Origin: Geminicoccaceae bacterium
GTDB taxonomy: Bacteria > Pseudomonadota > Alphaproteobacteria > Geminicoccales > Geminicoccaceae
Length of the DNA: 64,000 nt
Direction of reading: 5' to 3'
Assembly (NCBI GenBank): GCA_028285265.1
Contig: JANQPX010000013.1
Span: 62,001 to 126,000 of the forward strand
The notes under the pieces were generated by a model. The model was not told the origin of the DNA. It saw nothing but the letters and a program-made list of their open reading frames with translations, and made no database searches. Both the position numbers and the translations under genes were made by a program. Shown here one piece after another: positions 1-64,000 of this stretch; position 1 is the stretch's first letter, and each line of letters starts with the position of its first letter.

Positions 1-1480
1 TGTTCAGTTTGGCCTGGTAGAGTGCAAGGTCGGCGTGCCGAAGAAGCTCGCCGGCGCTCGTGACGGCCCCCTGCCCAGCCTCAGCCATCGCGATCCCTAT
101 GGACGTACCGACATGAACGTTTTGACCGCCAAGATCGAACGTCTTTTTGAAGGCATCTTGGATGCGTTCTGCAAGGATTTCCGCATCCTCCTTTTTGCCA
201 AGTTCCGTCTGAATGATGACGAATTCGTCACCGCCAAGCCTCGCCAGCGTATCGCTGCCCCGAATGCAAGTGCGAAGTCGAGCTGCGGTCTGCTTCAAGA
301 GCTGGTCGCCTGCATCATGACCAAGCGTGTCATTGATTGTCTTGAAACGATCGAGGTCCAAAAGCAGGACGGCGACCCGTCCCCGTTTCCGTTCGGCGAC
401 ACGAAGCGCTTGATCCAGACGATCATGAAACAGCATGCGGTTGGGCAAGCCTGTCAGCGAATCATGCTGTGCCATATGTAGGACATGCGCCTCGTGGCGC
501 TTCCGATCGGTGACATCGGTCGATGTTCGAACAAAGCCGCCATTCGGCATCGGATTGTCTTCAATCTGCAAGAACCGGCCTTTGGTGCCGATCCAATCAA
601 AACGGCGATTTCTTGACCGATTGGGCAGTGTTGCCGCGCCCTCGTCAGCGGCATCGAGAAGCCGCGGTCGATCTCCTTTAAGCTCTGAGGGACCGCTTGT
701 TTCCATCCCTGGCAAAAAGACGTCGGTTGCGTTGTCACAAAGGTCCCGGTGACGCCGATTGCAGGTGATCAAACGATGATCTTGGTCGAATACAGCAACA
801 CCTTGATTGACGTGTTCGAAGGTGACCTCGAGCTGGGATGATTTATCCTGCAACTCGACTGTTCTCTGGCGAAGGGCAGCCAAAAGACACTCATTCTCGC
901 CGGCCAGACGCACGGACTGTTGAAGATAACCATTGAACGATCGACCAAGCCAGCCCATGCCGACCATGTAGATCAGGACGGCCACCGCCATCAAAATATG
1001 CGCCTGGTCCGCTTCCCAGATGAGACGCAGCGCATAGGGCGCCGCGATGCTAATGTAGAATGCGAAGAACGCTGGCTTCGATCCTGAAAGCCCGACTAAC
1101 GAGCCGCCTGACATCCCAGCAAGGACGAAGGGCAAGAACGTTTGAGCAACCAGGGAATTGGGATCGTAAAACAAAACGGCCGCGAGACCCCAGGCACCAC
1201 CATTCATCCCTGCTGCTAGCGTGAAGCGGCGCGTCCAGCGTGTGTCTCCCGCACAAAGCATGGATGCATTTTTATAGTCCCACCAAACCTTCAGGCGATA
1301 GACGAGGCTTGCCAGCATCATCCCGGACCAAAGCAAGGTCATGGAGGTCGGTGCACTGATCGAGAAGGCAAGCGCGGAACAGACGGCGGTTGCTAAGTTG
1401 ATGGCGAGAACATAAGGCAAACGCTCAAAGAGGCTCGCGAGCAGATCTTCTTCTGCAGTGGTCGACGACGCGGCATTCAC
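1..1480 (-). CDS. Membrane-bound PAS-GGDEF diguanylate cyclase (3' end beyond window)
   Basis: The reading frame is open from a GTG at 1480 to the left edge, about 493 codons with no stop. A GGGGGAG ribosome-binding site lies about 7 bases before the GTG. The first 200 residues or so hold several hydrophobic membrane segments. A PAS-like domain begins near residue 213 with the text FEHVNQGVAVFDQDHRL. A GGDEF domain begins near residue 334 (HDSLTGLPNR) and carries RLGGDEF near residue 413. An RGSD tetrad sits five residues before GGDEF, matching the RxxD product-inhibition site. The intact motif predicts c-di-GMP synthesis at the inner membrane. The frame is still open after the GGDEF end motif (ALYQAK), so an EAL domain may follow outside the window. 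Confidence 0.9.
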   Translation of the reverse strand, partial: MNAASSTTAEEDLLASLFERLPYVLAINLATAVCSALAFSISAPTSMTLLWSGMMLASLVYRLKVWWDYKNASMLCAGDTRWTRRFTLAAGMNGGAWGLAAVLFYDPNSLVAQTFLPFVLAGMSGGSLVGLSGSKPAFFAFYISIAAPYALRLIWEADQAHILMAVAVLIYMVGMGWLGRSFNGYLQQSVRLAGENECLLAALRQRTVELQDKSSQLEVTFEHVNQGVAVFDQDHRLITCNRRHRDLCDNATDVFLPGMETSGPSELKGDRPRLLDAADEGAATLPNRSRNRRFDWIGTKGRFLQIEDNPMPNGGFVRTSTDVTDRKRHEAHVLHMAQHDSLTGLPNRMLFHDRLDQALRVAERKRGRVAVLLLDLDRFKTINDTLGHDAGDQLLKQTAARLRTCIRGSDTLARLGGDEFVIIQTELGKKEDAEILAERIQDAFKKTFDLGGQNVHVGTSIGIAMAEAGQGAVTSAGELLRHADLALYQAKLN

Positions 1481-1647
1481 GGTGCGTTCTCCCCCAAAAC
1501 CGCCCGGCCCGATATATCTTTTTGGTTAATTAATTTGTTATATAATACGCGTCAAGGTTTAATAAACTTTCTCGACAATAGGCACCAACGCGAGCGATGA
1601 GAGCAGATGGTTTGGGGACGTCGTTTCGGTGAGGCTATCGGCTGGTT
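1481..1647. other. AT-rich intergenic stretch upstream of the GGDEF gene
   Basis: This 167-base gap between two minus-strand genes contains an unusually AT-rich block around 1511-1570. On the minus strand a TTGACG hexamer (1555 to 1550) could serve as a -35 for the GGDEF gene, but the matching -10 at 17 bases spacing is only TAATTA. It is probably a promoter region. The exact elements are not convincing. Confidence 0.3.
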
Positions 1648-2313
1648 CTAAAAGAAGTCCATGACTTCGTCCTTAGATACGACGTGGCAATAGATCATAT
1701 TGATGATCTTAAGCTCGGCCTCATGAAGCTCCATGGTAGCCGCCGCACAGCATTCGTCGACGACGACAACACCAAAGCTCTCATCCGCCAGGCTGCGGAC
1801 CGTTGAAGACACGCATTGGTCCGTGAAGATACCGGTGACGATGACATCGTTGATCTCCATATTGCGCAACATCAAACGAAGGTTTGTCCCGGTGAGCGCA
1901 CTGTCCGTCGTCTTGATAATGACGATGTCGTCAGGTTCCGGGGCGAGCTCGGAGACCACCTGGCCGTCATGCTCATCCTTGGGCAGCAGAAGGTAGTTGA
2001 AGCCGGGCTTTTTCTGGCTGAGCGAACGGTCACGGCCGTCGGTTTTGTGACACGCAATGCGCGCATAGATGATCTCGACGCCCTTGGAGCGACATGCATC
2101 GATAAGTCGTCTTGTATTCGGTATGACCGTATCGCGCATCCGGTCGAAGAAAGGCTGCCAAAGTGCATTGTCTTCAGGCGTATCTTTGGGTGCGACATAG
2201 GTGTTTTGGATATCGATCACGAGAAGCGCCGTGGTCGCCGGGTCGAGGTGAATGTCATCGGGCTCCTCGGCATGGGCATAGTAGAAGGAGCGATAGGCGG
2301 TCTTCCAACTCAT
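1648..2313 (-). CDS. Isochorismatase-family cysteine hydrolase
   Basis: This 221-residue cytoplasmic hydrolase has the isochorismatase fold. The family triad is visible: Asp in LLVIDIQN, Lys in IIKTTDSALTGT, and nucleophilic Cys in GIFTDQCVSSTVR. Family members hydrolyse amides or vinyl ethers such as nicotinamide, N-carbamoylsarcosine, biuret and ureidoacrylate; the substrate here cannot be read. The ATG at 2313 is chosen because GAGGGAAG lies 6-10 bases upstream and the conserved domain starts 30 residues later; the frame is open further but has no good site. A glutamine-synthetase-like ligase lies upstream on the same strand, which hints at amide or amine metabolism. Confidence 0.85.
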   Translation of the reverse strand: MSWKTAYRSFYYAHAEEPDDIHLDPATTALLVIDIQNTYVAPKDTPEDNALWQPFFDRMRDTVIPNTRRLIDACRSKGVEIIYARIACHKTDGRDRSLSQKKPGFNYLLLPKDEHDGQVVSELAPEPDDIVIIKTTDSALTGTNLRLMLRNMEINDVIVTGIFTDQCVSSTVRSLADESFGVVVVDECCAAATMELHEAELKIINMIYCHVVSKDEVMDFF

Positions 2314-2654
2314 TGGGTCTTCCCTCGATAGGTTGTTGGTGAAGAAGCTGGTCTCCCGGTTGGACACGATGTCGACCGGATGTCGAAACAGAATCACGGC
2401 ATCCATCCGTCGCTTGCAACGATTGTCGCCAGATTGATCCGCCGACGACGCGACACACGATGATGGCACAAACCAGGAAGAAGCGCGCTTCGTGGGGTCA
2501 CGAACGACATCGACCGCGCTTGCCGATCAACATGAAGTGTCGGGCGGTTCGGCCGTTGGGAGAGAAGCGGCAACGCTATCCAGGGTTTTGAGCGAAGCGC
2601 TTGATCAACAAGCACGGTCATCACGGGATCGTACGCGGATCGGGCCGCCTCACT
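2314..2654. other. Intergenic region, no gene seen
   Basis: These 341 bases separate the glutamine-synthetase-like gene from the downstream hydrolase. No conserved protein, RNA or hairpin with a T-tract was recognised. It may hold a promoter for the hydrolase. Confidence 0.4.
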
Positions 2655-3968
2655 TTAGTAGGCGGCTTGATAGGCCGCACAAAGCGCTGCATCGTCTTTG
2701 CCGGCAAGCGTCCTCATCTCATCACGCTTATGCGCGAGATAGATGTCGATAAATCCATCGGGAAACCATCCACGCACCGTGTCCGATGCGTCGAGTTCGT
2801 CAAGAGCGGCGTCGAGCGAGGTCGGTAAGCGCCTTAGACCGCGCACGGCTAAATCAGCATCCGGCAGCAGTGACAAATCCTCAGCTGTTACATCGGGCGT
2901 CGGAAAGTCTGCCTCAATGCCGGCTACGCCGGCAAGAACGATGGCAGCAAGCGCCAAGTGCGGACTTGCCGCGGCATCACATGCCCTAATTTCGAAATTG
3001 AACTGTGCCGCGACATCGCGGTCGCCAAAGGTTCGAATGGGACAAAGTCGAACAGCAGCTTCTCGGTCCTGTGCGCCAAGATTGTTAAAGGCTGCGCTCC
3101 AGCGGTGGGGGATCAGTCGGTCGTAGGAGACGACGCTCGGCGCGAGAAAAGCAACGATCGCTGGAAGATGATGTAACACGCCGCCGATAAAAGCACCCGT
3201 CAACGCACTCATCTTATGCGGCCCTGCTGCGTCATAGGCGACGGGCCTGTCCTTGGAATCGCGAAAGCTTAGATGAATGTGGACCCCATTGCCGATGCCG
3301 CCAGGCTCAACCAAAGGCGCAAAGGACAACGTTTTCCCCAACCGTTCCGCTGATGTGCGACAGACTTCGCGAAGAGTAGCGGCCTGGTCAGCAATGGCGA
3401 CACCGCTCGTCGGCTTGACCGTCACTTCATACTGGTCTGGCCCATATTCCTTCATGATCGTGTCAGGTCCAATGCTGGCCTGGGCAAGACTTGCCATCAG
3501 GGTTTCGAGGAGCTGACGTTCACTTCGAAAGGCCGAGAGTGCGTAGCCCTCTCCCTTATCACCTTCCCGATGTGGCAGATGGAATTCATGCTCGAAGGCA
3601 CCAAACAGTGTCACACCAGCCGACGACTGCAAGCGCTCGAGTGCGCTCTTCAGCAGCGAACGGGTGCAGCATTCCCAGGGGCGCCCGTCAAGATGTAACA
3701 CATCACCGAGGACGAAGTCCTCGATTGGTCCTTGGTCACCAAAATCAAGGAGCGCCCGCGTCGCCATGTCACCGACGAGAACGAGATCGCCAAGGGCACC
3801 ATAGGGACTCTCGGCAATGCCATCGAAGCAAGTAATCTGGACATTTGTCGGAGTCCACCCAACTTCCGGCGCTTGGCCATCCTTGAGATGGCGGGTGAGA
3901 AGGGCTTTCCCGCGAAGCTTCCCGGCGATATCAGACGTCGCCACGAAAATGAGAGGTTCGGTGATCAT
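2655..3968 (-). CDS. Glutamine-synthetase-family gamma-glutamyl ligase
   Basis: This 437-residue protein belongs to the glutamine synthetase family in the branch that joins glutamate to amines (PuuA, GlnT, FluG-like), not the GlnA housekeeping enzyme. Metal-binding glutamates appear at GAFEHEFHLP (about residues 124-132). The ATP and metal histidines are in GNGVHIHLSF (about 227-236), followed by an FEIRACDAAASPH segment typical of the catalytic C-terminus. The N-terminal half carries the smaller beta-grasp domain. The ATG at 3968 has GGGAAGGG just upstream; a longer frame to 4010 adds only unconserved residues. It likely works with the downstream isochorismatase-fold hydrolase. The amine substrate is unknown. 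Confidence 0.85.
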   Translation of the reverse strand: MITEPLIFVATSDIAGKLRGKALLTRHLKDGQAPEVGWTPTNVQITCFDGIAESPYGALGDLVLVGDMATRALLDFGDQGPIEDFVLGDVLHLDGRPWECCTRSLLKSALERLQSSAGVTLFGAFEHEFHLPHREGDKGEGYALSAFRSERQLLETLMASLAQASIGPDTIMKEYGPDQYEVTVKPTSGVAIADQAATLREVCRTSAERLGKTLSFAPLVEPGGIGNGVHIHLSFRDSKDRPVAYDAAGPHKMSALTGAFIGGVLHHLPAIVAFLAPSVVSYDRLIPHRWSAAFNNLGAQDREAAVRLCPIRTFGDRDVAAQFNFEIRACDAAASPHLALAAIVLAGVAGIEADFPTPDVTAEDLSLLPDADLAVRGLRRLPTSLDAALDELDASDTVRGWFPDGFIDIYLAHKRDEMRTLAGKDDAALCAAYQAAY

Positions 3969-4335
3969 CGTTTGCCCTTCCCGATCTTGCCGCCGTTCTA
4001 GCAGCCGCACGTCTCAGCGGCGCCGTGATTGACGATCACTATAGCCCCATGGAGGTATGGGAAATCAATCTCGGGGTCCGAATTGTCATCGTGAAAGTCC
4101 ACAACAATCCATCAGGAGCTTCACCGGAAAGAGGTCAAGTCCACGCCTGGTTCCATGCAAATCCGCCCTGGCAACACCAATGGCGGGCATTTCGGCCGAA
4201 CAGGGTCGAGGCATTCTCTTCGGCGATCGAGAGCGTGATCAGCGAGTGACGACGTTGCAGTTTCGACTAGAAGCTCAGAACATTCAGATGCTGCGTGTCA
4301 TGAGCAAGCCGCCGGTTCGTCCTGCCCCCCCCCCC
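3969..4335. other. Intergenic region, no gene seen
   Basis: This 367-base gap lies between the immunity gene stop and the glutamine-synthetase-like start. Its only notable element is the run of 11 C at 4325-4335. The open frames crossing it have no recognisable protein content. Confidence 0.4.
4325..4335. repeat. C11 homopolymer tract after the immunity gene stop
   Basis: Eleven consecutive C (G on the coding strand) directly follow the TGA stop of the immunity gene (4336-4338). The tract is noncoding, so slippage would not change the protein. It stands out in this mixed-composition sequence and could also be a sequencing length error. Confidence 0.9.
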
Positions 4336-4770
4336 TCAAAGAGCGGCGAGTTGATAGTCGAGGGCCAAGCCTTTCGGGGGTTCGGTCTTCCAAGAGGACC
4401 AGTTCTGATTGAGATAAAGTTCACCGCTTTTGCGCAGAAGCAGCGGCGGCCCGGCGCTGGAAACCAGAACAGCATCGCCTTCATGTTCGTTTAACAGGGC
4501 GATCACTGATCGCACCAGTTTCGCCTGCAGTCCTGGCAAGTCGTCGTGAAATTTGTCCATGGCGAAGAGGACTTTTGACGTCGGCACAAATCCAAATGTC
4601 TCCTCGACATCTGCTTGCACGACGGGATGATCAACACTGGTGGCAAAGATCGACAAGCCCGGCTCGTCAGGCGACATCACATCGTCGTCACCCGATAAGG
4701 CACCCAGTGACTCGACAAGGTCATTCGGCGTCTTTGCCGTCGTGATGTAAAACGTATAGTCGATGGACAT
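4336..4770 (-). CDS. SitI3-like immunity protein for the adjacent toxin
   Basis: A 144-residue acidic cytoplasmic protein. It resembles the SitI3 immunity family as I know it: an N-terminal IDYTFYITT strand, a central KVLFAMDK strand, then a helix (LVRSVIALL) and a closing DAVLV - LLLRKSGELYLN hairpin with a W near the end. It begins 23 bases after the stop of the toxin gene and is transcribed with it, the standard toxin-immunity order in polymorphic toxin systems. It probably binds and blocks the toxin C-terminal domain. The family assignment rests on pattern memory and should be checked with a profile search. Confidence 0.75.
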   Translation of the reverse strand: MSIDYTFYITTAKTPNDLVESLGALSGDDDVMSPDEPGLSIFATSVDHPVVQADVEETFGFVPTSKVLFAMDKFHDDLPGLQAKLVRSVIALLNEHEGDAVLVSSAGPPLLLRKSGELYLNQNWSSWKTEPPKGLALDYQLAAL

Positions 4771-4793
4771 CGCGATTCCAGTTACATCGAAAC

Positions 4794-6842
4794 CTACAGA
4801 TTAAAGACCTCACCATCCCTAATCACGATCACTTCTTCTAAGTGCTCGATCGGGTAGTCCTCAAACTGCTGCCTTAGGTCATCCACGTCGCCGGCCCAAT
4901 CATTCAGATTGAGAACGATCCGATCGGCCTGTTCCTTCACATTAACTTTATCGTCGATCTCACTCCAGACACCTCGTACCGACTTTGGTTCACCATTAGC
5001 GCCTGTACCCGGTGCGTAGCTATCGAAGTATTCTCCTTCGATCCGATAGTCAGGTCGTGATGGGTTCGGCGAACCATCACGACGAACACGACCATCGGTG
5101 GATGGATTCTGTTCGACACGATAACCTCGGTCAGCCAAAGCATCCGCTGATTCGTTTTCACGAGTCAAAGAGCGTTTGGTTTCCGGATCGTTATTCTCGC
5201 CAATGCGCGTTCTTTGACCATCGGGCTGAGCGCCCTCTGTTCCTGTTGGGGTCACCGGCTGCCCATCGCGAATGACCGAGTCATCTCCAGACGTCGATGA
5301 ATCGTCATTATCGTCTGACGACGGATCGACGAATGGAGCATCACTCGCAGTACTGGGAATAGGCAGGTCAGGGAAGCCCGGCTGAATGTCTGGATCTGCC
5401 GGGGCCGGGACACCTGGCGGCGTCGCATCCGGGCCGCTTGGAATCTCGACTTGTGGCGGGGCGACCGGCTCGGCGCGCGGAGGCGTCGGAGGTTCAGACG
5501 TTGCCGGAATAGGCGGCTCGATGGTTGACGGTATCGTGGGTGCGATCTCAGGTACCGGCGACGGCGCAATCTCTGGTGGTGCGGTCGGCGGGCGACCTGG
5601 CAGCGCATCCGGCGACGTCGGTACAACGTCAGGAGGCACATCGGGCGTCGGCGCCGTAATCCCAGGCGGCGTCGCATCGGGTCCAGGTGGCGCCGTCGTC
5701 TCAGGTCCGATACCCGGCTCAATCGTTGCTGGCTCCGGCGCCTCGATGACGCCTGGCGCTGCGGGCTCGACGACGGCAGGTGCTGGGGGCTCCACAGTCG
5801 CTGGTGCTGGCGGGGCGATCTCCGGTGCCGGAAGACCCTGAAATTCATCTGGATCGTGCAGATTCGGTGACGGATTGGAAAGTCCAATGACATTGCCAAC
5901 ATCGTCATAGGCAGGCGCAGCGCTAATGCCGGTGTCTGACCAGCTGCCGTCCGTATTCAATGTTTCCACGCGTCCAAATAGGTCGCCTGGCGCTCGGGAT
6001 AGTCTTGTATTTTCGTCGATCTGAACCGTTTCGACCTGCGTGTTGGTCGGGGTCAATGTGACGGCAGCGAAGACACCCACAGGGGAGAACCGCCCCGCCC
6101 AGGTGAGGGCCCGTCCCAACAAACTCGGCGTCGTCGGGGCCGTTGGCAAATTAGCTGGAGGAGCCGTCGGCAAATTTGTAGGGGGCGCCGTCGGCACGGT
6201 CGCAGGCGGAGCAACGGGAGGCGGTGCCGGCGTCGCGGGCATGGGCCCAACGAAACCTACCATCGGTGTCGGCGCAAGATCGGTCGTGGGGCTTGGCGGC
6301 GTCAGGCCGGTGAATTCGTCCATATAGCCGAAATTGTTGGCGAGGCTGTTGGTTTCAACGTCGTCCGTCGTCCCCTCCGTGCCAACCGGCGCGCCCGTTG
6401 GGCCAAGACCATCGAACTCGCCGGCATAACCAAAATTGTTATCTCGACCGTTCAGACCGGCCTCAGTATTATTTTCGCTGTCGTCATCGTCGCCGATGCC
6501 AACCGGCCCACCGGTTGAACCCAGACCATCGAATTCACCGGCATAGCCGAAATTGTTATCCCGGCCATTCATGCTCGTGCTTGACGAATCATCATCATCG
6601 GACGAGCTATCGTCACGGCCTAAGGTATCGTTAACAGCTGCATCCATCGCGTCGGCAAAGGAGCCCTGATCACGATCGCTGGATGACGAATCGGAATCAC
6701 GATCGGAACCCGAATGTCCCGAACTGCCGCTATCGTTCACGCCACCAGAACTTGACCCTTCGGAGCCGCTTGGGCCTCCGCTGCCGCCTCCCGAGCTACC
6801 GGCACTGTCACTCGATCCACCAACACCGCCAGGGCTGCCCAT
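4794..6842 (-). CDS. Polymorphic toxin with CdiA-CT-like tRNase C-terminal domain
   Basis: This 682-residue protein is modular. Residues 1-90 are Gly/Ser/Asp-rich. Residues 92-180 hold three NNFGY..EF.GL repeats. Residues 188-240 are Pro/Ala/Thr-rich. Residues 240-340 form a short, more globular segment (LLGRALTWAGRFSPVG). Residues 340-500 are a long Pro-rich linker in which the sequence GPDATPPG occurs twice. Residues 561-682 match the CdiA C-terminal tRNase type: ENESAD.LA..GY.VEQNP, PDYRIEG, FDSYAPG, QADRIVLNLNDWAG, FEDYPIEHLEEVIVI. Such domains cleave tRNA in target cells. There is no signal peptide, lipobox, Rhs, VgrG, LXG or two-partner-secretion domain. The immunity gene follows at once. 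Confidence 0.85.
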   Translation of the reverse strand: MGSPGGVGGSSDSAGSSGGGSGGPSGSEGSSSGGVNDSGSSGHSGSDRDSDSSSSDRDQGSFADAMDAAVNDTLGRDDSSSDDDDSSSTSMNGRDNNFGYAGEFDGLGSTGGPVGIGDDDDSENNTEAGLNGRDNNFGYAGEFDGLGPTGAPVGTEGTTDDVETNSLANNFGYMDEFTGLTPPSPTTDLAPTPMVGFVGPMPATPAPPPVAPPATVPTAPPTNLPTAPPANLPTAPTTPSLLGRALTWAGRFSPVGVFAAVTLTPTNTQVETVQIDENTRLSRAPGDLFGRVETLNTDGSWSDTGISAAPAYDDVGNVIGLSNPSPNLHDPDEFQGLPAPEIAPPAPATVEPPAPAVVEPAAPGVIEAPEPATIEPGIGPETTAPPGPDATPPGITAPTPDVPPDVVPTSPDALPGRPPTAPPEIAPSPVPEIAPTIPSTIEPPIPATSEPPTPPRAEPVAPPQVEIPSGPDATPPGVPAPADPDIQPGFPDLPIPSTASDAPFVDPSSDDNDDSSTSGDDSVIRDGQPVTPTGTEGAQPDGQRTRIGENNDPETKRSLTRENESADALADRGYRVEQNPSTDGRVRRDGSPNPSRPDYRIEGEYFDSYAPGTGANGEPKSVRGVWSEIDDKVNVKEQADRIVLNLNDWAGDVDDLRQQFEDYPIEHLEEVIVIRDGEVFNL
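6303..6569 (-). repeat. Three NNFGY..EF.GL protein repeats within the toxin gene
   Basis: Residues 92-115 and 131-154 share the sequence NGRDNNFGYAGEFDGLG, and residues 168-180 carry a shortened copy (NNFGYMDEFTGL). A degenerate fourth piece, DPDEFQGLP, lies at about residues 330-338. The spacers are acidic. I do not recognise the motif. It could be a recognition or docking element for export. Confidence 0.85.
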
Positions 6843-7130
6843 GTTACGTTTCCGCTTGATTGAGAAAGCTTTATTGTTCGGCGCCGATGTTAATAAATCC
6901 CCGAGTCAGAACAAGATGACATCAAAGTGAAAAATAATATTGATTGTCATTCTTAAGTTGACTTGATCTAAAGCACTTGACGCCGTGACGGACAATGGCC
7001 CATTGACGCATGACGAGATCTTTTCGCCATAGCATGAACCGTGAGTGCGCTCTGCCCCATTGACTTCCTACAGCGTGGCAGTTGTGCTTGTGGCAGAACG
7101 AATGTTCGAGCCAAGCTGGAGAGTATTTGG

Positions 7131-8438
7131 ATGAATGATATCGCCCCCATCCGCCCGACCGAAGCAGCCGGTGTCGGCCCCGACCGTCCCAAAGGGTTGT
7201 CTGACGACGAGCTGTTGGAACTCGTGCAACGACAAACCTTTCGATTTTTCTGGGACGGTGCTCATCCAGTCTCTGGGCTGGCACGCGATCGCACCAATGT
7301 GCAGGACAAATATGGACCTGAAGCCATGGCCATCGGTGGCACCGGCTTTGGCGCCATCGCGATTGTGATCGCGGTCGAGCGGGGCTGGGTGACGCGCGAC
7401 GAGGCCGTCGATCAGCTTCTGAAGATGGTCAAATTCCTGCATTTAGGGGATCACTACCACGGAGTCCTGCCGCACTTCATGCATGGCACGACCGGTAAGA
7501 CCATCCCGTTCTCCCGTAAGGACGACGGCTCAGATGTCGTCGAAATGGCGTTCCTTATTGGCGGCTTACTCGTTTGCCGGCAGTATTTCACCGGCGATGG
7601 AAAAGAAGCCGAGCTGCGCGATCGGATCAACACGCTCTGGACACAGACCGAGTGGGACTGGCACACGCGGGGCGGTCGCCACATTATGTATTGGCACTGG
7701 AGCCCGAATCAGGGTTGGGGCATGGATTTCGAGATCCGTGGCTGGAACGAATGTCTCTTGACCTATGTGCTCGGTGCGTCGTCCCCGACCTATGCGATTC
7801 ACAAGGAAGCCTACCACCGTGGCTGGGCCATGGGACGCGTGTTCAAGAACGAACGCGAGTACTATGGCATCAAGCTACCGCTGGGCCCCGACTTCGGTGG
7901 ACCTCTCTTCTGGACCCAATACTGCTTCATGATGCTCGACCCGAACGGTTTGAAGGATCGCTACGCCAACTATTGGGAGCAGAACACCGCGCACACGCTG
8001 ATCAACCGTGAGCATTGCATCCTGAATCCGAACGGCTTCGAAGGTTATGGTCGTCATTGTTGGGGCCTAACCTCTTCGGACAATCATAAAGGCTATGCCG
8101 CCCATCAGCCCCGTCGCGATCTCGGCGTGATCACACCGACGGCAGCGCTGTCGGCCTTCCCCTACACACCCGACCATTCCATGGAGGCGCTCCGGCACTT
8201 CTACGATGAACGCGGCAATGAGCTCTGGAAGGAGTACGGCTTTGTCGACGCCTTTAATCCGACGGAGAATTGGGTGGCAGATACCCATCTGTCGATCGAT
8301 CAGGGTCCCATCATCGCGATGATTGAGAACTATCGGACCGGCCTCATTTGGAAGCTCTTTATGAGTTGTCCTGAAGTCAAGGAAGGCCTGAAGAAACTCG
8401 ACTTTGACAGCCCGCACATGCACGCAAAGGTTGGCTAG
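7131..8438 (+). CDS. Glucoamylase-like (GH144-type) glycoside hydrolase family protein
   Basis: A 435-residue protein of the glucoamylase-like family (PF10091) that includes GH144 endo-beta-1,2-glucanases. Recognisable segments include LVQRQTFRFFWDGAHPVSGLARDR, typical of the family N-terminus, and blocks around WNECLLTYVLGASSP, GPLFWTQYCFMM and CWGLTSSDNHKGY, consistent with an (alpha/alpha)6 barrel. The ATG at 7131 has GGAG 9 bases upstream. Neither this start nor the longer frame from 7041 gives a signal peptide, unlike secreted GH144 enzymes, so the protein looks cytoplasmic. It stands alone, divergent from the toxin gene. Substrate is inferred; a beta-1,2-glucan or another glycan is possible. 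Confidence 0.8.
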   Translation: MNDIAPIRPTEAAGVGPDRPKGLSDDELLELVQRQTFRFFWDGAHPVSGLARDRTNVQDKYGPEAMAIGGTGFGAIAIVIAVERGWVTRDEAVDQLLKMVKFLHLGDHYHGVLPHFMHGTTGKTIPFSRKDDGSDVVEMAFLIGGLLVCRQYFTGDGKEAELRDRINTLWTQTEWDWHTRGGRHIMYWHWSPNQGWGMDFEIRGWNECLLTYVLGASSPTYAIHKEAYHRGWAMGRVFKNEREYYGIKLPLGPDFGGPLFWTQYCFMMLDPNGLKDRYANYWEQNTAHTLINREHCILNPNGFEGYGRHCWGLTSSDNHKGYAAHQPRRDLGVITPTAALSAFPYTPDHSMEALRHFYDERGNELWKEYGFVDAFNPTENWVADTHLSIDQGPIIAMIENYRTGLIWKLFMSCPEVKEGLKKLDFDSPHMHAKVG

Positions 8439-8530
8439 GAAGACGCGCATCGACAACGACGTCGCGTTCTTCGCTGCGATCGGCTAGACAGGACAGGTCC
8501 AGCCCTTAGATCTGTCCTGGAGCCGTTCCG

Positions 8531-9595
8531 TTGAGCATGATCGATCACCTGACCATCCGACGTCCTGACGACTGGCACCTGCATCTACGTGACGGCGTGA
8601 TGTTGGAGGGCATCGTCAGCCCGTCATTTCAGCATATCGGCCGGGCGATCATCATGCCCAACCTGGTACCACCAGTGGTGCGCGGTGACGATGCTCGAGC
8701 CTATCGTGACCGCATTCTAAAAGCCATGGAGAAGGCAGGTCTTGAGACATCATCGGCGCATCGTCAGCTGCTGATGACAATCTATTTGACGGAAACCACC
8801 GATCCAGATGATGTCGAAGCCGCGGCGGCCGAAGGGCTCGTTCATGCGGTCAAGCTTTATCCCGCAGGCGCCACGACCAATTCAGACAGCGGTGTCAGCA
8901 GAATCGATACAGTCATCCCAGTTTTGGAACGTATGGCAGACGTCGCCTTGCCGCTTTGTGTTCATGGCGAGGTCACCGATCCTGAGGTCGACATTTTCGA
9001 TCGAGAGGCTGTTTTCATCGACCGCGTCCTTGATCCCGTCCGCCGTCGGGTCGACGGCCTGCGGGTCGTCATGGAACATGTGACGACGGATGACGCCGTC
9101 GCCTATGTGAGCGCTGCATCTTCAGGACTCGGCGCAACGATTACACCGCACCACTTGATGATCAACCGCAACCATCTGTTGGTCGGCGGGATCAAGCCCC
9201 ACTACTATTGCCTGCCAATTGTCAAACGTGAACGTCATCGCCTGGCCTTGCGTAAGGCAGCCACTTCGGGCGATCCACGCTTCTTTCTCGGAACCGACAG
9301 CGCCCCCCATGCCGATCACACCAAAGAAGCGCCTTGTGGCTGTGCAGGCGTGTTCAATGCGCCCAACACGCTTTCTTGCCTCGCTCAGGTCTTTGAGGAG
9401 GAACAAGCACTCGACAAACTCGAGGCATTCGCCTCTTTGCATGGTCCGGCCTTCTATCGCCTGCCGCCAAATGACGAGGTCATCACACTGACGAAACAGC
9501 ATGAGCCGGTCCGTTATCCCGAGAAAGTCGACACCGAAGCCGGTCCGGTCACGGTATTCGATCCGGGCACGCCGCTCTATTGGAACGTGACCTAG
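8531..9595 (+). CDS. pyrC: Dihydroorotase, E. coli PyrC type
   Basis: This 354-residue enzyme closes carbamoyl aspartate to dihydroorotate in pyrimidine synthesis. It closely follows E. coli PyrC in length and text. DWHLHLRD provides the two metal histidines, [11 protein letters not shown] the carboxylated lysine, VHGEVTD and HHLM.NRNH further histidines, and GTDSAPH the catalytic aspartate. Two starts are possible: the TTG at 8531 has GGAG 8 bases upstream, while the ATG at 8537 is 14 bases from it. TTG is therefore preferred. The TAG stop overlaps the stop of the convergent ThDP enzyme within a shared CTAG. pyrE lies 2 kb further on. Confidence 0.95.
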
Positions 9596-11241
9596 AAGAC
9601 CGATGCACCCATGCCGCCACCGCGTAGAGCCGGTAGCAGCATGAATTCCCAAGGACTCGGCATTTCACCGCAGCGTATCTCGATGACACTCGGACCCTTA
9701 TGATCAAAAGCTTGCCGAAGAGCCGAACGCAGCGTTGCCGGCGATGAGGCCGGCAAGCCCATAGCTCCGAACGATTCGGCCAGTCTAACAAAGTCGGGAT
9801 TGACCAAGTCGGTGCCGATCAGGCGGTTCCCGAATTGGCTCTTTTGGATTCGGCGAACATTACCAAAGGCCCCATCATTAAAGACGATCGTGACCAGCGG
9901 TAGGTCGCGCTGGACGGCGATCGCTAGTTCCTGAACGTTGAACATGAAGCCACCGTCACCAGCAAGTGCGATAACCCGCTGAGTCGGCCTCGCCATTTGC
10001 ACACCAATCGAGGTCGGAACACCCCAGCCTAGCGTTCCTTGATAGCCATTGCAGATGAAGGTGCGAGGCTTATAGACGGGATAGGCGAAACGAGCCACAT
10101 AGCCGACTTGTACCAACTCATCGACGAGGATCCCATCTTCCGGCAACTCAGACCGGATCACCTCGAGATAATCGAGTTGCGGCTGGAGCTTGGCAAACTT
10201 TGCAGCAAAGCCTTCCTTGAGCCTGCCAATCTCGTCAGCCCGCCTCGCCCGTCGCCCCATATGGCTGGGCAACCGATCCGTAAGCCTTTGCACCACCGCA
10301 TCGGCATAACCGATCAGAGTAACATCGGGCTCGCGAATCCTGTTCACTTCGGCGGGGTCGATGTCGATCCGAATGATCTTCATCGCGTCATCGACTCCCC
10401 ATGCTAATTGCTGGGTCTGAAGGCGGGTCCCTATTCCAAGAATGACATCTGCATCCCGCCAGAGATGGTGACCAACCGGCACGGTCACGCTGAGGGGATT
10501 TCGACTGTCCACCACGCCATGCCCCATGCGAAAGGCGGTAACAGGTGCTTGCAACAGCTCCGCAAGCTCGGTGATCTCAGCACTCGCGTCTTGCGCGCCA
10601 CCGCCAACCACAATCAATGGTTTTTGCGCACCACCAAGCAGTTTTGCTGCCGTCTCAACCGCATCATCGTCGATCGCCAATGGCCGGCGCTGTCCACGGA
10701 CGTCTGTAAGATCGACAGCTGCCTTCTTTGCCCAAATATCCGCCGCACATTCGAGGCCTACAGGCTGTGGCTTGCCGTTGAGGAGCTGATTAAATGCCTC
10801 GTCGACCAGCTTTGGCCCTTCAATCGGCGCTTTGATGCTCGCGGACCATTTGGTTAGCAGGCCCAATATGCCAGACTGGTCGGGTATCTCATGCAGCAAT
10901 CCGAGACCACGACCGATGTAAGCCGACGGGATCTGGCCGATCAACGCGAGCACCTGAGCGCCACAACTTTGCGCCGTTGCGAGCGCGGTCGTGGTGTTCA
11001 AAAATCCAGGTCCGGGCACGACGCAATAGGCGCTCGGCGCCCCGGTAGCAAGCGCAGCGCCGAGCGCCATATACGCAGCGCCCTCTTCATGGCGGCTCTG
11101 CACGATCTCGATCCGATCCTTTGCGTCGAACAGGACATCGAACAACGGATCATTCTGGACACCCGGCAAACAAAACAGCCGCTGCACGCCGTGCTGGACG
11201 AGGCGCTCTACGATCGCCTCGGCGGTCGACAGCCGGTTCAT
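9592..11241 (-). CDS. ThDP-dependent enzyme, acetolactate-synthase/decarboxylase family
   Basis: This 549-residue protein has the three-domain layout of acetolactate synthases. The N-terminal pyrimidine-binding domain carries the catalytic Glu ([14 protein letters not shown], about residue 50). A central nucleotide-like domain has [12 protein letters not shown]. The C-terminal domain holds the ThDP motif [12 protein letters not shown]...FNDGAFGN. It cannot be assigned to biosynthetic ilvB: there is no ilvN small subunit next to it, and a decarboxylase or carboligase role is possible. The ATG at 11241 has GGGAG 6 bases upstream; the frame extends 54 codons further without support. It lies between pyrC and pyrE on the opposite strand, so it is not part of pyrimidine synthesis. 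Confidence 0.85.
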
Positions 11242-11548
11242 ATCAGACTCCCGAATCATGGGGACAATGGGGTTCGTACCAAAAACGGACAGCGTTTCCA
11301 CCGGAAGGTCAAGGACGCATGATGACCAGCCATCCGAACGCACAAACAGACTCCCGAGATCATGTGAAACGGACGACCGAGTCCAGTGTTGGTCCACTGA
11401 CAAGTGCCATCGCGCGGAGGATGTTCGTGAACGTCACGAATTGGAGAGCCCACTCGCGTTTCTTGTGATGCCTCCGGGATGGGCTTGGCCGGGCTCGGAA
11501 AGCTGCTATAGAGGCAGGGTTTTATCCCCTTGTACGGAGTGAGTGCGG
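11242..11548. other. Divergent intergenic region between ThDP enzyme and pyrE
   Basis: This 307-base spacer holds no gene that I can support. Its right end carries the candidate pyrE promoter (11485-11512). Confidence 0.4.
11485..11512 (+). promoter_or_regulatory. Candidate sigma-70 promoter of pyrE
   Basis: TTGGCC (11485-11490) and TATAGA (11507-11512) are separated by 16 bases. Each hexamer matches the consensus at 4 of 6 positions. The predicted start would leave a leader of about 30 bases before the GGAG at 11536. Inferred from sequence only. Confidence 0.35.
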
Positions 11549-12250
11549 ATGTCTTTTGCCGCTGGCTTTCCTGAGCCTGACGTGATCGCTGAGCTAACCG
11601 CGAAGATGCTCTTGGAAATCAAAGCCGTGCATTTTCGGGCCGATGAGCCCTATACATTTACATCCGGTCTGAAGAGCCCCGTTTACATCGATTGTCGCAA
11701 ACTGATCTCTTATCCCCGCATCCGTGGCACCTTGATGGACTTCGCGATCGCTACCTTAGCAAGGAATGCAGGCTTCGAGCGCTTCGACGGTGTGGCCGGC
11801 GGTGAAACCGCTGGCATTCCGTTTGCCGCCTGGATCGCAGAGCGCTTAGGTCTCCCGATGTATTATGTACGCAAAAAGCCAAAGGGTTTTGGTCGCGACG
11901 CACAAATTGAGGGCGACAGCGTCGATGAGAAACGGATCCTCTTGGTCGAAGACCTAACAACCGACGGCGGCAGCAAACTCACTTTCGCCGAGGCACTACG
12001 AACCGCGGGCGCTGAGGTCACCGATACGCTGGTCGTCTTCTACTATGATATCTTTCCTGAGACACGGCCCAAACTTCATGCCAGCGGTCTCACCCTACAT
12101 AATCTAGCCACCTGGAAAGACGTTCTCGCGGTGTCGCGAACGGCCGGACATTTCGACACCTCGACCCTCGATCAGGTCGAGATGTTCTTGGACCAGCCGC
12201 TCAAATGGTCAGCAGCACATGGCGGCATCTCGGAGATGGCCCCTTCATAA
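11549..12250 (+). CDS. pyrE: Orotate phosphoribosyltransferase
   Basis: This 233-residue cytoplasmic enzyme joins orotate and PRPP to give orotidine 5'-phosphate, the step after dihydroorotate oxidation. The type I PRTase PRPP loop is present as [15 protein letters not shown]. The N-terminal region [17 protein letters not shown] and the catalytic-loop region [11 protein letters not shown] are typical of OPRT. The ATG at 11549 is chosen because GGAG (11536-11539) lies 9 bases away; the GTG at 11543 would be only 3 bases from it. pyrC is nearby on the same strand but separated by a gene of the opposite strand. Confidence 0.95.
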
Positions 12251-12636
12251 GTCACCGCGCACAGCCGCTGACGAAACGCGATTGACAATGAGATCCAGCC
12301 TAACGGGTCGCCAAGACATACAAAGCGCCCCATCCAGGGCTTGGGCCGGTACGATAGCGCCCGCCACGGAATGCTGACCCCAGGACTATCGCAGTAAGTC
12401 CGCGATACAGCGTTCGCTATCACGTCGGGCTGTCGTCGTATCCGTCTTGAGCAACCCGACGCCCGTTCCGTTGTCTTGGCCCGTCGACTTGTCGATCAGC
12501 GGTGGGCACATTCGACCAGGTTTCAGCGTTGTTGCCTGGCGCTGTTCAATGGATGATGCGATCGTTCGCGTCGTCGACGTCCGCGAAAAACCGGTGCAAG
12601 GTGCTTCATCGGATTGACCGCTCAGGAGGGCTGCTT
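12251..12636. other. Intergenic region, no gene seen
   Basis: This is a 386-base spacer between pyrE and the MaoC gene. I see no RNA gene, terminator or conserved protein. The upstream part of the open frame from 12502 lacks conserved content and is read as noncoding. Confidence 0.4.
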
Positions 12637-13167
12637 GTGACAGGATATGGCATCGAGAAGATTGGTGAGCAGCGCTACCGGGAGACTCCGGGTCGGTCTT
12701 ATGAAGACTTCACCGTCGGGGATGTCTATGAACATTGGCCGGGCAGAACGGTCACTGAGACCGACAATGTCTGGTTCACCAATCTGACCATGAACACCCA
12801 TCCCGTGCATTTCGATTCGCATTATGCGGCAGCGACGGAGTTCGGTCGGTGTCTGGTGAATTCGACCCTCACGCTAGCATTGGTTGCTGGCATGGCGGTG
12901 AGTGGATCGAGCCAAAGAGCCGTCGCAAATCTTGGCTGGGAAGAAGTGAAGATGCCGGCACCCGTCTTTGTCGGCGACACGCTTTACGCGGAGACGGAGG
13001 TGCTTGGCAAACGGCTTTCCAAGTCCAGGCCAACACAGGGAATCGTGCGAGTACGGCATATTGGACGCAACCAAGATGGTGTCGTCGTCATCGATATGAT
13101 CCGATCATTTTTGGTTGCGAAACGAGACCATGGGACAGTGGACGGCTTTAGGCGGCCGTCCACCTAA
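12637..13167 (+). CDS. MaoC-family (hot-dog) dehydratase
   Basis: A 176-residue single hot-dog protein of the MaoC/(R)-enoyl-CoA hydratase type. The family motif is visible as TMNTHPVHFDSHYA (Asp and His catalytic pair) followed by a substrate-binding segment FGRCLVNSTLTLAL. The GTG at 12637 is chosen because a perfect AGGAGG lies 7 bases upstream (12624-12629); the frame is open 45 codons further but without homology. Its TAA overlaps the ATG of the MFS gene by one base, so they are co-transcribed. It probably hydrates or dehydrates an acyl-CoA. The duplicated mesaconyl-CoA hydratase of the ethylmalonyl-CoA pathway is a separate gene at 45455. Confidence 0.85.
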   Translation: MTGYGIEKIGEQRYRETPGRSYEDFTVGDVYEHWPGRTVTETDNVWFTNLTMNTHPVHFDSHYAAATEFGRCLVNSTLTLALVAGMAVSGSSQRAVANLGWEEVKMPAPVFVGDTLYAETEVLGKRLSKSRPTQGIVRVRHIGRNQDGVVVIDMIRSFLVAKRDHGTVDGFRRPST

Positions 13168-14444
13168 TGGACCAACGGCAGGACCGTGCTGAGACGGCGA
13201 GCCAGCCACCACCCCGCCCGGCTCACATCCACCAACCCGCCTTGCGACAGACCCGCGTCGCTGAGTTCGTGGCGCTATGTGCGCTCCTAACGTCGATGGT
13301 AGCGCTGTCGATCGACAGCATGTTGCCGGCGCTTCGAACGATAGGTGCCGAGTTGGAAGCAGGAAGTGACAACCGGGCTCAATTTACTGTATCGGCGTTC
13401 TTTCTTGGCCTCGGCCTTGGGCAAATGTTCTATGGACCGCTTTCCGATCGCATTGGCCGAAAGCCTGCTATTCAGGCTGGGCTCGGAATCTTCGTCCTCG
13501 GCTCAATACTATCGATTGTCGCCTCTTCCTTTACGATGATCTTGGTCGGCAGAATGCTGCAGGGACTTGGAGCAGCCGGCCCCCGGATCGTGACGATTGC
13601 GATGGTGCGTGATCGCTTTTCCGGCGCAGAGATGGCCAAAATTCTCTCGCTCGTGATGGCTCTTTTCCTACTGGTGCCGACCGTTGCCCCTGCCATCGGC
13701 CAGGCCATCCTGATGGTGGCATCTTGGCGCTGGATTTTTGGCCTCCTGCTAGCCGTCGCCGTCATTGGCTGGTTGTGGTTGGTCTTCCGTCAGCCCGAGA
13801 CATTAAAGCCAGAATTTCGTCGCCCGTTCTCATTCGGCACGATCATCAGAGGAGTCGTCGAGACCTTCCGCATCCGAGCAACAACCGGTTACGCACTGGC
13901 GGCGGGCCTGATTCTTGGCGCATTTCTGGGCTTTTTGAACACCGCCGCCCAGATGCTGCAGGGACAATATGGCTTAGGCGCACTGATGCCCTTCTATTTC
14001 GGTGCGCTCGCCCTAACCCAGGGTGGGGCATCGCTCGTGAATTCGCGGCTGGTGATGCGTTTCGGCATGCGGCCTTTGACCCGGGTTGCCATCACCGGTG
14101 TCATTCTGTGTTCAACTCTCTTCTTTCTGTTTGCAGCGACGATGGATGGCCATCCACCATTCTGGTCACTCATGGCCTATCTCCTACTGATCTTTTTTTT
14201 CGTCGGCCTCCTCTTCGGCAATCTGAACGCTCTTGCTATGGAACCGCTCGGTCATATGGCCGGCGTCGGTGCTAGCGCGATTGGGACAGTTACGACCCTT
14301 ATGGCTATGGTCCTCGGGGCCTCGATCGGTCTCCTGTACAACAACACGGTCCTTCCATTGACGGGCGGCTTCGCACTCCTTGGCTTTCTCTCCCTTCTGG
14401 TGATGCTCTGGGCAGGACGCCAGACGGTGACGTCATCGGTTTAG
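13167..14444 (+). CDS. Bcr/CflA-family drug-type MFS exporter
   Basis: This 425-residue inner-membrane protein has twelve predicted hydrophobic helices and a Pro/Arg/Gln-rich cytoplasmic N-terminus of about 30 residues. The Bcr/CflA signature is seen in helix 1 (SIDSMLPALRTIG) and in the loop MFYGPLSDRIGRKPAIQAG, which is the MFS motif A. A second motif follows in LQGLGAAGPRIVTIAMVRDRF. Such proteins export drugs or small metabolites by proton antiport. The start overlaps the stop of the MaoC gene (TAATG), showing translational coupling. The cargo is unknown. Confidence 0.9.
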   Translation: MDQRQDRAETASQPPPRPAHIHQPALRQTRVAEFVALCALLTSMVALSIDSMLPALRTIGAELEAGSDNRAQFTVSAFFLGLGLGQMFYGPLSDRIGRKPAIQAGLGIFVLGSILSIVASSFTMILVGRMLQGLGAAGPRIVTIAMVRDRFSGAEMAKILSLVMALFLLVPTVAPAIGQAILMVASWRWIFGLLLAVAVIGWLWLVFRQPETLKPEFRRPFSFGTIIRGVVETFRIRATTGYALAAGLILGAFLGFLNTAAQMLQGQYGLGALMPFYFGALALTQGGASLVNSRLVMRFGMRPLTRVAITGVILCSTLFFLFAATMDGHPPFWSLMAYLLLIFFFVGLLFGNLNALAMEPLGHMAGVGASAIGTVTTLMAMVLGASIGLLYNNTVLPLTGGFALLGFLSLLVMLWAGRQTVTSSV

Positions 14445-14611
14445 GAGCCAACGTTTTGGTCGAAAAGGCAGGATCTTTGGTCGTCCCATGTCACGCATGG
14501 GCTTGCCGCACCCGACTTCCGGCATTAAAGCTATCGCCGCTCCTATCATCGCATCATCACACAATTTGGGAGAGCAGGCGGTATCGTTGATACCCCTTCG
14601 CAACAGACCAT

Positions 14612-16363
14612 ATGACGCCAACGCCGACGAGCAACCCCAGCTTAGCCTTTCGCCGCGCCGACTTTCAAAGCCTGACGGAAGCGCTCGATTATGCTGCTCA
14701 GGGGGTGACGGGCTTGAATTTTTACTCGGCCCGTGCCGAGCTGGCTGCGACACTCACCTATGCGGAACTGCGCGATCGGGCCACCACCATGGCTCGGGGA
14801 CTGATCCAAGCCGGTATTCAGCCCGGCCAACGATTCGTGCTGCTCGGCGATACCGATCCTGACATCATCATCGGTTTCTTCGCTTGCCAATATGCAAGTC
14901 TCGTCCCCGTGATTGTGCCGATTCCAGCAAGCTTAGGCGGACGAGATGCGTATGTGGAGCAGCTCAAACGGCTCCTAACGAGTTCGGAGGCTGCCGTGGC
15001 GATGGCCCCAGAGGCGTATCTAGGCTTCCTAGAGCAAGCCGTCGCCGGACTGCCGGTCAAACCCATGACCGGCTCGCCGGCCGACTTCGCCGACCTGCCC
15101 GGCGGGGCAGTCGACATCCGCCCCTTCGGCCCCGATGACGCTTGTTATCTCCAATACTCTTCGGGTAGCACACGTTGGCCACACGGTGTGGACGTGCCAC
15201 AGCGTTGCTTGATGGCCAATGGTCATGCAATCGCCGCGCATGGTTTGGACGTTCGGCCTCATGACCGCGGAATTTCCTGGTTGCCGCTCTATCACGATAT
15301 GGGCCTTGTCGGCTTTCTTCTCACCCCACTTCTTTGCCAGCTGACATGTGACTATCTCGCCACTCGGGATTTCGCCCGGCGCTCGCTCACCTGGCTCAAG
15401 CTGATCGGCGACAATGGGAGTTCACTCTCCTACAGCCCCACCTTCGGCTACGATCTTTGTTGCCGGCGCGCGGAGAACACGTCGCAAACCTTCGATCTCA
15501 AGAGCTGGCGCGCTGCTGGCATCGGTGGTGACATGATCCAGCCGCAGGTTATGGAGCGCTTTGCCGATACGTTCGCGCCCCACGGCTTTGATCGAAAGGC
15601 ATTCGTCGCAAGCTATGGCATGGCAGAGGCGACCTTGGCTGTCAGTTTCGCATCCCTCGATCGCGGCCTTCATGTCGATCAGATCGATCGGACAAAACTC
15701 GCGGACGCCCACGTAGCGCTTCCAGTAAGCAGCGATGATATGGGGGAAGGAAGTCGAGACTTTGCCTTTTGCGGTCCTGCTCTCCCCGGTCATGAGATCG
15801 AAGTTCGTGATCGCGAAGGCGTTGTGCTGGATGATCGGCTGGTTGGCAGAATCTTCGTTAAAGGCCCAAGCATTGCCAAGGGCTATTTTGGCGAGCCCGA
15901 GGCCAGTGCACGCGTCTTCAAGGATGGTTGGCTTGACACCGGTGATCTTGGCTATCTCGTGAATGGCGAAGTCGTGATTACCGGGCGCAGCAAAGATCTC
16001 ATGATCATCAACGGCCGCAATATTTGGCCCCAAGACGTTGAATGGGCCGTTGAGGAGTTGGAGGGACTCCGCCGAGGCGATGCCGCCGCCTTTTCGATTG
16101 AGGAATCAGCAGGCGAGCCCGAGGTGATCATTTTGGTCCAGTGCCGCAGCCGGGATTCCGCCTATCGAGAGCAGTTGCGAAAGGACGTCAAAGCCGCCGC
16201 GTCTCGAGCTGTGGCCATCGACGGTGACGTGCTCCTTGTACCGCCGCATAGCCTACCCATGACCTCATCAGGCAAGCTCAGCCGAGCCCGCGCGAAGCAG
16301 AACTACGTGGACGGCCTGTATACAGACGTGGACGAACCACTCGCCATGGCAGCAGGCGACTGA
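14612..16363 (+). CDS. Fatty acyl-AMP ligase / acyl-ACP synthetase of the sphingolipid cluster
   Basis: This 583-residue adenylate-forming enzyme has an FAAL-like nucleotide loop (YSSGSTRWPHGV), AMP-binding motif ASYGMAEATL, and the hinge region TGDLGYLVNGEVVITGRSKDL. It would activate a fatty acid as acyl-AMP and load it on the small acyl carrier protein encoded two genes downstream. Gene order ligase - epimerase-like reductase - ACP - serine palmitoyltransferase is the same as the Caulobacter crescentus ceramide genes (CC_1165 to CC_1162, from memory), where an acyl-ACP synthetase occupies this place. The usual Lys at the end of the P-loop is His here. No strong ribosome-binding site precedes the ATG. 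Confidence 0.85.
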   Translation: MTPTPTSNPSLAFRRADFQSLTEALDYAAQGVTGLNFYSARAELAATLTYAELRDRATTMARGLIQAGIQPGQRFVLLGDTDPDIIIGFFACQYASLVPVIVPIPASLGGRDAYVEQLKRLLTSSEAAVAMAPEAYLGFLEQAVAGLPVKPMTGSPADFADLPGGAVDIRPFGPDDACYLQYSSGSTRWPHGVDVPQRCLMANGHAIAAHGLDVRPHDRGISWLPLYHDMGLVGFLLTPLLCQLTCDYLATRDFARRSLTWLKLIGDNGSSLSYSPTFGYDLCCRRAENTSQTFDLKSWRAAGIGGDMIQPQVMERFADTFAPHGFDRKAFVASYGMAEATLAVSFASLDRGLHVDQIDRTKLADAHVALPVSSDDMGEGSRDFAFCGPALPGHEIEVRDREGVVLDDRLVGRIFVKGPSIAKGYFGEPEASARVFKDGWLDTGDLGYLVNGEVVITGRSKDLMIINGRNIWPQDVEWAVEELEGLRRGDAAAFSIEESAGEPEVIILVQCRSRDSAYREQLRKDVKAAASRAVAIDGDVLLVPPHSLPMTSSGKLSRARAKQNYVDGLYTDVDEPLAMAAGD

Positions 16364-16367
16364 TCTC

Positions 16368-17312
16368 ATGCCGGCCGTCGCCATTACAGGCGGAAGCGGC
16401 TTCATCGGTAGGCGGCTGATCGAGCGACTTGGTCGAGACGACATCTCGGCGAAAGCGTTGATGCGCCACCCGCGCATGCCCTATGATACCCATAACGACC
16501 ATCTTCGCATTGTCCGGGGATCGCTCCAGGACGACGCCGCAATCCGCGAACTGGTTGATGATGTCGATGCCGTCGTTCACTTAGCTGGCCTGATCAAGGC
16601 AAAAAACCGCAGGGCTTTCTTCGATGTCAACGAAGGTGGCGTTCGCCACCTCGCCGATAGGATCGCGGCGTGCCCGAAGCCACCAAAGCTGGTGTTGGTT
16701 TCGTCACTTGCTGCTCGGGAACCAGCCCTCTCAAGCTATGCTGCGAGCAAACGTGCGGGGGAGGAGGTGCTATCGACATTGAAGGAATCGGTGCCCTGGA
16801 CAATTCTTCGCCCGCCGGCGGTCTATGGGCCGGGAGACCGCGAAACGCTCGCTTTCTTTAAGGGCGTCAAACGACGCTTCGGTGTCAAACTTGGTCATGA
16901 GCATGCACGCTTTTCGCTGCTCTATGTCGATGATCTCGTTGACTTGATCCTGGCGGTCATCGCCCCCCAAATCGCGCACAAGCAGACTCTCGAACCGGAC
17001 GATGGCAAGAATGGCGGTCACAGTTGGTGTGGCATGATTGCCGCGGCTGAGAAAGCTCTCGGGGTCCAGTCCATCCGCCTGCACCCGCCCAAGGCTCTGC
17101 TGATGGCTCTTGGCTATGCCAATGTCGGACTGCGTTTGCTGCCCGGCTATACGCCCATGCTAACCCCAGAAAAAGTTAGAGAAATCACACATTTGAACTG
17201 GGTTTCTCATTCTAGATCGATCCCATCTATGACGGATTGGAAACCCAAGACCCCCGTCGACCGCGGCTTTCCGGCAACGATCGACTGGTATCAATTGCAC
17301 AGTTTGTTGTGA
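16368..17312 (+). CDS. cerR: NAD(P)-dependent epimerase-like reductase, CerR-type ceramide reductase
   Basis: A 314-residue extended SDR. The N-terminus has the GGSGFIGRRL nucleotide-binding loop, the middle has AGLIKAKNRRAFFDVNEGG, and the catalytic Tyr-Lys is in SYAASKRAGEE. It starts 4 bases after the ligase stop and precedes the ACP and spt genes. In Caulobacter the protein at the same position, CerR, reduces 3-oxo-ceramide, which is the role inferred here. Annotation pipelines would call it a sugar epimerase; the gene context argues for lipid reduction. Confidence 0.8.
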   Translation: MPAVAITGGSGFIGRRLIERLGRDDISAKALMRHPRMPYDTHNDHLRIVRGSLQDDAAIRELVDDVDAVVHLAGLIKAKNRRAFFDVNEGGVRHLADRIAACPKPPKLVLVSSLAAREPALSSYAASKRAGEEVLSTLKESVPWTILRPPAVYGPGDRETLAFFKGVKRRFGVKLGHEHARFSLLYVDDLVDLILAVIAPQIAHKQTLEPDDGKNGGHSWCGMIAAAEKALGVQSIRLHPPKALLMALGYANVGLRLLPGYTPMLTPEKVREITHLNWVSHSRSIPSMTDWKPKTPVDRGFPATIDWYQLHSLL

Positions 17313-17321
17313 CAAATTGCA

Positions 17322-17340
17322 ACAATTTGTGACTTCGACT
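17322..17340. promoter_or_regulatory. Palindromic operator candidate upstream of acp-spt
   Basis: ACAAATTG (17322-17329) and CAATTTGT (17333-17340) form a perfect 8-base inverted repeat around CAA. TTGTGAC occurs directly on each side (17317-17323 and 17337-17343). The site lies in the 115-base gap between cerR and the ACP gene, about 88 bases before the ACP start. The geometry fits a repressor-binding site. No regulator gene is adjacent. Confidence 0.45.
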
Positions 17341-17427
17341 ACGACACCAATCCTTGCACTGTCGCAGAGGTCTCCGCTAGGACCGAGCATCGTCTGCGCG
17401 AAGAGAAAGGCATCCGAGCCGTTCTGA

Positions 17428-17670
17428 ATGACCCAAGATTATGTCAAGCACGTCATCGCCGTTTTGCAAAAGTTTGACAAAACGGGAAAAACCATCGGGG
17501 CAGACACCGATATCGCTGCTGAGCTGGATTTGGACTCGCTCGCTGTGATGGACGTGGTCATGGAGTTGGAAGACGGTCTCGATATCTCCATTCCTTTAAA
17601 TCTAATTCCCGATATTCGAACGGTGGGCGATTTGGCCGACACGATTGGTCAGTTGAAGGAGGAAACCTGA
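17428..17670 (+). CDS. Dedicated acyl carrier protein of sphingolipid synthesis
   Basis: An 80-residue acidic ACP with the phosphopantetheine attachment site in ELDLDSLAVMDV. It is not the housekeeping AcpP, whose neighbours would be fabD/fabG/fabF. It sits between the CerR-like reductase and the serine palmitoyltransferase, 3 bases before the latter. It probably receives the acyl chain from the acyl-AMP ligase and presents acyl-ACP to serine palmitoyltransferase, as proposed for Caulobacter. The end of this gene contains the strong AAGGAGGA ribosome-binding site of spt. Confidence 0.9.
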   Translation: MTQDYVKHVIAVLQKFDKTGKTIGADTDIAAELDLDSLAVMDVVMELEDGLDISIPLNLIPDIRTVGDLADTIGQLKEET

Positions 17671-17673
17671 ACG

Positions 17674-18891
17674 ATGTCACTGTTTCAACGTTTTGAGCAC
17701 CTGGCCCAGTCACATCGTGCCGTGAAAGACATCGGCGCTGATCCTTTTCGCGTGCGTATCGATCGTGTTCTCTCGCCGACCGAGGCAATGATCGGCCGTA
17801 AGCGCATTCTGCTTGCCGGCACCAACAACTATCTTGGGCTGACGTTCGATGCGGGCTGCATCAGTGCGGCGGCGTCAGCGTTGGAGTCCCTTGGCACTGG
17901 CACAACCGGTTCCTCGATCGCGAACGGTCACTATGGCGGGCACCGAGCCCTGGAACAGGCGCTTGCCGCCTTTTTCGGTCATGAGCACGGCATGGTGTTT
18001 ACCACCGGGTACCAAGCCAATCTTGGTATCATTTCGACTGTCGCCGGCCCCGACGACTATCTCCTCATTGACGCGGACAGCCATGCCAGCATCTACGATG
18101 CTTGCAAAATGGGTCAGGCTACCGTGATCCGTTTCCGCCACAACGACCCGAAAGATCTCGATCGCCGCCTAGCACGCCTCGCCAAGGAGCCGGGCAACAA
18201 GGTCGTCGTGGTCGAAGGCATCTATTCCATGCTCGGCGACAAGGCGCCTCTCAAAGAGATCGTCGAGGTCAAGAAAAAGCATGGCGCATATCTGATCGTC
18301 GATGAAGCCCACTCATTTGGCGTGCTCGGCGAGAAGGGTTTGGGGCTCGCCGAAGAGGTTGACGTCGAGGCTGACGTCGACATGGTCGTCGGCACATTTA
18401 GCAAAAGCTTAGGTGCCGTTGGCGGCTTTTGCGTCTCCAGCCTGCCCGACTTCAACATCCTCCGCGTTGCTTGCCGTCCCTATATGTTCACCGCATCGCT
18501 CCCGCCATCGGTGATCGCGTCAGTTCGCGCTGCCCTCGAAACCATCAAGCAGCGGCCTGAACTCATGGCTACGCTTTGGGACAATGTGCATCACTTTTAC
18601 GATGGCCTTGCGCGTCGCGGCTTTTTGCTCGGCGACCAACCCAGCCCGATCGTTGCTGTCCGCCTGCCCAGCCCGGAGCTCGCTGTCCATATCTGGCACC
18701 AGCTGCTGGAAGCCGGCATCTACGTCAATCTTGCCCTTCCGCCGGCAACACCTTCCAACGAAGCCCTGCTTCGCTGCAGTGTGTGCGCAGCGCACTCGAA
18801 GGAGCAACTGAGCAGCATCATTGAGACGCTGACCAGCATTGCCTACGAGACGGGCCTCCTCGAAGCTCCAGCTCGAGCTGCCGCCATCTGA
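17674..18891 (+). CDS. spt: Serine palmitoyltransferase (alpha-oxoamine synthase family)
   Basis: This 405-residue PLP enzyme condenses serine with an acyl thioester to 3-oxo-sphinganine, the first step of sphingolipid synthesis. The PLP lysine is in VGTFSKSLGAVGG; DEAHSFGVLG gives the Asp and His that hold the cofactor; GTGTTGSSIANGHYGGH is the substrate-binding glycine-rich block. Related family enzymes are KBL, AONS (BioF) and ALAS. Context with ACP, CerR-like reductase and acyl ligase favours serine palmitoyltransferase over BioF. AAGGAGGA lies ahead of the ATG. It converges with the minus-strand nucleotidyltransferase gene 55 bases downstream. Confidence 0.88.
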   Translation: MSLFQRFEHLAQSHRAVKDIGADPFRVRIDRVLSPTEAMIGRKRILLAGTNNYLGLTFDAGCISAAASALESLGTGTTGSSIANGHYGGHRALEQALAAFFGHEHGMVFTTGYQANLGIISTVAGPDDYLLIDADSHASIYDACKMGQATVIRFRHNDPKDLDRRLARLAKEPGNKVVVVEGIYSMLGDKAPLKEIVEVKKKHGAYLIVDEAHSFGVLGEKGLGLAEEVDVEADVDMVVGTFSKSLGAVGGFCVSSLPDFNILRVACRPYMFTASLPPSVIASVRAALETIKQRPELMATLWDNVHHFYDGLARRGFLLGDQPSPIVAVRLPSPELAVHIWHQLLEAGIYVNLALPPATPSNEALLRCSVCAAHSKEQLSSIIETLTSIAYETGLLEAPARAAAI

Positions 18892-18946
18892 GCCCACGAG
18901 TTGTCATGGTTCGTCAAGCATGCGCCGGCTGCGATGTTGCTCGCGA

Positions 18947-19870
18947 CTATCTGACGGCGCTTAGCCTATAGACACGCCAAAGTAATCTTGGCGCATTCAA
19001 GATTGGATGTCGTCGCTCGAAGCTGCTGAGTGGCACCCGAACACCGGTATGGCGTTCCACCTTCCAAAGTGCGTAATCGACACCGCCTTGAAACGTAAAC
19101 AGGCTTTTCGTCAGACGAAGGACGGAGAGTGGTTTGCCGATAAGGCGTCGCACCCTCCAATAGCGCTGAGCTCGGCCGATATCATCTGCAGTCGCCTGAT
19201 GAGCAATCAAGCCGTCCTCGTTGAGCCGCCCCGAAAAGATGAGGCGTGCCATCTCGTCATAACGTGCGGCATCGGCTCGGTAGATGGTGGCGGCACGTTC
19301 AGAACTCTCGGGACGAAGTTCAGCGCGGTAGGTCTGCCGTAGCGCTTCTTGCCAAAGATCTTCAGGGCTTGCTGGCGATGTGACCAAAGGCGCCGACGTT
19401 CTGAGCATGGTTTTGATCGCTTCGCCGATCGCTTGGGTCACCATGATCCGTGCGTCGTCATCTCGCCCATAAAGCATCACGACCGGCTGAGAGAAACGCG
19501 CCCAGAGCGACGGGTGCAAGGCCGCCGATGAGGTGCCCCTCACAAACTGATCACGACTAACGACGGCATATTTCGCTCGCACGACATGGCCCTGCCAAGC
19601 CTGCTCGATATAGAAGACATTCGGCGGCAGGACGCTGTTAGCCCATGCTTGCCAACGGCTGGTGAAGGCATCCCGAAAGCGATCAACAATCAGATAGAAA
19701 TCTTGGACGCCTTCTGGAGGATCGTCAGCTGGGTCCTGTCTCAGGCAGGACCCATAGAAGAGAACGGCAGCAACCGTTGCGCCGTGTCGCGCCCGAATGG
19801 CCTCAGCCAGCGCCTGGGATGACGGATGGACAATCCGGCCAAGCTCCGCCACCACAGCCTCCTCAAGCAC
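18947..19870 (-). CDS. Nucleotidyltransferase-fold protein of the sphingolipid cluster
   Basis: A 307-residue protein with a degenerate nucleotidyltransferase signature near its N-terminus: LFYGSCLRQDP, then an acidic VQDFYLIVD strand. The C-terminal half is helical and basic. Its ATG overlaps the end of the lipid-kinase gene by 8 bases, so the two form one operon. A nucleotidyltransferase-like protein is, as I recall, one of the three Caulobacter genes (CCNA_01217 to 01219) needed to turn ceramide into ceramide phosphoglycerate. By analogy it may take part in building an anionic head group. The specific reaction is inferred, not seen. Confidence 0.7.
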   Translation of the reverse strand: MLEEAVVAELGRIVHPSSQALAEAIRARHGATVAAVLFYGSCLRQDPADDPPEGVQDFYLIVDRFRDAFTSRWQAWANSVLPPNVFYIEQAWQGHVVRAKYAVVSRDQFVRGTSSAALHPSLWARFSQPVVMLYGRDDDARIMVTQAIGEAIKTMLRTSAPLVTSPASPEDLWQEALRQTYRAELRPESSERAATIYRADAARYDEMARLIFSGRLNEDGLIAHQATADDIGRAQRYWRVRRLIGKPLSVLRLTKSLFTFQGGVDYALWKVERHTGVRVPLSSFERRHPILNAPRLLWRVYRLSAVR

Positions 19871-20849
19871 CAGAGGCTCCGGTCAAAAACGTCTGATGGC
19901 GATCGCCGGTCAGTTGGATCGGCAAACCTGGTTCGGGCAAGAATACCTCACCGTCGAGGACGACCGGACTCTTGATGTCGAGGGTCATCGCGTCGACCGA
20001 GCCAGATCGGTACCCCTCCGCAACCATCCAGCCCTTAGGGCGGCCACGCAACACCGGCACGATCGCTCGCGCAAGACGCTTCGGTGGAAAATCCACGCTC
20101 GTGTACCGAATTGTCCGTCCGGTTCGGGTTGCAGGGCTAACGTGCGTGCTATCCCAGAACGGGGAAAGACCGAGGATCAAGCGGTGTAGTGTCGTAGCGA
20201 TCAGAAGAAGATAGGGTTTCTCTTTGCAGTGTTCGTCATCAAACGCGATGGACATCGGCTCGCCTCGATAGAGCGGATCATCCGCATTGACCCGACCGAA
20301 CAATAACCGACAAAGCGACAGCACCAACGTGGACGCCGAGGCGAGATTGTCAGCGACCCCGTGGGTGCGGACGCGCTCGTTGGCAAGCTTCACTGCCTGA
20401 TAGAAACCTGCCGCACCAAAAAACATGCCATAGACTGCCGGCTCATGAGGTTTCAAGACAAGCCCAATCAGCGGTCTCTTTACCTCATGTGTCGCGTCGC
20501 CCGTCAACAGGCGCTTGAGCCCCTTCGCTGGCGCCCCCGCAAGGCCGACATCCTTGGCGATGACATTGGTCATACCTCCGGCGAGCACGGCGAGTTTTGG
20601 CGCATGGCCGTTCAGATCGCGTCGAGCAAGTTCTGTTAACACCGCTTGCACCGTGCCGTCGCCGCCATTCACAGCGATCACGTCGACACCGCGCCGGATC
20701 ATGTTGACAATCATGGGCCCAAGATCTTCAAAATCCCAAAGTGCCTCATGACGAATACCCTCATGAGCCGCCACAAGCTTTAAGGCTTCGAGCGCTCCCT
20801 TTCGGTTGCGCTGACTTCTCGGGTTGCTGATGACAGCGAGACGTCCCAT
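19863..20849 (-). CDS. Diacylglycerol/ceramide-kinase-like lipid kinase
   Basis: A 328-residue lipid kinase of the DAGK catalytic family. It begins with the typical GRLAVISNPRS strand, has the nucleotide-binding NGGDGT motif (about residue 64), and the following GGMTNVIA block. The ATG at 20849 fits the family start; the frame continues 27 codons upstream without homology. In Caulobacter the corresponding gene, cpgB, encodes a ceramide kinase. Given spt next door, ceramide is the likely substrate, making ceramide 1-phosphate at the cytoplasmic membrane. Diacylglycerol or another lipid remains possible. It is divergent from the metallophosphoesterase gene. Confidence 0.85.
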   Translation of the reverse strand: MGRLAVISNPRSQRNRKGALEALKLVAAHEGIRHEALWDFEDLGPMIVNMIRRGVDVIAVNGGDGTVQAVLTELARRDLNGHAPKLAVLAGGMTNVIAKDVGLAGAPAKGLKRLLTGDATHEVKRPLIGLVLKPHEPAVYGMFFGAAGFYQAVKLANERVRTHGVADNLASASTLVLSLCRLLFGRVNADDPLYRGEPMSIAFDDEHCKEKPYLLLIATTLHRLILGLSPFWDSTHVSPATRTGRTIRYTSVDFPPKRLARAIVPVLRGRPKGWMVAEGYRSGSVDAMTLDIKSPVVLDGEVFLPEPGLPIQLTGDRHQTFLTGASGA

Positions 20850-21019
20850 GTGTATTCGATCAGCTCCAGATTGACCGAAGACCGGCGAACAGCTTCCGGA
20901 ATTCGTCGTTGGCTTCATGGAGAATCGCACCTATCTCCATGAATGAAAAAATCAGCCCGCTTGACTTAACCGAGCAGGACGGACATCAAAGGGCGGAATG
21001 TTCACGATATGTATGGCGC

Positions 21020-21952
21020 ATGTTAAAACTCGCTCACCTCTCCGATCCGCATTTGCCGCTTCCCGACCAGGTCGACTGGCGGGATTTGATGAACAAACGG
21101 GTGACCGGTTACCTCTCCTGGCACCGCCATCGCCGCCATGTGCATGATCGGCGCGTCCTGGCCGCCCTGCGCAACGATCTGGAAGACTGCCGTCCCGACC
21201 ATATGGTCGTTACCGGCGATCTGACCAATCTTGCTCTTCCTGCCGAGTTCGACCAAGCGATTGACTGGCTTTCGGAGCTTGGCACACCGGATGACGTCAG
21301 TGTCATTCCAGGCAACCACGATGCCTATATCGAGGCCCCATGGAGTCAGTCATTCGGCAGGCTCGCCGCCTATATGACGCAAAATCACGGGGAAATGAAG
21401 TCGCTAGCCGCATCTTTTCCCTATGTGCGCAAAGTTGGCCGAGTAGCGATTGTCGGCGTTTCAAGCGCCATCCCAACACGGTGGTTCTCGGCAGCTGGCA
21501 TGATCGGCGAGGAGCAGCTTCTTCGTCTCCGTGCCGTCTTGGACGAGCTTGGTGAGGAAGGTTACTTCCGCACCGTCATGGTCCACCACCCTCCTATTGA
21601 AGGGTCAGCACGGGTCAGAAAGCAGCTTCGAGACGGCAATGGCTTTCGTCAGGTGATCGGTGAGGCAGGCGCCGAACTCGTCCTGCACGGCCATAATCAC
21701 CGTTTCGATCAAGGCGAGGTGAAAACACCGCTCGGCCAAGCGCCCGTTATCGGCGTACCGTCGGCATCCGCTTGGCCGCGCCATGGCATGAAACCGGCCG
21801 CGTATCATATCTACCGGATCAGCGCGACGCCGGATGGTTGGAATATCAGGGTGGAGGTCAGGCGGTTTGATCGACGCATCGAACGTTTCGTCGCCCAACC
21901 CGGCCAAACCCTCTCTGTACCAGCGGCAGTCAATGCAGCGTCTGCTGCCTAA
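21020..21952 (+). CDS. Calcineurin-like metallophosphoesterase of the sphingolipid cluster
   Basis: A 310-residue class III metallophosphoesterase with all metal motifs: HLSDPHLP (D, H), VVTGDLTN (D), PGNHDAY (N, H), MVHHPP (H) and LHGHNHRF (H, H). No signal peptide is present from the ATG at 21020, so it acts in the cytoplasm or at the inner membrane surface. Divergent from the lipid-kinase operon and 20 bases before the HIT gene. A phosphoesterase is part of the Caulobacter anionic-sphingolipid gene set, so it may process a phosphorylated head-group intermediate; this is inference from context. Confidence 0.8.
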   Translation: MLKLAHLSDPHLPLPDQVDWRDLMNKRVTGYLSWHRHRRHVHDRRVLAALRNDLEDCRPDHMVVTGDLTNLALPAEFDQAIDWLSELGTPDDVSVIPGNHDAYIEAPWSQSFGRLAAYMTQNHGEMKSLAASFPYVRKVGRVAIVGVSSAIPTRWFSAAGMIGEEQLLRLRAVLDELGEEGYFRTVMVHHPPIEGSARVRKQLRDGNGFRQVIGEAGAELVLHGHNHRFDQGEVKTPLGQAPVIGVPSASAWPRHGMKPAAYHIYRISATPDGWNIRVEVRRFDRRIERFVAQPGQTLSVPAAVNAASAA

Positions 21953-21972
21953 AGCAGCCAGGAGCCCTGCGC

Positions 21973-22470
21973 ATGACGCAGGGTCATGAAATAAATCTGT
22001 CGTTCGAGGGGGAGTGGATGCCGCCATCGACAGCCAACAATCCGACGCAACAGCGTTTTGAGTATCCCGGGCTGCTCGTCAAGGATTTTGAACACTGGTC
22101 CGTAACGCTACGACGACACCAGGTGACCCTCGGTGCTTTGGTGCTGCTTGCTAAGTCGAATGCCACCACCTGGCCCGAACTCGACCGGACCGCCTTCACC
22201 GAACTCAAGGATGTCACGGTATCGATTGAACGCAGCCTTAGCGCCCTCTTCGGCTATGATAAGATCAATTATCTAATGCTGATGATGGTGGATCCCAACG
22301 TCCATTTTCATGTGTTTCCCCGTTATCAGCGCACCGTCGCCTTTGCCGGTATCGACTTCGCTGATGCGGGCTGGCCAAAGGCGCCCGATCTCGCAAGCGG
22401 ACCGACGCTTGATGATGACATGGCGATGCGGCTGATCGCTCATATGAAGAGCGATTGGAGAGGCGCGTAG
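21973..22470 (+). CDS. HIT-family hydrolase/transferase
   Basis: A 165-residue protein with the histidine-triad motif, seen as NVHFHVFPRY near residue 116. The central part (GALVLLAKSNATTWPEL) matches HIT-type nucleotide-binding proteins. HIT enzymes cleave or transfer nucleotidyl groups through the middle His. AGGAG lies 8 bases before the ATG. The gene follows the metallophosphoesterase by 20 bases and probably shares its transcript, so it may act on a nucleotide-linked intermediate in the same pathway. Confidence 0.8.
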   Translation: MTQGHEINLSFEGEWMPPSTANNPTQQRFEYPGLLVKDFEHWSVTLRRHQVTLGALVLLAKSNATTWPELDRTAFTELKDVTVSIERSLSALFGYDKINYLMLMMVDPNVHFHVFPRYQRTVAFAGIDFADAGWPKAPDLASGPTLDDDMAMRLIAHMKSDWRGA

Positions 22471-22606
22471 CGCGGCCGTATGGTTGGCGTTGACCATCGC
22501 CGCCCCGTTCGCTGTAACGGGATTGGACCTTGAGAAGCCCGCGTCGGTCTGGCACGTCGCGGGCCATGATGGCGATTGCCTGTCGCCGGGGAACAATGGA
22601 CCATCC

Positions 22607-23788
22607 GTGACGATCATCGACCGCTATTTGATCCGACACACGCTGTCACGCTTTGCGATCCTGCTCGGGATCGTGCTGTTCGCTCTTCTCATGGAGCGCC
22701 TGGTTCGGCTTCTCGATTTGGTCGCGACCAAAAACACGCCCTTCGACGTGGTCGGTCGTCTGATGCTCAATCTTGTGCCGCACTATCTGAGCCTTGCGCT
22801 GTCCACAGCCTTTTTCATTGCGGTTCTGATGGCGATCATTCGGCTCCGCGAAGATAGCGAGCTCGATGCACTCTATGCGGGTGGCATCAGCCTTTATCGC
22901 ATCGCGCGGCCGATCTTTGGGCTTGCCTGCCTCCTGTGCCTTCTCGGTGCCTTGATCATCGCTTTCCTGCAGCCTCAGGCCCGCTATGGCTATCGCAATC
23001 TGATGCACTTTGCGGGCTATGGCAGCTGGTACAATGTCTTGGAGAGCGGCGCGTTCTTGACGGGCATCGACGACATGACCATGACCGTCGGCAGCATTTC
23101 GAGAGACGGGCGAGAGCTGACGGACGTCTTCTTTCATGAACGCAAGAAAAATGGCGAATTGAACACGCTCACTGCTGAACGCGGAAGCTTTGATATTAAT
23201 GAGAGCGACAAGCTCGTTCTGACCTTGGAGAACGCAACTCAGCTCATCGATGGCGGCGGTGACAAAGAACCTCTAGTGGTTCGGGTAAAGCAGTTCTCGC
23301 GCGAAATCGAAACGCTCTTCGCGCCCCCTCCGTTCCGGCCGCGGGGCGAGGACGAACGCGAGCTAACACTGATCGAGCTTTGGCAATGGGATGGCCCGCC
23401 ACCAAAACGATCAACCGTCGACGAGATGGCAGCGGAGTTGCACTCGCGAATCGTTCGCATCGTCTCGATCCTCTTCTTGCCACTCCTCGCCGTTGCGTTG
23501 GGCGCGACATCGCCAAAGCGTCGCCAAGGCTTGAACTTAGCGATCGGGCTCTTCTTACTCGTGGCCTATAATGAAGTTCTGCAGTTCGGAAAACGCCTGA
23601 TCAAGGATGGGGAGATCTCGGCATGGCTCGGGCAGCAGGTGCCGATGCTCCTCTTCATCGTACTCAGCTATTGGATGTTTGCGCGCGCTGCGAGTCAGAA
23701 TTCGGGGAGCAGTGGCGGCTCGTTGACCGTGCTTTATGACCGCCTCGTCCACCTCATCGGCCGCATTCGGCCGGCGTCCGGCACCTGA
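22607..23788 (+). CDS. lptF: LptF-type permease of a lipid export ABC transporter
   Basis: A 393-residue YjgP/YjgQ permease. Helix 1 follows IDRYLIRHTLSRF, then MERLVRLLDLVATKN, the family's typical first loop. Three membrane helices lie in the first third and three in the last third, separated by a periplasmic beta-jellyroll domain (about residues 130-270). GTG at 22607 is chosen because family homology starts there; the frame upstream is unconserved. Its TGA shares a base with the ATG of lptG. LptF and LptG together move lipopolysaccharide from the inner membrane to LptC. Here the pair lies next to sphingolipid genes rather than with lptD-surA. Confidence 0.9.
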   Translation: MTIIDRYLIRHTLSRFAILLGIVLFALLMERLVRLLDLVATKNTPFDVVGRLMLNLVPHYLSLALSTAFFIAVLMAIIRLREDSELDALYAGGISLYRIARPIFGLACLLCLLGALIIAFLQPQARYGYRNLMHFAGYGSWYNVLESGAFLTGIDDMTMTVGSISRDGRELTDVFFHERKKNGELNTLTAERGSFDINESDKLVLTLENATQLIDGGGDKEPLVVRVKQFSREIETLFAPPPFRPRGEDERELTLIELWQWDGPPPKRSTVDEMAAELHSRIVRIVSILFLPLLAVALGATSPKRRQGLNLAIGLFLLVAYNEVLQFGKRLIKDGEISAWLGQQVPMLLFIVLSYWMFARAASQNSGSSGGSLTVLYDRLVHLIGRIRPASGT

Positions 23789-24894
23789 TGTCGATCCTTA
23801 GCCGGTATCTCTCCCGTATCTTCATCGGCCAGCTGCTGATGATCATGTTCTGTGCCATGGCATTGCTGCAGCTATTCGATCTGATGAGCAATGCTGACGA
23901 TTTGCTCCGTGATATGAAGGGCCAATCCCACGTTCTCCTTCGTTATACGCTGCTTCGACTCCCTGATCTGATCACCTTCATTACCCCCTTCAGTGTGCTG
24001 CTCGCCGCGTTGATGGCATTTGGTCGACTACATCGGCATAGCGAGCTCGTCGCGATGCAGGCTGCGGGGCGATCAGTGACGCAGATTGTCCTGATGCTTC
24101 TGCCAGCCCTTCTCGCCGTCTCATTTCTGCATTTTTTGGTCAGTGATCAGCTGACACCAAGAACCAACCGCGCGCTCGCGGATTGGCTGGCGGCGAGCGA
24201 GACGAGAAAATCCAACGACGTCGCGCTTTGGCTACGCGATGGTGATCATCTCGTGAGCATCGGTAAGATCGAGGATGACGGTCGGCGGCTGGAAGACGTT
24301 GTTATCTTTAAGCGCACAGAGAGCGGCAGCCTGAACGCCCAGACCAAAGCTAAGAACGCTCAATTCGATCGCGGAGCCTGGTGGCTGAACGAGGTCAGCG
24401 ATCTAACAGCAATACCCGGCACCTCACCCTCCGAGGCGCAAATCTCACGACAACCATGGCATACGGGGGTCCAGCCCGGTCTCGTCCAAGACCTTGCGGT
24501 CGCCCCCAATGCCCTGTCCATCGCAAGGCTCAAACGCGTGCTCGACCACCCCGAGGTCGGCAGTCGGCCCATGCATGTTTATGAGACCTGGTTACATAAG
24601 AGCTTCTCGCAGCCGCTGGTTTCTATCTTCATGGCAGCCCTCGCAGCCGCATCGGTTCGCGGTCTGCAGCGCCAAGGCGGTGTGGTCACCAATGCCTTGG
24701 TCGGCTTTGGTGGCGCCTTTCTTTACTTCGTTGCCGACGGTGTCCTGCAAGCACTGGGCGAAGCTGGCTCGGTCCGCCCTGCCCTCGCCGCCTGGTTGCC
24801 ACTTGTTCTGTTAGCCTCGATCGCCACCGCCGTCGTGACCTGGGTCGCCGCACCACGCGGTCGGCGCAAACCAGGGGTTATGCCGGGCACGTAG
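23788..24894 (+). CDS. lptG: LptG-type permease of a lipid export ABC transporter
   Basis: A 368-residue YjgP/YjgQ permease, the partner of the preceding LptF. It has the N-terminal SRYLSRIFIGQLL helix, a second helix block around PDLITFITPFSVLLAALMAFGRL, the conserved SELVAMQAAGRS loop, and a C-terminal group of three helices. A central periplasmic domain is at about residues 125-255. The start overlaps the lptF stop by one base, so the two are translated together. No lptA, lptB, lptC or lptD is adjacent. Confidence 0.9.
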   Translation: MSILSRYLSRIFIGQLLMIMFCAMALLQLFDLMSNADDLLRDMKGQSHVLLRYTLLRLPDLITFITPFSVLLAALMAFGRLHRHSELVAMQAAGRSVTQIVLMLLPALLAVSFLHFLVSDQLTPRTNRALADWLAASETRKSNDVALWLRDGDHLVSIGKIEDDGRRLEDVVIFKRTESGSLNAQTKAKNAQFDRGAWWLNEVSDLTAIPGTSPSEAQISRQPWHTGVQPGLVQDLAVAPNALSIARLKRVLDHPEVGSRPMHVYETWLHKSFSQPLVSIFMAALAAASVRGLQRQGGVVTNALVGFGGAFLYFVADGVLQALGEAGSVRPALAAWLPLVLLASIATAVVTWVAAPRGRRKPGVMPGT

Positions 24895-24895
24895 A

Positions 24896-24911
24896 GCAGG
24901 TGAGGACCTGC
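24896..24911 (+). terminator. Hairpin right after lptG stop, no T-tract
   Basis: GCAGGT (24896-24901) and ACCTGC (24906-24911) pair around GAGG, starting 2 bases after the lptG stop codon. Position suggests transcript end or 3' protection, but no T-run follows, so it is not a classical intrinsic terminator. Confidence 0.3.
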
Positions 24912-25043
24912 CCGCCATGTGAGGCGATCAGCAAGCCTCCACGCTACTGACAGAGGCTGGCAGGACGTCGCCCAGAAAGTCGTTGAAAAAAGCCCCCCTC
25001 GCATGGATGGTCGAGGACCATTTCAAATCGGAGGATACCGCTC

Positions 25044-25427
25044 ATGTGGAAGCACGGACAGTTTCATTGGAACGAACTCAATACCCGCGATCCCGAGCGC
25101 GCCAAGGCGTTCTACGGTGACGCGGTGGGTTGGACATTCAACGACATACCCATGGATGAGGGCGGAATTTACACGGTGTGTATGGACGGCGAGACGCCGG
25201 TTGCCGGCATCTTCATGATGGAAGGGCCTCATTTCGAAGGCATTCCACCTCATTGGTTCGCCTATCTCGCTGTGGATGATATCGATGCACGGCTGGCGAA
25301 GGCTGAAAGCGCCGGAGCCGTCATCAAGCGCCCAGCGTTCGATGTCGCTGGCGTTGGTCGAATTGCCATCGTCGAAGATCCAAGCGGTGCCGTTCTCGGA
25401 TGGATGACGCCAGCCTCGGAAAGCTAA
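25044..25427 (+). CDS. VOC-family (glyoxalase-fold) protein
   Basis: A 127-residue protein of the vicinal-oxygen-chelate superfamily. It starts with FHWNELNTRDPERAKAFYG, the typical first beta-alpha unit, and has a second module ending in IVEDPSGAVLGWM. It resembles the CFP32 / hydroxylase-like single-repeat VOC proteins whose ligand is unknown. GGAGG lies 9 bases before the ATG. It converges with upp across a long inverted repeat. Confidence 0.85.
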   Translation: MWKHGQFHWNELNTRDPERAKAFYGDAVGWTFNDIPMDEGGIYTVCMDGETPVAGIFMMEGPHFEGIPPHWFAYLAVDDIDARLAKAESAGAVIKRPAFDVAGVGRIAIVEDPSGAVLGWMTPASES

Positions 25428-25437
25428 GGCCGATCGC

Positions 25438-25497
25438 TTACGGGATGTCGGCGCAACCGTGCTCGCTACTGGCTGCGCCGACTATCGTGTCCCGTAA
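25438..25497. terminator. Long two-part inverted repeat between VOC gene and upp
   Basis: Outer arms TTACGGGA (25438-25445) and TCCCGTAA (25490-25497), and inner arms GTCGGCGCA (25447-25455) and TGCGCCGAC (25474-25482), are perfect. The right arms lie within the last codons and stop of upp. It can fold in transcripts from both convergent genes and probably acts as a bidirectional terminator, though without a T-tract. Confidence 0.5.
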
Positions 25498-26132
25498 AGC
25501 CGGTCCCCAGCGTCGCCCAGACCGGGCACGATATAGCCGTGGTCATTTAGCCGCTCATCGATGGCCGCCGTAATAATAGGCACGTCGGGATGTACTTCAC
25601 GCATTTGCTCAATGCCCTCTGGGGCAGCGAGCAAGCAGGCAAATTTGATTTGACTGGCTCCATCGTCCTTTAACTTCGAGACGGCTGCTACTGCGGAGTT
25701 ACCAGTCGCGAGCATCGGATCGACCACAACCGTCAAACGTTCAGACAGGTCTTCCGGAACCTTATAGTAGTATTCAACGGCAATGAGTGTTTCTGGATCC
25801 CGATAAATGCCGACATGGCCAACCCGGGCAGACGGCACCAGATCGAGCATGCCGTCAAGCAGCCCGTTGCCTGCACGTAAGATCGAGACGAGGCAAAGCT
25901 TCTTGCCTTCAAGTGCGGGCGCCTTCGCCGGTGATACCGGCGTCTCGATATCGATGGTGGTCAAGGGCAGGTCACGGGTGACCTCGTAGGCAAGTAAAAG
26001 GGCGATTTCTCGGGCGAGCTGGCGGAATTTTACGACGGTCGTAGCGGTCTGGCGCATCAAGGTCAGCTTGTGCTGCACCAAGGGATGATCGACGACGGTT
26101 GTATGGGTTGCTACCGGCTCACTGTCACTCAC
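25482..26132 (-). CDS. upp: Uracil phosphoribosyltransferase
   Basis: This 216-residue enzyme salvages uracil to UMP using PRPP. The PRPP loop is [17 protein letters not shown], and the uracil-binding region near the end includes [23 protein letters not shown]. The N-terminal [14 protein letters not shown] and [13 protein letters not shown] are characteristic. The GTG at 26132 is the start, with GGAG about 9 bases upstream. It is the last gene of a minus-strand run after the lipoprotein and PhnD-like genes. Its 3' end lies inside the inverted repeat at 25438-25497. Confidence 0.95.
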
Positions 26133-26166
26133 GTCCCTTCACTCCGAAATCTCCCGAACAACGCTG

Positions 26167-26970
26167 TTATGTCTCCACCATGCCGGCGCTTTCGCCGATA
26201 CGTGCCATTTCATCAATACGGTCATAACTACTGACGTCGACAATTTTGGCCCCACCAATCATGAGCTCATCGCGGCAGCTGGTGAGATGAGGGTCGCTGA
26301 GTGCATCAACGAGCGCGTCGCGCAGGCGTTCGACATCCGCTTTCAATGCCGTCGCCGACGTGATGTAGGGGGGTGCTGGCGCCATCGGCGAACGGCCGAG
26401 CACGCGAAAACTCGCCAACGCCTCAGGCATGGACCGCTTAATCAGGCTGTAGGTAATGGCGTCAATCGCGGCAACGTCCGCCTCGCGCGCTTCAATCGCC
26501 TCAAGACTACCGGCATGGCTACCGGTAATGATCTGACGGCCGAAAAAGCGACTACCTGGACTCGCTAGGGGCGCGGACATGGCGCGAAGGATATGGCAAC
26601 CGGAATGGGAGTCGGTCGCGCTGATCGCGGCAACACGACCGCGCAAGTCCTCCATGCTGTCCGCGCGACTATCGGCGTGAACGACGATCACGCTCGAATA
26701 TTCAGGTCCCTCGCAGCCAGGCACGTCATAGCAAGGAGTCGCAATCAATTGTGGCTTGACGCCGTAGGATCGGATCAGCGGGAAACCACAGACCTGACCG
26801 AATAGGAGATCGGGATGACGCCAGAGACGCTCGGCGCGTTCGCGTGTCAGCCGATCAGGCACGTTGTCCAATCCTTGAAGCCTGAGTGCACGAGCGAGCC
26901 CTTGCCACCAGGCGTCGGTTGCGGCGCGCACGGGCTCGAAGTCATACATAGGCAGAGCTGCAATCATCAT
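26167..26970 (-). CDS. PhnD/TauA-like periplasmic-binding-protein-fold protein without signal peptide
   Basis: A 267-residue protein resembling PhnD-type phosphate/phosphonate binding proteins, as in IAALPMYDFEPVRAATDAWW, PDLLFGQVCGFPLI and the hinge EAREADVAAIDAITY. The frame begins at this ATG with GGGAAAG directly upstream, and there is no secretion signal, so it is predicted cytoplasmic. It starts 6 bases after the stop of the lipoprotein gene. No ABC permease or ATPase is nearby, so it is probably a ligand sensor or an enzyme derived from a binding protein, not a transporter part. Confidence 0.75.
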   Translation of the reverse strand: MMIAALPMYDFEPVRAATDAWWQGLARALRLQGLDNVPDRLTRERAERLWRHPDLLFGQVCGFPLIRSYGVKPQLIATPCYDVPGCEGPEYSSVIVVHADSRADSMEDLRGRVAAISATDSHSGCHILRAMSAPLASPGSRFFGRQIITGSHAGSLEAIEAREADVAAIDAITYSLIKRSMPEALASFRVLGRSPMAPAPPYITSATALKADVERLRDALVDALSDPHLTSCRDELMIGGAKIVDVSSYDRIDEMARIGESAGMVET

Positions 26971-26976
26971 CTTTCC

Positions 26977-28395
26977 CTAATTGCTGCGCTGAAGAAAGTC
27001 GATCATTTGCTCCGCCATATGATCGAAATCCGGATTATAGGTCAGGCGCCGCAACGTATAGTTCTGAAGATTGCCCTCGCTGGTCTCACCATAGCGAAGG
27101 GCCTGACTGCCATCACCGCCTGCCTTGCCAGCGCAGGCCTGCCCCTTTGGCGTATCCTTCACGAAGGAATAGTGTAGACAATCATTCGATTTCGCGTTGG
27201 CACCGTAGCGGGGATTCTCCGGCGCCGCCAGTAGGGCGATGTGCCCAAGATCCAAAATTGCTGTGCCAAAATCACTGTTTTTGCCGTCATAGGGATTGCT
27301 TCGGCAGTTTTCAGGGCTGGGCAAGGGGTTCGACCCCCCGTTTCTCGACGGCGGGAGGACACAAGAACTCGGTCGAACGGAGACACAAACCTGACGTTCA
27401 TTAGCCCGAGGATCACGCCGCTCGACGGTGCAGCTGCAATCAGGCAAAGGCGCATCGGGATATCGGCTGTACCAAAGCAGATGCCGCGGTGTCACGCGCT
27501 GTCGGCAAAACCACTCCCTCGCCAGGCTGCCATCGCTGACGTCATCCTCAGCGCTCAAGACCATGAAGAGTGGCAGATGCAGAGGGGCCTCCACGTTCAA
27601 CAGATCGCGGCCGAGTTGGTTGGTCGCTTGTACGCTGGGCTTTGCCACTGAGTTGTAACGAAGGGAGTCCCGTTTTTCGAAGGCTGCTCCCCATAGCACT
27701 TGACCGGCCGGCCCGACAGCAGCGGGGGGAAACGGCGGTGGATCGTAACTGAAGGCCGGGGCCAAAAGAACGATCCCGTTCAGTTCCAACCCGTCGCCGA
27801 CCCGAGACCGCTGCTCGGCTCGTCGCCGGTCCCGCTGCAGTGCAGCGTCCAGTGCAAGATTGGCACCAAGATCAAAGCCGACGATGATCAAACGATCGGC
27901 CTCACCTTCGAAACTCTCGATACCCCTCGCCACCGCTTCTCGCCAAGCTGGAAGGCCAATGGTCAAGAGATCGCCAGGGATCGTTCCGTGTCCCGGCAGC
28001 AAGATGCCGCGAACGAGATAGCAAGCCGCCGCAAACCGAGCGCCGAGATCCCACATCGAAAAGGGCGTGTCGTTGAGACCGTGAATCAACAGCACGCCCC
28101 GATCATAGGGCGCCCGAGCCTGGCCCCTGCAGTCCTGGTCTTTGGGCCTGGGTCGCAACTCAAACGGACCGACGGCGGCGAGATGCTGGGCTGGTATCGG
28201 TGTTTCTGTCGTTCGATTGATGTAGGCAGCACGATTGCGGGCGCCTTCGATATACTTCCCGAAGTCGCGCGATGGCATGACCGGCGCGTCATCGCTGGGT
28301 GCAAATCGAGACGGCGTCGACCCATCCGTTGCGCAGCCGGAGAGCATCAACGGAAGAAGCAAGACGAGCAGCGTGAGAATCGTTCTTCGGTTCAT
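26977..28395 (-). CDS. Alpha/beta-hydrolase lipoprotein with Asp in the nucleophile elbow
   Basis: A 472-residue exported protein. The N-terminus is a lipoprotein signal with lipobox LMLSGC (Cys about residue 21). The hydrolase domain starts near residue 95 with VLLIHGLNDTPFSM; the oxyanion His-Gly is there. The nucleophile elbow reads IIVGFDLGANLAL, so Asp stands where serine hydrolases have Ser. A distal acid and His are suggested by LSAEDDVSDG and DLGHIALL. Several Cys in the second half may form disulfides, fitting a periplasmic location. Substrate unknown. Confidence 0.75.
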   Translation of the reverse strand: MNRRTILTLLVLLLPLMLSGCATDGSTPSRFAPSDDAPVMPSRDFGKYIEGARNRAAYINRTTETPIPAQHLAAVGPFELRPRPKDQDCRGQARAPYDRGVLLIHGLNDTPFSMWDLGARFAAACYLVRGILLPGHGTIPGDLLTIGLPAWREAVARGIESFEGEADRLIIVGFDLGANLALDAALQRDRRRAEQRSRVGDGLELNGIVLLAPAFSYDPPPFPPAAVGPAGQVLWGAAFEKRDSLRYNSVAKPSVQATNQLGRDLLNVEAPLHLPLFMVLSAEDDVSDGSLAREWFCRQRVTPRHLLWYSRYPDAPLPDCSCTVERRDPRANERQVCVSVRPSSCVLPPSRNGGSNPLPSPENCRSNPYDGKNSDFGTAILDLGHIALLAAPENPRYGANAKSNDCLHYSFVKDTPKGQACAGKAGGDGSQALRYGETSEGNLQNYTLRRLTYNPDFDHMAEQMIDFLQRSN

Positions 28396-28448
28396 CTCCG
28401 GAGGTTTAGCGGAGTGTGACGTCGTTCACCAGCCTCTCGATCAATCAG

Positions 28449-29801
28449 CTAGATGATCAAATGCCAGGCAAGGCTGAGTCCACCGGTGATGGCCAGCGCC
28501 CAGGCGAGGCCGAGATGGAATCGGAGCAACCCTAAAGCGGCGATAATAGCCAGGACAACTGGCAGCCAATCGATCGTTGCAAGATCCGGCATCCAGAGGG
28601 TCAACGGGCCAGCAGCGACAGGGTCGACTCTTGCAAAAAACACGTGAAGGCCAAACCAAACAGAGAGGTTTAAGATCACGCCGACCACGGCTGCCGTCAC
28701 ACCCTGGAGCGCGCCACTCAAGCGCGGCAAGCGTTGCAGGCGCTCAACGAAGGGAGCTCCGGTGAAAACCCAGAGAAAACAGGGCGCGAAGGTCGCCCAC
28801 AATGTGACAGCGGCCCCGAGCAGACCCATAAAAATCGGCGGCCCTTCTCCGAAACGATAGGCCGCGAGATAGCCGACAAATTCGGTCACCAGGATTAACG
28901 GTCCATTGGTCGTTTCAGCCAGGCCTAGACCGTCGAGCATTTCACCCGCTGACAACCAGCCATGGTTTTGGACGACCTCCTGGGTCATGTAGGCAAGCAC
29001 GGCATAGGCGCCGCCAAAGGTCACGATCGCGAGCTTGGAAAAGAAGATACTAAGCTCGGTCAGCACATGTCCTCTACCAAAGACGAGGGCGATGGCGACC
29101 AACGGCAGCAGCCAAATCAACAGCCAGACTGCGGCTGTACGGATGACGCCGCCGAACGACATGTCCGCGGCGTCAGCATGGCTGTCTGCCCCTGGCGGAT
29201 CGGTGGTCGAGATCGCACTGTTGACCGCCAGAAATCCGGCAATCGCCGCCAGCAAAATGACCAGAGGAAACGGCAGTGAAAAAAGAAAGATGGCACTGAA
29301 GGAACCGGCTGCGATCACCCAATCGATCCGACGATTGAGTGCCTTTTTGGCCACCCGCAACAGGGCTTCGATAACGATGACGAGGACCGCTGCCTTAACG
29401 CCGATGAAGATCGCCTGAACAAGCGCTACATCTCCGAACGTGGCATAGATCATCGCGAGCGCAAGAACCAGAACCGCACCTGGCAACACAAAGAGGAGGC
29501 CCGCAGCAAGACCGCCGGCAAGTCCGTGCAATCGCCAGCCAGCGTACGTCGCGAGCTGCATCGCCTCCGGTCCCGGCAACAACATGCAAAAACTAAGTGC
29601 GTTGAGAAAGGACTGCTCGCCAAGCCAGCCTTTGCGGTCAACCACCTCGCGATGCATCAGGGCGATTTGGGCGGTGGGGCCACCGAAAGACAAAAGACCA
29701 ATACGGAGCCAAACCCAAATGGCCTCTGCGAAGGAAGGGTGATTGTCCCGCACCGGCGCACGCGCCATGCCCCTGCCGATGCTGTGCTTGATGTCGCTCA
29801 T
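28449..29801 (-). CDS. chrA: Chromate ion transporter ChrA
   Basis: A 450-residue membrane protein of the CHR family with two homologous halves of about six helices each. The first half carries WLRIGLLSFGGPTAQIALMHRE and LNALSFCMLLPGPEAMQLATY, and the second repeats FFSKLAIVTFGGAYAVLAYM and DGLGLAETTNGPLILV. It exports chromate from the cytoplasm. It begins 4 bases after the stop of the rhodanese-ChrB gene, whose end contains its GGAG ribosome-binding site. The pair forms a chromate-resistance operon. Confidence 0.92.
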   Translation of the reverse strand: MSDIKHSIGRGMARAPVRDNHPSFAEAIWVWLRIGLLSFGGPTAQIALMHREVVDRKGWLGEQSFLNALSFCMLLPGPEAMQLATYAGWRLHGLAGGLAAGLLFVLPGAVLVLALAMIYATFGDVALVQAIFIGVKAAVLVIVIEALLRVAKKALNRRIDWVIAAGSFSAIFLFSLPFPLVILLAAIAGFLAVNSAISTTDPPGADSHADAADMSFGGVIRTAAVWLLIWLLPLVAIALVFGRGHVLTELSIFFSKLAIVTFGGAYAVLAYMTQEVVQNHGWLSAGEMLDGLGLAETTNGPLILVTEFVGYLAAYRFGEGPPIFMGLLGAAVTLWATFAPCFLWVFTGAPFVERLQRLPRLSGALQGVTAAVVGVILNLSVWFGLHVFFARVDPVAAGPLTLWMPDLATIDWLPVVLAIIAALGLLRFHLGLAWALAITGGLSLAWHLII

Positions 29802-29805
29802 CGCA

Positions 29806-30624
29806 TCAGCTCCGCTTCAACGATGGCGGCCAATCATGGCGCTCGTCGACGGCATCTCGTGCCCATCGATAGAAGCTATCGTAAAGAAGCATACCTGCCT
29901 CAAGTTGCTCGAGGTCATCCCGATACATACGCGACAGCCCGAGTGATGCGGCGAGTAAACCCGCGGACTCTGGAGCCAAATCATGCCGATTGGTGTCGGC
30001 TCCGCGCACAATCAGAGCAAGCCTTTGTAGCGGTTCCGTGACCAACGCAAACTCGTCCATCATGACATCAAAGCTGCAATGTTCTCCGCGATGGCTCCAA
30101 AACACGCCCTCGACATCGAAAGGCGTTGCCTCGAATCTGTCAGCGACATTCAGAACCTCGGCAGGCGAGACGAAAAGAAACTGCGCATTGGGATCGACGA
30201 AGCGGCGGATTAGCCATGGACAAGCAACGCGATCGATTTTCGGGCGCTGACGCGTTACCCAGACCGTCCGTCCATCCGCATTCCGCTTCGGCAATGCCGC
30301 CACCGGTATCATCGGCTCCCCGGCCTTACGCCAAGCCACCTTGCCGCCCTCGAGGGTTTCAGCAGCGATACCATGGTCGCGCAGGATCGCCGCTGCGCCT
30401 TGGCTGAGCTTTTGGCCCTTGTGGCAGATCACCACAACGCGCTTGCCTGCGATCGTTGACGCGAGCGACGCCATCTCTTGAAAAGGATATCGAAACGCGC
30501 CGGGGATCAGTCGCGGATCGTCATTGAAGTCCTCATCGAGGCAGACATCAATCAGTACGGGAACTTTTGGCGTACCGATTAAACGAGAGAGTTGTGCTAC
30601 GGTGATTTCCGTTGGCGACGGCAT
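29806..30624 (-). CDS. Rhodanese-ChrB-C fusion, chromate resistance protein
   Basis: A 272-residue cytoplasmic protein with two parts. Residues 1-110 form a rhodanese domain with the active-site loop VVICHKGQKLSQ. Residues 118-265 match the ChrB C-terminal domain: TVWVTRQRPKIDRVACPWLIRRFVDP, EHCSFDVMMDEF and LYDSFYRW. In classic ChrB the N-terminal part is a DNA-binding sensor; here a rhodanese takes that place, so direct transcriptional control is not evident. GGGAGGA lies 6 bases before the ATG. It is co-transcribed with chrA. Confidence 0.88.
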   Translation of the reverse strand: MPSPTEITVAQLSRLIGTPKVPVLIDVCLDEDFNDDPRLIPGAFRYPFQEMASLASTIAGKRVVVICHKGQKLSQGAAAILRDHGIAAETLEGGKVAWRKAGEPMIPVAALPKRNADGRTVWVTRQRPKIDRVACPWLIRRFVDPNAQFLFVSPAEVLNVADRFEATPFDVEGVFWSHRGEHCSFDVMMDEFALVTEPLQRLALIVRGADTNRHDLAPESAGLLAASLGLSRMYRDDLEQLEAGMLLYDSFYRWARDAVDERHDWPPSLKRS

Positions 30625-30850
30625 GAAGCGTCCTCCCGACGTCAGGGGGTTAATGGACGCGAATCTTAGGCTGCCGCCTCACGGGGCGCTCGCGGACCCC
30701 ATGGATTATGTTTAGAGGACCCTAATTTGGAATGTCAACGCAAGCTCCTGATCGCGACGCTGTGATTTTCTTTGTCACCAAAAGCTTCTAGGTTCGTGTT
30801 CGATAAGGAATTTCCGGGGGTGAGACTGCCCCATCGTATGGGAGTGCATC

Positions 30851-31837
30851 GTGCAGAAGAGTCATCTTGAGCTTTCACGCCGGCAGGCTTTCAAGGGAAC
30901 AGCAGCGGCTGGCGTCAGCCTTGCCGCCGCTGGACTAGGGTCATCAGCCGCACGCGCCGCCGCACCGCTACAGGGTGCTGAGCGGCCGAGCTTTTATCGC
31001 TTTGAGCTTGGTGATTTCGAAGTCACCACCTTGTTTGACGGCGCCGTTCAGTTCGACGGGCCCCACCCGATCTTCGGGCAAAATGCTGAGGCTGGCGAGG
31101 TTCAAGATCTCGCCGAGCAAAACTTCTTGCCTCGCGAAAAAATGGTCATCGGCTTCACGCCGGTGATCGTCAATACCGGCAACCAAGTCGTGATGTTTGA
31201 CAGTGGCAATGGCGCCGGTCGCCGCCCCGATGCTGGCAAGCTCGCAAGCCTGCTGGAGAACGCGGGCTTTGCAGCGAGTGAAGTCGATATCGTGGTCCTC
31301 ACCCACTTTCACCCCGACCATATCGGCGGATTGATGGAGGATGGGAGCCCACTCTTCGAGAACGCCACCTATGTTACCAATGAGGCCGAGTTCGATTTTT
31401 GGAGCGCAGAGGACAAGCTGTCCGGACCGACCGAGCGTGTCGCAAAGCTGACACAGTCCAACGTTCTGCCGCTCTCGGAGAAGATGTCATTTATCAAAGA
31501 TGGCGGTGAGGTCGTCTCGGGCATTACCGCGATCGATGCCAGTGGACACACACCGGGTCATACAGCCTTTCACCTCGAGAGCGCTGGCGATCGTCTGATG
31601 ATCACGGCGGATACCGCCAATCACTATGTCGTCTCACTCCAGCGTCCGGACTGGCATGTTCGGTTCGACATGGACAAAGATGCCGCGATCGCCTCGCGCA
31701 AAAAGGTGTTCGGTATGATCGCTGCCGATCGCATTCCGTTTAGCGGATATCACATGCCGTTTCCCGCTGTTGGCTATGTTGAGGCCATCGACGGCGGCTT
31801 CCGCTATGTACCGGCCTCTTATCAGCTTGATCTCTGA
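30851..31837 (+). CDS. Tat-exported metallo-beta-lactamase-fold hydrolase
   Basis: A 328-residue protein with a twin-arginine signal (SRRQAFKGTAAAGVSLA) and cleavage expected after about residue 37. The MBL metal site is intact: LTHFHPDHIGG (HxHxDH), DASGHTPGHTAFH and ITADTANH. It resembles the lactonase branch (AHL lactonase and related) of MBL proteins. Export before folding through Tat fits a metal enzyme of the periplasm. The GTG at 30851 is the start, with GGGAG 6 bases upstream. Substrate unproven. Its last 16 bases overlap the convergent small gene. Confidence 0.88.
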   Translation: MQKSHLELSRRQAFKGTAAAGVSLAAAGLGSSAARAAAPLQGAERPSFYRFELGDFEVTTLFDGAVQFDGPHPIFGQNAEAGEVQDLAEQNFLPREKMVIGFTPVIVNTGNQVVMFDSGNGAGRRPDAGKLASLLENAGFAASEVDIVVLTHFHPDHIGGLMEDGSPLFENATYVTNEAEFDFWSAEDKLSGPTERVAKLTQSNVLPLSEKMSFIKDGGEVVSGITAIDASGHTPGHTAFHLESAGDRLMITADTANHYVVSLQRPDWHVRFDMDKDAAIASRKKVFGMIAADRIPFSGYHMPFPAVGYVEAIDGGFRYVPASYQLDL

Positions 31838-32154
31838 TCAGCCTTTACAGGGTCGCGAACCCGGCCGTCGGGCAGGAGCACCCGATCGCCGGACGTGATC
31901 GACGGGCTATGGTGAGGCGCTGTGCTCATCTCAAGATGAAGCGCCTCACCTGTCGCCGTAGGTACCCAGACGCAACCTGGCCCATTCGCCCAGCCCCGCT
32001 TCTTGACCAGGCCCATGGCCGCAAGCTTGTCGACCGCTGCAAGGTCGCCAAATTCTCTCTGCAGCATGGCTGGCGCCATGCCACGCACTGCCTTCGGCAT
32101 CTGGCAAAGCCGATCGAGGATCAAGAACTGAACACTGTCATGGCGCAAAAACAT
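31822..32154 (-). CDS. Small hypothetical protein, winged-helix-like
   Basis: A 110-residue frame. The text MFLRHDSVQFLILDRLCQMPKAVRGMAPAMLQREFGDL alternates helices as in a winged-helix domain, and GWANGPGCVWVPTATGEAL could be the wing. I do not recognise a family. It converges on and overlaps the MBL hydrolase end by 16 bases and follows the exported protein gene at 32199-32825. It may be a real small regulator, but coding status is uncertain. Confidence 0.45.
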   Translation of the reverse strand: MFLRHDSVQFLILDRLCQMPKAVRGMAPAMLQREFGDLAAVDKLAAMGLVKKRGWANGPGCVWVPTATGEALHLEMSTAPHHSPSITSGDRVLLPDGRVRDPVKADQRSS

Positions 32155-32198
32155 CGGGCCATTCTCGCGGTAAAGTTCGATTTCGTAAATTTTTAACT

Positions 32199-32825
32199 TT
32201 ATCCAGAGTTGGCGCGGACTCTCTCTTCGGGCGCCAGACGGTGGACAAAATTATTGTCGCGTTTCTGCATCAAATAAAATTTCCATCGCGGAGTCGTATC
32301 CGTGATGACGAAATTGAGCACCACGGTTTCTCCCGGTTCGACCACGCCGTCATAGAATTGAACGCCATCATAGGGTTCCCGGGTTTCGATATTGGTCTCG
32401 AAGCGATCGGAGACAAAGGGGCGACCCGCCTCGGATGCCTGACCAAAGGACAGGCCATCACCGAAAGGGCTCTCCTGCTGCAGCTTTTCACGCAGCTCAA
32501 GGGTAAACAGTGTCCAAGGCTGCGAGGTCGCATTGGTCACGATCTTCGTAATGGCGAAACCGACATCGTGTTGCGAGCGAATGCGATTGCCGAAGCGCGA
32601 GTGCATGCCACGGACAACGATAACCGCTGGACCGTAGTCGGTGATTTCCTCCACCAGGACCACAGGATCATCAAGCGTACCGGTTCCGGACCCATCAAGG
32701 AGCCGCACACCACCAAGTTCGTCGCTGAAGATTAAGCCGCCGAGCTCTAATTCCGCCGCTTGAGGCGAGATCGGCAGGGCCAAAACGATGACGAGCCCAG
32801 TTAGGCGTACGAACCATGCAACCAT
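32199..32825 (-). CDS. Exported protein of unknown function
   Basis: A 208-residue protein with a Sec signal peptide (hydrophobic residues 5-22, predicted cleavage near QAAE). The mature part alternates short beta strands: VVLVEEITDYGPAVIVVRGM, VGFAITKIVTNATSQPWTL, ETVVLNFVITDTTPRWKFYL. This pattern suggests an immunoglobulin-like or beta-sandwich periplasmic domain. No family recognised. It is followed on the same strand by the small frame at 31822-32154. Confidence 0.7.
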   Translation of the reverse strand: MVAWFVRLTGLVIVLALPISPQAAELELGGLIFSDELGGVRLLDGSGTGTLDDPVVLVEEITDYGPAVIVVRGMHSRFGNRIRSQHDVGFAITKIVTNATSQPWTLFTLELREKLQQESPFGDGLSFGQASEAGRPFVSDRFETNIETREPYDGVQFYDGVVEPGETVVLNFVITDTTPRWKFYLMQKRDNNFVHRLAPEERVRANSG

Positions 32826-33158
32826 GATCCTTCCCCTGTTACGCTAAACGCTTCATGTGAGAAGCCCCAAAAGACATCACAGATAACGATGAGCCATCGG
32901 TAAAGCTTTTTTTTTGAAGGCCACATCGGCCTTAAGCTCTTAAAGGCGATGCCAATCGAGAAAATTCGACGAAAAATTTTGGAATGTGCCGCCGCCCCTC
33001 GGGTTCACAGCGTATGGGTTCGATATAAGCCGTGAACAGACTTGATCACTCACCCGGCTCATGCCCCAGGAATGGCGATTAGTCCTAGCGGTCGCCGCAA
33101 GATGGCTCCGAACAGCTCGCGAGTCGTCGCCTCCCGCAAACGTCGATTGGAGTTCCCT
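32826..33158. other. Divergent intergenic region, no gene seen
   Basis: 333 bases between two divergent exported-protein genes. It contains a run of nine T (32907-32915) and a small inverted repeat AAGGCC/GGCCTT (32917-32933), but in an orientation that does not give a terminator. Probably holds the two promoters. Confidence 0.35.
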
Positions 33159-33527
33159 ATGGCTTGCTTTGTTACGATGGTTCAAAAGGTTGGACTCGCG
33201 ATCGTCGCGGCCCTGCTGCTCACCGTCACCACACCAGGCTCGGGTCATGCGTCGGATTTTTCCGATGGCCAACTAAAGTCTTTCGCCATGGCCTGGACGA
33301 ACATCACGCAGCTTGCTGAGCAATGGAGGCCTCAAGTCGAAGCGGCAGCCTCTCAGGACGAGGCCAACAAGATGCTTGAGCAGTTGGCTGCTGAAGTCGA
33401 TCAGGTCATCGAACAAACCCAAGGCATTGGGGCTGCCGAGTATGAGAGCATCATGCAGGCTGCCCAATCTGACCCAGAGCTGATGGATCGGATCTTTGCA
33501 ATGCTCCAGTCGGTCCAACCGGAATAG
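33159..33527 (+). CDS. DUF4168-like exported protein
   Basis: A 122-residue protein with a Sec signal peptide (hydrophobic core VGLAIVAALLLTV, cleavage near GHAS). The mature part is all-helical and acidic, with the DUF4168 pattern: DGQLKSFAMAWTNI at the start and EYESIMQAAQSDPELMDRI at the end. GGAG lies 6 bases before the ATG at 33159; the frame is open 39 codons further without homology. The function of the family is unknown; it acts in the periplasm. Confidence 0.75.
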   Translation: MACFVTMVQKVGLAIVAALLLTVTTPGSGHASDFSDGQLKSFAMAWTNITQLAEQWRPQVEAAASQDEANKMLEQLAAEVDQVIEQTQGIGAAEYESIMQAAQSDPELMDRIFAMLQSVQPE

Positions 33528-33678
33528 GGACTTTTCGGAGCGAGCGGGCAGCGACACCGATCTCGACATGTTACCCTCGCCGGCCGGACGTCTTGACCGA
33601 CGGTCCGTTGCGGTGCACATCGAAAGCGGCCGGTCTGATGGCCGTTCTCCTGTGCACCGCTTGCTTCCAACGGACTCA

Positions 33679-33894
33679 ATGTCGCTTACCGTCACCCTCA
33701 TCTTACTTGGTGCGTCTGTTGCATTGATCCTGTTCGCCAATTGGCAGGAACGGCGCGAACGGCCGCTTGGCGAGACGCCACTCATATCCTACCCGGCCCT
33801 CCAAATGGTCGGTATCGTGGTTGCTGTGCTGCTTGCCGCCCACGTCGTTTCACTGCTCACCGGCCATCCTCTTCGCGGACGCAACCTACCCTGA
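33679..33894 (+). CDS. Small two-helix membrane protein
   Basis: A 71-residue frame with two clear membrane helices (about residues 4-20 and 40-62) separated by a charged loop QERRERPLGETPLISYP. The loop and second helix resemble small inner-membrane proteins of alphaproteobacteria that I cannot name. No clear ribosome-binding site precedes the ATG at 33679, which lowers confidence. It lies 151 bases after the DUF4168-like gene. Confidence 0.5.
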   Translation: MSLTVTLILLGASVALILFANWQERRERPLGETPLISYPALQMVGIVVAVLLAAHVVSLLTGHPLRGRNLP

Positions 33895-34128
33895 TCCCTG
33901 TGGCGACCCAAACCCTCCGTGTTGAAGCTCGTCGCTATTCTTCACATCCAGCGTTGCAAGCTTGACTGACGACGCCTAGCATGCGGTCGCGAGTTCAACA
34001 GTGCCGTCGCTCATGCCGCCACAATCGCAGCGATCCTCGGGGTCAGCATTGATCGCCTCCGATTGAGGGCCCAAACGGCAGTGTGACTGGCATCGTCATC
34101 GTTGACGCGAAGCGGCGGGAGACAACCA

Positions 34129-35235
34129 TTGCACGCACGACGCCGGGCGCAAATCTTGCCCAATCTTATTCCTGCGTCCATCGGCCTCTGCTTGGCCTTG
34201 ACCACGCTTGGGGCTTTCAACCCTTCAGCCTTCGGCCAAACCGCAACGAACTTCGTTGCCCCGACAGGCGATCCGGCGATCATCTCCGCCGATGCTCGCC
34301 TGGAGTTACTGTTCGACGACGCCTGCTTCACAGAAGGCGTAACCGTTGCTCCGGACGGTCAGGTCTACTTTAGCGATATCACGTTCACAGGCGGCTGCCG
34401 CTTCGGCGATAGCCCCCTGCCCCAAGCCGGCATCATCTGGCGCTACGATCCAGCTAGCGCCCAAGCGTCGATCTTTCGCTCGCCAAGTGGCATGGCCAAT
34501 GGCCTGAAATTCGATACCAGCGGTAATTTGATCGCTGCCGAGGGCGCAGACTTCGGTGGCCGTAAGGTTACGATCACCGACATGTCGACCGGCCGCGCGC
34601 GCATCGTGACGGCGCTCTATGAGGGCCAGCCCTATAATGCGCCGAATGATGTGGCGATCGATTTGCAAGGCCGCATCTATTTCACAGATCCCCGCTATCT
34701 CGGCCACGAGCCTGTCATGCAGCCGACGATGGCCGTTTATCGGGCTGATCCGGACGGCACGGTCACCCGCATCATCTCCGATGCCGGCAAGCCGAATGGT
34801 CTCTTAGTCTCGCCCGACCAGTCACGACTTTATGTCGTGAGCAATGACAATGGGGCCCTCGATTTTACCCGCCTTGGCGATGATGAAGCCACCCAACGTG
34901 GACCGATGGTGATCTGGGCCTACGATCTCGCTGAGGATGGGACGACAAGCAATCGGCGGGAGTTCGTCAACTACGCGCCTTTTGACAGCGCTGGTGGGCT
35001 CGCCGCCGATACAAATGGTAATGTTTATGCCGCTGTACGACGGGCTGATGCGCCCGGCATCTACGTATACAATGTCGAGGGCAAAGAACTCGCCAATATC
35101 CCAACTGGCGACGTCTTACCGAGTAATCTCGCGTTCGGTCGCGGCGATGATGCCAACTTGCTCTACCTCACCGCTGGCAACGCGCTCTATCAGATTCGTA
35201 TGGAGAGCGAGGGCTATCAACTGCCTAGCCAGTGA
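34129..35235 (+). CDS. SMP-30/gluconolactonase-like exported lactonase
   Basis: A 368-residue protein with an N-terminal signal (basic start, then LIPASIGLCLALTTLGAF, cleavage near AFGQ). The mature part is a six-bladed propeller of the SMP-30 type: EGVTVAPDGQVYFSDI gives the metal Glu, YNAPNDVAIDLQGRIYFTDPRY the Asn/Asp pair, and KPNGLLVSPDQSRLYV the last metal Asp. It would open sugar lactones in the periplasm. TTG at 34129 is chosen because GGGAG lies 7 bases before it. Followed within 50 bases by an enolase-superfamily dehydratase. Confidence 0.85.
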   Translation: MHARRRAQILPNLIPASIGLCLALTTLGAFNPSAFGQTATNFVAPTGDPAIISADARLELLFDDACFTEGVTVAPDGQVYFSDITFTGGCRFGDSPLPQAGIIWRYDPASAQASIFRSPSGMANGLKFDTSGNLIAAEGADFGGRKVTITDMSTGRARIVTALYEGQPYNAPNDVAIDLQGRIYFTDPRYLGHEPVMQPTMAVYRADPDGTVTRIISDAGKPNGLLVSPDQSRLYVVSNDNGALDFTRLGDDEATQRGPMVIWAYDLAEDGTTSNRREFVNYAPFDSAGGLAADTNGNVYAAVRRADAPGIYVYNVEGKELANIPTGDVLPSNLAFGRGDDANLLYLTAGNALYQIRMESEGYQLPSQ

Positions 35236-35286
35236 GCCTAGAATCTGCCCAAGATGGCCTGAGAAAGGCAGCGGCGGAGAAGGCTC

Positions 35287-36489
35287 ATGAAAATCACGGC
35301 GATTGAAACGATTCGCCTGGATGAGTTCCCCAATCTTCTTTGGGTCCAGATCCAAACAGATGAGGGCCTGACCGGACTCGGTGAAACGTTTATGGGCCCG
35401 GCCTCCGCCGAAGCCTATATCCACGAACAGGCTGCCCCCTGGCTCGTTGGCGCCGATCCGATGCGGATCGATCGGCATTCGCGCACCTTGCTCGATGGTT
35501 ATCTCGGATTTTCCGGCAGCGGTGCCGAAATGCGTGGGCTTTCGGCCATCGATATCGCCCTTTGGGATCTCTTTGGCCAGGCGACCGGCCAACCGATACA
35601 CCAGTTATTGGGCGGCTTATCCCGCGAGAAGATCAGAACGTATAACACCTGCGCTGGCTATCGTTATGTCCGACAAAGCGTTGGTCAGCTCACCGACAAT
35701 TGGGGCCTTGATGGCAAAGAAGGCCCTTATGAGGATCTCGATGCCTTCCTAAACGATGCCGGAGAACTGGCGCAGCAGCTGCTGGAGCAAGGCATCACCG
35801 GCATGAAGATCTGGCCTTTTGACTATACAGCTGAAGAGTCGAATGGGCTCTACATCTCGTCAGCTGACATGAAGAAAGCCCTCGAACCCTTTGAGAAGAT
35901 ACGCCATGCAGTCGGCGACAGTATGGATATCATGGTCGAGTTGCATAGCCTCTGGACACCGAGACCGGTCAAGCAGATCTTTCGGGCACTGGAACCGCTT
36001 GATCCCTTCTGGTTCGAAGATCCGATCAAAATGAACAATTTTGATGCGCTTGCTGACCTTGCTGCCTCGACCGATGTTCCGATCTGCGCCAGTGAGACCG
36101 TTGCGACTCGTCCCGTCTTCCGCGAGATGATGGCCAAGGAAGCGACGGGTATCGTGATGCTCGATCTTTCCTGGGTCGGCGGCATTTCCGAGGCCCGAAA
36201 GATTGCGGCGATGGCTGAAGCCCACCATCTGCCTGTGGCGCCCCATGATTGTACGGGACCTGTGGTCTTCGCCGCCAGCTGCCACCTTTCGTTGAACGCG
36301 ACAAATGCCCTGATCCAAGAAAGCGTACGCGCCTTCTACACAGGCTGGTATCAGGAACTCGTGACGACCCTTCCTCGAATCGAGAATGGCTACATTTATC
36401 CGATGGAGGGGCCTGGCCTTGGCATGGCGTTGCTTCCTGATATTCTACAACGCAAGGATGTCCACGTCCGACGATCGAACACGGCCTGA
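35287..36489 (+). CDS. Enolase-superfamily (mandelate racemase type) sugar-acid dehydratase
   Basis: A 400-residue protein of the MR/MLE group. Metal ligands are seen in VELHSLWTPRP, FEDPIKMNN and ASETVATRP. The sequence VAPHDCTGPVVF carries the catalytic His in the style of mannonate and galactonate dehydratases, and GMKIWPFD lies on the opposite face. It probably dehydrates an aldonic acid to a 2-keto-3-deoxy acid. The lactonase upstream and the SDR downstream (38-base gap) support a non-phosphorylating sugar oxidation pathway. The exact sugar is unknown. Confidence 0.85.
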   Translation: MKITAIETIRLDEFPNLLWVQIQTDEGLTGLGETFMGPASAEAYIHEQAAPWLVGADPMRIDRHSRTLLDGYLGFSGSGAEMRGLSAIDIALWDLFGQATGQPIHQLLGGLSREKIRTYNTCAGYRYVRQSVGQLTDNWGLDGKEGPYEDLDAFLNDAGELAQQLLEQGITGMKIWPFDYTAEESNGLYISSADMKKALEPFEKIRHAVGDSMDIMVELHSLWTPRPVKQIFRALEPLDPFWFEDPIKMNNFDALADLAASTDVPICASETVATRPVFREMMAKEATGIVMLDLSWVGGISEARKIAAMAEAHHLPVAPHDCTGPVVFAASCHLSLNATNALIQESVRAFYTGWYQELVTTLPRIENGYIYPMEGPGLGMALLPDILQRKDVHVRRSNTA

Positions 36490-36526
36490 CGACTCGAAAC
36501 ATCCATCGACATGCAGGGATGAGCTT

Positions 36527-37273
36527 ATGCTTTTGAAAGACAAAGTGTGCGTCATTACTGGCGCGGCATCCGAGCGCGGGCTGGGCAAGGCGGCAGCCAG
36601 GATGATGGCTGAGCATGGTGCTTTCATCGTCATTATGGATCTTGATGCCGGCGCGGCTAGCGCCGCCGCAGCAGACATCACCAAGAGTAGTTTCGGCATT
36701 GCTTGCGATGTGACCGACCCTGGTGCCTGCCGCCAGGCCGCTGAAGACATCTTGGAACGCGCCGGGAGCATCGATGTTCTGGTCAACAACGCCGGTGTCA
36801 GTCAGCCCCTCAAAACGATGGACATCAGCCAAGACGACTACGATCGGGTCCTCGACGTGTCGTTGCGCGGCACCTTCAATATGAGCCAAGCCGTGATCCC
36901 AAGCATGCGCAGCCGGCGTTCTGGATCGATCGTCTGCATCGCCTCGGTCTCGGGGCAACAAGGTGGGGGCATTTTCGGCGGCCCGCACTATTGTGCCGCG
37001 AAGGCCGGTGTGATGGGGCTGGCGCGCGCTCTTGCTAAGGAGCTCGCACCAGACGGCATTCGCGTCAATTCCATCGCTCCATCCTGGATGGACACCGGGA
37101 TCACGGACGGCTTGCCCGAAGAGGCGCTCAGCAAGATTATCGGCAGCGTGCCGCTTGGACGCGGCGGACGGCCTGAGGATGTCGCAGGTGCTGTGGTCTT
37201 TCTTGCATCTGAGCTATCCGCCTATGTCACCGGGACGACCATTGACGTTAATGGTGGCAGCTACATGCGATAA
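36527..37273 (+). CDS. SDR-family dehydrogenase
   Basis: A 248-residue classical SDR with the cofactor loop TGAASERGLGKAAA, NNAG motif, catalytic Ser (IASVSGQ) and YCAAK. The end TGTTIDVNGGSYMR is typical. ATG at 36527 fits the family start (LLKDKVCVITGAA) and has an AGGGA-type site. It would oxidise or reduce a sugar, sugar alcohol or keto acid together with the neighbouring lactonase and dehydratase. Confidence 0.9.
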   Translation: MLLKDKVCVITGAASERGLGKAAARMMAEHGAFIVIMDLDAGAASAAAADITKSSFGIACDVTDPGACRQAAEDILERAGSIDVLVNNAGVSQPLKTMDISQDDYDRVLDVSLRGTFNMSQAVIPSMRSRRSGSIVCIASVSGQQGGGIFGGPHYCAAKAGVMGLARALAKELAPDGIRVNSIAPSWMDTGITDGLPEEALSKIIGSVPLGRGGRPEDVAGAVVFLASELSAYVTGTTIDVNGGSYMR

Positions 37274-37376
37274 TTCAACAACGGCATCGCCTCCGCTTCA
37301 GGCTTGCCGTGCGCCTCGAAAGACAATCACGTCCCTTCCGCTTGGATCACGTACATGACGAGAGAAAGCGATATCA

Positions 37377-38231
37377 ATGTCTAGCCGCGCTGTCCGCAAT
37401 ATGTCGAAGGACGAGCTTAGAGCAAAAGCGAAAATGATCCGCCGGGAGGTGGTGCGCCTAACAGATATCTGTGGCTCCGGCCATTACGGCTCAGCCTTCT
37501 CCATCGCCGAGCTTCTTGCCGTGCTTTACTACCAGCTGTTGCACACCAAGCCTGACGATCCCCAATGGAACGATCGTGATCGCTTCACCATGGGCAAAGG
37601 TCATGCTGCAATCGGCCTTTATCCCGTGCTTGCAGACCTCGGTTTTTTCCCCAATGAAGATCTCGACAACTACACGCGCCTTTTCTCACCTCTTGGCGAT
37701 CATCCCGACATGAAAAAAGTCAAGGGCGCGGATTTTTCGTCGGGCTCAATCGGTCACAATCTGTCGGTCTCGGTCGGCATGGCGGCGGGCCTAAAACTGC
37801 AGAACTCACCGGGTCGTGTCGTCTGTATGATGGGCGACGGCGAACAAACCGAAGGTCAAGTTTGGGAGGCGGCCATCTCCGCCGCTCACTGGAAACTCGA
37901 TAACCTGGTTGGACTCGTCGACATCAACGGCGCAGGCTCCGACGGCGATCCCCAAGAAACGATGGCAACCGAACCGCTTGCCGACAAATGGGCAAGTTTT
38001 GGTTGGGAGGTCATCGTCCTCGACGATGGTCATGACCTGGATCAGACCTTCAATGCCCTGAACCGCGCCCTGAATGAACCCCGCGCTAAACCAGCCGTGG
38101 TGCTAGCTTACACGGTCGCTGGTAAGGGTGTGTCGTTCATGGAAGGCACGTGGCAATGGCATCTCGGTTTCCTAGGACCGAAGGATTTGGAACGAGCCTA
38201 TGACGAAATCGAACAAGGGGTGATCGGATGA
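37377..38231 (+). CDS. Transketolase, N-terminal subunit
   Basis: A 284-residue half transketolase. It contains the ThDP pyrophosphate motif MGDGEQTEGQVWEAA ... LVDINGAGSDG, and the N-terminal GSGHYGSAFSIAELLAVLYY, FTMGKGHAAIGLYPVLA blocks. The catalytic second half is the next gene, whose ATG overlaps this stop (ATGA). Split transketolases of this kind often serve dedicated sugar pathways rather than the pentose phosphate cycle. The cluster with lactonase, dehydratase and SDR supports such a role. Confidence 0.9.
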   Translation: MSSRAVRNMSKDELRAKAKMIRREVVRLTDICGSGHYGSAFSIAELLAVLYYQLLHTKPDDPQWNDRDRFTMGKGHAAIGLYPVLADLGFFPNEDLDNYTRLFSPLGDHPDMKKVKGADFSSGSIGHNLSVSVGMAAGLKLQNSPGRVVCMMGDGEQTEGQVWEAAISAAHWKLDNLVGLVDINGAGSDGDPQETMATEPLADKWASFGWEVIVLDDGHDLDQTFNALNRALNEPRAKPAVVLAYTVAGKGVSFMEGTWQWHLGFLGPKDLERAYDEIEQGVIG

Positions 38232-39265
38232 CCACACCTTATATGAGCGCCGAACGTCGGCAAGATATCGACGTGACGGACACGACGGTTGTTGATGGTT
38301 TCGATGATGCGTCCTGGGACATGGTGACCGCTCTCGCCCTCTCTCGGCAGCTGACCACGGGCAGCGTACTTCTCGATCTCGCGGGGGCAGGCCATGATAA
38401 GATCGTGGTCTGCACCGCCGACCTCGGCAGACCGACTCAAGTCGTCAACTTCGGACGCAAATACCCTGAACGCTACTTCAACTTTGGCATCGCCGAGCGC
38501 AACATGATTGGGGCTGCCGCCGGCCTTGCGACTACAGGCCTGATACCTGTTATCTCCAACTATTCCTTCTTTTTGGCACTGATGGGTGTTGAGAATATCC
38601 GCAATGACATCTGCTATACCGACCTTCCCGTTAAGATGGTCGGCACCCATAGCGGCATCGCCATGGGCTTTTATGGAACCTCTCATCACTGCAATGAAGA
38701 CATTGGTGCCCTGCGAGCAATCGCAAACCTGACATTGATGGCGCCTTGCGACGGCAATGCGATCAAAGCAGCGCTGACAAGCCATATCGATCACCCGCAT
38801 CCCGTTTACTTCCGCTGTGGCCGCGGCCGGGAAGCCGTTGTTTACGACAGTCCACCGCCCTTCGAGATCGGGGGTTCCAACGAACTTTGCAGCGGCGATG
38901 ATGTCTCGATTTTGGCCGTCGGCAATCTGGTCAAAGCAGCCCTCGATGCCCACGACATTCTCGCCAAAGAAGGCATTGGTGTGCGCGTCGTCGATATGTA
39001 TTCGATCAACCCGATTGATAAAGAAGCGATTCGCCGGGCTGCAAGCGATCACAAGCTCATCATAACGGCCGAGGAGCACAACATCACCGGCGGGTTTGGT
39101 TCGGCGGTCGCCGATGTCATTGCCGAGGAAGGTTTAGGCGCCAAGTTGGTCAAGATCGGCATGCCTGATCAGTACAGTGTCCTGGGCCCGCCTACCCACC
39201 TCTATGCGCATTACGGGCTTGATGGCAACGGCCTTGCGAAACGACTGCGCGAGGTGATGAGCTAA
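38228..39265 (+). CDS. Transketolase, C-terminal subunit
   Basis: A 345-residue protein made of the pyrimidine-binding and C-terminal transketolase domains. It has RYFNFGIAERNMIGAAAGLA with the catalytic Glu, then MVGTHSGIAMGFYGTSHH, and the C-terminal IITAEEHNITGGFGSAVADV. It overlaps the N-terminal subunit gene by 4 bases. The first 40 residues are a variable extension. Together the two subunits form an active enzyme that moves a two-carbon ketol unit. Confidence 0.9.
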   Translation: MTTPYMSAERRQDIDVTDTTVVDGFDDASWDMVTALALSRQLTTGSVLLDLAGAGHDKIVVCTADLGRPTQVVNFGRKYPERYFNFGIAERNMIGAAAGLATTGLIPVISNYSFFLALMGVENIRNDICYTDLPVKMVGTHSGIAMGFYGTSHHCNEDIGALRAIANLTLMAPCDGNAIKAALTSHIDHPHPVYFRCGRGREAVVYDSPPPFEIGGSNELCSGDDVSILAVGNLVKAALDAHDILAKEGIGVRVVDMYSINPIDKEAIRRAASDHKLIITAEEHNITGGFGSAVADVIAEEGLGAKLVKIGMPDQYSVLGPPTHLYAHYGLDGNGLAKRLREVMS

Positions 39266-39621
39266 GGGCATTATCGGCGGAACGATTGATGGGCCTCGTT
39301 TGGAAGGCCGTCCTCGATAGAGCGTCATTCCGCCATGGTCATGCCCAATTGCCGGGTGCCTGCGGAAAGACTCCAGAACGGATCGACCAACGGCAGCCCG
39401 TGAAGGACGATCTCCCAGGCCTGACCGTTCCCTTTTGCGTCGATCTGCGAGCGTTATAGGCTCTTGGCCCTAGCCGCTCGCCGCTTGCTTGCTCAAGACC
39501 AAAGGCGCTGCCTGAAGCACCTTTGGACAACGTCTCTTGACCCAAATGACGGCCTGTCTGAACATCATGGGGATCCCAACACACCGACTGCAATCGGTCG
39601 CCGGCCGCGAGGAGGACATCA
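39266..39621. other. Intergenic region, no gene seen
   Basis: A 356-base gap between the transketolase C-subunit and PhyH genes. No terminator with a T-tract, RNA gene or conserved frame was recognised. Confidence 0.4.
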
Positions 39622-40512
39622 ATGATTAGTGAGCGAGATGTCACGTTTTATAATGACCATGGCTATCTCGTCGTCGGTGAGGTCCTGAGCAAGGACGATG
39701 TGGACGAGCTGAGGAAGGTGACGGACGCCTTCGTCGAGAAGGCGCGCCAGGTCACCCAGCATGACGAGATCTACGATCTCGAAGACAGTCATTCGACAGC
39801 AGAACCTCGTGTGCGTCGCATTAAGACGCCCCATTTGCACCATGAGACCTATGCCCGCATGGTGGCGCATCCGAATATCATGGCGGTCCTGCAGAAGCTC
39901 TGGGGGCCGTCGATTCGCTTCGATGTCTCGAAACTCAATCTGAAATCGGCAGGCTACGGCGCGCCGGTCGAATGGCATCAAGACTGGGCATTTTACCCGC
40001 ACACCAATGACGATCTCGCTGCGGTCGGCATCATGATCGATGACGTTGACGAGTCGAATGGCCCCCTGATGGTCATCCCCGGATCACACAAAGGGCCAAT
40101 TCTCGATCATCACATCGATGGCTATTTCTGTGGTGCAATCAACGCGAGCAGCAGCGACGTCGACTTCGGCGACGCCGCAAAGCTCACCGGCAAAGCCGGT
40201 TCGATCACGATCCACCATGCGCGGGCCATCCACGGCTCCGCGACCAACACATCAGGACGGCCTCGCCGGCTTCTTCTTCACCAATATCGCGCCGCCGACG
40301 CATGGCCGCTTCTTGGGGCAGACCAAGCTTGGCAGGAGTATCGCGACAGCCTCCTTACAGGCGACGACACGATCGAGCCCAGAATGACCAACGTGCCCGT
40401 CCGCCTTCCGCTGCCTCCCGCGCCCCATCAAGGTTCGATTTACGAGAACCAAAAAAGCTCAAAGAACCGATATTTTGAGACCGCCGAAGCCACCGCAGCA
40501 GCGGCGCGCTAG
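39622..40512 (+). CDS. Phytanoyl-CoA dioxygenase (PhyH) family oxygenase
   Basis: A 296-residue Fe(II)/2-oxoglutarate oxygenase. The iron ligands are visible as VEWHQDWAFYPH (HxD) and the distal IHGSATNTSGRPRR, where His and the 2-oxoglutarate Arg reside. GAGGAG lies 7 bases before the ATG. It follows the sugar gene cluster on the same strand after a gap, so it may or may not belong to it. The substrate is unknown; members hydroxylate lipids, amino acids, ectoine or sugars. Confidence 0.88.
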   Translation: MISERDVTFYNDHGYLVVGEVLSKDDVDELRKVTDAFVEKARQVTQHDEIYDLEDSHSTAEPRVRRIKTPHLHHETYARMVAHPNIMAVLQKLWGPSIRFDVSKLNLKSAGYGAPVEWHQDWAFYPHTNDDLAAVGIMIDDVDESNGPLMVIPGSHKGPILDHHIDGYFCGAINASSSDVDFGDAAKLTGKAGSITIHHARAIHGSATNTSGRPRRLLLHQYRAADAWPLLGADQAWQEYRDSLLTGDDTIEPRMTNVPVRLPLPPAPHQGSIYENQKSSKNRYFETAEATAAAAR

Positions 40513-40519
40513 GCTGAAT

Positions 40520-41182
40520 CTACGCTTTCCTGAGGAGAGCAACGTCCTTGCTCGGGATTTCCAAGAGCCAGCCTCGCTGCTCTGCGAGAACCTCAAACGT
40601 CCGTACACGATAAAAAACGACATGGGTCGGATCGCGCCGGTAATGCCAATGGCGAAAGCGCCCGTCATCGGTCTGAAAGCTGGTCATGACCCCGAGCCAC
40701 CCCCCTGGCTTCAGCAGGGCACCCAATCGATCAAATTCGTTCGCCGGCTCAAACAAATGCTCGGCCACTTCACTCAATGTCACCACGTCGTAGCAGTAGC
40801 GCAGTGCATCGCGATCAGGGTGAAAGAAAGGGTCATATCGGCACATGTGCATGCCCGCTTCCGACAGCATGGCCACCAAGGCTGGACCAGGGCCGCAGCC
40901 ATAGTCGAGGCCCGTCATGCCTGGACGAAGCTTTTCGAGAAGCGGGCCGGCCAACTTCGAAAGAAAAGCTCGGTAACGGGGATCATCAGGGTCGTTCTCA
41001 TGAAGGCGATAGTGGGCAAGCTCCTCCTGATGACTGAGCCGCTGATCCGGATGGAGAAAGGTTGCCTCGCAAAAGTCACATCGCCAATAGCTCCGTCCCT
41101 GAACCTCGATGAAGGGACGCGGCGAGGCCGTGCGGCAGACTTGGCACTGGCTTGGCAGTATTGCGGTTGAAAGCGGCGACAT
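40520..41182 (-). CDS. Class I SAM methyltransferase with N-terminal zinc-finger-like motif
   Basis: A 220-residue protein. Two Cys pairs near the N-terminus (CQVC and CDFC) form a zinc-ribbon-like element. The SAM-binding loop is GMTGLDYGCGPGPALVAML, followed by YDVVTLSEVAEHL, in the Methyltransf_23 style. Tail-to-tail with the PhyH gene, and divergent from ispH. The substrate is not evident. Confidence 0.85.
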   Translation of the reverse strand: MSPLSTAILPSQCQVCRTASPRPFIEVQGRSYWRCDFCEATFLHPDQRLSHQEELAHYRLHENDPDDPRYRAFLSKLAGPLLEKLRPGMTGLDYGCGPGPALVAMLSEAGMHMCRYDPFFHPDRDALRYCYDVVTLSEVAEHLFEPANEFDRLGALLKPGGWLGVMTSFQTDDGRFRHWHYRRDPTHVVFYRVRTFEVLAEQRGWLLEIPSKDVALLRKA

Positions 41183-41279
41183 AGCCTGTCATGCCACGTC
41201 CAAGCCTATCAAGCCATAGATCAAGGCCCTGTAGCCTTTGGGCAACAATGCACAGATGTCACGACGGCCTCACAGCTGT

Positions 41280-41307
41280 TTGACCTGAGATTTATCAGCT
41301 CTATGCT
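41280..41307 (+). promoter_or_regulatory. Candidate sigma-70 promoter of ispH
   Basis: TTGACC (41280-41285, 5 of 6 consensus) and TATGCT (41302-41307, 4 of 6) are separated by 16 bases, in the gap before ispH. The leader would be about 50 bases. Confidence 0.4.
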
Positions 41308-41365
41308 TAGAGTATTGATGGAGCACACCCTTCAAGCCTAGGCGACGACCTGAGAGGTGATGTCT

Positions 41366-42337
41366 GTGTCAAAGAAGTTCGCCAAGCCCGCCCTTCGGAT
41401 CCTCTTGGCCCAGCCACGAGGTTTTTGCGCCGGCGTTGAGCGCGCCATCGAGATTGTCGAGCAAGCCCTGAAGCGATTCGGGCCGCCCGTTTATGTGCGT
41501 CACGAAATCGTCCACAACCGCTATGTCGTCGACAGCCTCCGAAAAAAGGGAGCCGTCTTCGTCAAGGAAGTCGACGAGATTCCCGAGGGTGCGGTGACAA
41601 TTTTCAGCGCTCATGGTGTTTCTGATGCCGTCGAGCAGGCCGGAAAAGATCGCGGTCTCCATGTCATTGATGCGGCCTGCCCGCTGGTGACCAAAGTGCA
41701 TAATGAGGGGCAGCGCTACGCGCGGAAAGGCTTCGAGGTCGTCCTCATCGGCCACGCAGGCCATCCCGAAGTCGAGGGAACAATGGGCCGGATCGACGCC
41801 AAGGTCCATCTTGTGTCAGATGTCGAGGATGTGGCAGCGCTCCAGCCCGCTGACCCCGAAAAGCTTGCTTTCGTCACCCAGACGACCCTGAGCGTCGATG
41901 ATACCCGCGACGTCATCCAGGCCCTTCGCCAACGTTTCGCTTCCATCATCGGTCCCGACACCAAGGACATTTGTTACGCAACGCAAAACCGACAAACCGC
42001 CGTTCGTGATCTCGCCAGCCAAGTCGACTTAGTCCTGGTGGTAGGCGCGCAAAACAGTTCGAATTCCAACCGACTTCGCGAGATTGGTGAGGGTATGGGG
42101 GTCAAGAGCCATCTGATTGATGGACCTGATGGGGTCGATCTGGATTGGTTCGCCAACGTCAAGAGCGTTGGCATCACCGCAGGAGCGTCCGCACCCGAGG
42201 CATTAGTGCAACAGTTGATCACGAGGCTTAAGCAACACTTCGAAGTCAGCCTCGACATTCTTGACGGCATTCGCGAGAACATCCAATTCCGGCTGCCGGC
42301 AGAACTTGCCGATCGGGGTTCGCCGTCAACGGCTTAA
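41366..42337 (+). CDS. ispH: 4-hydroxy-3-methylbut-2-enyl diphosphate reductase
   Basis: A 323-residue iron-sulfur enzyme giving IPP and DMAPP, the last step of the MEP pathway. The three cluster cysteines are in [22 protein letters not shown] and [12 protein letters not shown]. Start choice: GAGGTGAT at 41354-41361 pairs well with 16S rRNA and favours the GTG at 41366; ATG at 41360 lies inside that site, and both are in frame. It is 36 bases upstream of hpnH. Isoprenoid precursor supply next to hopanoid synthesis is a sensible pairing. Confidence 0.95.
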
Positions 42338-42373
42338 GCGAAAACCTTCGTCTCTTAAAGAAAGTTGGTTCCG

Positions 42374-43522
42374 ATGGGCATTCCGCTTCGTCAGCAGATC
42401 CGTGTTGGCGCTTACGTCATGAAGCAGCGGCTTTTGGGCAACAAACGCTATCCGCTTGTCTTGATGCTGGAGCCATTATTTCGCTGCAATCTCGCCTGCG
42501 CCGGCTGCGGCAAAATCGACTACCCGAAGCCGATTTTGGATCGAAGGCTGAGTGTCCAAGATTGTCTCGATGCCGTCGACGAATGCGGTGCGCCTGTGGT
42601 GTCCATCCCTGGCGGAGAACCGCTGATTCACAAAGATATCGTTGAAATCGTCGAGGGAATCATTGCGCGGAAGAAGTTCGTCTATCTCTGCACCAACGCC
42701 CTCCTCGTGAAAAAGAAGATCGACGACTTCAAGCCGAGCCCTTTTCTTACATTCTCCATCCATCTCGACGGTCTGAAGGAACACCATGATAAGGCCGTCT
42801 GCCAAGAGGGTGTCTTCGACCGCGCGGTCGAAGCGATCAAGCTGCTACGAAGCCGAGGGTTTCGTGTCAACATCAATACAACGCTGTTTGACGGCGTGTC
42901 GCCTGATGAGGTCGGCGCATTCTTCGATTATGTCACCAAGGAACTCGACGTCGAAGGGATCACCGTATCGCCAGGCTACGCCTATGAGCGTGCCCCTGAC
43001 CAGGAACACTTCCTAAATCGCAAGAAGACCAAAGAACTATTTCGCTCGATTTTCCGGCTCGGCATCGGGAAGGGATGGAAGCTCAGTCATTCCTCGCTCT
43101 ATCTGGACTTTCTCGCCGGCAACCAGCGCTATCACTGTACGCCTTGGGGTAATCCGACACGCAATATCTTTGGCTGGCAGCGACCGTGCTATCTTCTCGG
43201 CGAAGGTTTCTCACCATCCTTTAAGGACCTCATGGAGACGACGGACTGGGATCGCTACGGAACCGGGAACTACGAAAAATGTGCGGATTGCATGGCCCAC
43301 TGCGGCTATGAACCGACGGCCGTCAACGATGCTGTACAAAGCCCGATAAAGACCTTGTTGACAGCCATCCGTGGTCCGAAAACCGACGGCGACATGGTGC
43401 CCGACATCCCGCTTGCTCATCAGCGCGCGGCGGAAGATGTCTATGAGAAGGTTGTCGCCGAGGCGGCGGAGCAAAAGGATAGCGGCACGAGGTCGGTCTA
43501 TAAGTCGAAGGCGGTCGCCTGA
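42374..43522 (+). CDS. hpnH: Adenosylhopane synthase, radical SAM protein HpnH
   Basis: A 382-residue radical SAM enzyme that joins adenosyl to diploptene, the first step of hopanoid side-chain elongation. The cluster motif is RCNLACAGCGKIDYP (CxxxCxxC), and PGGEPLIH follows. The N-terminal GIPLRQQIRVGAYVMKQ and C-terminal DCMAHCGYEPTAV are typical of HpnH. The ATG at 42374 fits the family start. Its presence indicates that the organism makes extended (bacteriohopanepolyol-type) hopanoids. Confidence 0.93.
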   Translation: MGIPLRQQIRVGAYVMKQRLLGNKRYPLVLMLEPLFRCNLACAGCGKIDYPKPILDRRLSVQDCLDAVDECGAPVVSIPGGEPLIHKDIVEIVEGIIARKKFVYLCTNALLVKKKIDDFKPSPFLTFSIHLDGLKEHHDKAVCQEGVFDRAVEAIKLLRSRGFRVNINTTLFDGVSPDEVGAFFDYVTKELDVEGITVSPGYAYERAPDQEHFLNRKKTKELFRSIFRLGIGKGWKLSHSSLYLDFLAGNQRYHCTPWGNPTRNIFGWQRPCYLLGEGFSPSFKDLMETTDWDRYGTGNYEKCADCMAHCGYEPTAVNDAVQSPIKTLLTAIRGPKTDGDMVPDIPLAHQRAAEDVYEKVVAEAAEQKDSGTRSVYKSKAVA

Positions 43523-43866
43523 CAACAGACGCCATCCAACCACCCGTCCCGTCTCAACAGGCTTAGCTTTGCCAACCGGAGATCGGCTGTTCGCTTGATC
43601 GTTGGTTCATGGTGGTCATATCAAAAAGGTGGTCCATCTTTGCCTTAAGCGATCCAAGCGGCGTGAACCCGCACCCATGGGGTGCTTAGTGTGAACAGTC
43701 AGGTCATCTGGAGACCTCAAGCCTCGTTTCATCTCCATGCGCCGGCAAGACCTGGCAGAGATCTTCTGCAACGCTTAAACCTCAGATCGCCATGTCGCCG
43801 TAACGGCTTCTTAACCATCGTCGGATAGCAAGAGTACCATCACAAGGACCCCGGAGAGCAAAACGC
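43523..43866. other. Intergenic region with small hairpin
   Basis: 344 bases between hpnH and mcl2. GCACCC (43671-43676) and GGGTGC (43680-43685) form a six-base hairpin with a 3-base loop, without a T-tract. No gene recognised. Confidence 0.35.
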
Positions 43867-44742
43867 ATGACAAGCCCGATACGCCCACGCCGCAGCGTGC
43901 TCTACATGCCTGGATCGAACCCTCGGGCGCTCGACAAGGCACGTAGCCTCCCTGCTGATGGGCTGATCTTCGATCTTGAAGATGCCGTGGCGCCCGACGC
44001 GAAGGAAACGGCAAGAGCCGCTGTATGTGCTGCCTTGAATGACGGTGGATATGGCCATCGGGAAACGATTCTGAGGGTCAACAGCTTGGCGACGCCATGG
44101 GGCTATCACGACCTCGCCGCAGCGGCGACGTCCGGCGCCGACGTCATCTTGTTGCCGAAGGTCGATAGCGCGGACAGTGTCCGACAGTCTCTTGAGGTTC
44201 TCGATCAGGCCGGCGCACCGACGGATCTCCGCGTGTGGGCCATGATGGAGACATCTCTTGGGATGTTACGCGCTGAGGAGATTGCCAACGCGTCGCCTCG
44301 TATGACCGGGTTTGTTATGGGAACATCCGATCTCGCAAAGGAACTCCAGGCCGCCCATACACGCCTTCGTCTGCCCATGATCACAGCCTTAGGTTTATGT
44401 CTCCTGGCTGGTCGCGCTTTTGGCCTGACGCTGCTTGACGGTGTGCATCTGGACCTCGCCGATGATCAGGGCTACCTCGAATCCTGCCAACAAGGTCGTG
44501 AACTCGGATTTGATGGCAAAACCCTCATCCATCCCAAGCAGATTGAGGCTGCGAACAAGAGCTTTGCGCCAGATGACGAAAGTCTGGCCCAAGCCGAAAA
44601 GATCATCGCAGCCCATCAAACAGCGGTCGCTGAGGGCAAAGGCGTGGTCGTGGTGGACGGCCGACTCGTCGAGAATCTGCATGTCGATGATGCTAAGCGT
44701 CAGGTGGCCTTGGCAAACGCCATTCGGGCGATACCCGCTTGA
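43867..44742 (+). CDS. mcl2: (3S)-malyl-CoA thioesterase, CitE-like
   Basis: A 291-residue TIM-barrel protein of the CitE family. It follows Rhodobacter Mcl2 closely: RSVLYMPGSNPRALDKA at the start, LIFDLEDAVAPD metal Asp region, WAMMETSLGML metal Glu region, MGTSDLAKEL, FDGKTLIHPKQIE, and VVVDGRLVENLHV at the end. In the ethylmalonyl-CoA pathway it hydrolyses (3S)-malyl-CoA to malate and CoA. Mesaconyl-CoA hydratase, from the same pathway, is 0.7 kb downstream. A lyase activity like Mcl1 is less likely given the sequence. Confidence 0.85.
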   Translation: MTSPIRPRRSVLYMPGSNPRALDKARSLPADGLIFDLEDAVAPDAKETARAAVCAALNDGGYGHRETILRVNSLATPWGYHDLAAAATSGADVILLPKVDSADSVRQSLEVLDQAGAPTDLRVWAMMETSLGMLRAEEIANASPRMTGFVMGTSDLAKELQAAHTRLRLPMITALGLCLLAGRAFGLTLLDGVHLDLADDQGYLESCQQGRELGFDGKTLIHPKQIEAANKSFAPDDESLAQAEKIIAAHQTAVAEGKGVVVVDGRLVENLHVDDAKRQVALANAIRAIPA

Positions 44743-44765
44743 TACGGTCTGCCTGCACCGGCCGA

Positions 44766-45212
44766 CTATTTCTCCAGTGGGATTGAACTCTTTGACGACA
44801 CGTCCAGCATGCCGAGGCAATCCAGCTCAGCGCCGGTGCTATTCGCACAATTCGGAAGCGCGTTGACCAACATGCTACCGATCTGATTGCAAGCAAGATC
44901 GTTCATAAGAAATGACGCCACGACTTTTTTATCGTCGTACAGTGGCGCCATGTCGAGAAGAAGCCGACGAGCATGCACACCTTTGTCGTCAAACAATACG
45001 AGATCGACCTGAAATCTATTCAGTTGGTGGCCACTTTGGTTGTCAAATAAAAAGAGAGAGTTACACCCTTGCTCTGTGTCCTCTGCTTTATTCAGCTCAA
45101 TGCTTATCATGCCATCGGCAGCAACTAACGCAGAGGATCCGAAGACAAGTGCCACAGCCAACGTCATCAAGAGTTGAGCGTGCTTTGACAGACAGCCGAA
45201 AGAGCGTTTCAT
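44766..45212 (-). CDS. Small exported protein with four cysteines
   Basis: A 148-residue protein with a Sec signal peptide (hydrophobic LLMTLAVALVFGSSALV, cleavage near VAAD). The mature part resembles a small exported family common in alphaproteobacteria: SIELNKAEDTEQGCNSLFLF, VDLVLFDDKGVHARRLLLD, then LACNQIGSMLVN. The cysteines in GCNS, ACNQ, NCAN and DCLG suggest two disulfides in the periplasm. Function unknown. Convergent with mcl2 and divergent from mch. Confidence 0.75.
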   Translation of the reverse strand: MKRSFGCLSKHAQLLMTLAVALVFGSSALVAADGMISIELNKAEDTEQGCNSLFLFDNQSGHQLNRFQVDLVLFDDKGVHARRLLLDMAPLYDDKKVVASFLMNDLACNQIGSMLVNALPNCANSTGAELDCLGMLDVSSKSSIPLEK

Positions 45213-45454
45213 TGTTATTGCTTACCCGCATTTTGCCACAGCGTACGATGACATCGACATGGTAACAAGTCCTCGCCACTTCAATAGCTTGCGCATTCAT
45301 GCCCGAGCAACTCCACTCTTGATGGCAGACGCGTACAAGGCTACAGAAATTCGTAAAATACCCAGCGTCGCTTTTGCCATCGAGCAAGGAGATCGCTCCT
45401 AGCATCCCGCGGGCTATCCAACACGTAGACATCCCCATCAATCAGGTTTTTTGC

Positions 45455-46504
45455 ATGACCAAGACCGTCAGTGGCCGCTTTTTCGAAGATTTCGCGCTCG
45501 GCGACGATATTCACCACGCGACGCCGCGCACTGTCACCGATGCCGATGCCGCGCTCTATCTGGCGTTGACGGGATCACGCTTTGGCATTCATTGTTCCGA
45601 GATGCTAGCGCGTATGGCCGGCTTGCCGCGCTCACCCCTTGAGGATCTTTTGACGTTTCACATGGTGTTTGGACGCAGCGTACCCGATGTTTCGTTGAAC
45701 GCTGTCGCCAACCTCGGCTATGCCGACGGCCGCTTTGGCGCCCTCCTCTATCCCGGCGATACCCTACTCGCGAGCTCGAAGGTGATCGGCGTCAAGCAGA
45801 ACTCCAACGGCAAGACGGGCACCGTCTGGGTTGAAACCCGTGCCAGCAAGGATGATGGTCGGGAAATTCTCCGCTTCAACCGTTGGGTCATGGTCAACAA
45901 GAGGGACCCAGACCATCCGGCACCTGAGGCCGTTGTTCCTGACCTACCTGACCATGTCGATGCCGGTCAGCTGAGCGTGCCGCCAGGCTTGCGCCCGCGC
46001 CATTATGACCGTGTGCTCGCTGGTTCCATGCACCGCTTCGACAGCTATGTCATCGGTGAGAAGATCGATCATGTCGATGGCATGACGATCGACGAGGCCG
46101 AACATCGCCTCGCCACACGGCTCTATCAGAATACGGCACGCGTTCATTTCAACAACCATCGGGAAAAGGATGGCCGCTTTGGCCGTTGTATCGTCTATGG
46201 CGGCCATGTCCTGAGTATCGCGCGTGCGCTCTCCTTCAATGGGCTCGGCAACATTTTGCACATCGCTGCCATCAATGCCGGCACCCACGCCAACCCCGCC
46301 TTTGCCGGCGACACCATCTACGCTTGGTCGGAAATTCTCGATAAGGCGGAATTGCCCGGCCATCCGGACTTGGGTGCGCTTCGCATCCGTCTGGTCGCCA
46401 CCAAGGATCGCCCTTGCGATACATTTCCCTTGAAGCTGGACGACGGCAAATACGACCCTGACGTCCTTCTCGACTTCGACTATTGGGGCATCCTTCCCCG
46501 CTGA
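45455..46504 (+). CDS. mch: Mesaconyl-CoA hydratase (beta-methylmalyl-CoA dehydratase)
   Basis: A 349-residue double hot-dog MaoC protein matching Rhodobacter Mch over its length: SGRFFEDFALGDDIHHATPRT, FHMVFGRSVPDVSLNAVANLGYADGRFGA, YEVIGE-like VIGEKIDHVDGMTIDEAEH, NTARVHFN and FAGDTIYAWSEIL. It hydrates mesaconyl-C1-CoA to methylmalyl-CoA in the ethylmalonyl-CoA pathway for acetyl-CoA assimilation. The ATG at 45455 fits homology; the longer frame to 45374 adds an unconserved 27 residues. Confidence 0.93.
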   Translation: MTKTVSGRFFEDFALGDDIHHATPRTVTDADAALYLALTGSRFGIHCSEMLARMAGLPRSPLEDLLTFHMVFGRSVPDVSLNAVANLGYADGRFGALLYPGDTLLASSKVIGVKQNSNGKTGTVWVETRASKDDGREILRFNRWVMVNKRDPDHPAPEAVVPDLPDHVDAGQLSVPPGLRPRHYDRVLAGSMHRFDSYVIGEKIDHVDGMTIDEAEHRLATRLYQNTARVHFNNHREKDGRFGRCIVYGGHVLSIARALSFNGLGNILHIAAINAGTHANPAFAGDTIYAWSEILDKAELPGHPDLGALRIRLVATKDRPCDTFPLKLDDGKYDPDVLLDFDYWGILPR

Positions 46505-46571
46505 CCAAGCGGGATGGTCTTGTTCACCCGGGCCGGCCCAAGGTTGCCTTCGGAAAACGTTGGGCCCTGGC

Positions 46572-47123
46572 TTAGGCTGGATCGATCTCATCAGCTGGGA
46601 CATCGACGCCGTTCCGGCGGGGCCAGGTCATATCGTGGAGCACAGCATCGCGATCGCCCCCATGATCATAGATGACGAAGCCAGCTTTCTGATAGACGGA
46701 GAGCGCATTGGGATGGTCGAGGTCACAGGTATGAACCCAAAGGCGTGACGGCCGAAAGGACCAGGCTCGATCCACGGTCCAGTCCAGCGCAAAGCGACCG
46801 AGCCCCTTGCCGATGAAGTCTGGCGCCAAGCCAAAGTAAAGAAGCTCGATCTCGGGCAACGCTCTCAGGTCCAGCTCCATCAGACCTGCTGGCACGCCCT
46901 CGACCCAAGGTACATTCACCTCAACCTTTGCATCCCGAACATGTCCAGCAAGCGTCTGGTCGTCCATCAAACGACGGCCGGTCCAATTCCAATCACCGCC
47001 GACGGTGTCATAGAGATAGCGGTAAAAGGACAGGGTCGGATCAACCGCCCGCCGAACTTCGACACCGTCCCGCGGCGTCGCCGGCAGCCTGTCGGGCGGC
47101 GCACGCATTTCAAGGTAGGTCAC
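46572..47123 (-). CDS. GNAT-family N-acetyltransferase
   Basis: A 183-residue GNAT enzyme. The acetyl-CoA loop is seen around YFGLAPDFIGKGLGRFALDW (Q/RxxGxG-type GKGLG), followed by LWVHTCDLDHPNALSVYQKAGF, the usual strand-helix end. GTG at 47123 is preferred because GGAG is 4 bases upstream and it avoids overlap with sseA; the longer frame to 47207 would run into the end of sseA. The acceptor substrate is unknown. Confidence 0.8.
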   Translation of the reverse strand: MTYLEMRAPPDRLPATPRDGVEVRRAVDPTLSFYRYLYDTVGGDWNWTGRRLMDDQTLAGHVRDAKVEVNVPWVEGVPAGLMELDLRALPEIELLYFGLAPDFIGKGLGRFALDWTVDRAWSFRPSRLWVHTCDLDHPNALSVYQKAGFVIYDHGGDRDAVLHDMTWPRRNGVDVPADEIDPA

Positions 47124-47170
47124 ATGGCTCCGGATCCATCCCCGAATGCGCCGATCGGCCTTCGCCTCGA

Positions 47171-48019
47171 TCACGTTTCGATCGGCGTATCGGCTCGGCC
47201 GCCCCATTCGGTCCAGGATCCATCATAGACGGCGACATCGGGCACACCGAGTTGGTAGAGTGCGAGGGCAAGCGTGCAAGCTGTTACGCCGGAACCGCAG
47301 GTCGTCGCAATCGACTTTCTCGGGTCGATGCCCGCCTCCGCAAACCGCTTTTGCAACAAATTGACCGGCAGAAACGTGCCATCAGGCGCGACCAAATCTC
47401 CATGCGGTACATTCAGACTATGCGGAATGTGGCCGGCCCGCATACCGGCCCGAGGCTCAACTTCCTCCCCCCGAAATCGCCCGGCTGAACGCGCATCAAC
47501 GAGTTGCTCTGTCGGATTGACGACATGGGCTCGGATCTGGTCCAGGTCGCGATAGAGGAGATTGTTCTGCCTGGCAGTGAAGTGTCGCTCCGTCGGCGTG
47601 ACGGGATGATCGTCGATCTGATGCCCTTCAGCCCGCCATTTCCCAAGCCCGCCGTCGAGCACGACGACGTCATCATGCCCGAACATCCGAAACATCCACC
47701 ATGCCCGAGCACTCGCTGAAAACCGATTATTGTCGTAGCAAACAATACGGACGCCATCGCCCAACCCAAGCTTTCGGACTCGACTCGAGAACTTCGCCGC
47801 ATCCGGCACCATATGAGGCAGCTCGTTCTTCTCATCCGCGACGTCGTCGATATCGAAAAAAACGGCCCCTGGAATATGGGCCTCCTCATATTCGGCGTGA
47901 GGATTACGTTTCAGCGTCGGCAGCGTGTAGGTCGCATCGACAACGCGGATGTCAGGAGCATTGAGATGCTCGGCGAGCCAAGCAGTGGTGACTAAGGCGT
48001 TGGGGCTTGCTGTCGACAT
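47171..48019 (-). CDS. sseA: 3-mercaptopyruvate / thiosulfate sulfurtransferase
   Basis: A 282-residue protein with two rhodanese domains. The C-terminal one has the active-site loop ATTCGSGVTACTLAL; CGSG[VT] is the mercaptopyruvate-type loop of SseA. The N-terminal domain has RVVDATYTLPTLKRNPHAEYEEAHIPGAVFFDID, typical for the family. Cytoplasmic. It transfers sulfur from 3-mercaptopyruvate to an acceptor. Upstream of the GNAT gene on the same strand. Confidence 0.9.
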   Translation of the reverse strand: MSTASPNALVTTAWLAEHLNAPDIRVVDATYTLPTLKRNPHAEYEEAHIPGAVFFDIDDVADEKNELPHMVPDAAKFSSRVRKLGLGDGVRIVCYDNNRFSASARAWWMFRMFGHDDVVVLDGGLGKWRAEGHQIDDHPVTPTERHFTARQNNLLYRDLDQIRAHVVNPTEQLVDARSAGRFRGEEVEPRAGMRAGHIPHSLNVPHGDLVAPDGTFLPVNLLQKRFAEAGIDPRKSIATTCGSGVTACTLALALYQLGVPDVAVYDGSWTEWGGRADTPIET

Positions 48020-48140
48020 CCCGATTCTCGCAACGGTTCAACTCGCCTTAAGTCATAGCGATCGACTAATCGTGTCGCAATCGCCGAACCGAGATAATCA
48101 TATCAGCCGCCAGGCCACCATCCCGGCGTCTCAGGCAAAT

Positions 48141-49598
48141 TCAGGTCAACAAATGGATGCCATCGCCGGGAAGAACAGCATCAGCAATGTTCACGACGGC
48201 CTCGGCATCGCCCAAAACCTGCGCCGCGGGAATGGAAACTGCCGCCTCGGCCCCTTCGACAAGAAGCTGCCCGCCAGTTTCGCGCACCTCATCAATCGTG
48301 TCCAACACGCCGTCAGCTTCGCGGATATCACGCCAGCCATCGCTGGCAGCGTCACCGATTTCTCCATAGGCTTCGCGCGCTTCCAACGATGATCCATTCA
48401 AGCCGGCGATGACAGGTGGCTCAGTGAAGTCAGGTTGCTGCTGCGTGAATTGCCTATTCCACTCATCGATCGAATGGACCGTCTCACCGTCAGCGACGCT
48501 GACGAAATTGCCGTGTTCGTCTGTGTTGATGGTTACAGCGATATCGGCGATATCGCGATCAAAGCCTCCCATCAAATTCAAAAATGGGGTCGCAATCGAT
48601 GGAGGTCCTCCTGTCCCCAAAAAGACCGACTGTCCGCTGGGATCGGTGATAAAGGCTTCGGTCGCCGGGAAGTTGTCACCGGTAAGTTGCCCCGAAATGG
48701 TAAGCGTCTGTGCATCTCGATCATCGACCACACGGAGATCGGTCACCACATCGATTGCCGGTGCGGGATTGATGTCGAATACGCCAAGACCAAGAAGCTC
48801 GCCATAAGCATCCTTGCCTCGATGCTTCGTGCGGACATCAACGGTCGTGGTGTTGCCATCACGATCAACATTCTGTGACAGAACCTCCACGCTCGGCGTC
48901 TCCTGAGGTTGCCAGAACGGTGTCAGATGATGAACGCTGGGATCGCTCTCAGCATCGACGTCTGACGACGTCACCGCATTTGTCGCCTCGGTGTCGAAGG
49001 TGATGGTGCTGTGAATACGAGATGTCACGTCAGGATCAGTCGAATAGCCACGATCGTCGCCTTGAAAACCTGCTCCAAAGGACTCGTGGGGCGCGAAGGA
49101 TCGGGTCGAGATGACATAGGTGTGATCATTGGCCGGCCCCGCGTCATCCGTGCCTTCCGCTGCCGGTTGTAAGGCAGCAAGCTCTGCCTCGACCTCGCCC
49201 AACTCAGCCATCATCGCCGACGTGGCATAGCCTCCTGATGTGCCGAGCGCGCCGATGTCGCGCTGGAGATCGGCCGCGCGATTCTCGAGATCGATCACCT
49301 TGTTCTGGCGATCAGCAGCCATATTGTAAAATTTCTGATCCGATGGGTCGTCGGCACGCTTTGGCTCGACATGCGGCTTCGGCGAAGCGCTCGAAGACGA
49401 CGTTGGCGCTGTGGACTTGCTCTGGGCAGCGAGCGCAGCGTCGAACCGCTCTAAGGCATCTTTGTTGCCATGATCTGCGGCACGAACATAAAATTTGCGA
49501 TCGGACGCATCGACAGGAGTCGTCGTGGGCTTTGGTGTCTCTTGAGGGGCTTTCGGCAAATTATCGACACGGTACATTCCGTCAATCAGCATAACCAT
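48141..49598 (-). CDS. Large protein of unknown function with two N-terminal repeats
   Basis: A 485-residue protein. Two copies of a motif SD.KFY..AAD..NK..L lie at residues 32-50 and 86-104, linked by a Ser/Pro-rich stretch, then a short coiled-coil-like segment (residues 100-145). A middle part (170-390) looks beta-rich: GFQGDDRGYSTDPDVTSR, TITFDTEATNAV, TLTISGQLTGDN. The last 50 residues are hydrophobic and Ala/Val-rich. There is no signal peptide. ATG at 49598 has GGAG 7 bases upstream; GTG at 49619 is weaker. No family recognised with certainty; a secreted effector is possible. Confidence 0.65.
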   Translation of the reverse strand: MVMLIDGMYRVDNLPKAPQETPKPTTTPVDASDRKFYVRAADHGNKDALERFDAALAAQSKSTAPTSSSSASPKPHVEPKRADDPSDQKFYNMAADRQNKVIDLENRAADLQRDIGALGTSGGYATSAMMAELGEVEAELAALQPAAEGTDDAGPANDHTYVISTRSFAPHESFGAGFQGDDRGYSTDPDVTSRIHSTITFDTEATNAVTSSDVDAESDPSVHHLTPFWQPQETPSVEVLSQNVDRDGNTTTVDVRTKHRGKDAYGELLGLGVFDINPAPAIDVVTDLRVVDDRDAQTLTISGQLTGDNFPATEAFITDPSGQSVFLGTGGPPSIATPFLNLMGGFDRDIADIAVTINTDEHGNFVSVADGETVHSIDEWNRQFTQQQPDFTEPPVIAGLNGSSLEAREAYGEIGDAASDGWRDIREADGVLDTIDEVRETGGQLLVEGAEAAVSIPAAQVLGDAEAVVNIADAVLPGDGIHLLT

Positions 49599-49690
49599 CA
49601 AGCAACTCCACGAAATCACATCTCTATCTTGAAATGTTCATGGCGCATGCTCTGACGGACAACAATTAAAAATTGCCATCAACGTCCTGA

Positions 49691-49706
49691 AAAAAATCGA
49701 TTTTTT
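49691..49706. promoter_or_regulatory. Perfect 16-base AT palindrome
   Basis: AAAAAATCGATTTTTT reads the same on both strands and lies in the AT-rich gap between cysK and the gene at 48141-49598, about 95 bases ahead of that gene's start. It could bend DNA or bind a regulator, or serve as a hairpin. Confidence 0.3.
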
Positions 49707-49784
49707 CTTTAAGGCTGCAAGAGAAATCAATCGTTCAATCTTTGAGAGAAAAGATCGAACGCCTCTCTCATGCGCCGCAGACGA

Positions 49785-50789
49785 TCAGACGGTTTCCAAC
49801 CATGGTGGTACCGGCAGACCCTTTTCTCTTAGGAACACAGGATTGAACATCTTGCTCTGATAACGATTGCCGTAGTCGCAAAGGATCGTGACGATGGTGT
49901 GACCAGGCCCCATCTGTTTTGCCAGACGGATTGCGCCAGCGACATTGATCCCTGACGAGCCACCGAGGATCAGGCCTTCCTCGGTGACGAGGTTGAAACA
50001 GATCTCCAACGCTTCGGCATCTGGAACCTGGAACCAGGCATCGATCGGCGCTCCTTCCAGGTTCTTAGTGATCCGCCCCTGGCCGATCCCTTCGGTGATC
50101 GAGTTGCCTTCTGCCTTGAGTTCGCCGCAGGCAAAATGATTAAAAATTGCGGAACCAAGCGGGTCAGCAAGCGCGATTTGAATGTCCTTGTTTCGGTCTT
50201 TGAGGGCCATGCCTACCCCCGCAAGGGTGCCACCCGAACCAACAGCAGCGACAAAACCGTCAACCGTACCCTTGGTTTGATCCCAGATCTCGGGACCTGT
50301 GCTTTCGATATGGGCCTGTCGATTGGCAACATTGTCGAACTGATTGGCCCAGATAGCGCCATTCGGCTCTTTCTCAGCGAGCTCTTCAGCCAAACGACCA
50401 CTATAGCGGACATAGTTGTTGGGATCGCGATAGGGCACAGCGGGAACGAGAATGAGTTCGGCACCGCAAAGTCGGAGCATGTCCTTCTTCTCTTGACTTT
50501 GCGTCTCCGGCATGACGATCACCGACCGGTAGCCAAGCGCATTACCAACCAACGAGAGACCGATACCGGTATTACCGGCGGTGCCCTCGACAATGGTGCC
50601 GCCCGGGCGCAGCTGACCTCGCTTTTCCGCGTCGCGAATGATCCAGAGCGCTGCGCGATCCTTCACCGACTGGCCAGGATTTAAGAACTCGGCTTTGCCG
50701 AGGATGGTGCAGCCGGTTTCTTCGGAAGCCCGCTTGAGGTGCACCAATGGCGTGTTGCCAACGAGGTCAACAAAACTCTTACCTTGCAT
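49785..50789 (-). CDS. cysK: Cysteine synthase A (O-acetylserine sulfhydrylase)
   Basis: A 334-residue PLP enzyme that makes cysteine from O-acetylserine and sulfide. The PLP lysine is in NPGQSVKDRAA, the substrate loop in EGTAGNTGIGL, and the phosphate-binding glycines in VGSGGTLAGVGM. The C-terminal half contains GGSSGINVAGAIRLA. It belongs to the alphaproteobacterial long CysK branch beginning GKSFVDLVGNTPLVHLKRA. ATG at 50789 has GGAG 6 bases upstream; the frame continues 48 codons upstream without homology. Alone after the Dus gene. Confidence 0.9.
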   Translation of the reverse strand: MQGKSFVDLVGNTPLVHLKRASEETGCTILGKAEFLNPGQSVKDRAALWIIRDAEKRGQLRPGGTIVEGTAGNTGIGLSLVGNALGYRSVIVMPETQSQEKKDMLRLCGAELILVPAVPYRDPNNYVRYSGRLAEELAEKEPNGAIWANQFDNVANRQAHIESTGPEIWDQTKGTVDGFVAAVGSGGTLAGVGMALKDRNKDIQIALADPLGSAIFNHFACGELKAEGNSITEGIGQGRITKNLEGAPIDAWFQVPDAEALEICFNLVTEEGLILGGSSGINVAGAIRLAKQMGPGHTIVTILCDYGNRYQSKMFNPVFLREKGLPVPPWLETV

Positions 50790-50929
50790 CCCACTCTCCT
50801 GTCCCCAGCGGGGACATGTTTGCTGTCTCTCGAGCCTAGATGACGCAGCTTTTTGGCTCAAGCGGTGGCGATGGACGCGAACGCCGGATGCAAGAGGTCC
50901 CAATCTGCTGCAAAGCCGCCAAGACGTGA

Positions 50930-52090
50930 TCAACCGCCGGAGAAAGCGGCCAGCGGTTCGGCACCAATTGGCATCGGATCGTCACGATTGGCAAGAAAAC
51001 CCTCTGGCAGCGCAACTTTCTGCGGATTACCGGCTTTGCCGCGCGGCGCCTTGAGCACATTCGGATCAACCTCAAGCTCGGGATCCAGCCCACTGGCAAG
51101 GTCCTCCAGCTCTTGCAGGCTTTGCACACGGCAAAGCCTTTGTCGTTCAGCCGGTGACACTGCGTAACCCAGGACGTACCAGCTTGCATGCTTCCTAAAC
51201 TCAGGCATCGCCAGGTCTTCACCACGTAGGTCGACCAGCAAGCGTGCATGTTCGACCATAACGTCAGCAACCCCGCCGAGGGTCGGTACCGGTAAAGGAC
51301 TGCGCCCATCAAAAAGATCAGCGAGTTCGCGAAATAGCCACGGACGTCCAAGACAACCGCGCCCTATGACAACACCATCGCAGCCGGTTTCGCGGATCAT
51401 CGCGAGGGCATCACCCGCCTCGAAGATATCACCATTGCCAAGCACCGGGATCGATGTAACGGCGGCCTTGAGCTCCCCAATGCGCGCCCAATCGGCCTTC
51501 CCAGAGTAAAGCTGCGCCGCCGTGCGGGCGTGCAAGGCGATGGCGGACACCCCTTCGCCTTCCGCAATTCGGCCTGCCTCCAAAAAGGTTTGAAGGTTTT
51601 GATCAACGCCGAGGCGCATCTTGACGGTGATTGGCACACTGCCGGCATGGCGCACCGCTTCGGCCAAGATCTCTCGGAACAGGGCCCGGCGGAGCGGCAG
51701 CGCGGCGCCGCCGCCCTTTCTGGTAATCTTGCGCACCGGACAGCCAAAATTGAAATCGATGTGGTCAACCCTGCTCTGGCTCACGAGCTTCTCGACAGCA
51801 CGTCCGGTCCAGTATGGATCCGTCGCGTACAGCTGAATGCTGCGCGGATCTTCGTCCGGCGCGAAATGACTGATCTCCCGCGAGCGCGGCCAGTCTTCGA
51901 CAATGCCACGCGCCGTGGCCATTTCACTCACATAGAGCCCGGCCCCAAAACGCCGGCACAGTTTCCTGAACGCTGCATTGGTGATCCCTGCCATTGGTGC
52001 CAGTACCACCGGCGGCCAAACTTGCAGCTCTCCTAGTGTGGCTGGGCCGATCGACTTGACCTGATCAAGTTGTTCGCTAGTCGGGTGCAT
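50930..52090 (-). CDS. tRNA-dihydrouridine synthase, actinobacterial-like
   Basis: A 386-residue FMN enzyme reducing uridine in tRNA D-loops. Dus motifs are complete: LAPMAGITNAAFR, IDFNFGCPVRKITRKGGGAAL with catalytic Cys, VKMRLGVD, ALHARTAAQLYSGKADW and GNGDIFEAGDAL. It is longer than the NifR3/DusB of most alphaproteobacteria (about 320-335). Its C-terminus, with PRGKAGNPQKVALPEGFL and a final SGG, looks like actinobacterial Dus proteins. ATG at 52090 is taken; a TTG at 52156 also opens the frame. It is not linked to ntrB or ntrC. Confidence 0.88.
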   Translation of the reverse strand: MHPTSEQLDQVKSIGPATLGELQVWPPVVLAPMAGITNAAFRKLCRRFGAGLYVSEMATARGIVEDWPRSREISHFAPDEDPRSIQLYATDPYWTGRAVEKLVSQSRVDHIDFNFGCPVRKITRKGGGAALPLRRALFREILAEAVRHAGSVPITVKMRLGVDQNLQTFLEAGRIAEGEGVSAIALHARTAAQLYSGKADWARIGELKAAVTSIPVLGNGDIFEAGDALAMIRETGCDGVVIGRGCLGRPWLFRELADLFDGRSPLPVPTLGGVADVMVEHARLLVDLRGEDLAMPEFRKHASWYVLGYAVSPAERQRLCRVQSLQELEDLASGLDPELEVDPNVLKAPRGKAGNPQKVALPEGFLANRDDPMPIGAEPLAAFSGG

Positions 52091-52368
52091 CCGGGACGAC
52101 GATCTATTTTGCTCGAAGGCTGATGATGGCTGGACCTTAGCGTGAATCCAGAACAAAGGCGAACATCAGCGCGGTGCGGCCATTGCGGCCGAGGCTGTGA
52201 TCACCGTCCCTAGCGGCCTAAGGCCCCACGACATCGGTGATCATCGCAGAATACCCGGTCTCTCATGATGCATCATCATGAAAAATTCTTCCTTAGCGCG
52301 CATATCAATAGGATAAAATAGTGTTATAGTTGATAATCATCTGATCGCTTTTGAGAGTTGTTGGCTCC
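52091..52368. other. Divergent regulatory region between dus and SDR
   Basis: A 278-base spacer with an AT-rich right end, including TAAAAT (52314-52319) and TATAGT (52325-52330), each 5 of 6 for a -10 element. No matching -35 was found. ATGATGCATCAT (52265-52276) is a perfect 12-base palindrome. Confidence 0.35.
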
Positions 52369-53184
52369 ATGAGTAGGTTTGATTTAAAGGACCGCGTGAT
52401 CGTCGTCACAGGCGGCCTCGGTCAACTCGGCCATGCCTTTGCTGTTGGTCTCGCCGATGAAGGCGCCAAGGTTGCCGTCTTTGACCTGACCACCGACCGC
52501 GCCCGCATCCACGCTCGCTATGGTGACCACCTCGACAATCCCAATCTCCAGTTCGTCAAAGCAGACGTCACCAGCCGGTCGTCGCTAGAAGACGGTCTGG
52601 CTGACGTGATCGAGCATTTTGGATCCGTGCCCCACGGTTTGATCAATAATGCCGGCATCGACACGACGCCGGACGCACCGCCGGATGTCACTGGCCCCTT
52701 CGAAGATTTTCCAGAGGCGACCTTCGACCACGTCATGAATGTGAACACCAAGGGTGTTATGCAATGCTGTCAGGTCATTGGCGGTGCCATGGCCAAAGCG
52801 GGGCGTGGTTCGATCATCAATGTCGGCTCGATTTACGGCGTGGTCTCGCCGGATCAAGGCCTCTATGAGGACCGACGTAAAAACGGCGAGGTGTTCTTTA
52901 AACCAGCAGCCTATTCTGTGTCGAAGTCAGCCCTGTATAACCTCACCCGTTACCTCGCGACCTATTGGGCTCCCAACGGTGTGCGCACCAACATCGTCAC
53001 GCTAGCTGGCGTGTTCAATGACCAGCATGCCGGCTTTCAAGAGCGATACCGTGCCAAAGTGCCCTTAGGCCGCATGGCGATGGCGACCGAGTATGTGGGT
53101 GGCATGGTCTTTCTGCTCTCCGACGCCTCGTCCTATACGACCGGTGCCAACCTGGTCATGGACGGCGGCTTCACAGCCTGGTGA
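52369..53184 (+). CDS. SDR oxidoreductase of a nonulosonate/surface-glycan cluster
   Basis: A 271-residue classical SDR: TGGLGQLGHAFAVGLA cofactor loop, NNAGID, Ser in INVGSIYGVVSPD, and YSVSKSAL with Tyr and Lys. The VSPDQGLYED insertion after the catalytic Ser resembles PtmA-type SDRs found in legionaminate and related flagellin-sugar clusters. ATG at 52369 fits the family start. It precedes the NeuB-like and NeuA-like genes by 435 bases on the same strand. Confidence 0.88.
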   Translation: MSRFDLKDRVIVVTGGLGQLGHAFAVGLADEGAKVAVFDLTTDRARIHARYGDHLDNPNLQFVKADVTSRSSLEDGLADVIEHFGSVPHGLINNAGIDTTPDAPPDVTGPFEDFPEATFDHVMNVNTKGVMQCCQVIGGAMAKAGRGSIINVGSIYGVVSPDQGLYEDRRKNGEVFFKPAAYSVSKSALYNLTRYLATYWAPNGVRTNIVTLAGVFNDQHAGFQERYRAKVPLGRMAMATEYVGGMVFLLSDASSYTTGANLVMDGGFTAW

Positions 53185-53619
53185 TACGGTGCTCATGCGC
53201 GCTGCTCCTCAACGTCTAGATCACGTCAATCGTATGACGTCGGTCGACCGAAGACGTAGCGACCGATGATCGGCTCCTAAGTCGACATCTTCACCAACGG
53301 TCCGTTCAAGGCATCTTGCTTCAACCTTCAATGATCCCTGGGCTCGTCGAACGAGCCGGCGCCTTCCCAGCTCCGAAAACACCGGCATAAGATTCTGAGA
53401 ATATGTATTATAAGTTGTATATCTTTCTATTTTATTCTTGTTTTAGTTGTGTTACACCGAGCTGCGGTGAAGCGCTGCAGGTCGGTGGTCCGATGCCCCT
53501 GGGGGCCTCGACATTGCCTTCGACGACGCGTGAGCAGTGGTCCAGCAGCGACAGCTCGGGCGAAACGTGAGGTCGACGCGTGCTTGCCGATAGCGAACCG
53601 CCGGGAAAAGGGGTCACCG
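53185..53619. other. Intergenic region before the NeuB-like gene
   Basis: 435 bases. GGCTCGT (53341-53347) and ACGAGCC (53351-53357) form a 7-base hairpin, possibly the end of the SDR transcript though lacking a T-tract. A strongly AT-rich block at 53395-53450 probably holds the promoter of the NeuB-NeuA-phosphatase operon. The frame from 53449 upstream of the real start has no homology. Confidence 0.4.
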
Positions 53620-54519
53620 ATGGAATTCGTCGCCGAATTCACCACTAACCACATGGGCAATCTTAACGTCCTTCTCCGTATGGTCGAGGCCGCGACGTGG
53701 GCAGGTGCCGACGTTATCAAGATGCAGAAGAAAGACGTCGAAACATTCTACAGTCAGGAAAAACTCAACTCTGCCTACGAGAATCCCTATGGCAAAACCT
53801 ATCGGGATTACCGCACAATCTTTGAATTCAGCCACGACGACTATCAGCGCTTTGACGACAAATGCGTCGCTGAGAACATTCCGTGGTTTTCAACCATCCA
53901 GGACGAAGCCTCCTACGACTTCATGTCACGCTATGACATGCCGATGTATAAGGTCGCCTCGATCAATGCCCGAAATCTCGACTTCTTGAAGGCCACCGCC
54001 GATCGTATCCCCGAAGACAAACGCATTGTTATCTCCGTCGCCGGGAGCGAGCTTGGCCAGATCGAGCAAGCGCTCGACATGTTTCCGCGTCATCGCATCA
54101 ATGTGCTCCACTGCGTCGCGCAGTATCCCTGCCCGCCCGAAGCCCTCCGGCTAGGCAATATCCCGGTGATGAAGCGCGAGTTCGGCGATGCGCGTATCAA
54201 AGTCGGCTATTCCGGCCATGAAATCGGTATCGAACCCTCTCTCGCCGCGATCGCGCTGGGCGCGGACATGGTCGAGCGTCACTTTGCCCTTTCCCGCCAT
54301 TCCTTCGTGCATCACATCGAGTGCAGCCTGGAGCCTGACGAATATCAGCGCATGGTGGCGATCGCTCGCTCCGTGAAGGATCTAACACCCTATGTCGACA
54401 TGCTGCCAAAAGAAGCCCTTCGATCCAGCTTCGGCATGTCATCGACGGAACGGGACTTTTTGATCGATCATCAATATGGGCGCAAATACCTCGACGATCG
54501 CGCCAAATTCGAGGCCTAA
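53620..54519 (+). CDS. NeuB-like nonulosonate synthase lacking the SAF domain
   Basis: A 299-residue TIM-barrel protein of the NeuB family, which condenses phosphoenolpyruvate with a hexosamine or hexose. Visible motifs: VAEFTTNHMGNLNVLLRMVEAA, ADVIKMQKKD, WFSTIQDEASYDFM, LHCVAQYPCPPEAL, VGYSGHEIGIEPSLAAIALGADMVERHF. It stops after SSFGMSSTERDF, so the C-terminal SAF (antifreeze-like) domain of full NeuB proteins (about 340-350 residues) is absent. AAGGGG lies ahead of the ATG at 53620. It is followed after 3 bases by the cytidylyltransferase. Confidence 0.85.
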   Translation: MEFVAEFTTNHMGNLNVLLRMVEAATWAGADVIKMQKKDVETFYSQEKLNSAYENPYGKTYRDYRTIFEFSHDDYQRFDDKCVAENIPWFSTIQDEASYDFMSRYDMPMYKVASINARNLDFLKATADRIPEDKRIVISVAGSELGQIEQALDMFPRHRINVLHCVAQYPCPPEALRLGNIPVMKREFGDARIKVGYSGHEIGIEPSLAAIALGADMVERHFALSRHSFVHHIECSLEPDEYQRMVAIARSVKDLTPYVDMLPKEALRSSFGMSSTERDFLIDHQYGRKYLDDRAKFEA

Positions 54520-54522
54520 ATC

Positions 54523-55236
54523 ATGCCGATGAGCTATGAGCGTAAGTCGTCGCCCGACGTCGTCGCTTTCGTCCACGCCAAGGGACAAAGCACACGGGTA
54601 CCGGGCAAGAACATGCGAAAGCTTGGTGATGTGCCGATGTTTTGCCACGCCATCCGCAATGCGCTTGCCTGCGAGCTGATTGATCTTGTGGTGATTGATA
54701 GCGAGAATGAAGAGATCCTGGAATTGGGGAAGCGCTACGGTGCCAAACCGTTAAGACGCCCGCCAGAACTCGCAAGCAACGCCACGACAGGCGATGATCT
54801 CATGTATTGGCAAGCCAGCAACTACAAGGACTCGCGCCTGGTCATGCAGGCGGTGCCGACCGCCCCGTTCATCCGCCCCGAAACCTATGCCGCCGCGATC
54901 CGGGCGATTGACGAGCACGATGTCGACAGCGTCTGTGCTTGCGGCAAAGAGGCATTCTATCCTTGGGTCGATGGTCGCCCCGCCTATTTTCGAGCCGACG
55001 GCACCATTCCCAACAGCTTTGAGTTGGAACCTCTAGTTTTTGAAACGACCGGCCTCTATGTCACAAAGACCGCTCATGCACTTGCGCACAAGAAGCGTAT
55101 GAATGTTGAGAGTTGTTACCCCTTGGTGGTGTCGAAAATAGAGGTTTTGGACATCAACACCGCCGAAGACTTTGATCTTGCCGAGACCGTTTGGCATGGG
55201 CTGAACCGATTGGATGCCCGAATCCGCTATGTCTGA
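54523..55236 (+). CDS. CMP-nonulosonate synthetase (NeuA-like cytidylyltransferase)
   Basis: A 237-residue nucleotidyltransferase of the acylneuraminate cytidylyltransferase type. The nucleotide-binding loop is HAKGQSTRVPGKNMRKLGD, a variant of the usual ARxGSKxxPxKN. Later blocks include PTAPFIRPETYAAAIRAI and EVLDINTAEDFDLAE. It would activate the product of the NeuB-like synthase with CTP. It ends within the start region of the histidine phosphatase gene (8-base overlap). Confidence 0.85.
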   Translation: MPMSYERKSSPDVVAFVHAKGQSTRVPGKNMRKLGDVPMFCHAIRNALACELIDLVVIDSENEEILELGKRYGAKPLRRPPELASNATTGDDLMYWQASNYKDSRLVMQAVPTAPFIRPETYAAAIRAIDEHDVDSVCACGKEAFYPWVDGRPAYFRADGTIPNSFELEPLVFETTGLYVTKTAHALAHKKRMNVESCYPLVVSKIEVLDINTAEDFDLAETVWHGLNRLDARIRYV

Positions 55237-55957
55237 GGCACGAACCATCTACCTGATCCGACATGGCCAGACCGAATGGAACCGGGCCAAGCGACTACAG
55301 GGCTCGAAGGACTCGCCGCTGACTGAGACGGGCCGACATCAAGCTGAAAGGATCGCCAAGGCCCTGGAAAGTGCGCCGCCGTCACACATGCTGACGAGTC
55401 CGCTCGGACGTGCCAAGACCACAGCATCGATGATCGCTGCCCATCTTTCCATCGACGACGAAGAGGATGCGCGGCTCGCCGAAATGCGCTTTGGCGCGGC
55501 AGAAGGGCTAACAGCTGACGAAATCGACGCACGCTGGCCTGGATTCCGTAAGAAGCGGGAGCAGGACAAATGGCACACTCGCTGGCCGGATGGTGAGTGC
55601 TATGATGATGTCGATCGACGTATGGCGTCGCTGATCAACGACGCGATCGCTCCTCAGCTCAATCTTCGGGCCGCACGGCCCTTCGCCATTGTCGCCCATG
55701 AAGCCGCCAACATCGTCTTGCTCGGCCGGCTCTTGCGCCTGCCCCCTTCATTGGCACAACGTATCAGCCAGCCCAACAACGTGGTCTATCGTGTGAGCGA
55801 TCGAACAATCGATCATGCCCAAGTCGAGACGGCCTCCCTCAACTGGATTCCGGGCCTCCTGTTAAAAGACACAGATGAGATCCACTGTCTCGAGGCTCTT
55901 GTCATGGCTGGCGGCAGCGGGCTGGAGGCCGTTGCAGGCGGACATTCTGGCGGCTGA
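55229..55957 (+). CDS. Histidine phosphatase superfamily protein
   Basis: A 242-residue phosphatase with the catalytic YLIRHGQTEWNRAKRLQGS motif, conserved TSPLGRAKTTASMI, Glu in EMRFGAAEGL, and a second His in FAIVAHEAANIVLL. The ATG at 55229 overlaps the cytidylyltransferase stop by 8 bases, showing coupling. In a NeuB-NeuA operon it could remove phosphate from a 9-phosphate product, a job usually done by HAD enzymes; alternatively it is a general phosphatase. Confidence 0.85.
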   Translation: MSEARTIYLIRHGQTEWNRAKRLQGSKDSPLTETGRHQAERIAKALESAPPSHMLTSPLGRAKTTASMIAAHLSIDDEEDARLAEMRFGAAEGLTADEIDARWPGFRKKREQDKWHTRWPDGECYDDVDRRMASLINDAIAPQLNLRAARPFAIVAHEAANIVLLGRLLRLPPSLAQRISQPNNVVYRVSDRTIDHAQVETASLNWIPGLLLKDTDEIHCLEALVMAGGSGLEAVAGGHSGG

Positions 55958-56161
55958 TGTCGATACGACACCTCACGAATTGCAACGCCCTCATGACATC
56001 GGCGGCAAGACGTCAGCCCCTAACATTTCGGTGATCTACGCCTATCGCTTAACGCAACTCTGGCCTCGACAAAATGTCCAATCGGAATAAATGGTCCGGC
56101 GATCTGTAAACATTAAGAGCCGCCCAAGAGCGCATGGGTTAAACCAAAAGGGGGAATCCGC

Positions 56162-56719
56162 ATGTCACTGGACGTTTCCGATGCCATTGCATTGGCCAAG
56201 GATTTGCTAAAGACTGGGATTGAGTTTCGTCCTCATGACCCTGAAATGGCAGAGGAATTTATGGGACGCGCCCTTCAGATCTGTGACGATCTCGGTATCG
56301 ATCGAAAGCAGATCCTTGAGGATCACAGCCTCAATGACGTCGCCGAGATGACCGGCAACTCACCCCTCGAAACGGGCGTACCGGTCGATACTGACCTCTC
56401 AATGGACAGCTCTGACCATTTGTTCATGCTGGACAATGACGCTTCGATCGATGAGGCAAGCGACGATTTGGATGGGGACGATTTGATCCTCGGTGCTGGC
56501 CCTTCGACGTCTTACGTCGACCCCGTTGATCGGGATATCGTTGAGGAAGAGACGAGGCAGACCAGTCAGCAATTGCGCGCGCTCTTGCAGCAACAGGCTC
56601 GCGTTCTTCAAAATTCCCGCGAATCCGAGACGATGGCTGAGCCCCAGGCGAAAAGGCGTGGCTTCAAGCTATTCGGCCGATCAAACGACCAACCCTTCGC
56701 GGCGCTCCAGTCAGCCTGA
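56162..56719 (+). CDS. Acidic protein of unknown function
   Basis: A 185-residue protein with a helical start (SDAIALAKDLLKTGIEFRP, MAEEFMGRALQICDDLG), a strongly acidic middle (DDLDGDDLILGAG), a Gln-rich coiled-coil-like helix (TRQTSQQLRALLQQQARVLQ) and a basic tail (AKRRGFKLFGRS). A strong AAGGGGG site lies ahead of the ATG. No family recognised, no signal peptide or membrane segment. Confidence 0.75.
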   Translation: MSLDVSDAIALAKDLLKTGIEFRPHDPEMAEEFMGRALQICDDLGIDRKQILEDHSLNDVAEMTGNSPLETGVPVDTDLSMDSSDHLFMLDNDASIDEASDDLDGDDLILGAGPSTSYVDPVDRDIVEEETRQTSQQLRALLQQQARVLQNSRESETMAEPQAKRRGFKLFGRSNDQPFAALQSA

Positions 56720-57219
56720 CGCGTTAGCTCAGCGAGGGTTGCAGCAGCTGATGTGCCCGACCCTCTAAGGCCAACGAGGCCAGACCGATGGCGTGCCAGC
56801 CTCTGACGCAAGTCGCGAGGTCATGGTGCGTCATTTTGCCAAGGATCGGGGATTGGGCGACGTCAATTGTCGCCGATCACCTGGTCAAGGCGAACATGCC
56901 GTTGTGATGATAGGGGATGAATGACACGTCGGCCGGCAAAGGACCGCTTCGCGTGTCCACAGATCATCCGAGCCAACACCCCATCGGGATCAAAGTGCTC
57001 CATCAGGGCGTCTTCATGCGCCCGATGATCCGAGCGCCGCTGGAGCTTGGTGCCGTAGCGACAGTCGGATCGGCCGACGACAACGTCGGCGGGTTTGGAG
57101 GGCTGTCGTCTGATTCGTTGTACGTTACCGGACGCGTCTCCAGGACGCCCTTTGATGACAATCCGGCGACGATGTGCATCGATCAATATCAGGCGTGGAT
57201 CGACCCTCGGCTTGCTGTT
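56720..57219. other. Intergenic region, no supported gene
   Basis: A 500-base gap between convergent genes. Two overlapping frames of about 105 codons on opposite strands cross it but neither resembles a known protein or has a clear ribosome-binding site. No terminator was recognised. Confidence 0.4.
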
Positions 57220-58137
57220 TCAGTCCTCTGTCGATGACGCCGATGGGGCCGCACTTTCGATCGGCGTCAATGAGATCAAGAAGGCTGCGATCGCTTCGCG
57301 GTCCTCGCTAGTGAGCTTGCTCGTGCCGTCTTTGACCACCTCACCCATACCAGCTCCAAAACTGTCATAATCTGGAGTGAGGCCGCTCTCGAGCGAGAAC
57401 GCGATGTCATTCTCACTCCAATCGGCAATGCCGGTGTCATGCGGGGTGATATTGGGGGTCGCCTTGCCTTCGGCGCCGACGGGATTGCCGGCGAGGTAGC
57501 GGCTCTCGTCCGGTCCTCCCAGCAGGTTTCTAGGCGTATGGCATTCGCCGCAATGGCCTGGACCGCGCACGAGATAAGCGCCACGGTTCCAAAGGTCAGA
57601 CTGGCCCGGATCGGGTTCGAAGGGGCTGTCATCGAAAAACAACAACTTCCAGCCGACGAGGCTTTGGCGAATGTTAAAGGGAAAACCGATGTCATGAGGC
57701 TCGACCTGTGTGCCAATCGGTTCAACCGTGTCCAGATAGGCCTTGAGATCGACTAAATCCTGTTCGGTCATTTTGGCATAGGAGGGATAGGGAAACGCGG
57801 GATAATAATGTTGTCCATCTGGTGATAATCCCTGGCGCATGGCGCGAACGAAGTCACCAGTTGTCCACCCTCCAATGCCGGCCTCAGGATCGGGGGTGAT
57901 ATTGGATGAATAGAAAACACCAAATGGCGTTGCAAGCGCTCTTCCGCCGGCCAGCAAAGCACCCCCGTTCTTCGCATCGGTATGGCATGCAACACACCCT
58001 CCCATGGCGAGCACATACTCACCACGCTCGGGATCGCCAACGGCATTGATACTGGGCGCATCGCCATGCCAAGGAACAAACACTCCGATGATACCAGCGA
58101 TCACCAGTAAGGCGAGCAGAACAAGTAATCGCTTCAT
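57220..58137 (-). CDS. Dihaem c-type cytochrome
   Basis: A 305-residue protein with an N-terminal hydrophobic segment (residues 4-21) that is a signal or membrane anchor, and two haem sites, GGCVACHTDA (about residue 50) and GHCGECHTPRN (about residue 195). The spacing and SSNITPDPEAGIGGWTTGDFVRAMRQG text match cytochrome subunits of alcohol- and aldehyde-dehydrogenase type enzymes. It carries electrons in the periplasm; the dehydrogenase partner is not nearby. GGAG lies 7 bases before the ATG. Same strand as, and 30 bases after, the threonine dehydratase gene. Confidence 0.9.
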   Translation of the reverse strand: MKRLLVLLALLVIAGIIGVFVPWHGDAPSINAVGDPERGEYVLAMGGCVACHTDAKNGGALLAGGRALATPFGVFYSSNITPDPEAGIGGWTTGDFVRAMRQGLSPDGQHYYPAFPYPSYAKMTEQDLVDLKAYLDTVEPIGTQVEPHDIGFPFNIRQSLVGWKLLFFDDSPFEPDPGQSDLWNRGAYLVRGPGHCGECHTPRNLLGGPDESRYLAGNPVGAEGKATPNITPHDTGIADWSENDIAFSLESGLTPDYDSFGAGMGEVVKDGTSKLTSEDREAIAAFLISLTPIESAAPSASSTED

Positions 58138-58167
58138 CGGTTGGCTCCAAAATGCTGTCGTGGGATC

Positions 58168-59163
58168 CTAGATCGCCGTTTGCGCAAGCGCTTTCTCAAA
58201 GACCGCCGGATCGACATTGCCACCAGATGCGATCACGGCGAGCGTTCGGCCCTTAGTCTCGACTCGCCCCGAAAGAACCGCCGCAAGCGACACAGCACCG
58301 CCAGGCTCCAAGACAAGCTTCAGCGTCTCGAACGCGATGGCCATCGCTGCCAATGCCTCTTTGTCCGTAACGACAAGGCCCTGGACATTGAGCGTCTTGT
58401 TGATCGCAAAAGTTAACACGCCAGGCGTCGGCGCCAAGAGCGCATCGCAAAGTGTTGGCACCCCGATCGTGACGGAACGTCGCTCCCCGGCGTCGAGTGA
58501 TTGCTTGGTGTCGTCATAGCCCTCAGGTTCGACGGCATAGATCGGGAGTTCGCGATGGGACTCTCGAAGCGCCAGCGTTGAACCAGCCGTCAACCCACCG
58601 CCGCCGCAACAAATCAGAACCGCGTCGAGCGATGCTCCCATCATCTGCGCCTGTTCCGCCAGCTCGAGGCCCGCGGTCCCCTGCCCTGCGATGATATTCG
58701 GATCGTCATAAGGTTTGATGAGCGCGGCGCCCGTGGTCTTCGCGATGTCAGCGCCAATCTCTTCCCGACTCTCGCCGTAGCGGTCCATGAGTCGAACATC
58801 AGCACCATAAGCGGCGGTATTGTTCCGTTTGATCGCCGGAGCGTCTGACGGCATGACGATCGTCGCAGGCACGCCAAGAAGCTTGGCGGCAAGCGCGACA
58901 CCTTGGGCGTGATTGCCGGAGGAGAAAGCGACCACTGGTCGCTTACCATCCCGTTCGATCACCCGGCTAATCGCGTTATAAGCGCCTCTGAACTTAAACG
59001 AGCCTGTGCGTTGCAACGGCTCAGCCTTGATCAGCAACCGCCCACCAATACGCTGGTTCAGCAGATCCGATTCCAAGAGAGGCGTCTTTCGCGCGACTCC
59101 GTTCAGTCTCTTTGACGCATCCAGGACATCGGAGAATACCGGAAGGCCTTCTTGATTGCACAT
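58168..59163 (-). CDS. Threonine/serine dehydratase (PLP)
   Basis: A 331-residue fold-type II PLP enzyme. The PLP lysine is in RTGSFKFRGAYN, the substrate loop in FSSGNHAQGVALA, and the phosphate-binding glycines in ICCGGGGLTAG. It lacks the C-terminal regulatory ACT-like domain of biosynthetic IlvA, so it is closer to catabolic threonine dehydratase or serine racemase. GGAG lies 7 bases ahead of the ATG. In line with the HAD and slt genes upstream. Confidence 0.88.
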   Translation of the reverse strand: MCNQEGLPVFSDVLDASKRLNGVARKTPLLESDLLNQRIGGRLLIKAEPLQRTGSFKFRGAYNAISRVIERDGKRPVVAFSSGNHAQGVALAAKLLGVPATIVMPSDAPAIKRNNTAAYGADVRLMDRYGESREEIGADIAKTTGAALIKPYDDPNIIAGQGTAGLELAEQAQMMGASLDAVLICCGGGGLTAGSTLALRESHRELPIYAVEPEGYDDTKQSLDAGERRSVTIGVPTLCDALLAPTPGVLTFAINKTLNVQGLVVTDKEALAAMAIAFETLKLVLEPGGAVSLAAVLSGRVETKGRTLAVIASGGNVDPAVFEKALAQTAI

Positions 59164-59193
59164 TGAGGTTCTCCGCCCTTGTTCGGCGATCCC

Positions 59194-59880
59194 CTAAATG
59201 CCGAGCAGATCGGGAAGGCCGGTCAGGTCAGCCATCTCATGCTCGGCACCGCCGGGTAAGCGCTCGACAGGCGCGCCAAAGCGATTGATCCAGACAGGTC
59301 TGAAGCCAAACACCGACGCCCCATGAACATCCCAGGCATTTGATGATTGAAAGGCGATGCTGTCGGCCTTGACGCCAAGCCGATCAACAGCGAGCTGGTA
59401 CACCGACGGATCCGGTTTGAAGATCTTGAGATCGTCAACGGAGAGGACCTCGTCGAGCAGGCTGCCGAGCCCGGCAGCGTTGACCGCAGCCTCGAGCATA
59501 TTGGGCTCGCCATTGGACAGGATTGCGGTCTTGAGACCCGCTGCTTTGAGCTTGCCGAGCATGGCTGGCACCTCAGGATACGCATCCAGACCAAGATAAG
59601 CATCCATCAGTCGATCACGGATATTGGTGGGATCAACGCCGGTCCTTGCAAGCGCATAGTCGAGCGCATCGCCGGTCACATGCCAAAAGTCCTTGTACTC
59701 ACCCATGAGCGAACGAAGCCAGGTATATTCCAGCTGCTTGGTTCGCCAGATTTGTGACAACTCATCCGCCTTTGGCCCAACATCGCCGCGCAGCCGGCCG
59801 ACGGCAGAATGCACATCGAAGAGCGTGCCATACGCATCGAAAACGCAGGCGTCGATCAGCGTCATCACAACCCGACTCAT
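59194..59880 (-). CDS. HAD-superfamily type II 2-haloacid dehalogenase-like hydrolase
   Basis: A 228-residue HAD protein with motif I VFDAYGTLFDVHSAVG (nucleophile Asp), motif II AILSNGEPNM and motif III/IV around KPDPSVYQL and FQSSNAWDVHGAS. The text matches L-2-haloacid dehalogenases; a natural substrate other than haloacids is possible. The ATG overlaps the slt stop by four bases (ATGA), so it is translated together with slt. Confidence 0.88.
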   Translation of the reverse strand: MSRVVMTLIDACVFDAYGTLFDVHSAVGRLRGDVGPKADELSQIWRTKQLEYTWLRSLMGEYKDFWHVTGDALDYALARTGVDPTNIRDRLMDAYLGLDAYPEVPAMLGKLKAAGLKTAILSNGEPNMLEAAVNAAGLGSLLDEVLSVDDLKIFKPDPSVYQLAVDRLGVKADSIAFQSSNAWDVHGASVFGFRPVWINRFGAPVERLPGGAEHEMADLTGLPDLLGI

Positions 59881-62159
59881 AGTTTCGGCACCTCGACAAC
59901 GGGATCACTCTCACCCTCTTCTGAAGCCACGTTCCTCGCTCCGGCGTCGTTAAAGCTAGGCTTGCCCACCGGCGTCAATGGTCCCCCAACCGCCGTATTG
60001 AGGGGCTTTAGCGACGGCCGATGAACCTCCAAAGAGGCTGAAGAATCTGCCTCAGTCACGACCACGTCGGGCGCCTCATAGGCCGGTTTTGCCACGGGAA
60101 TCGGGGGTGGGTGCAAGAGATTGATGCCGGGATAGTCGATCATCTCAACATCGGCTTCGGCAAGGCGCCTTTTATAGACCTCGTGCCCCTCAAGGACCCG
60201 CTGCACATAGTTTCGGGTCTCCGGATAGGGGATCAGTTCGATCCAATCAATGAGGGCATACCGATCACCTTCGCGAGGATCGCCATGCTTCTCGAGCCAA
60301 CGCTTCACCCGCAGCGGACCCGCATTATACCCAGCGAGGACGAGCGGCAATGATCCGTCGAAACGCTCGATCAGAAGCTCAAGGTAGTGCCCACCCAAGG
60401 CGGCGTTGTAATCATGGTCAGCGAGTAGGCGATCGCGGTCATAGGGTTGTTTGGCCCGCTTTGCCACAAGACGCGCTGTCGATGGGATGAGCTGCAGCAA
60501 GCCGCGTGCGCCTGCGGGACTCTTGGCATCGCGTCTGAACATGCTTTCTTGACGGGCGACGCCGAGGAGAAGCGATGGCTCGACCTCAGCGACGGGCCGC
60601 AAGAGACCTTCGATCTTTGGGATTGGGAAGGCCGCCTTTTCATAGACTTTACCGTCGAATGCCGCCGTACGGCCGAGCCTTGCCAGCAAAACAGGACGAC
60701 CGGCCGCATTGGCATAGTCGGCGATCATACCAATCTCGGTGGCCGTTTCGGCCTTCGCAGCCAATTCCTTAAGAACGTCATCGAGATAATGCTGGTCGCC
60801 AACGGCAATCAACATGCGAGCGAGAGCCGCAAGCTCCTTGGCCTCAAAGGCAGCTCGCTCATCGGCCGTCGGTTCGGATGCAACCGTCGAGACCGCCTCA
60901 CCGTTCAACTCGACACGGGCAAGCTGCCCGTAGAAGCTGGCGGCATGCAAGGCAGCGCGTCGATACCAGGCAACGGCGCCGGCTTCGTCTCGTAAAGCCG
61001 CCGCCGATCGCCCGGCCCAATAGGCCGCTCGCGCTTGGCGCACAGGGGCTACAACGCGATCGTAGAGACGAACGAAATGACGAAAAGCGGTCTTGGGGCG
61101 ATTGATGAAGCGAAGCGCTAGCCAACCGGAGAGCCATTCGGCTTCGGCATAGTCGCCTCCGCTGAGCTGCCGATGCCGGCTGACAAGATCGTAAGCGTCC
61201 TGGAACTCTCTCGCTTCGATAGCACGGCGAACATGATAGGACCGCTCATACCACCAACGTTCAGGCCGAACCAACCGGTCAGGCGGGTCGAGCAGGATTT
61301 CCTTGGCGCCATCATGCTTGCGCTTCAGACGACGCCAACGCGCTCGATCAAAGAGAAGGCCGGGATCACCTGCCAGCTCCGCGGGCACCGCATTGATCGC
61401 TTGGTCGACCCCGGGCGATTGAGTCTGCAGGGCGATTCGCGCTTTTGCAAGCTTGGCATAGGCCTTCGAAACCCGCGGCAACATCCGTTTGGCGTCCCGC
61501 CAATTGCGGTCCCAAAGAAGCTGCTCCAGCCGAGCGCTGTGATCGCCGGGGCGCAAATTCCGTCCATGGCGCTTTAGGAACGCGGTCTCTTCTTTTTTCG
61601 AAAAGTCCCCTTTCACCCAAGCCCGCCTGACATGTTGCGATGCCTCGTTGACCTCGCCGTCAGCGAAGAGGGCCTCGGCGAAGCGAATATGACCGCGCGT
61701 GCTCAAGGGCTCACGCAAGTCGAATAGGTCAGCGGTCAGCGCCTTATCAGCTGAATCGATCAGGCGCGCTTCGGCACGCTCTTGCAATTCGTCGATACGG
61801 GGCCAATCGGGATTCTCGATGATAAAGGTCGCGAGGGTGTCGAAGTCGGCGTCGTTCCTATCCTCGATCAGCCTGATCCACTGAAAGAGTTTTGTGGCCA
61901 ACGGGTCGTCAACAGTGCTCATCAAACGCTCGGCACGTTGCCACTGATCCATGTCAGCCGCGCGCAGCGCGTCACCGATGACCTCATAATCCCCGACGCC
62001 CAGCTTTGCCTCAACCTCACCTTGAAGGATCCAAGGCAAGGCGAGTAGCGACAGAAACACCAGCAACCAGCTGGTCCTGCCTAGACAGCGAACGCGATGC
62101 TCAACGACATCAAACGACGAACGCCGGACCGAGGGACGCTTTACTGCGACCCTATCCAT
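59877..62159 (-). CDS. slt: Soluble lytic murein transglycosylase
   Basis: A 760-residue protein. After a basic N-terminus it has a hydrophobic segment (SWLLVFLSLLALPWIL, about residues 20-35) as signal or anchor. A long alpha-superhelical region follows (about 40-480), then the goose-lysozyme-like catalytic domain: LLLGVARQESMFRRDAKSPAGARGLLQLIPSTA with the catalytic Glu, and VLAGYNAGPLRVKRWL. The last 90 residues are Pro/Val-rich. It cleaves peptidoglycan in the periplasm. The open frame extends upstream to 63260, but that part is antisense to dapA, so the ATG at 62159 is used. Confidence 0.88.
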   Translation of the reverse strand: MDRVAVKRPSVRRSSFDVVEHRVRCLGRTSWLLVFLSLLALPWILQGEVEAKLGVGDYEVIGDALRAADMDQWQRAERLMSTVDDPLATKLFQWIRLIEDRNDADFDTLATFIIENPDWPRIDELQERAEARLIDSADKALTADLFDLREPLSTRGHIRFAEALFADGEVNEASQHVRRAWVKGDFSKKEETAFLKRHGRNLRPGDHSARLEQLLWDRNWRDAKRMLPRVSKAYAKLAKARIALQTQSPGVDQAINAVPAELAGDPGLLFDRARWRRLKRKHDGAKEILLDPPDRLVRPERWWYERSYHVRRAIEAREFQDAYDLVSRHRQLSGGDYAEAEWLSGWLALRFINRPKTAFRHFVRLYDRVVAPVRQARAAYWAGRSAAALRDEAGAVAWYRRAALHAASFYGQLARVELNGEAVSTVASEPTADERAAFEAKELAALARMLIAVGDQHYLDDVLKELAAKAETATEIGMIADYANAAGRPVLLARLGRTAAFDGKVYEKAAFPIPKIEGLLRPVAEVEPSLLLGVARQESMFRRDAKSPAGARGLLQLIPSTARLVAKRAKQPYDRDRLLADHDYNAALGGHYLELLIERFDGSLPLVLAGYNAGPLRVKRWLEKHGDPREGDRYALIDWIELIPYPETRNYVQRVLEGHEVYKRRLAEADVEMIDYPGINLLHPPPIPVAKPAYEAPDVVVTEADSSASLEVHRPSLKPLNTAVGGPLTPVGKPSFNDAGARNVASEEGESDPVVEVPKL

Positions 62160-62324
62160 CAACGCCGCAACATCCTGCGTTGCCTCATGACCAAGTGTAG
62201 AACTCCCCCGAATCGATTTGCGCCACCGACGCCATAAAATCAGGCTCCACTTGCCGCGACCGCCCGCTCCTCCTATGGTGCGGCTGGGTTTACCAAGCCA
62301 TAGTCCGCTATAGGGATTTATACA

Positions 62325-63200
62325 ATGTTTCGCGGGTCTATTGTGGCGTTGATCACGCCATTTCGCAACGGGGCCGTCGACGAAAAGACGCTTCGCAACT
62401 TGGTCGATTGGCATGTCGACCAAGGTACTAATGCTATCGTCCCCGTGGGGACAACCGGCGAATCGCCGACGCTCGACCATGCCGAACACAAGCGGGTGGT
62501 GGAGATCACGATCGACGCAGTCGCCGGGCGCATTCCGGTCATTGCGGGCACCGGCTCGAATTCGACGGCGGAAGCGATCGATCTCACGCGGCATGCAAAA
62601 GAAGCCGGAGCAGATGCCGCCCTCGTGGTCACTCCCTACTATAATAAGCCGACCCAGGCCGGCCTCTATGCACACTACAAAGCGATCATCGATTCCGTCG
62701 ACTTGCCGGTCATCATCTATAACATTCCGGGCCGCAGCATTATCGACATGAGCGTCGAGACGATGAGCAGCCTTGCGGAGGAAGCGAACATCGTCGGTGT
62801 GAAAGATTCGACCGGCGATATGGCTCGCCCCGTGCTGACCACCAGTGCCTGTGGCAACGACTTTTGCCAACTCACTGGAGAAGACGCGAATGTCTTGGCG
62901 TTCCTCGCCCATGGTGGCGATGGAGCCATTTCGGTAACAGCCAATATTGCACCTCGCCTTTGCGCTGACCTGCACACCGCTTGGCAGCAAGGCGATTCGG
63001 CTGAGGCCCTTACGATCCATCGACGCTTGATGCCCTTGCATCGAGCCTTGTTCATGGAAACCAGTCCATCGCCAGTGAAATACGCACTGTCTCGCCTTGG
63101 CAAAGCCGACGCGGAACTGCGTCTTCCCATGGTGCCTTGCTCTGAGTCGACCAAGAAGGCGGTCGATCTCGCGATGGTGTCCGCCGGCCTGATGAACTAA
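62325..63200 (+). CDS. dapA: 4-hydroxy-tetrahydrodipicolinate synthase
   Basis: A 291-residue TIM-barrel enzyme condensing pyruvate and aspartate semialdehyde in lysine and meso-diaminopimelate synthesis. Motifs: [33 protein letters not shown] with catalytic Tyr, and the Schiff-base Lys in [10 protein letters not shown]. Divergent from slt and followed after 4 bases by smpB, a gene order frequent in alphaproteobacteria. Both flanking genes touch peptidoglycan: the product feeds cell-wall DAP and slt remodels it. Confidence 0.95.
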
Positions 63201-63204
63201 GAGC

Positions 63205-63684
63205 TTGGCTAAAGAGCAGGTCCCCGGACGGAAGGTCGTCGCCAGAAACCGCCGGGCCACCCACGATTATTTCATCGACGAACGCTTCGAGGCCGGTCTC
63301 ATGCTGGTTGGCACCGAAGTTAAATCACTGCGCGACGGTCGTGCCACGATCAACGAGGCCTACGCAGCCGAGCAGGGCGGCGAGATTTTTTTGATCAACG
63401 CGACGATCTCTGAATACCGCGGCGGTAATCGCTTCAATCACGAGCCGAAGCGGCCCCGGAAGCTCCTTTTGAAGAAAAAGGAAATGGCAAAGCTCGCGGG
63501 TGCCGTGAAGAAGAAGGGGCAGACGATCATTCCTCTGTCGCTTTACTTCAACCCGCGCGGTCTTGCCAAACTTGAAATCGGCCTGGCTCGAGGCAAAACG
63601 ACGGTCGACAAGCGCCATAGCATCAAGGACCGGGACTGGAAGCGCGAAAAAGAGCAACTCTTCAAGAAGAATTTGCGCAACTAG
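63205..63684 (+). CDS. smpB: SsrA-binding protein SmpB
   Basis: A 159-residue tmRNA partner that rescues stalled ribosomes. It is full length and shows [64 protein letters not shown], and a basic C-terminal tail ([17 protein letters not shown]). The start is TTG at 63205, since no ATG or GTG in frame lies between the dapA stop and the conserved text. No tmRNA gene was recognised in the window. Confidence 0.95.
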
Positions 63685-63736
63685 CCCAGCCTCCAGAAAA
63701 GCGCCTGACCGGCGGCATCGCTTGCGGTCAACGGGT

Positions 63737-63764
63737 AAAAAAAGCGGCCCGTTGCCCGGGCCGC
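63737..63764 (-). terminator. Intrinsic terminator of the minus-strand gene at the right edge
   Basis: GCGGCCCG (63744-63751) and CGGGCCGC (63757-63764) pair around five bases. On the minus strand the stem is followed by seven T (63743 to 63737). It lies 38 bases beyond the stop of the gene entering from the right edge, the classical layout. Confidence 0.85.
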
Positions 63765-63802
63765 CGCATGTAGAGAGATCTTCGAACCAAAACGATGGCG
63801 GT

Positions 63803-64000
63803 TCAGACCGAGCAGCCTTGGCCGCCGTCATTGTCGGAACCGCAGTCGCTGCCGCCCGGGCCATCACCACCATCATGCCCGCCTTGGTCATCGCTGACGT
63901 CGTAAGGTTGAAGGATCGGATAAGGCAACGGAACAACCTCACCGTGGCCATCAGCGCACGAAGGCGGCGGGGTAGGCTCGCAACCACAATCTTCTTCCCC
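63803..64000 (-). CDS. C-terminal end of a Gly/Asp/Cys-rich protein (5' end beyond window)
   Basis: An open frame of 65 codons runs from the right edge to a TGA at 63803-63805. It starts with Cys and Pro (DCGCEPTPPPSC), continues with VVPLPYPILQPYDV, and ends in a Gly/Asp-rich tail (QGGHDGGDGPGGSDCGSD, then GGQGCSV). The tail composition suggests an exported or metal-binding protein, but the family cannot be named from this fragment. The intrinsic terminator just downstream supports this being a real 3' end. Confidence 0.7.
   Translation of the reverse strand, partial: GEEDCGCEPTPPPSCADGHGEVVPLPYPILQPYDVSDDQGGHDGGDGPGGSDCGSDNDGGQGCSV

Follow-up and report, generated by a model that had tools for sequence, protein, structure and literature searches.

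The route by which bacterial sphingolipids reach the outer membrane has been described as an open question (PMC11087976, PMC11324152), and one of these papers states that a transporter had yet to be identified (PMC11087976). The closest described system is that of Caulobacter crescentus, in which CC_1168, CC_1156 and CC_1155 were named LptC2, LptF2 and LptG2 and a role in phosphosphingolipid transport was proposed (Olea-Ozuna 2024, PLoS Pathog, PMC11324152). Mutants in CC_1156 (LptF2) showed a cofitness of 0.60 with CC_1159, which belongs to sphingolipid head-group synthesis (PMC11324152). The idea of a sphingolipid exporter is already published for Caulobacter as a proposal. The locus analyzed here lies in a 64,000-nucleotide stretch of the genome of a Geminicoccaceae bacterium (hereafter, the window) and, like that of Caulobacter, carries a second copy of LptF and LptG with the same proposed role. 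Its pair also resembles the canonical LptB2FG(C) exporters of E. coli, Klebsiella and Vibrio (PDB 6mhu, 5l75, 6mjp, 6mit) in protein families, fold, gene pairing and LptB-contacting glutamates. It differs from these LPS exporters in that it is linked to sphingolipid genes rather than to lptD, and in that pairs of its type are kept in genomes without lpxC. A permease swap across lpxC-negative lineages is the evidence that we add to the Caulobacter proposal.

The permease genes and their neighborhood

The window pair sits inside a ceramide/phosphosphingolipid cluster, as judged from the order of genes here and in related loci. The cluster begins on the forward strand with an aasR-like fatty acyl-AMP ligase of ceramide synthesis (14612–16363; NF006624, 776 bits, cut-off 600), which is kept in related loci, and a cerR-like NAD-dependent epimerase/reductase (16368–17312; PF01370), a neighbor that is conserved in them as well. 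An acpR-like acyl carrier protein (17428–17670; PF00550, E 3.7e-10) and serine palmitoyltransferase (spt, 17674–18891; NF047599, 658.7 bits, cut-off 500) follow on the same strand. Two genes are encoded on the reverse strand: a conserved 307-residue protein without a Pfam family, in the position of Caulobacter CC_1161 (18947–19870), and a ceramide kinase-like protein (cerK; DAGK_cat, PF00781, E 3e-13) in the position of CC_1160 (19863–20930). The forward strand then resumes with a metallophosphoesterase in the position of CC_1158 (21020–21952; PF00149, E 3.9e-12) and a small HIT-like protein in the position of CC_1157 (21973–22470), whose match to PF01230 is below the cut-off (E 0.017) and which contains the motif VHFHVFPR. 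The permease genes come next, lptF2 at 22607–23788 and lptG2 at 23788–24894, both forward, with the stop of the former overlapping the start of the latter by one base. The likely start of LptF2 is the GTG at 22607, giving a protein of 393 residues. The start position given in a preliminary description of this DNA, 21020, belongs to the metallophosphoesterase, as its ATG, and not to LptF; the statement in that description that the pair follows the metallophosphoesterase and HIT genes of the sphingolipid block was correct, as was its statement that unrelated genes come afterwards. Downstream of lptG2 are genes for a glyoxalase, upp, a phosphonate-binding protein and a chromate transporter, with no relation to the sphingolipid genes.

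Related loci were collected by scanning 84,980 genomes with a profile, which yielded 346 relatives and 80 kept loci, and lptG2 adjoins lptF2 in all 80. Among the 51 loci flanked by 8 kb or more on each side, spt was present in 43, the ceramide kinase gene in 45, the gene for the 307-residue protein in 48, the phosphoesterase gene in 44 and the HIT-like gene in 27. The upstream MFS and MaoC genes were considered as parts of the system and rejected, as they are not conserved. The order from CC_1162 (spt) to CC_1155 (LptG2) in Caulobacter (PMC11324152) matches that of the window when the two are compared by gene order alone: spt, ceramide kinase, phosphoesterase, small gene, pair. The window locus differs from that of Caulobacter in having no LptC2 match. 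An LptC2 gene near the pair was sought with a profile built from lptA-linked LptC, and neither the window nor loci with pairs of the same type contained a match; canonical LptC itself was missed by Pfam at the genome level and scored 31 bits as a protein.

Profile matches confirmed that the two genes are a genuine LptF-LptG pair. Both proteins pass the specific family models (TIGR04407 for LptF, 230.8 bits, cut-off 230; TIGR04408 for LptG, 254.9 bits, cut-off 240) and score well above the cut-off of 27.9 bits for PF03739, at about 230 bits for LptF2 and 226 bits for LptG2. The AlphaFold model of LptG2 (pLDDT 88) has LptG chains as its best PDB matches (6mit_G and 6mjp_G, TM-score 0.83–0.87), and the predicted fold is that of LptG in solved LptB2FG complexes, with membrane helices and a periplasmic beta-jellyroll.

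We counted four PF03739 genes in the genome: the window pair and a second pair on another contig. The latter adjoins the genome's single lptD (contig C62; pepA | lptF-lptG-lptD-surA-rsmA), so that the canonical order invoked in the preliminary description, with lptF-lptG preceding lptD, is found in this very genome, and the case that would have spoken against a specialized role, a single pair, is excluded. LptB, LptA, LptD and LpxC are each encoded once, and lptC, lptA and lptB are consecutive. The assembly has a contamination score of 7%, and contamination was considered as the source of the two pairs. GC and tetranucleotide profiles of three contigs, including those carrying the window and the canonical lpt genes, agreed to the same degree whether compared across contigs or within one, and composition, alike in these and other contigs, gave no sign of a foreign origin of the window contig. 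A mixed assembly is therefore not a likely cause, and this explanation was rejected, with LptB, LptD and LpxC being single.

Two permease types and their distribution

Pairs retrieved from a panel of 114 alphaproteobacterial genomes, one per family and two from the family of the window, split cleanly by similarity into two kinds. We refer to spt-linked pairs as S-type and to lptD-linked pairs as canonical. A single branch divides S-type from canonical proteins in the trees of LptF and LptG alike (SH-aLRT 79 and 93, respectively), and the alphaproteobacterial canonical group had a support of 99 in each; the branches are long, and it is uncertain where E. coli LptF and LptG fall with respect to the two groups. 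The window pair falls outside the standard LPS exporters in both trees, which favors the reading of the preliminary description.

True Spt, defined by a score above 500 bits, was found in 16 of the 114 panel genomes. Two pairs were present in 6 of 7 Spt-positive, LpxC-positive genomes versus 1 of 89 Spt-negative, LpxC-positive ones (p 5e-8; the Fisher values here and below treat genomes as independent, though related genomes are not). The other 88 of these 89 had one pair, and the lone exception (G018) had as its second pair a third, divergent type. S-type pairs occurred in 14 of the 16 Spt-positive genomes versus none of the 32 Spt-negative genomes examined for pairs (p 2e-10). Three genomes are exceptions to the overall picture: one that has Spt and LpxC and only the canonical pair (G064), one with Spt and no Lpt genes found (G055), and an LpxC-positive MAG with only the S-type pair (G129).

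Nine panel genomes were Spt-positive and LpxC-negative. Eight of them had one pair and the ninth, G055, had none; the single pair was S-type in all eight. It lay within 13 kb of spt in seven, and in the eighth spt is on a short contig. All eight also encode LptD, LptA and LptB. LptD was found in none of the six LpxC-negative genomes without LptF/LptG (p 3e-4); G055 and the five Spt-negative members of this group also lacked LptA and LptB, the absence of LptB being judged at a strict cut-off that also missed LptB in an ordinary genome (G001).

A further set of 30 genomes of the relatives, mostly named species, was analyzed in the same terms. All seven LpxC-negative genomes, which include Dongia mobilis, Vineibacter terrae, Fodinicurvata fenggangensis and Marinimicrococcus flavescens, had exactly two PF03739 genes (one pair), versus four or more in 22 of 23 LpxC-positive genomes (p 4e-6). 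LpxC state switches at least six times on the LptF2 tree; four independent, well-supported pairs were all concordant, a number too small for significance in a sign test. The occurrence of window-type pairs is not tied to LpxC, and they are the sole pair in eight panel and seven further LpxC-negative genomes. The suggestion that the window genes form a dedicated sphingolipid exporter is supported by these results, with the transport step itself being inferred: the pair follows Spt, and not LpxC, in two genome sets.

The canonical pair and the bridge in lpxC-negative genomes

The canonical locus of four LpxC-negative genomes reads pepA | lptD-surA-pdxA/rsmA, with lptF-lptG gone from the spot that they occupy in LPS producers. 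The arrangement resembles a naturally occurring deletion confined to the standard extractor. LptC is encoded beside lptA in most of the LpxC-negative genomes examined. No paper that we found reports that lineages without lpxC have lost the canonical pair, in a search that mostly did not extend to preprints and subscription journals.

Genomes that lack lpxC and carry only an S-type pair have nonetheless retained LptB, LptA and LptD. The preliminary description had not foreseen this combination, which points to a shared bridge. We consider it very likely, from comparative sequence evidence, that the window genes encode an Lpt permease for anionic (phospho)sphingolipids that feeds a shared LptB-LptA-LptD bridge. 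The pair would be the membrane-spanning component of a second ABC extractor of the Lpt type, with a substrate made by the products of the adjoining genes. LptB would be common to both extractors, and the S-type extractor would hand sphingolipid to LptA and LptD, as their co-retention suggests. Both extractors would operate in parallel on one LptA-LptD bridge in lpxC-positive cells; in lpxC-negative lineages, where LPS is presumed absent from the lack of LpxC, the canonical pair would have been lost and the shared machine would serve sphingolipid alone. More generally, the Lpt bridge is probably modular, with one LptB, LptA and LptD serving an LPS extractor and a sphingolipid extractor, each an LptF/LptG pair and interchangeable with the other, so that several alphaproteobacterial lineages without lpxC and without the LPS extractor would run a sphingolipid-only line. 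The repeated swap in such lineages explains the survival of LptD without LpxC, makes this one candidate system for sphingolipid export to the outer membrane, and suggests that LptF and LptG are the lipid-selecting part of the Lpt machine. It also makes the proposal directly testable in a common laboratory species.

Alternative substrates and routes, and candidate residues

The pair shares its protein families and fold with LPS exporters, and might accordingly be an LPS exporter in a redundant or back-up role that lies near sphingolipid genes by chance. This is highly improbable: S-type pairs are almost always embedded in sphingolipid genes and form their own group in the trees, and they persist in genomes that lack lpxC and have lost the canonical pair, so that the back-up reading is largely refuted by the lpxC-negative genomes. 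Alternatively, LpxC-negative genomes could produce an altered form of lipid A or some other large glycolipid that is exported by the S-type pair, the linkage to sphingolipid genes being secondary. LpxC is the sole LPS gene behind the call of LPS absence, and several of these genomes have a KpsF/KdsD-like gene next to lptC, which is in keeping with such a glycolipid. We nevertheless regard it as very unlikely, since S-type pairs are also found together with Spt where both lpxC and a canonical pair are present, and the genes nearest to the pair are those of ceramide synthesis and modification.

A different possibility concerns the route, in that sphingolipid moved by the pair could bypass the LptA-LptD bridge, going to a different acceptor, for instance, or traveling in the retrograde direction. 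The hand-over to LptA and LptD is deduced from co-retention, and neither the window locus nor related loci yielded a second LptC, both of which leave room for such a route. Its probability is nonetheless slight, as LptA, LptB and LptD are retained in 8 of 8 LpxC-negative panel genomes with an S-type pair and LptD is absent from LpxC-negative panel genomes wherever LptF/LptG are absent.

LptF E84 and LptG E88, the coupling-helix glutamates that contact LptB (PMC5548808), were conserved in our alignment in the window pair and in all 39 S-type rows, and were nearly invariant in canonical rows. Their conservation in both types suggests that one LptB could serve both. The basic pair LptG K40/K41 contacts the 4'-phosphate and inner core of LPS (PMC6744409). 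It is missing from the window pair, unlike canonical LPS exporters; aligned positions 40 and 41 are Arg/Lys in canonical alphaproteobacterial LptG and mostly acidic or small in S-type proteins. Positions 29–30 of LptF are a near-invariant Glu-Arg in the S-type. The differences at K40/K41 and at LptF 29–30 fit a different head group and may reflect one, and are not proof of it. LptG K34, R133 and R136 were considered as type markers and discarded, since Asp/Glu occurs at these positions in canonical alphaproteobacterial LptG as well; K40/K41 is the better separator of the two types. Comparing the two permease types in this way could reveal the residues that choose the substrate.

S-type pair, spt and head-group genes

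In G064 (L078, L077), serine palmitoyltransferase (Spt) and the LPS marker LpxC are both present, and the canonical, lptD-linked pair is the sole LptF/LptG pair. The ceramide kinase gene (cerK) and the conserved 307-aa gene are likewise missing near spt in this genome, and because both are absent together with the S-type pair (the spt-linked LptF/LptG), the latter may be tied more to the head-group genes than to spt itself. In G080 (L072, L080), S-type lptF-lptG, cerK and the 307-aa gene lie on one contig, and spt, cerR and aasR on another.

G055 (L079), a complete genome of 5.4 Mb, carries the ceramide synthesis genes aasR-cerR-spt; LptF/G, LptA, LptB (searched at a strict cut-off), LptD and LpxC were all not found in it, and neither ceramide kinase nor the 307-aa gene was detected near its spt.

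Additional and divergent LptF/LptG copies

Gluconacetobacter liquefaciens (G125, L162) has six matches to the permease family PF03739, corresponding to more than two LptF/LptG pairs, and Azospirillum picis (G128, L168) has five, one of them short and below the cut-off.

A third, strongly divergent type of LptF/LptG pair (82 and 76 bits) was observed in G018 (L081:6996-17365). Its cluster also encodes an Spt-like aminotransferase, a myo-inositol-1-phosphate synthase, an SDR reductase, a CTP transferase, a glycosyltransferase and a CDP-alcohol phosphatidyltransferase, and the pair is a candidate for a separate exporter of an inositol sphingolipid.

Lpt variants in LpxC-negative genomes and a further gene of the window

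In the LpxC-negative genome G112 (L235), no lptC lies between the KpsF-like gene and lptA-lptB, which directly adjoin one another. LptA reading frames of three further LpxC-negative genomes (G029, G118 and G120; L247, L248 and L243) contain two tandem LptD_N domains, and this LptA is a longer bridge protein.

Elsewhere in the window, the reverse strand carries at 4794-6842 a gene whose product contains a CdiA_C domain (E = 8.9e-15), a toxin domain of contact-dependent growth inhibition.
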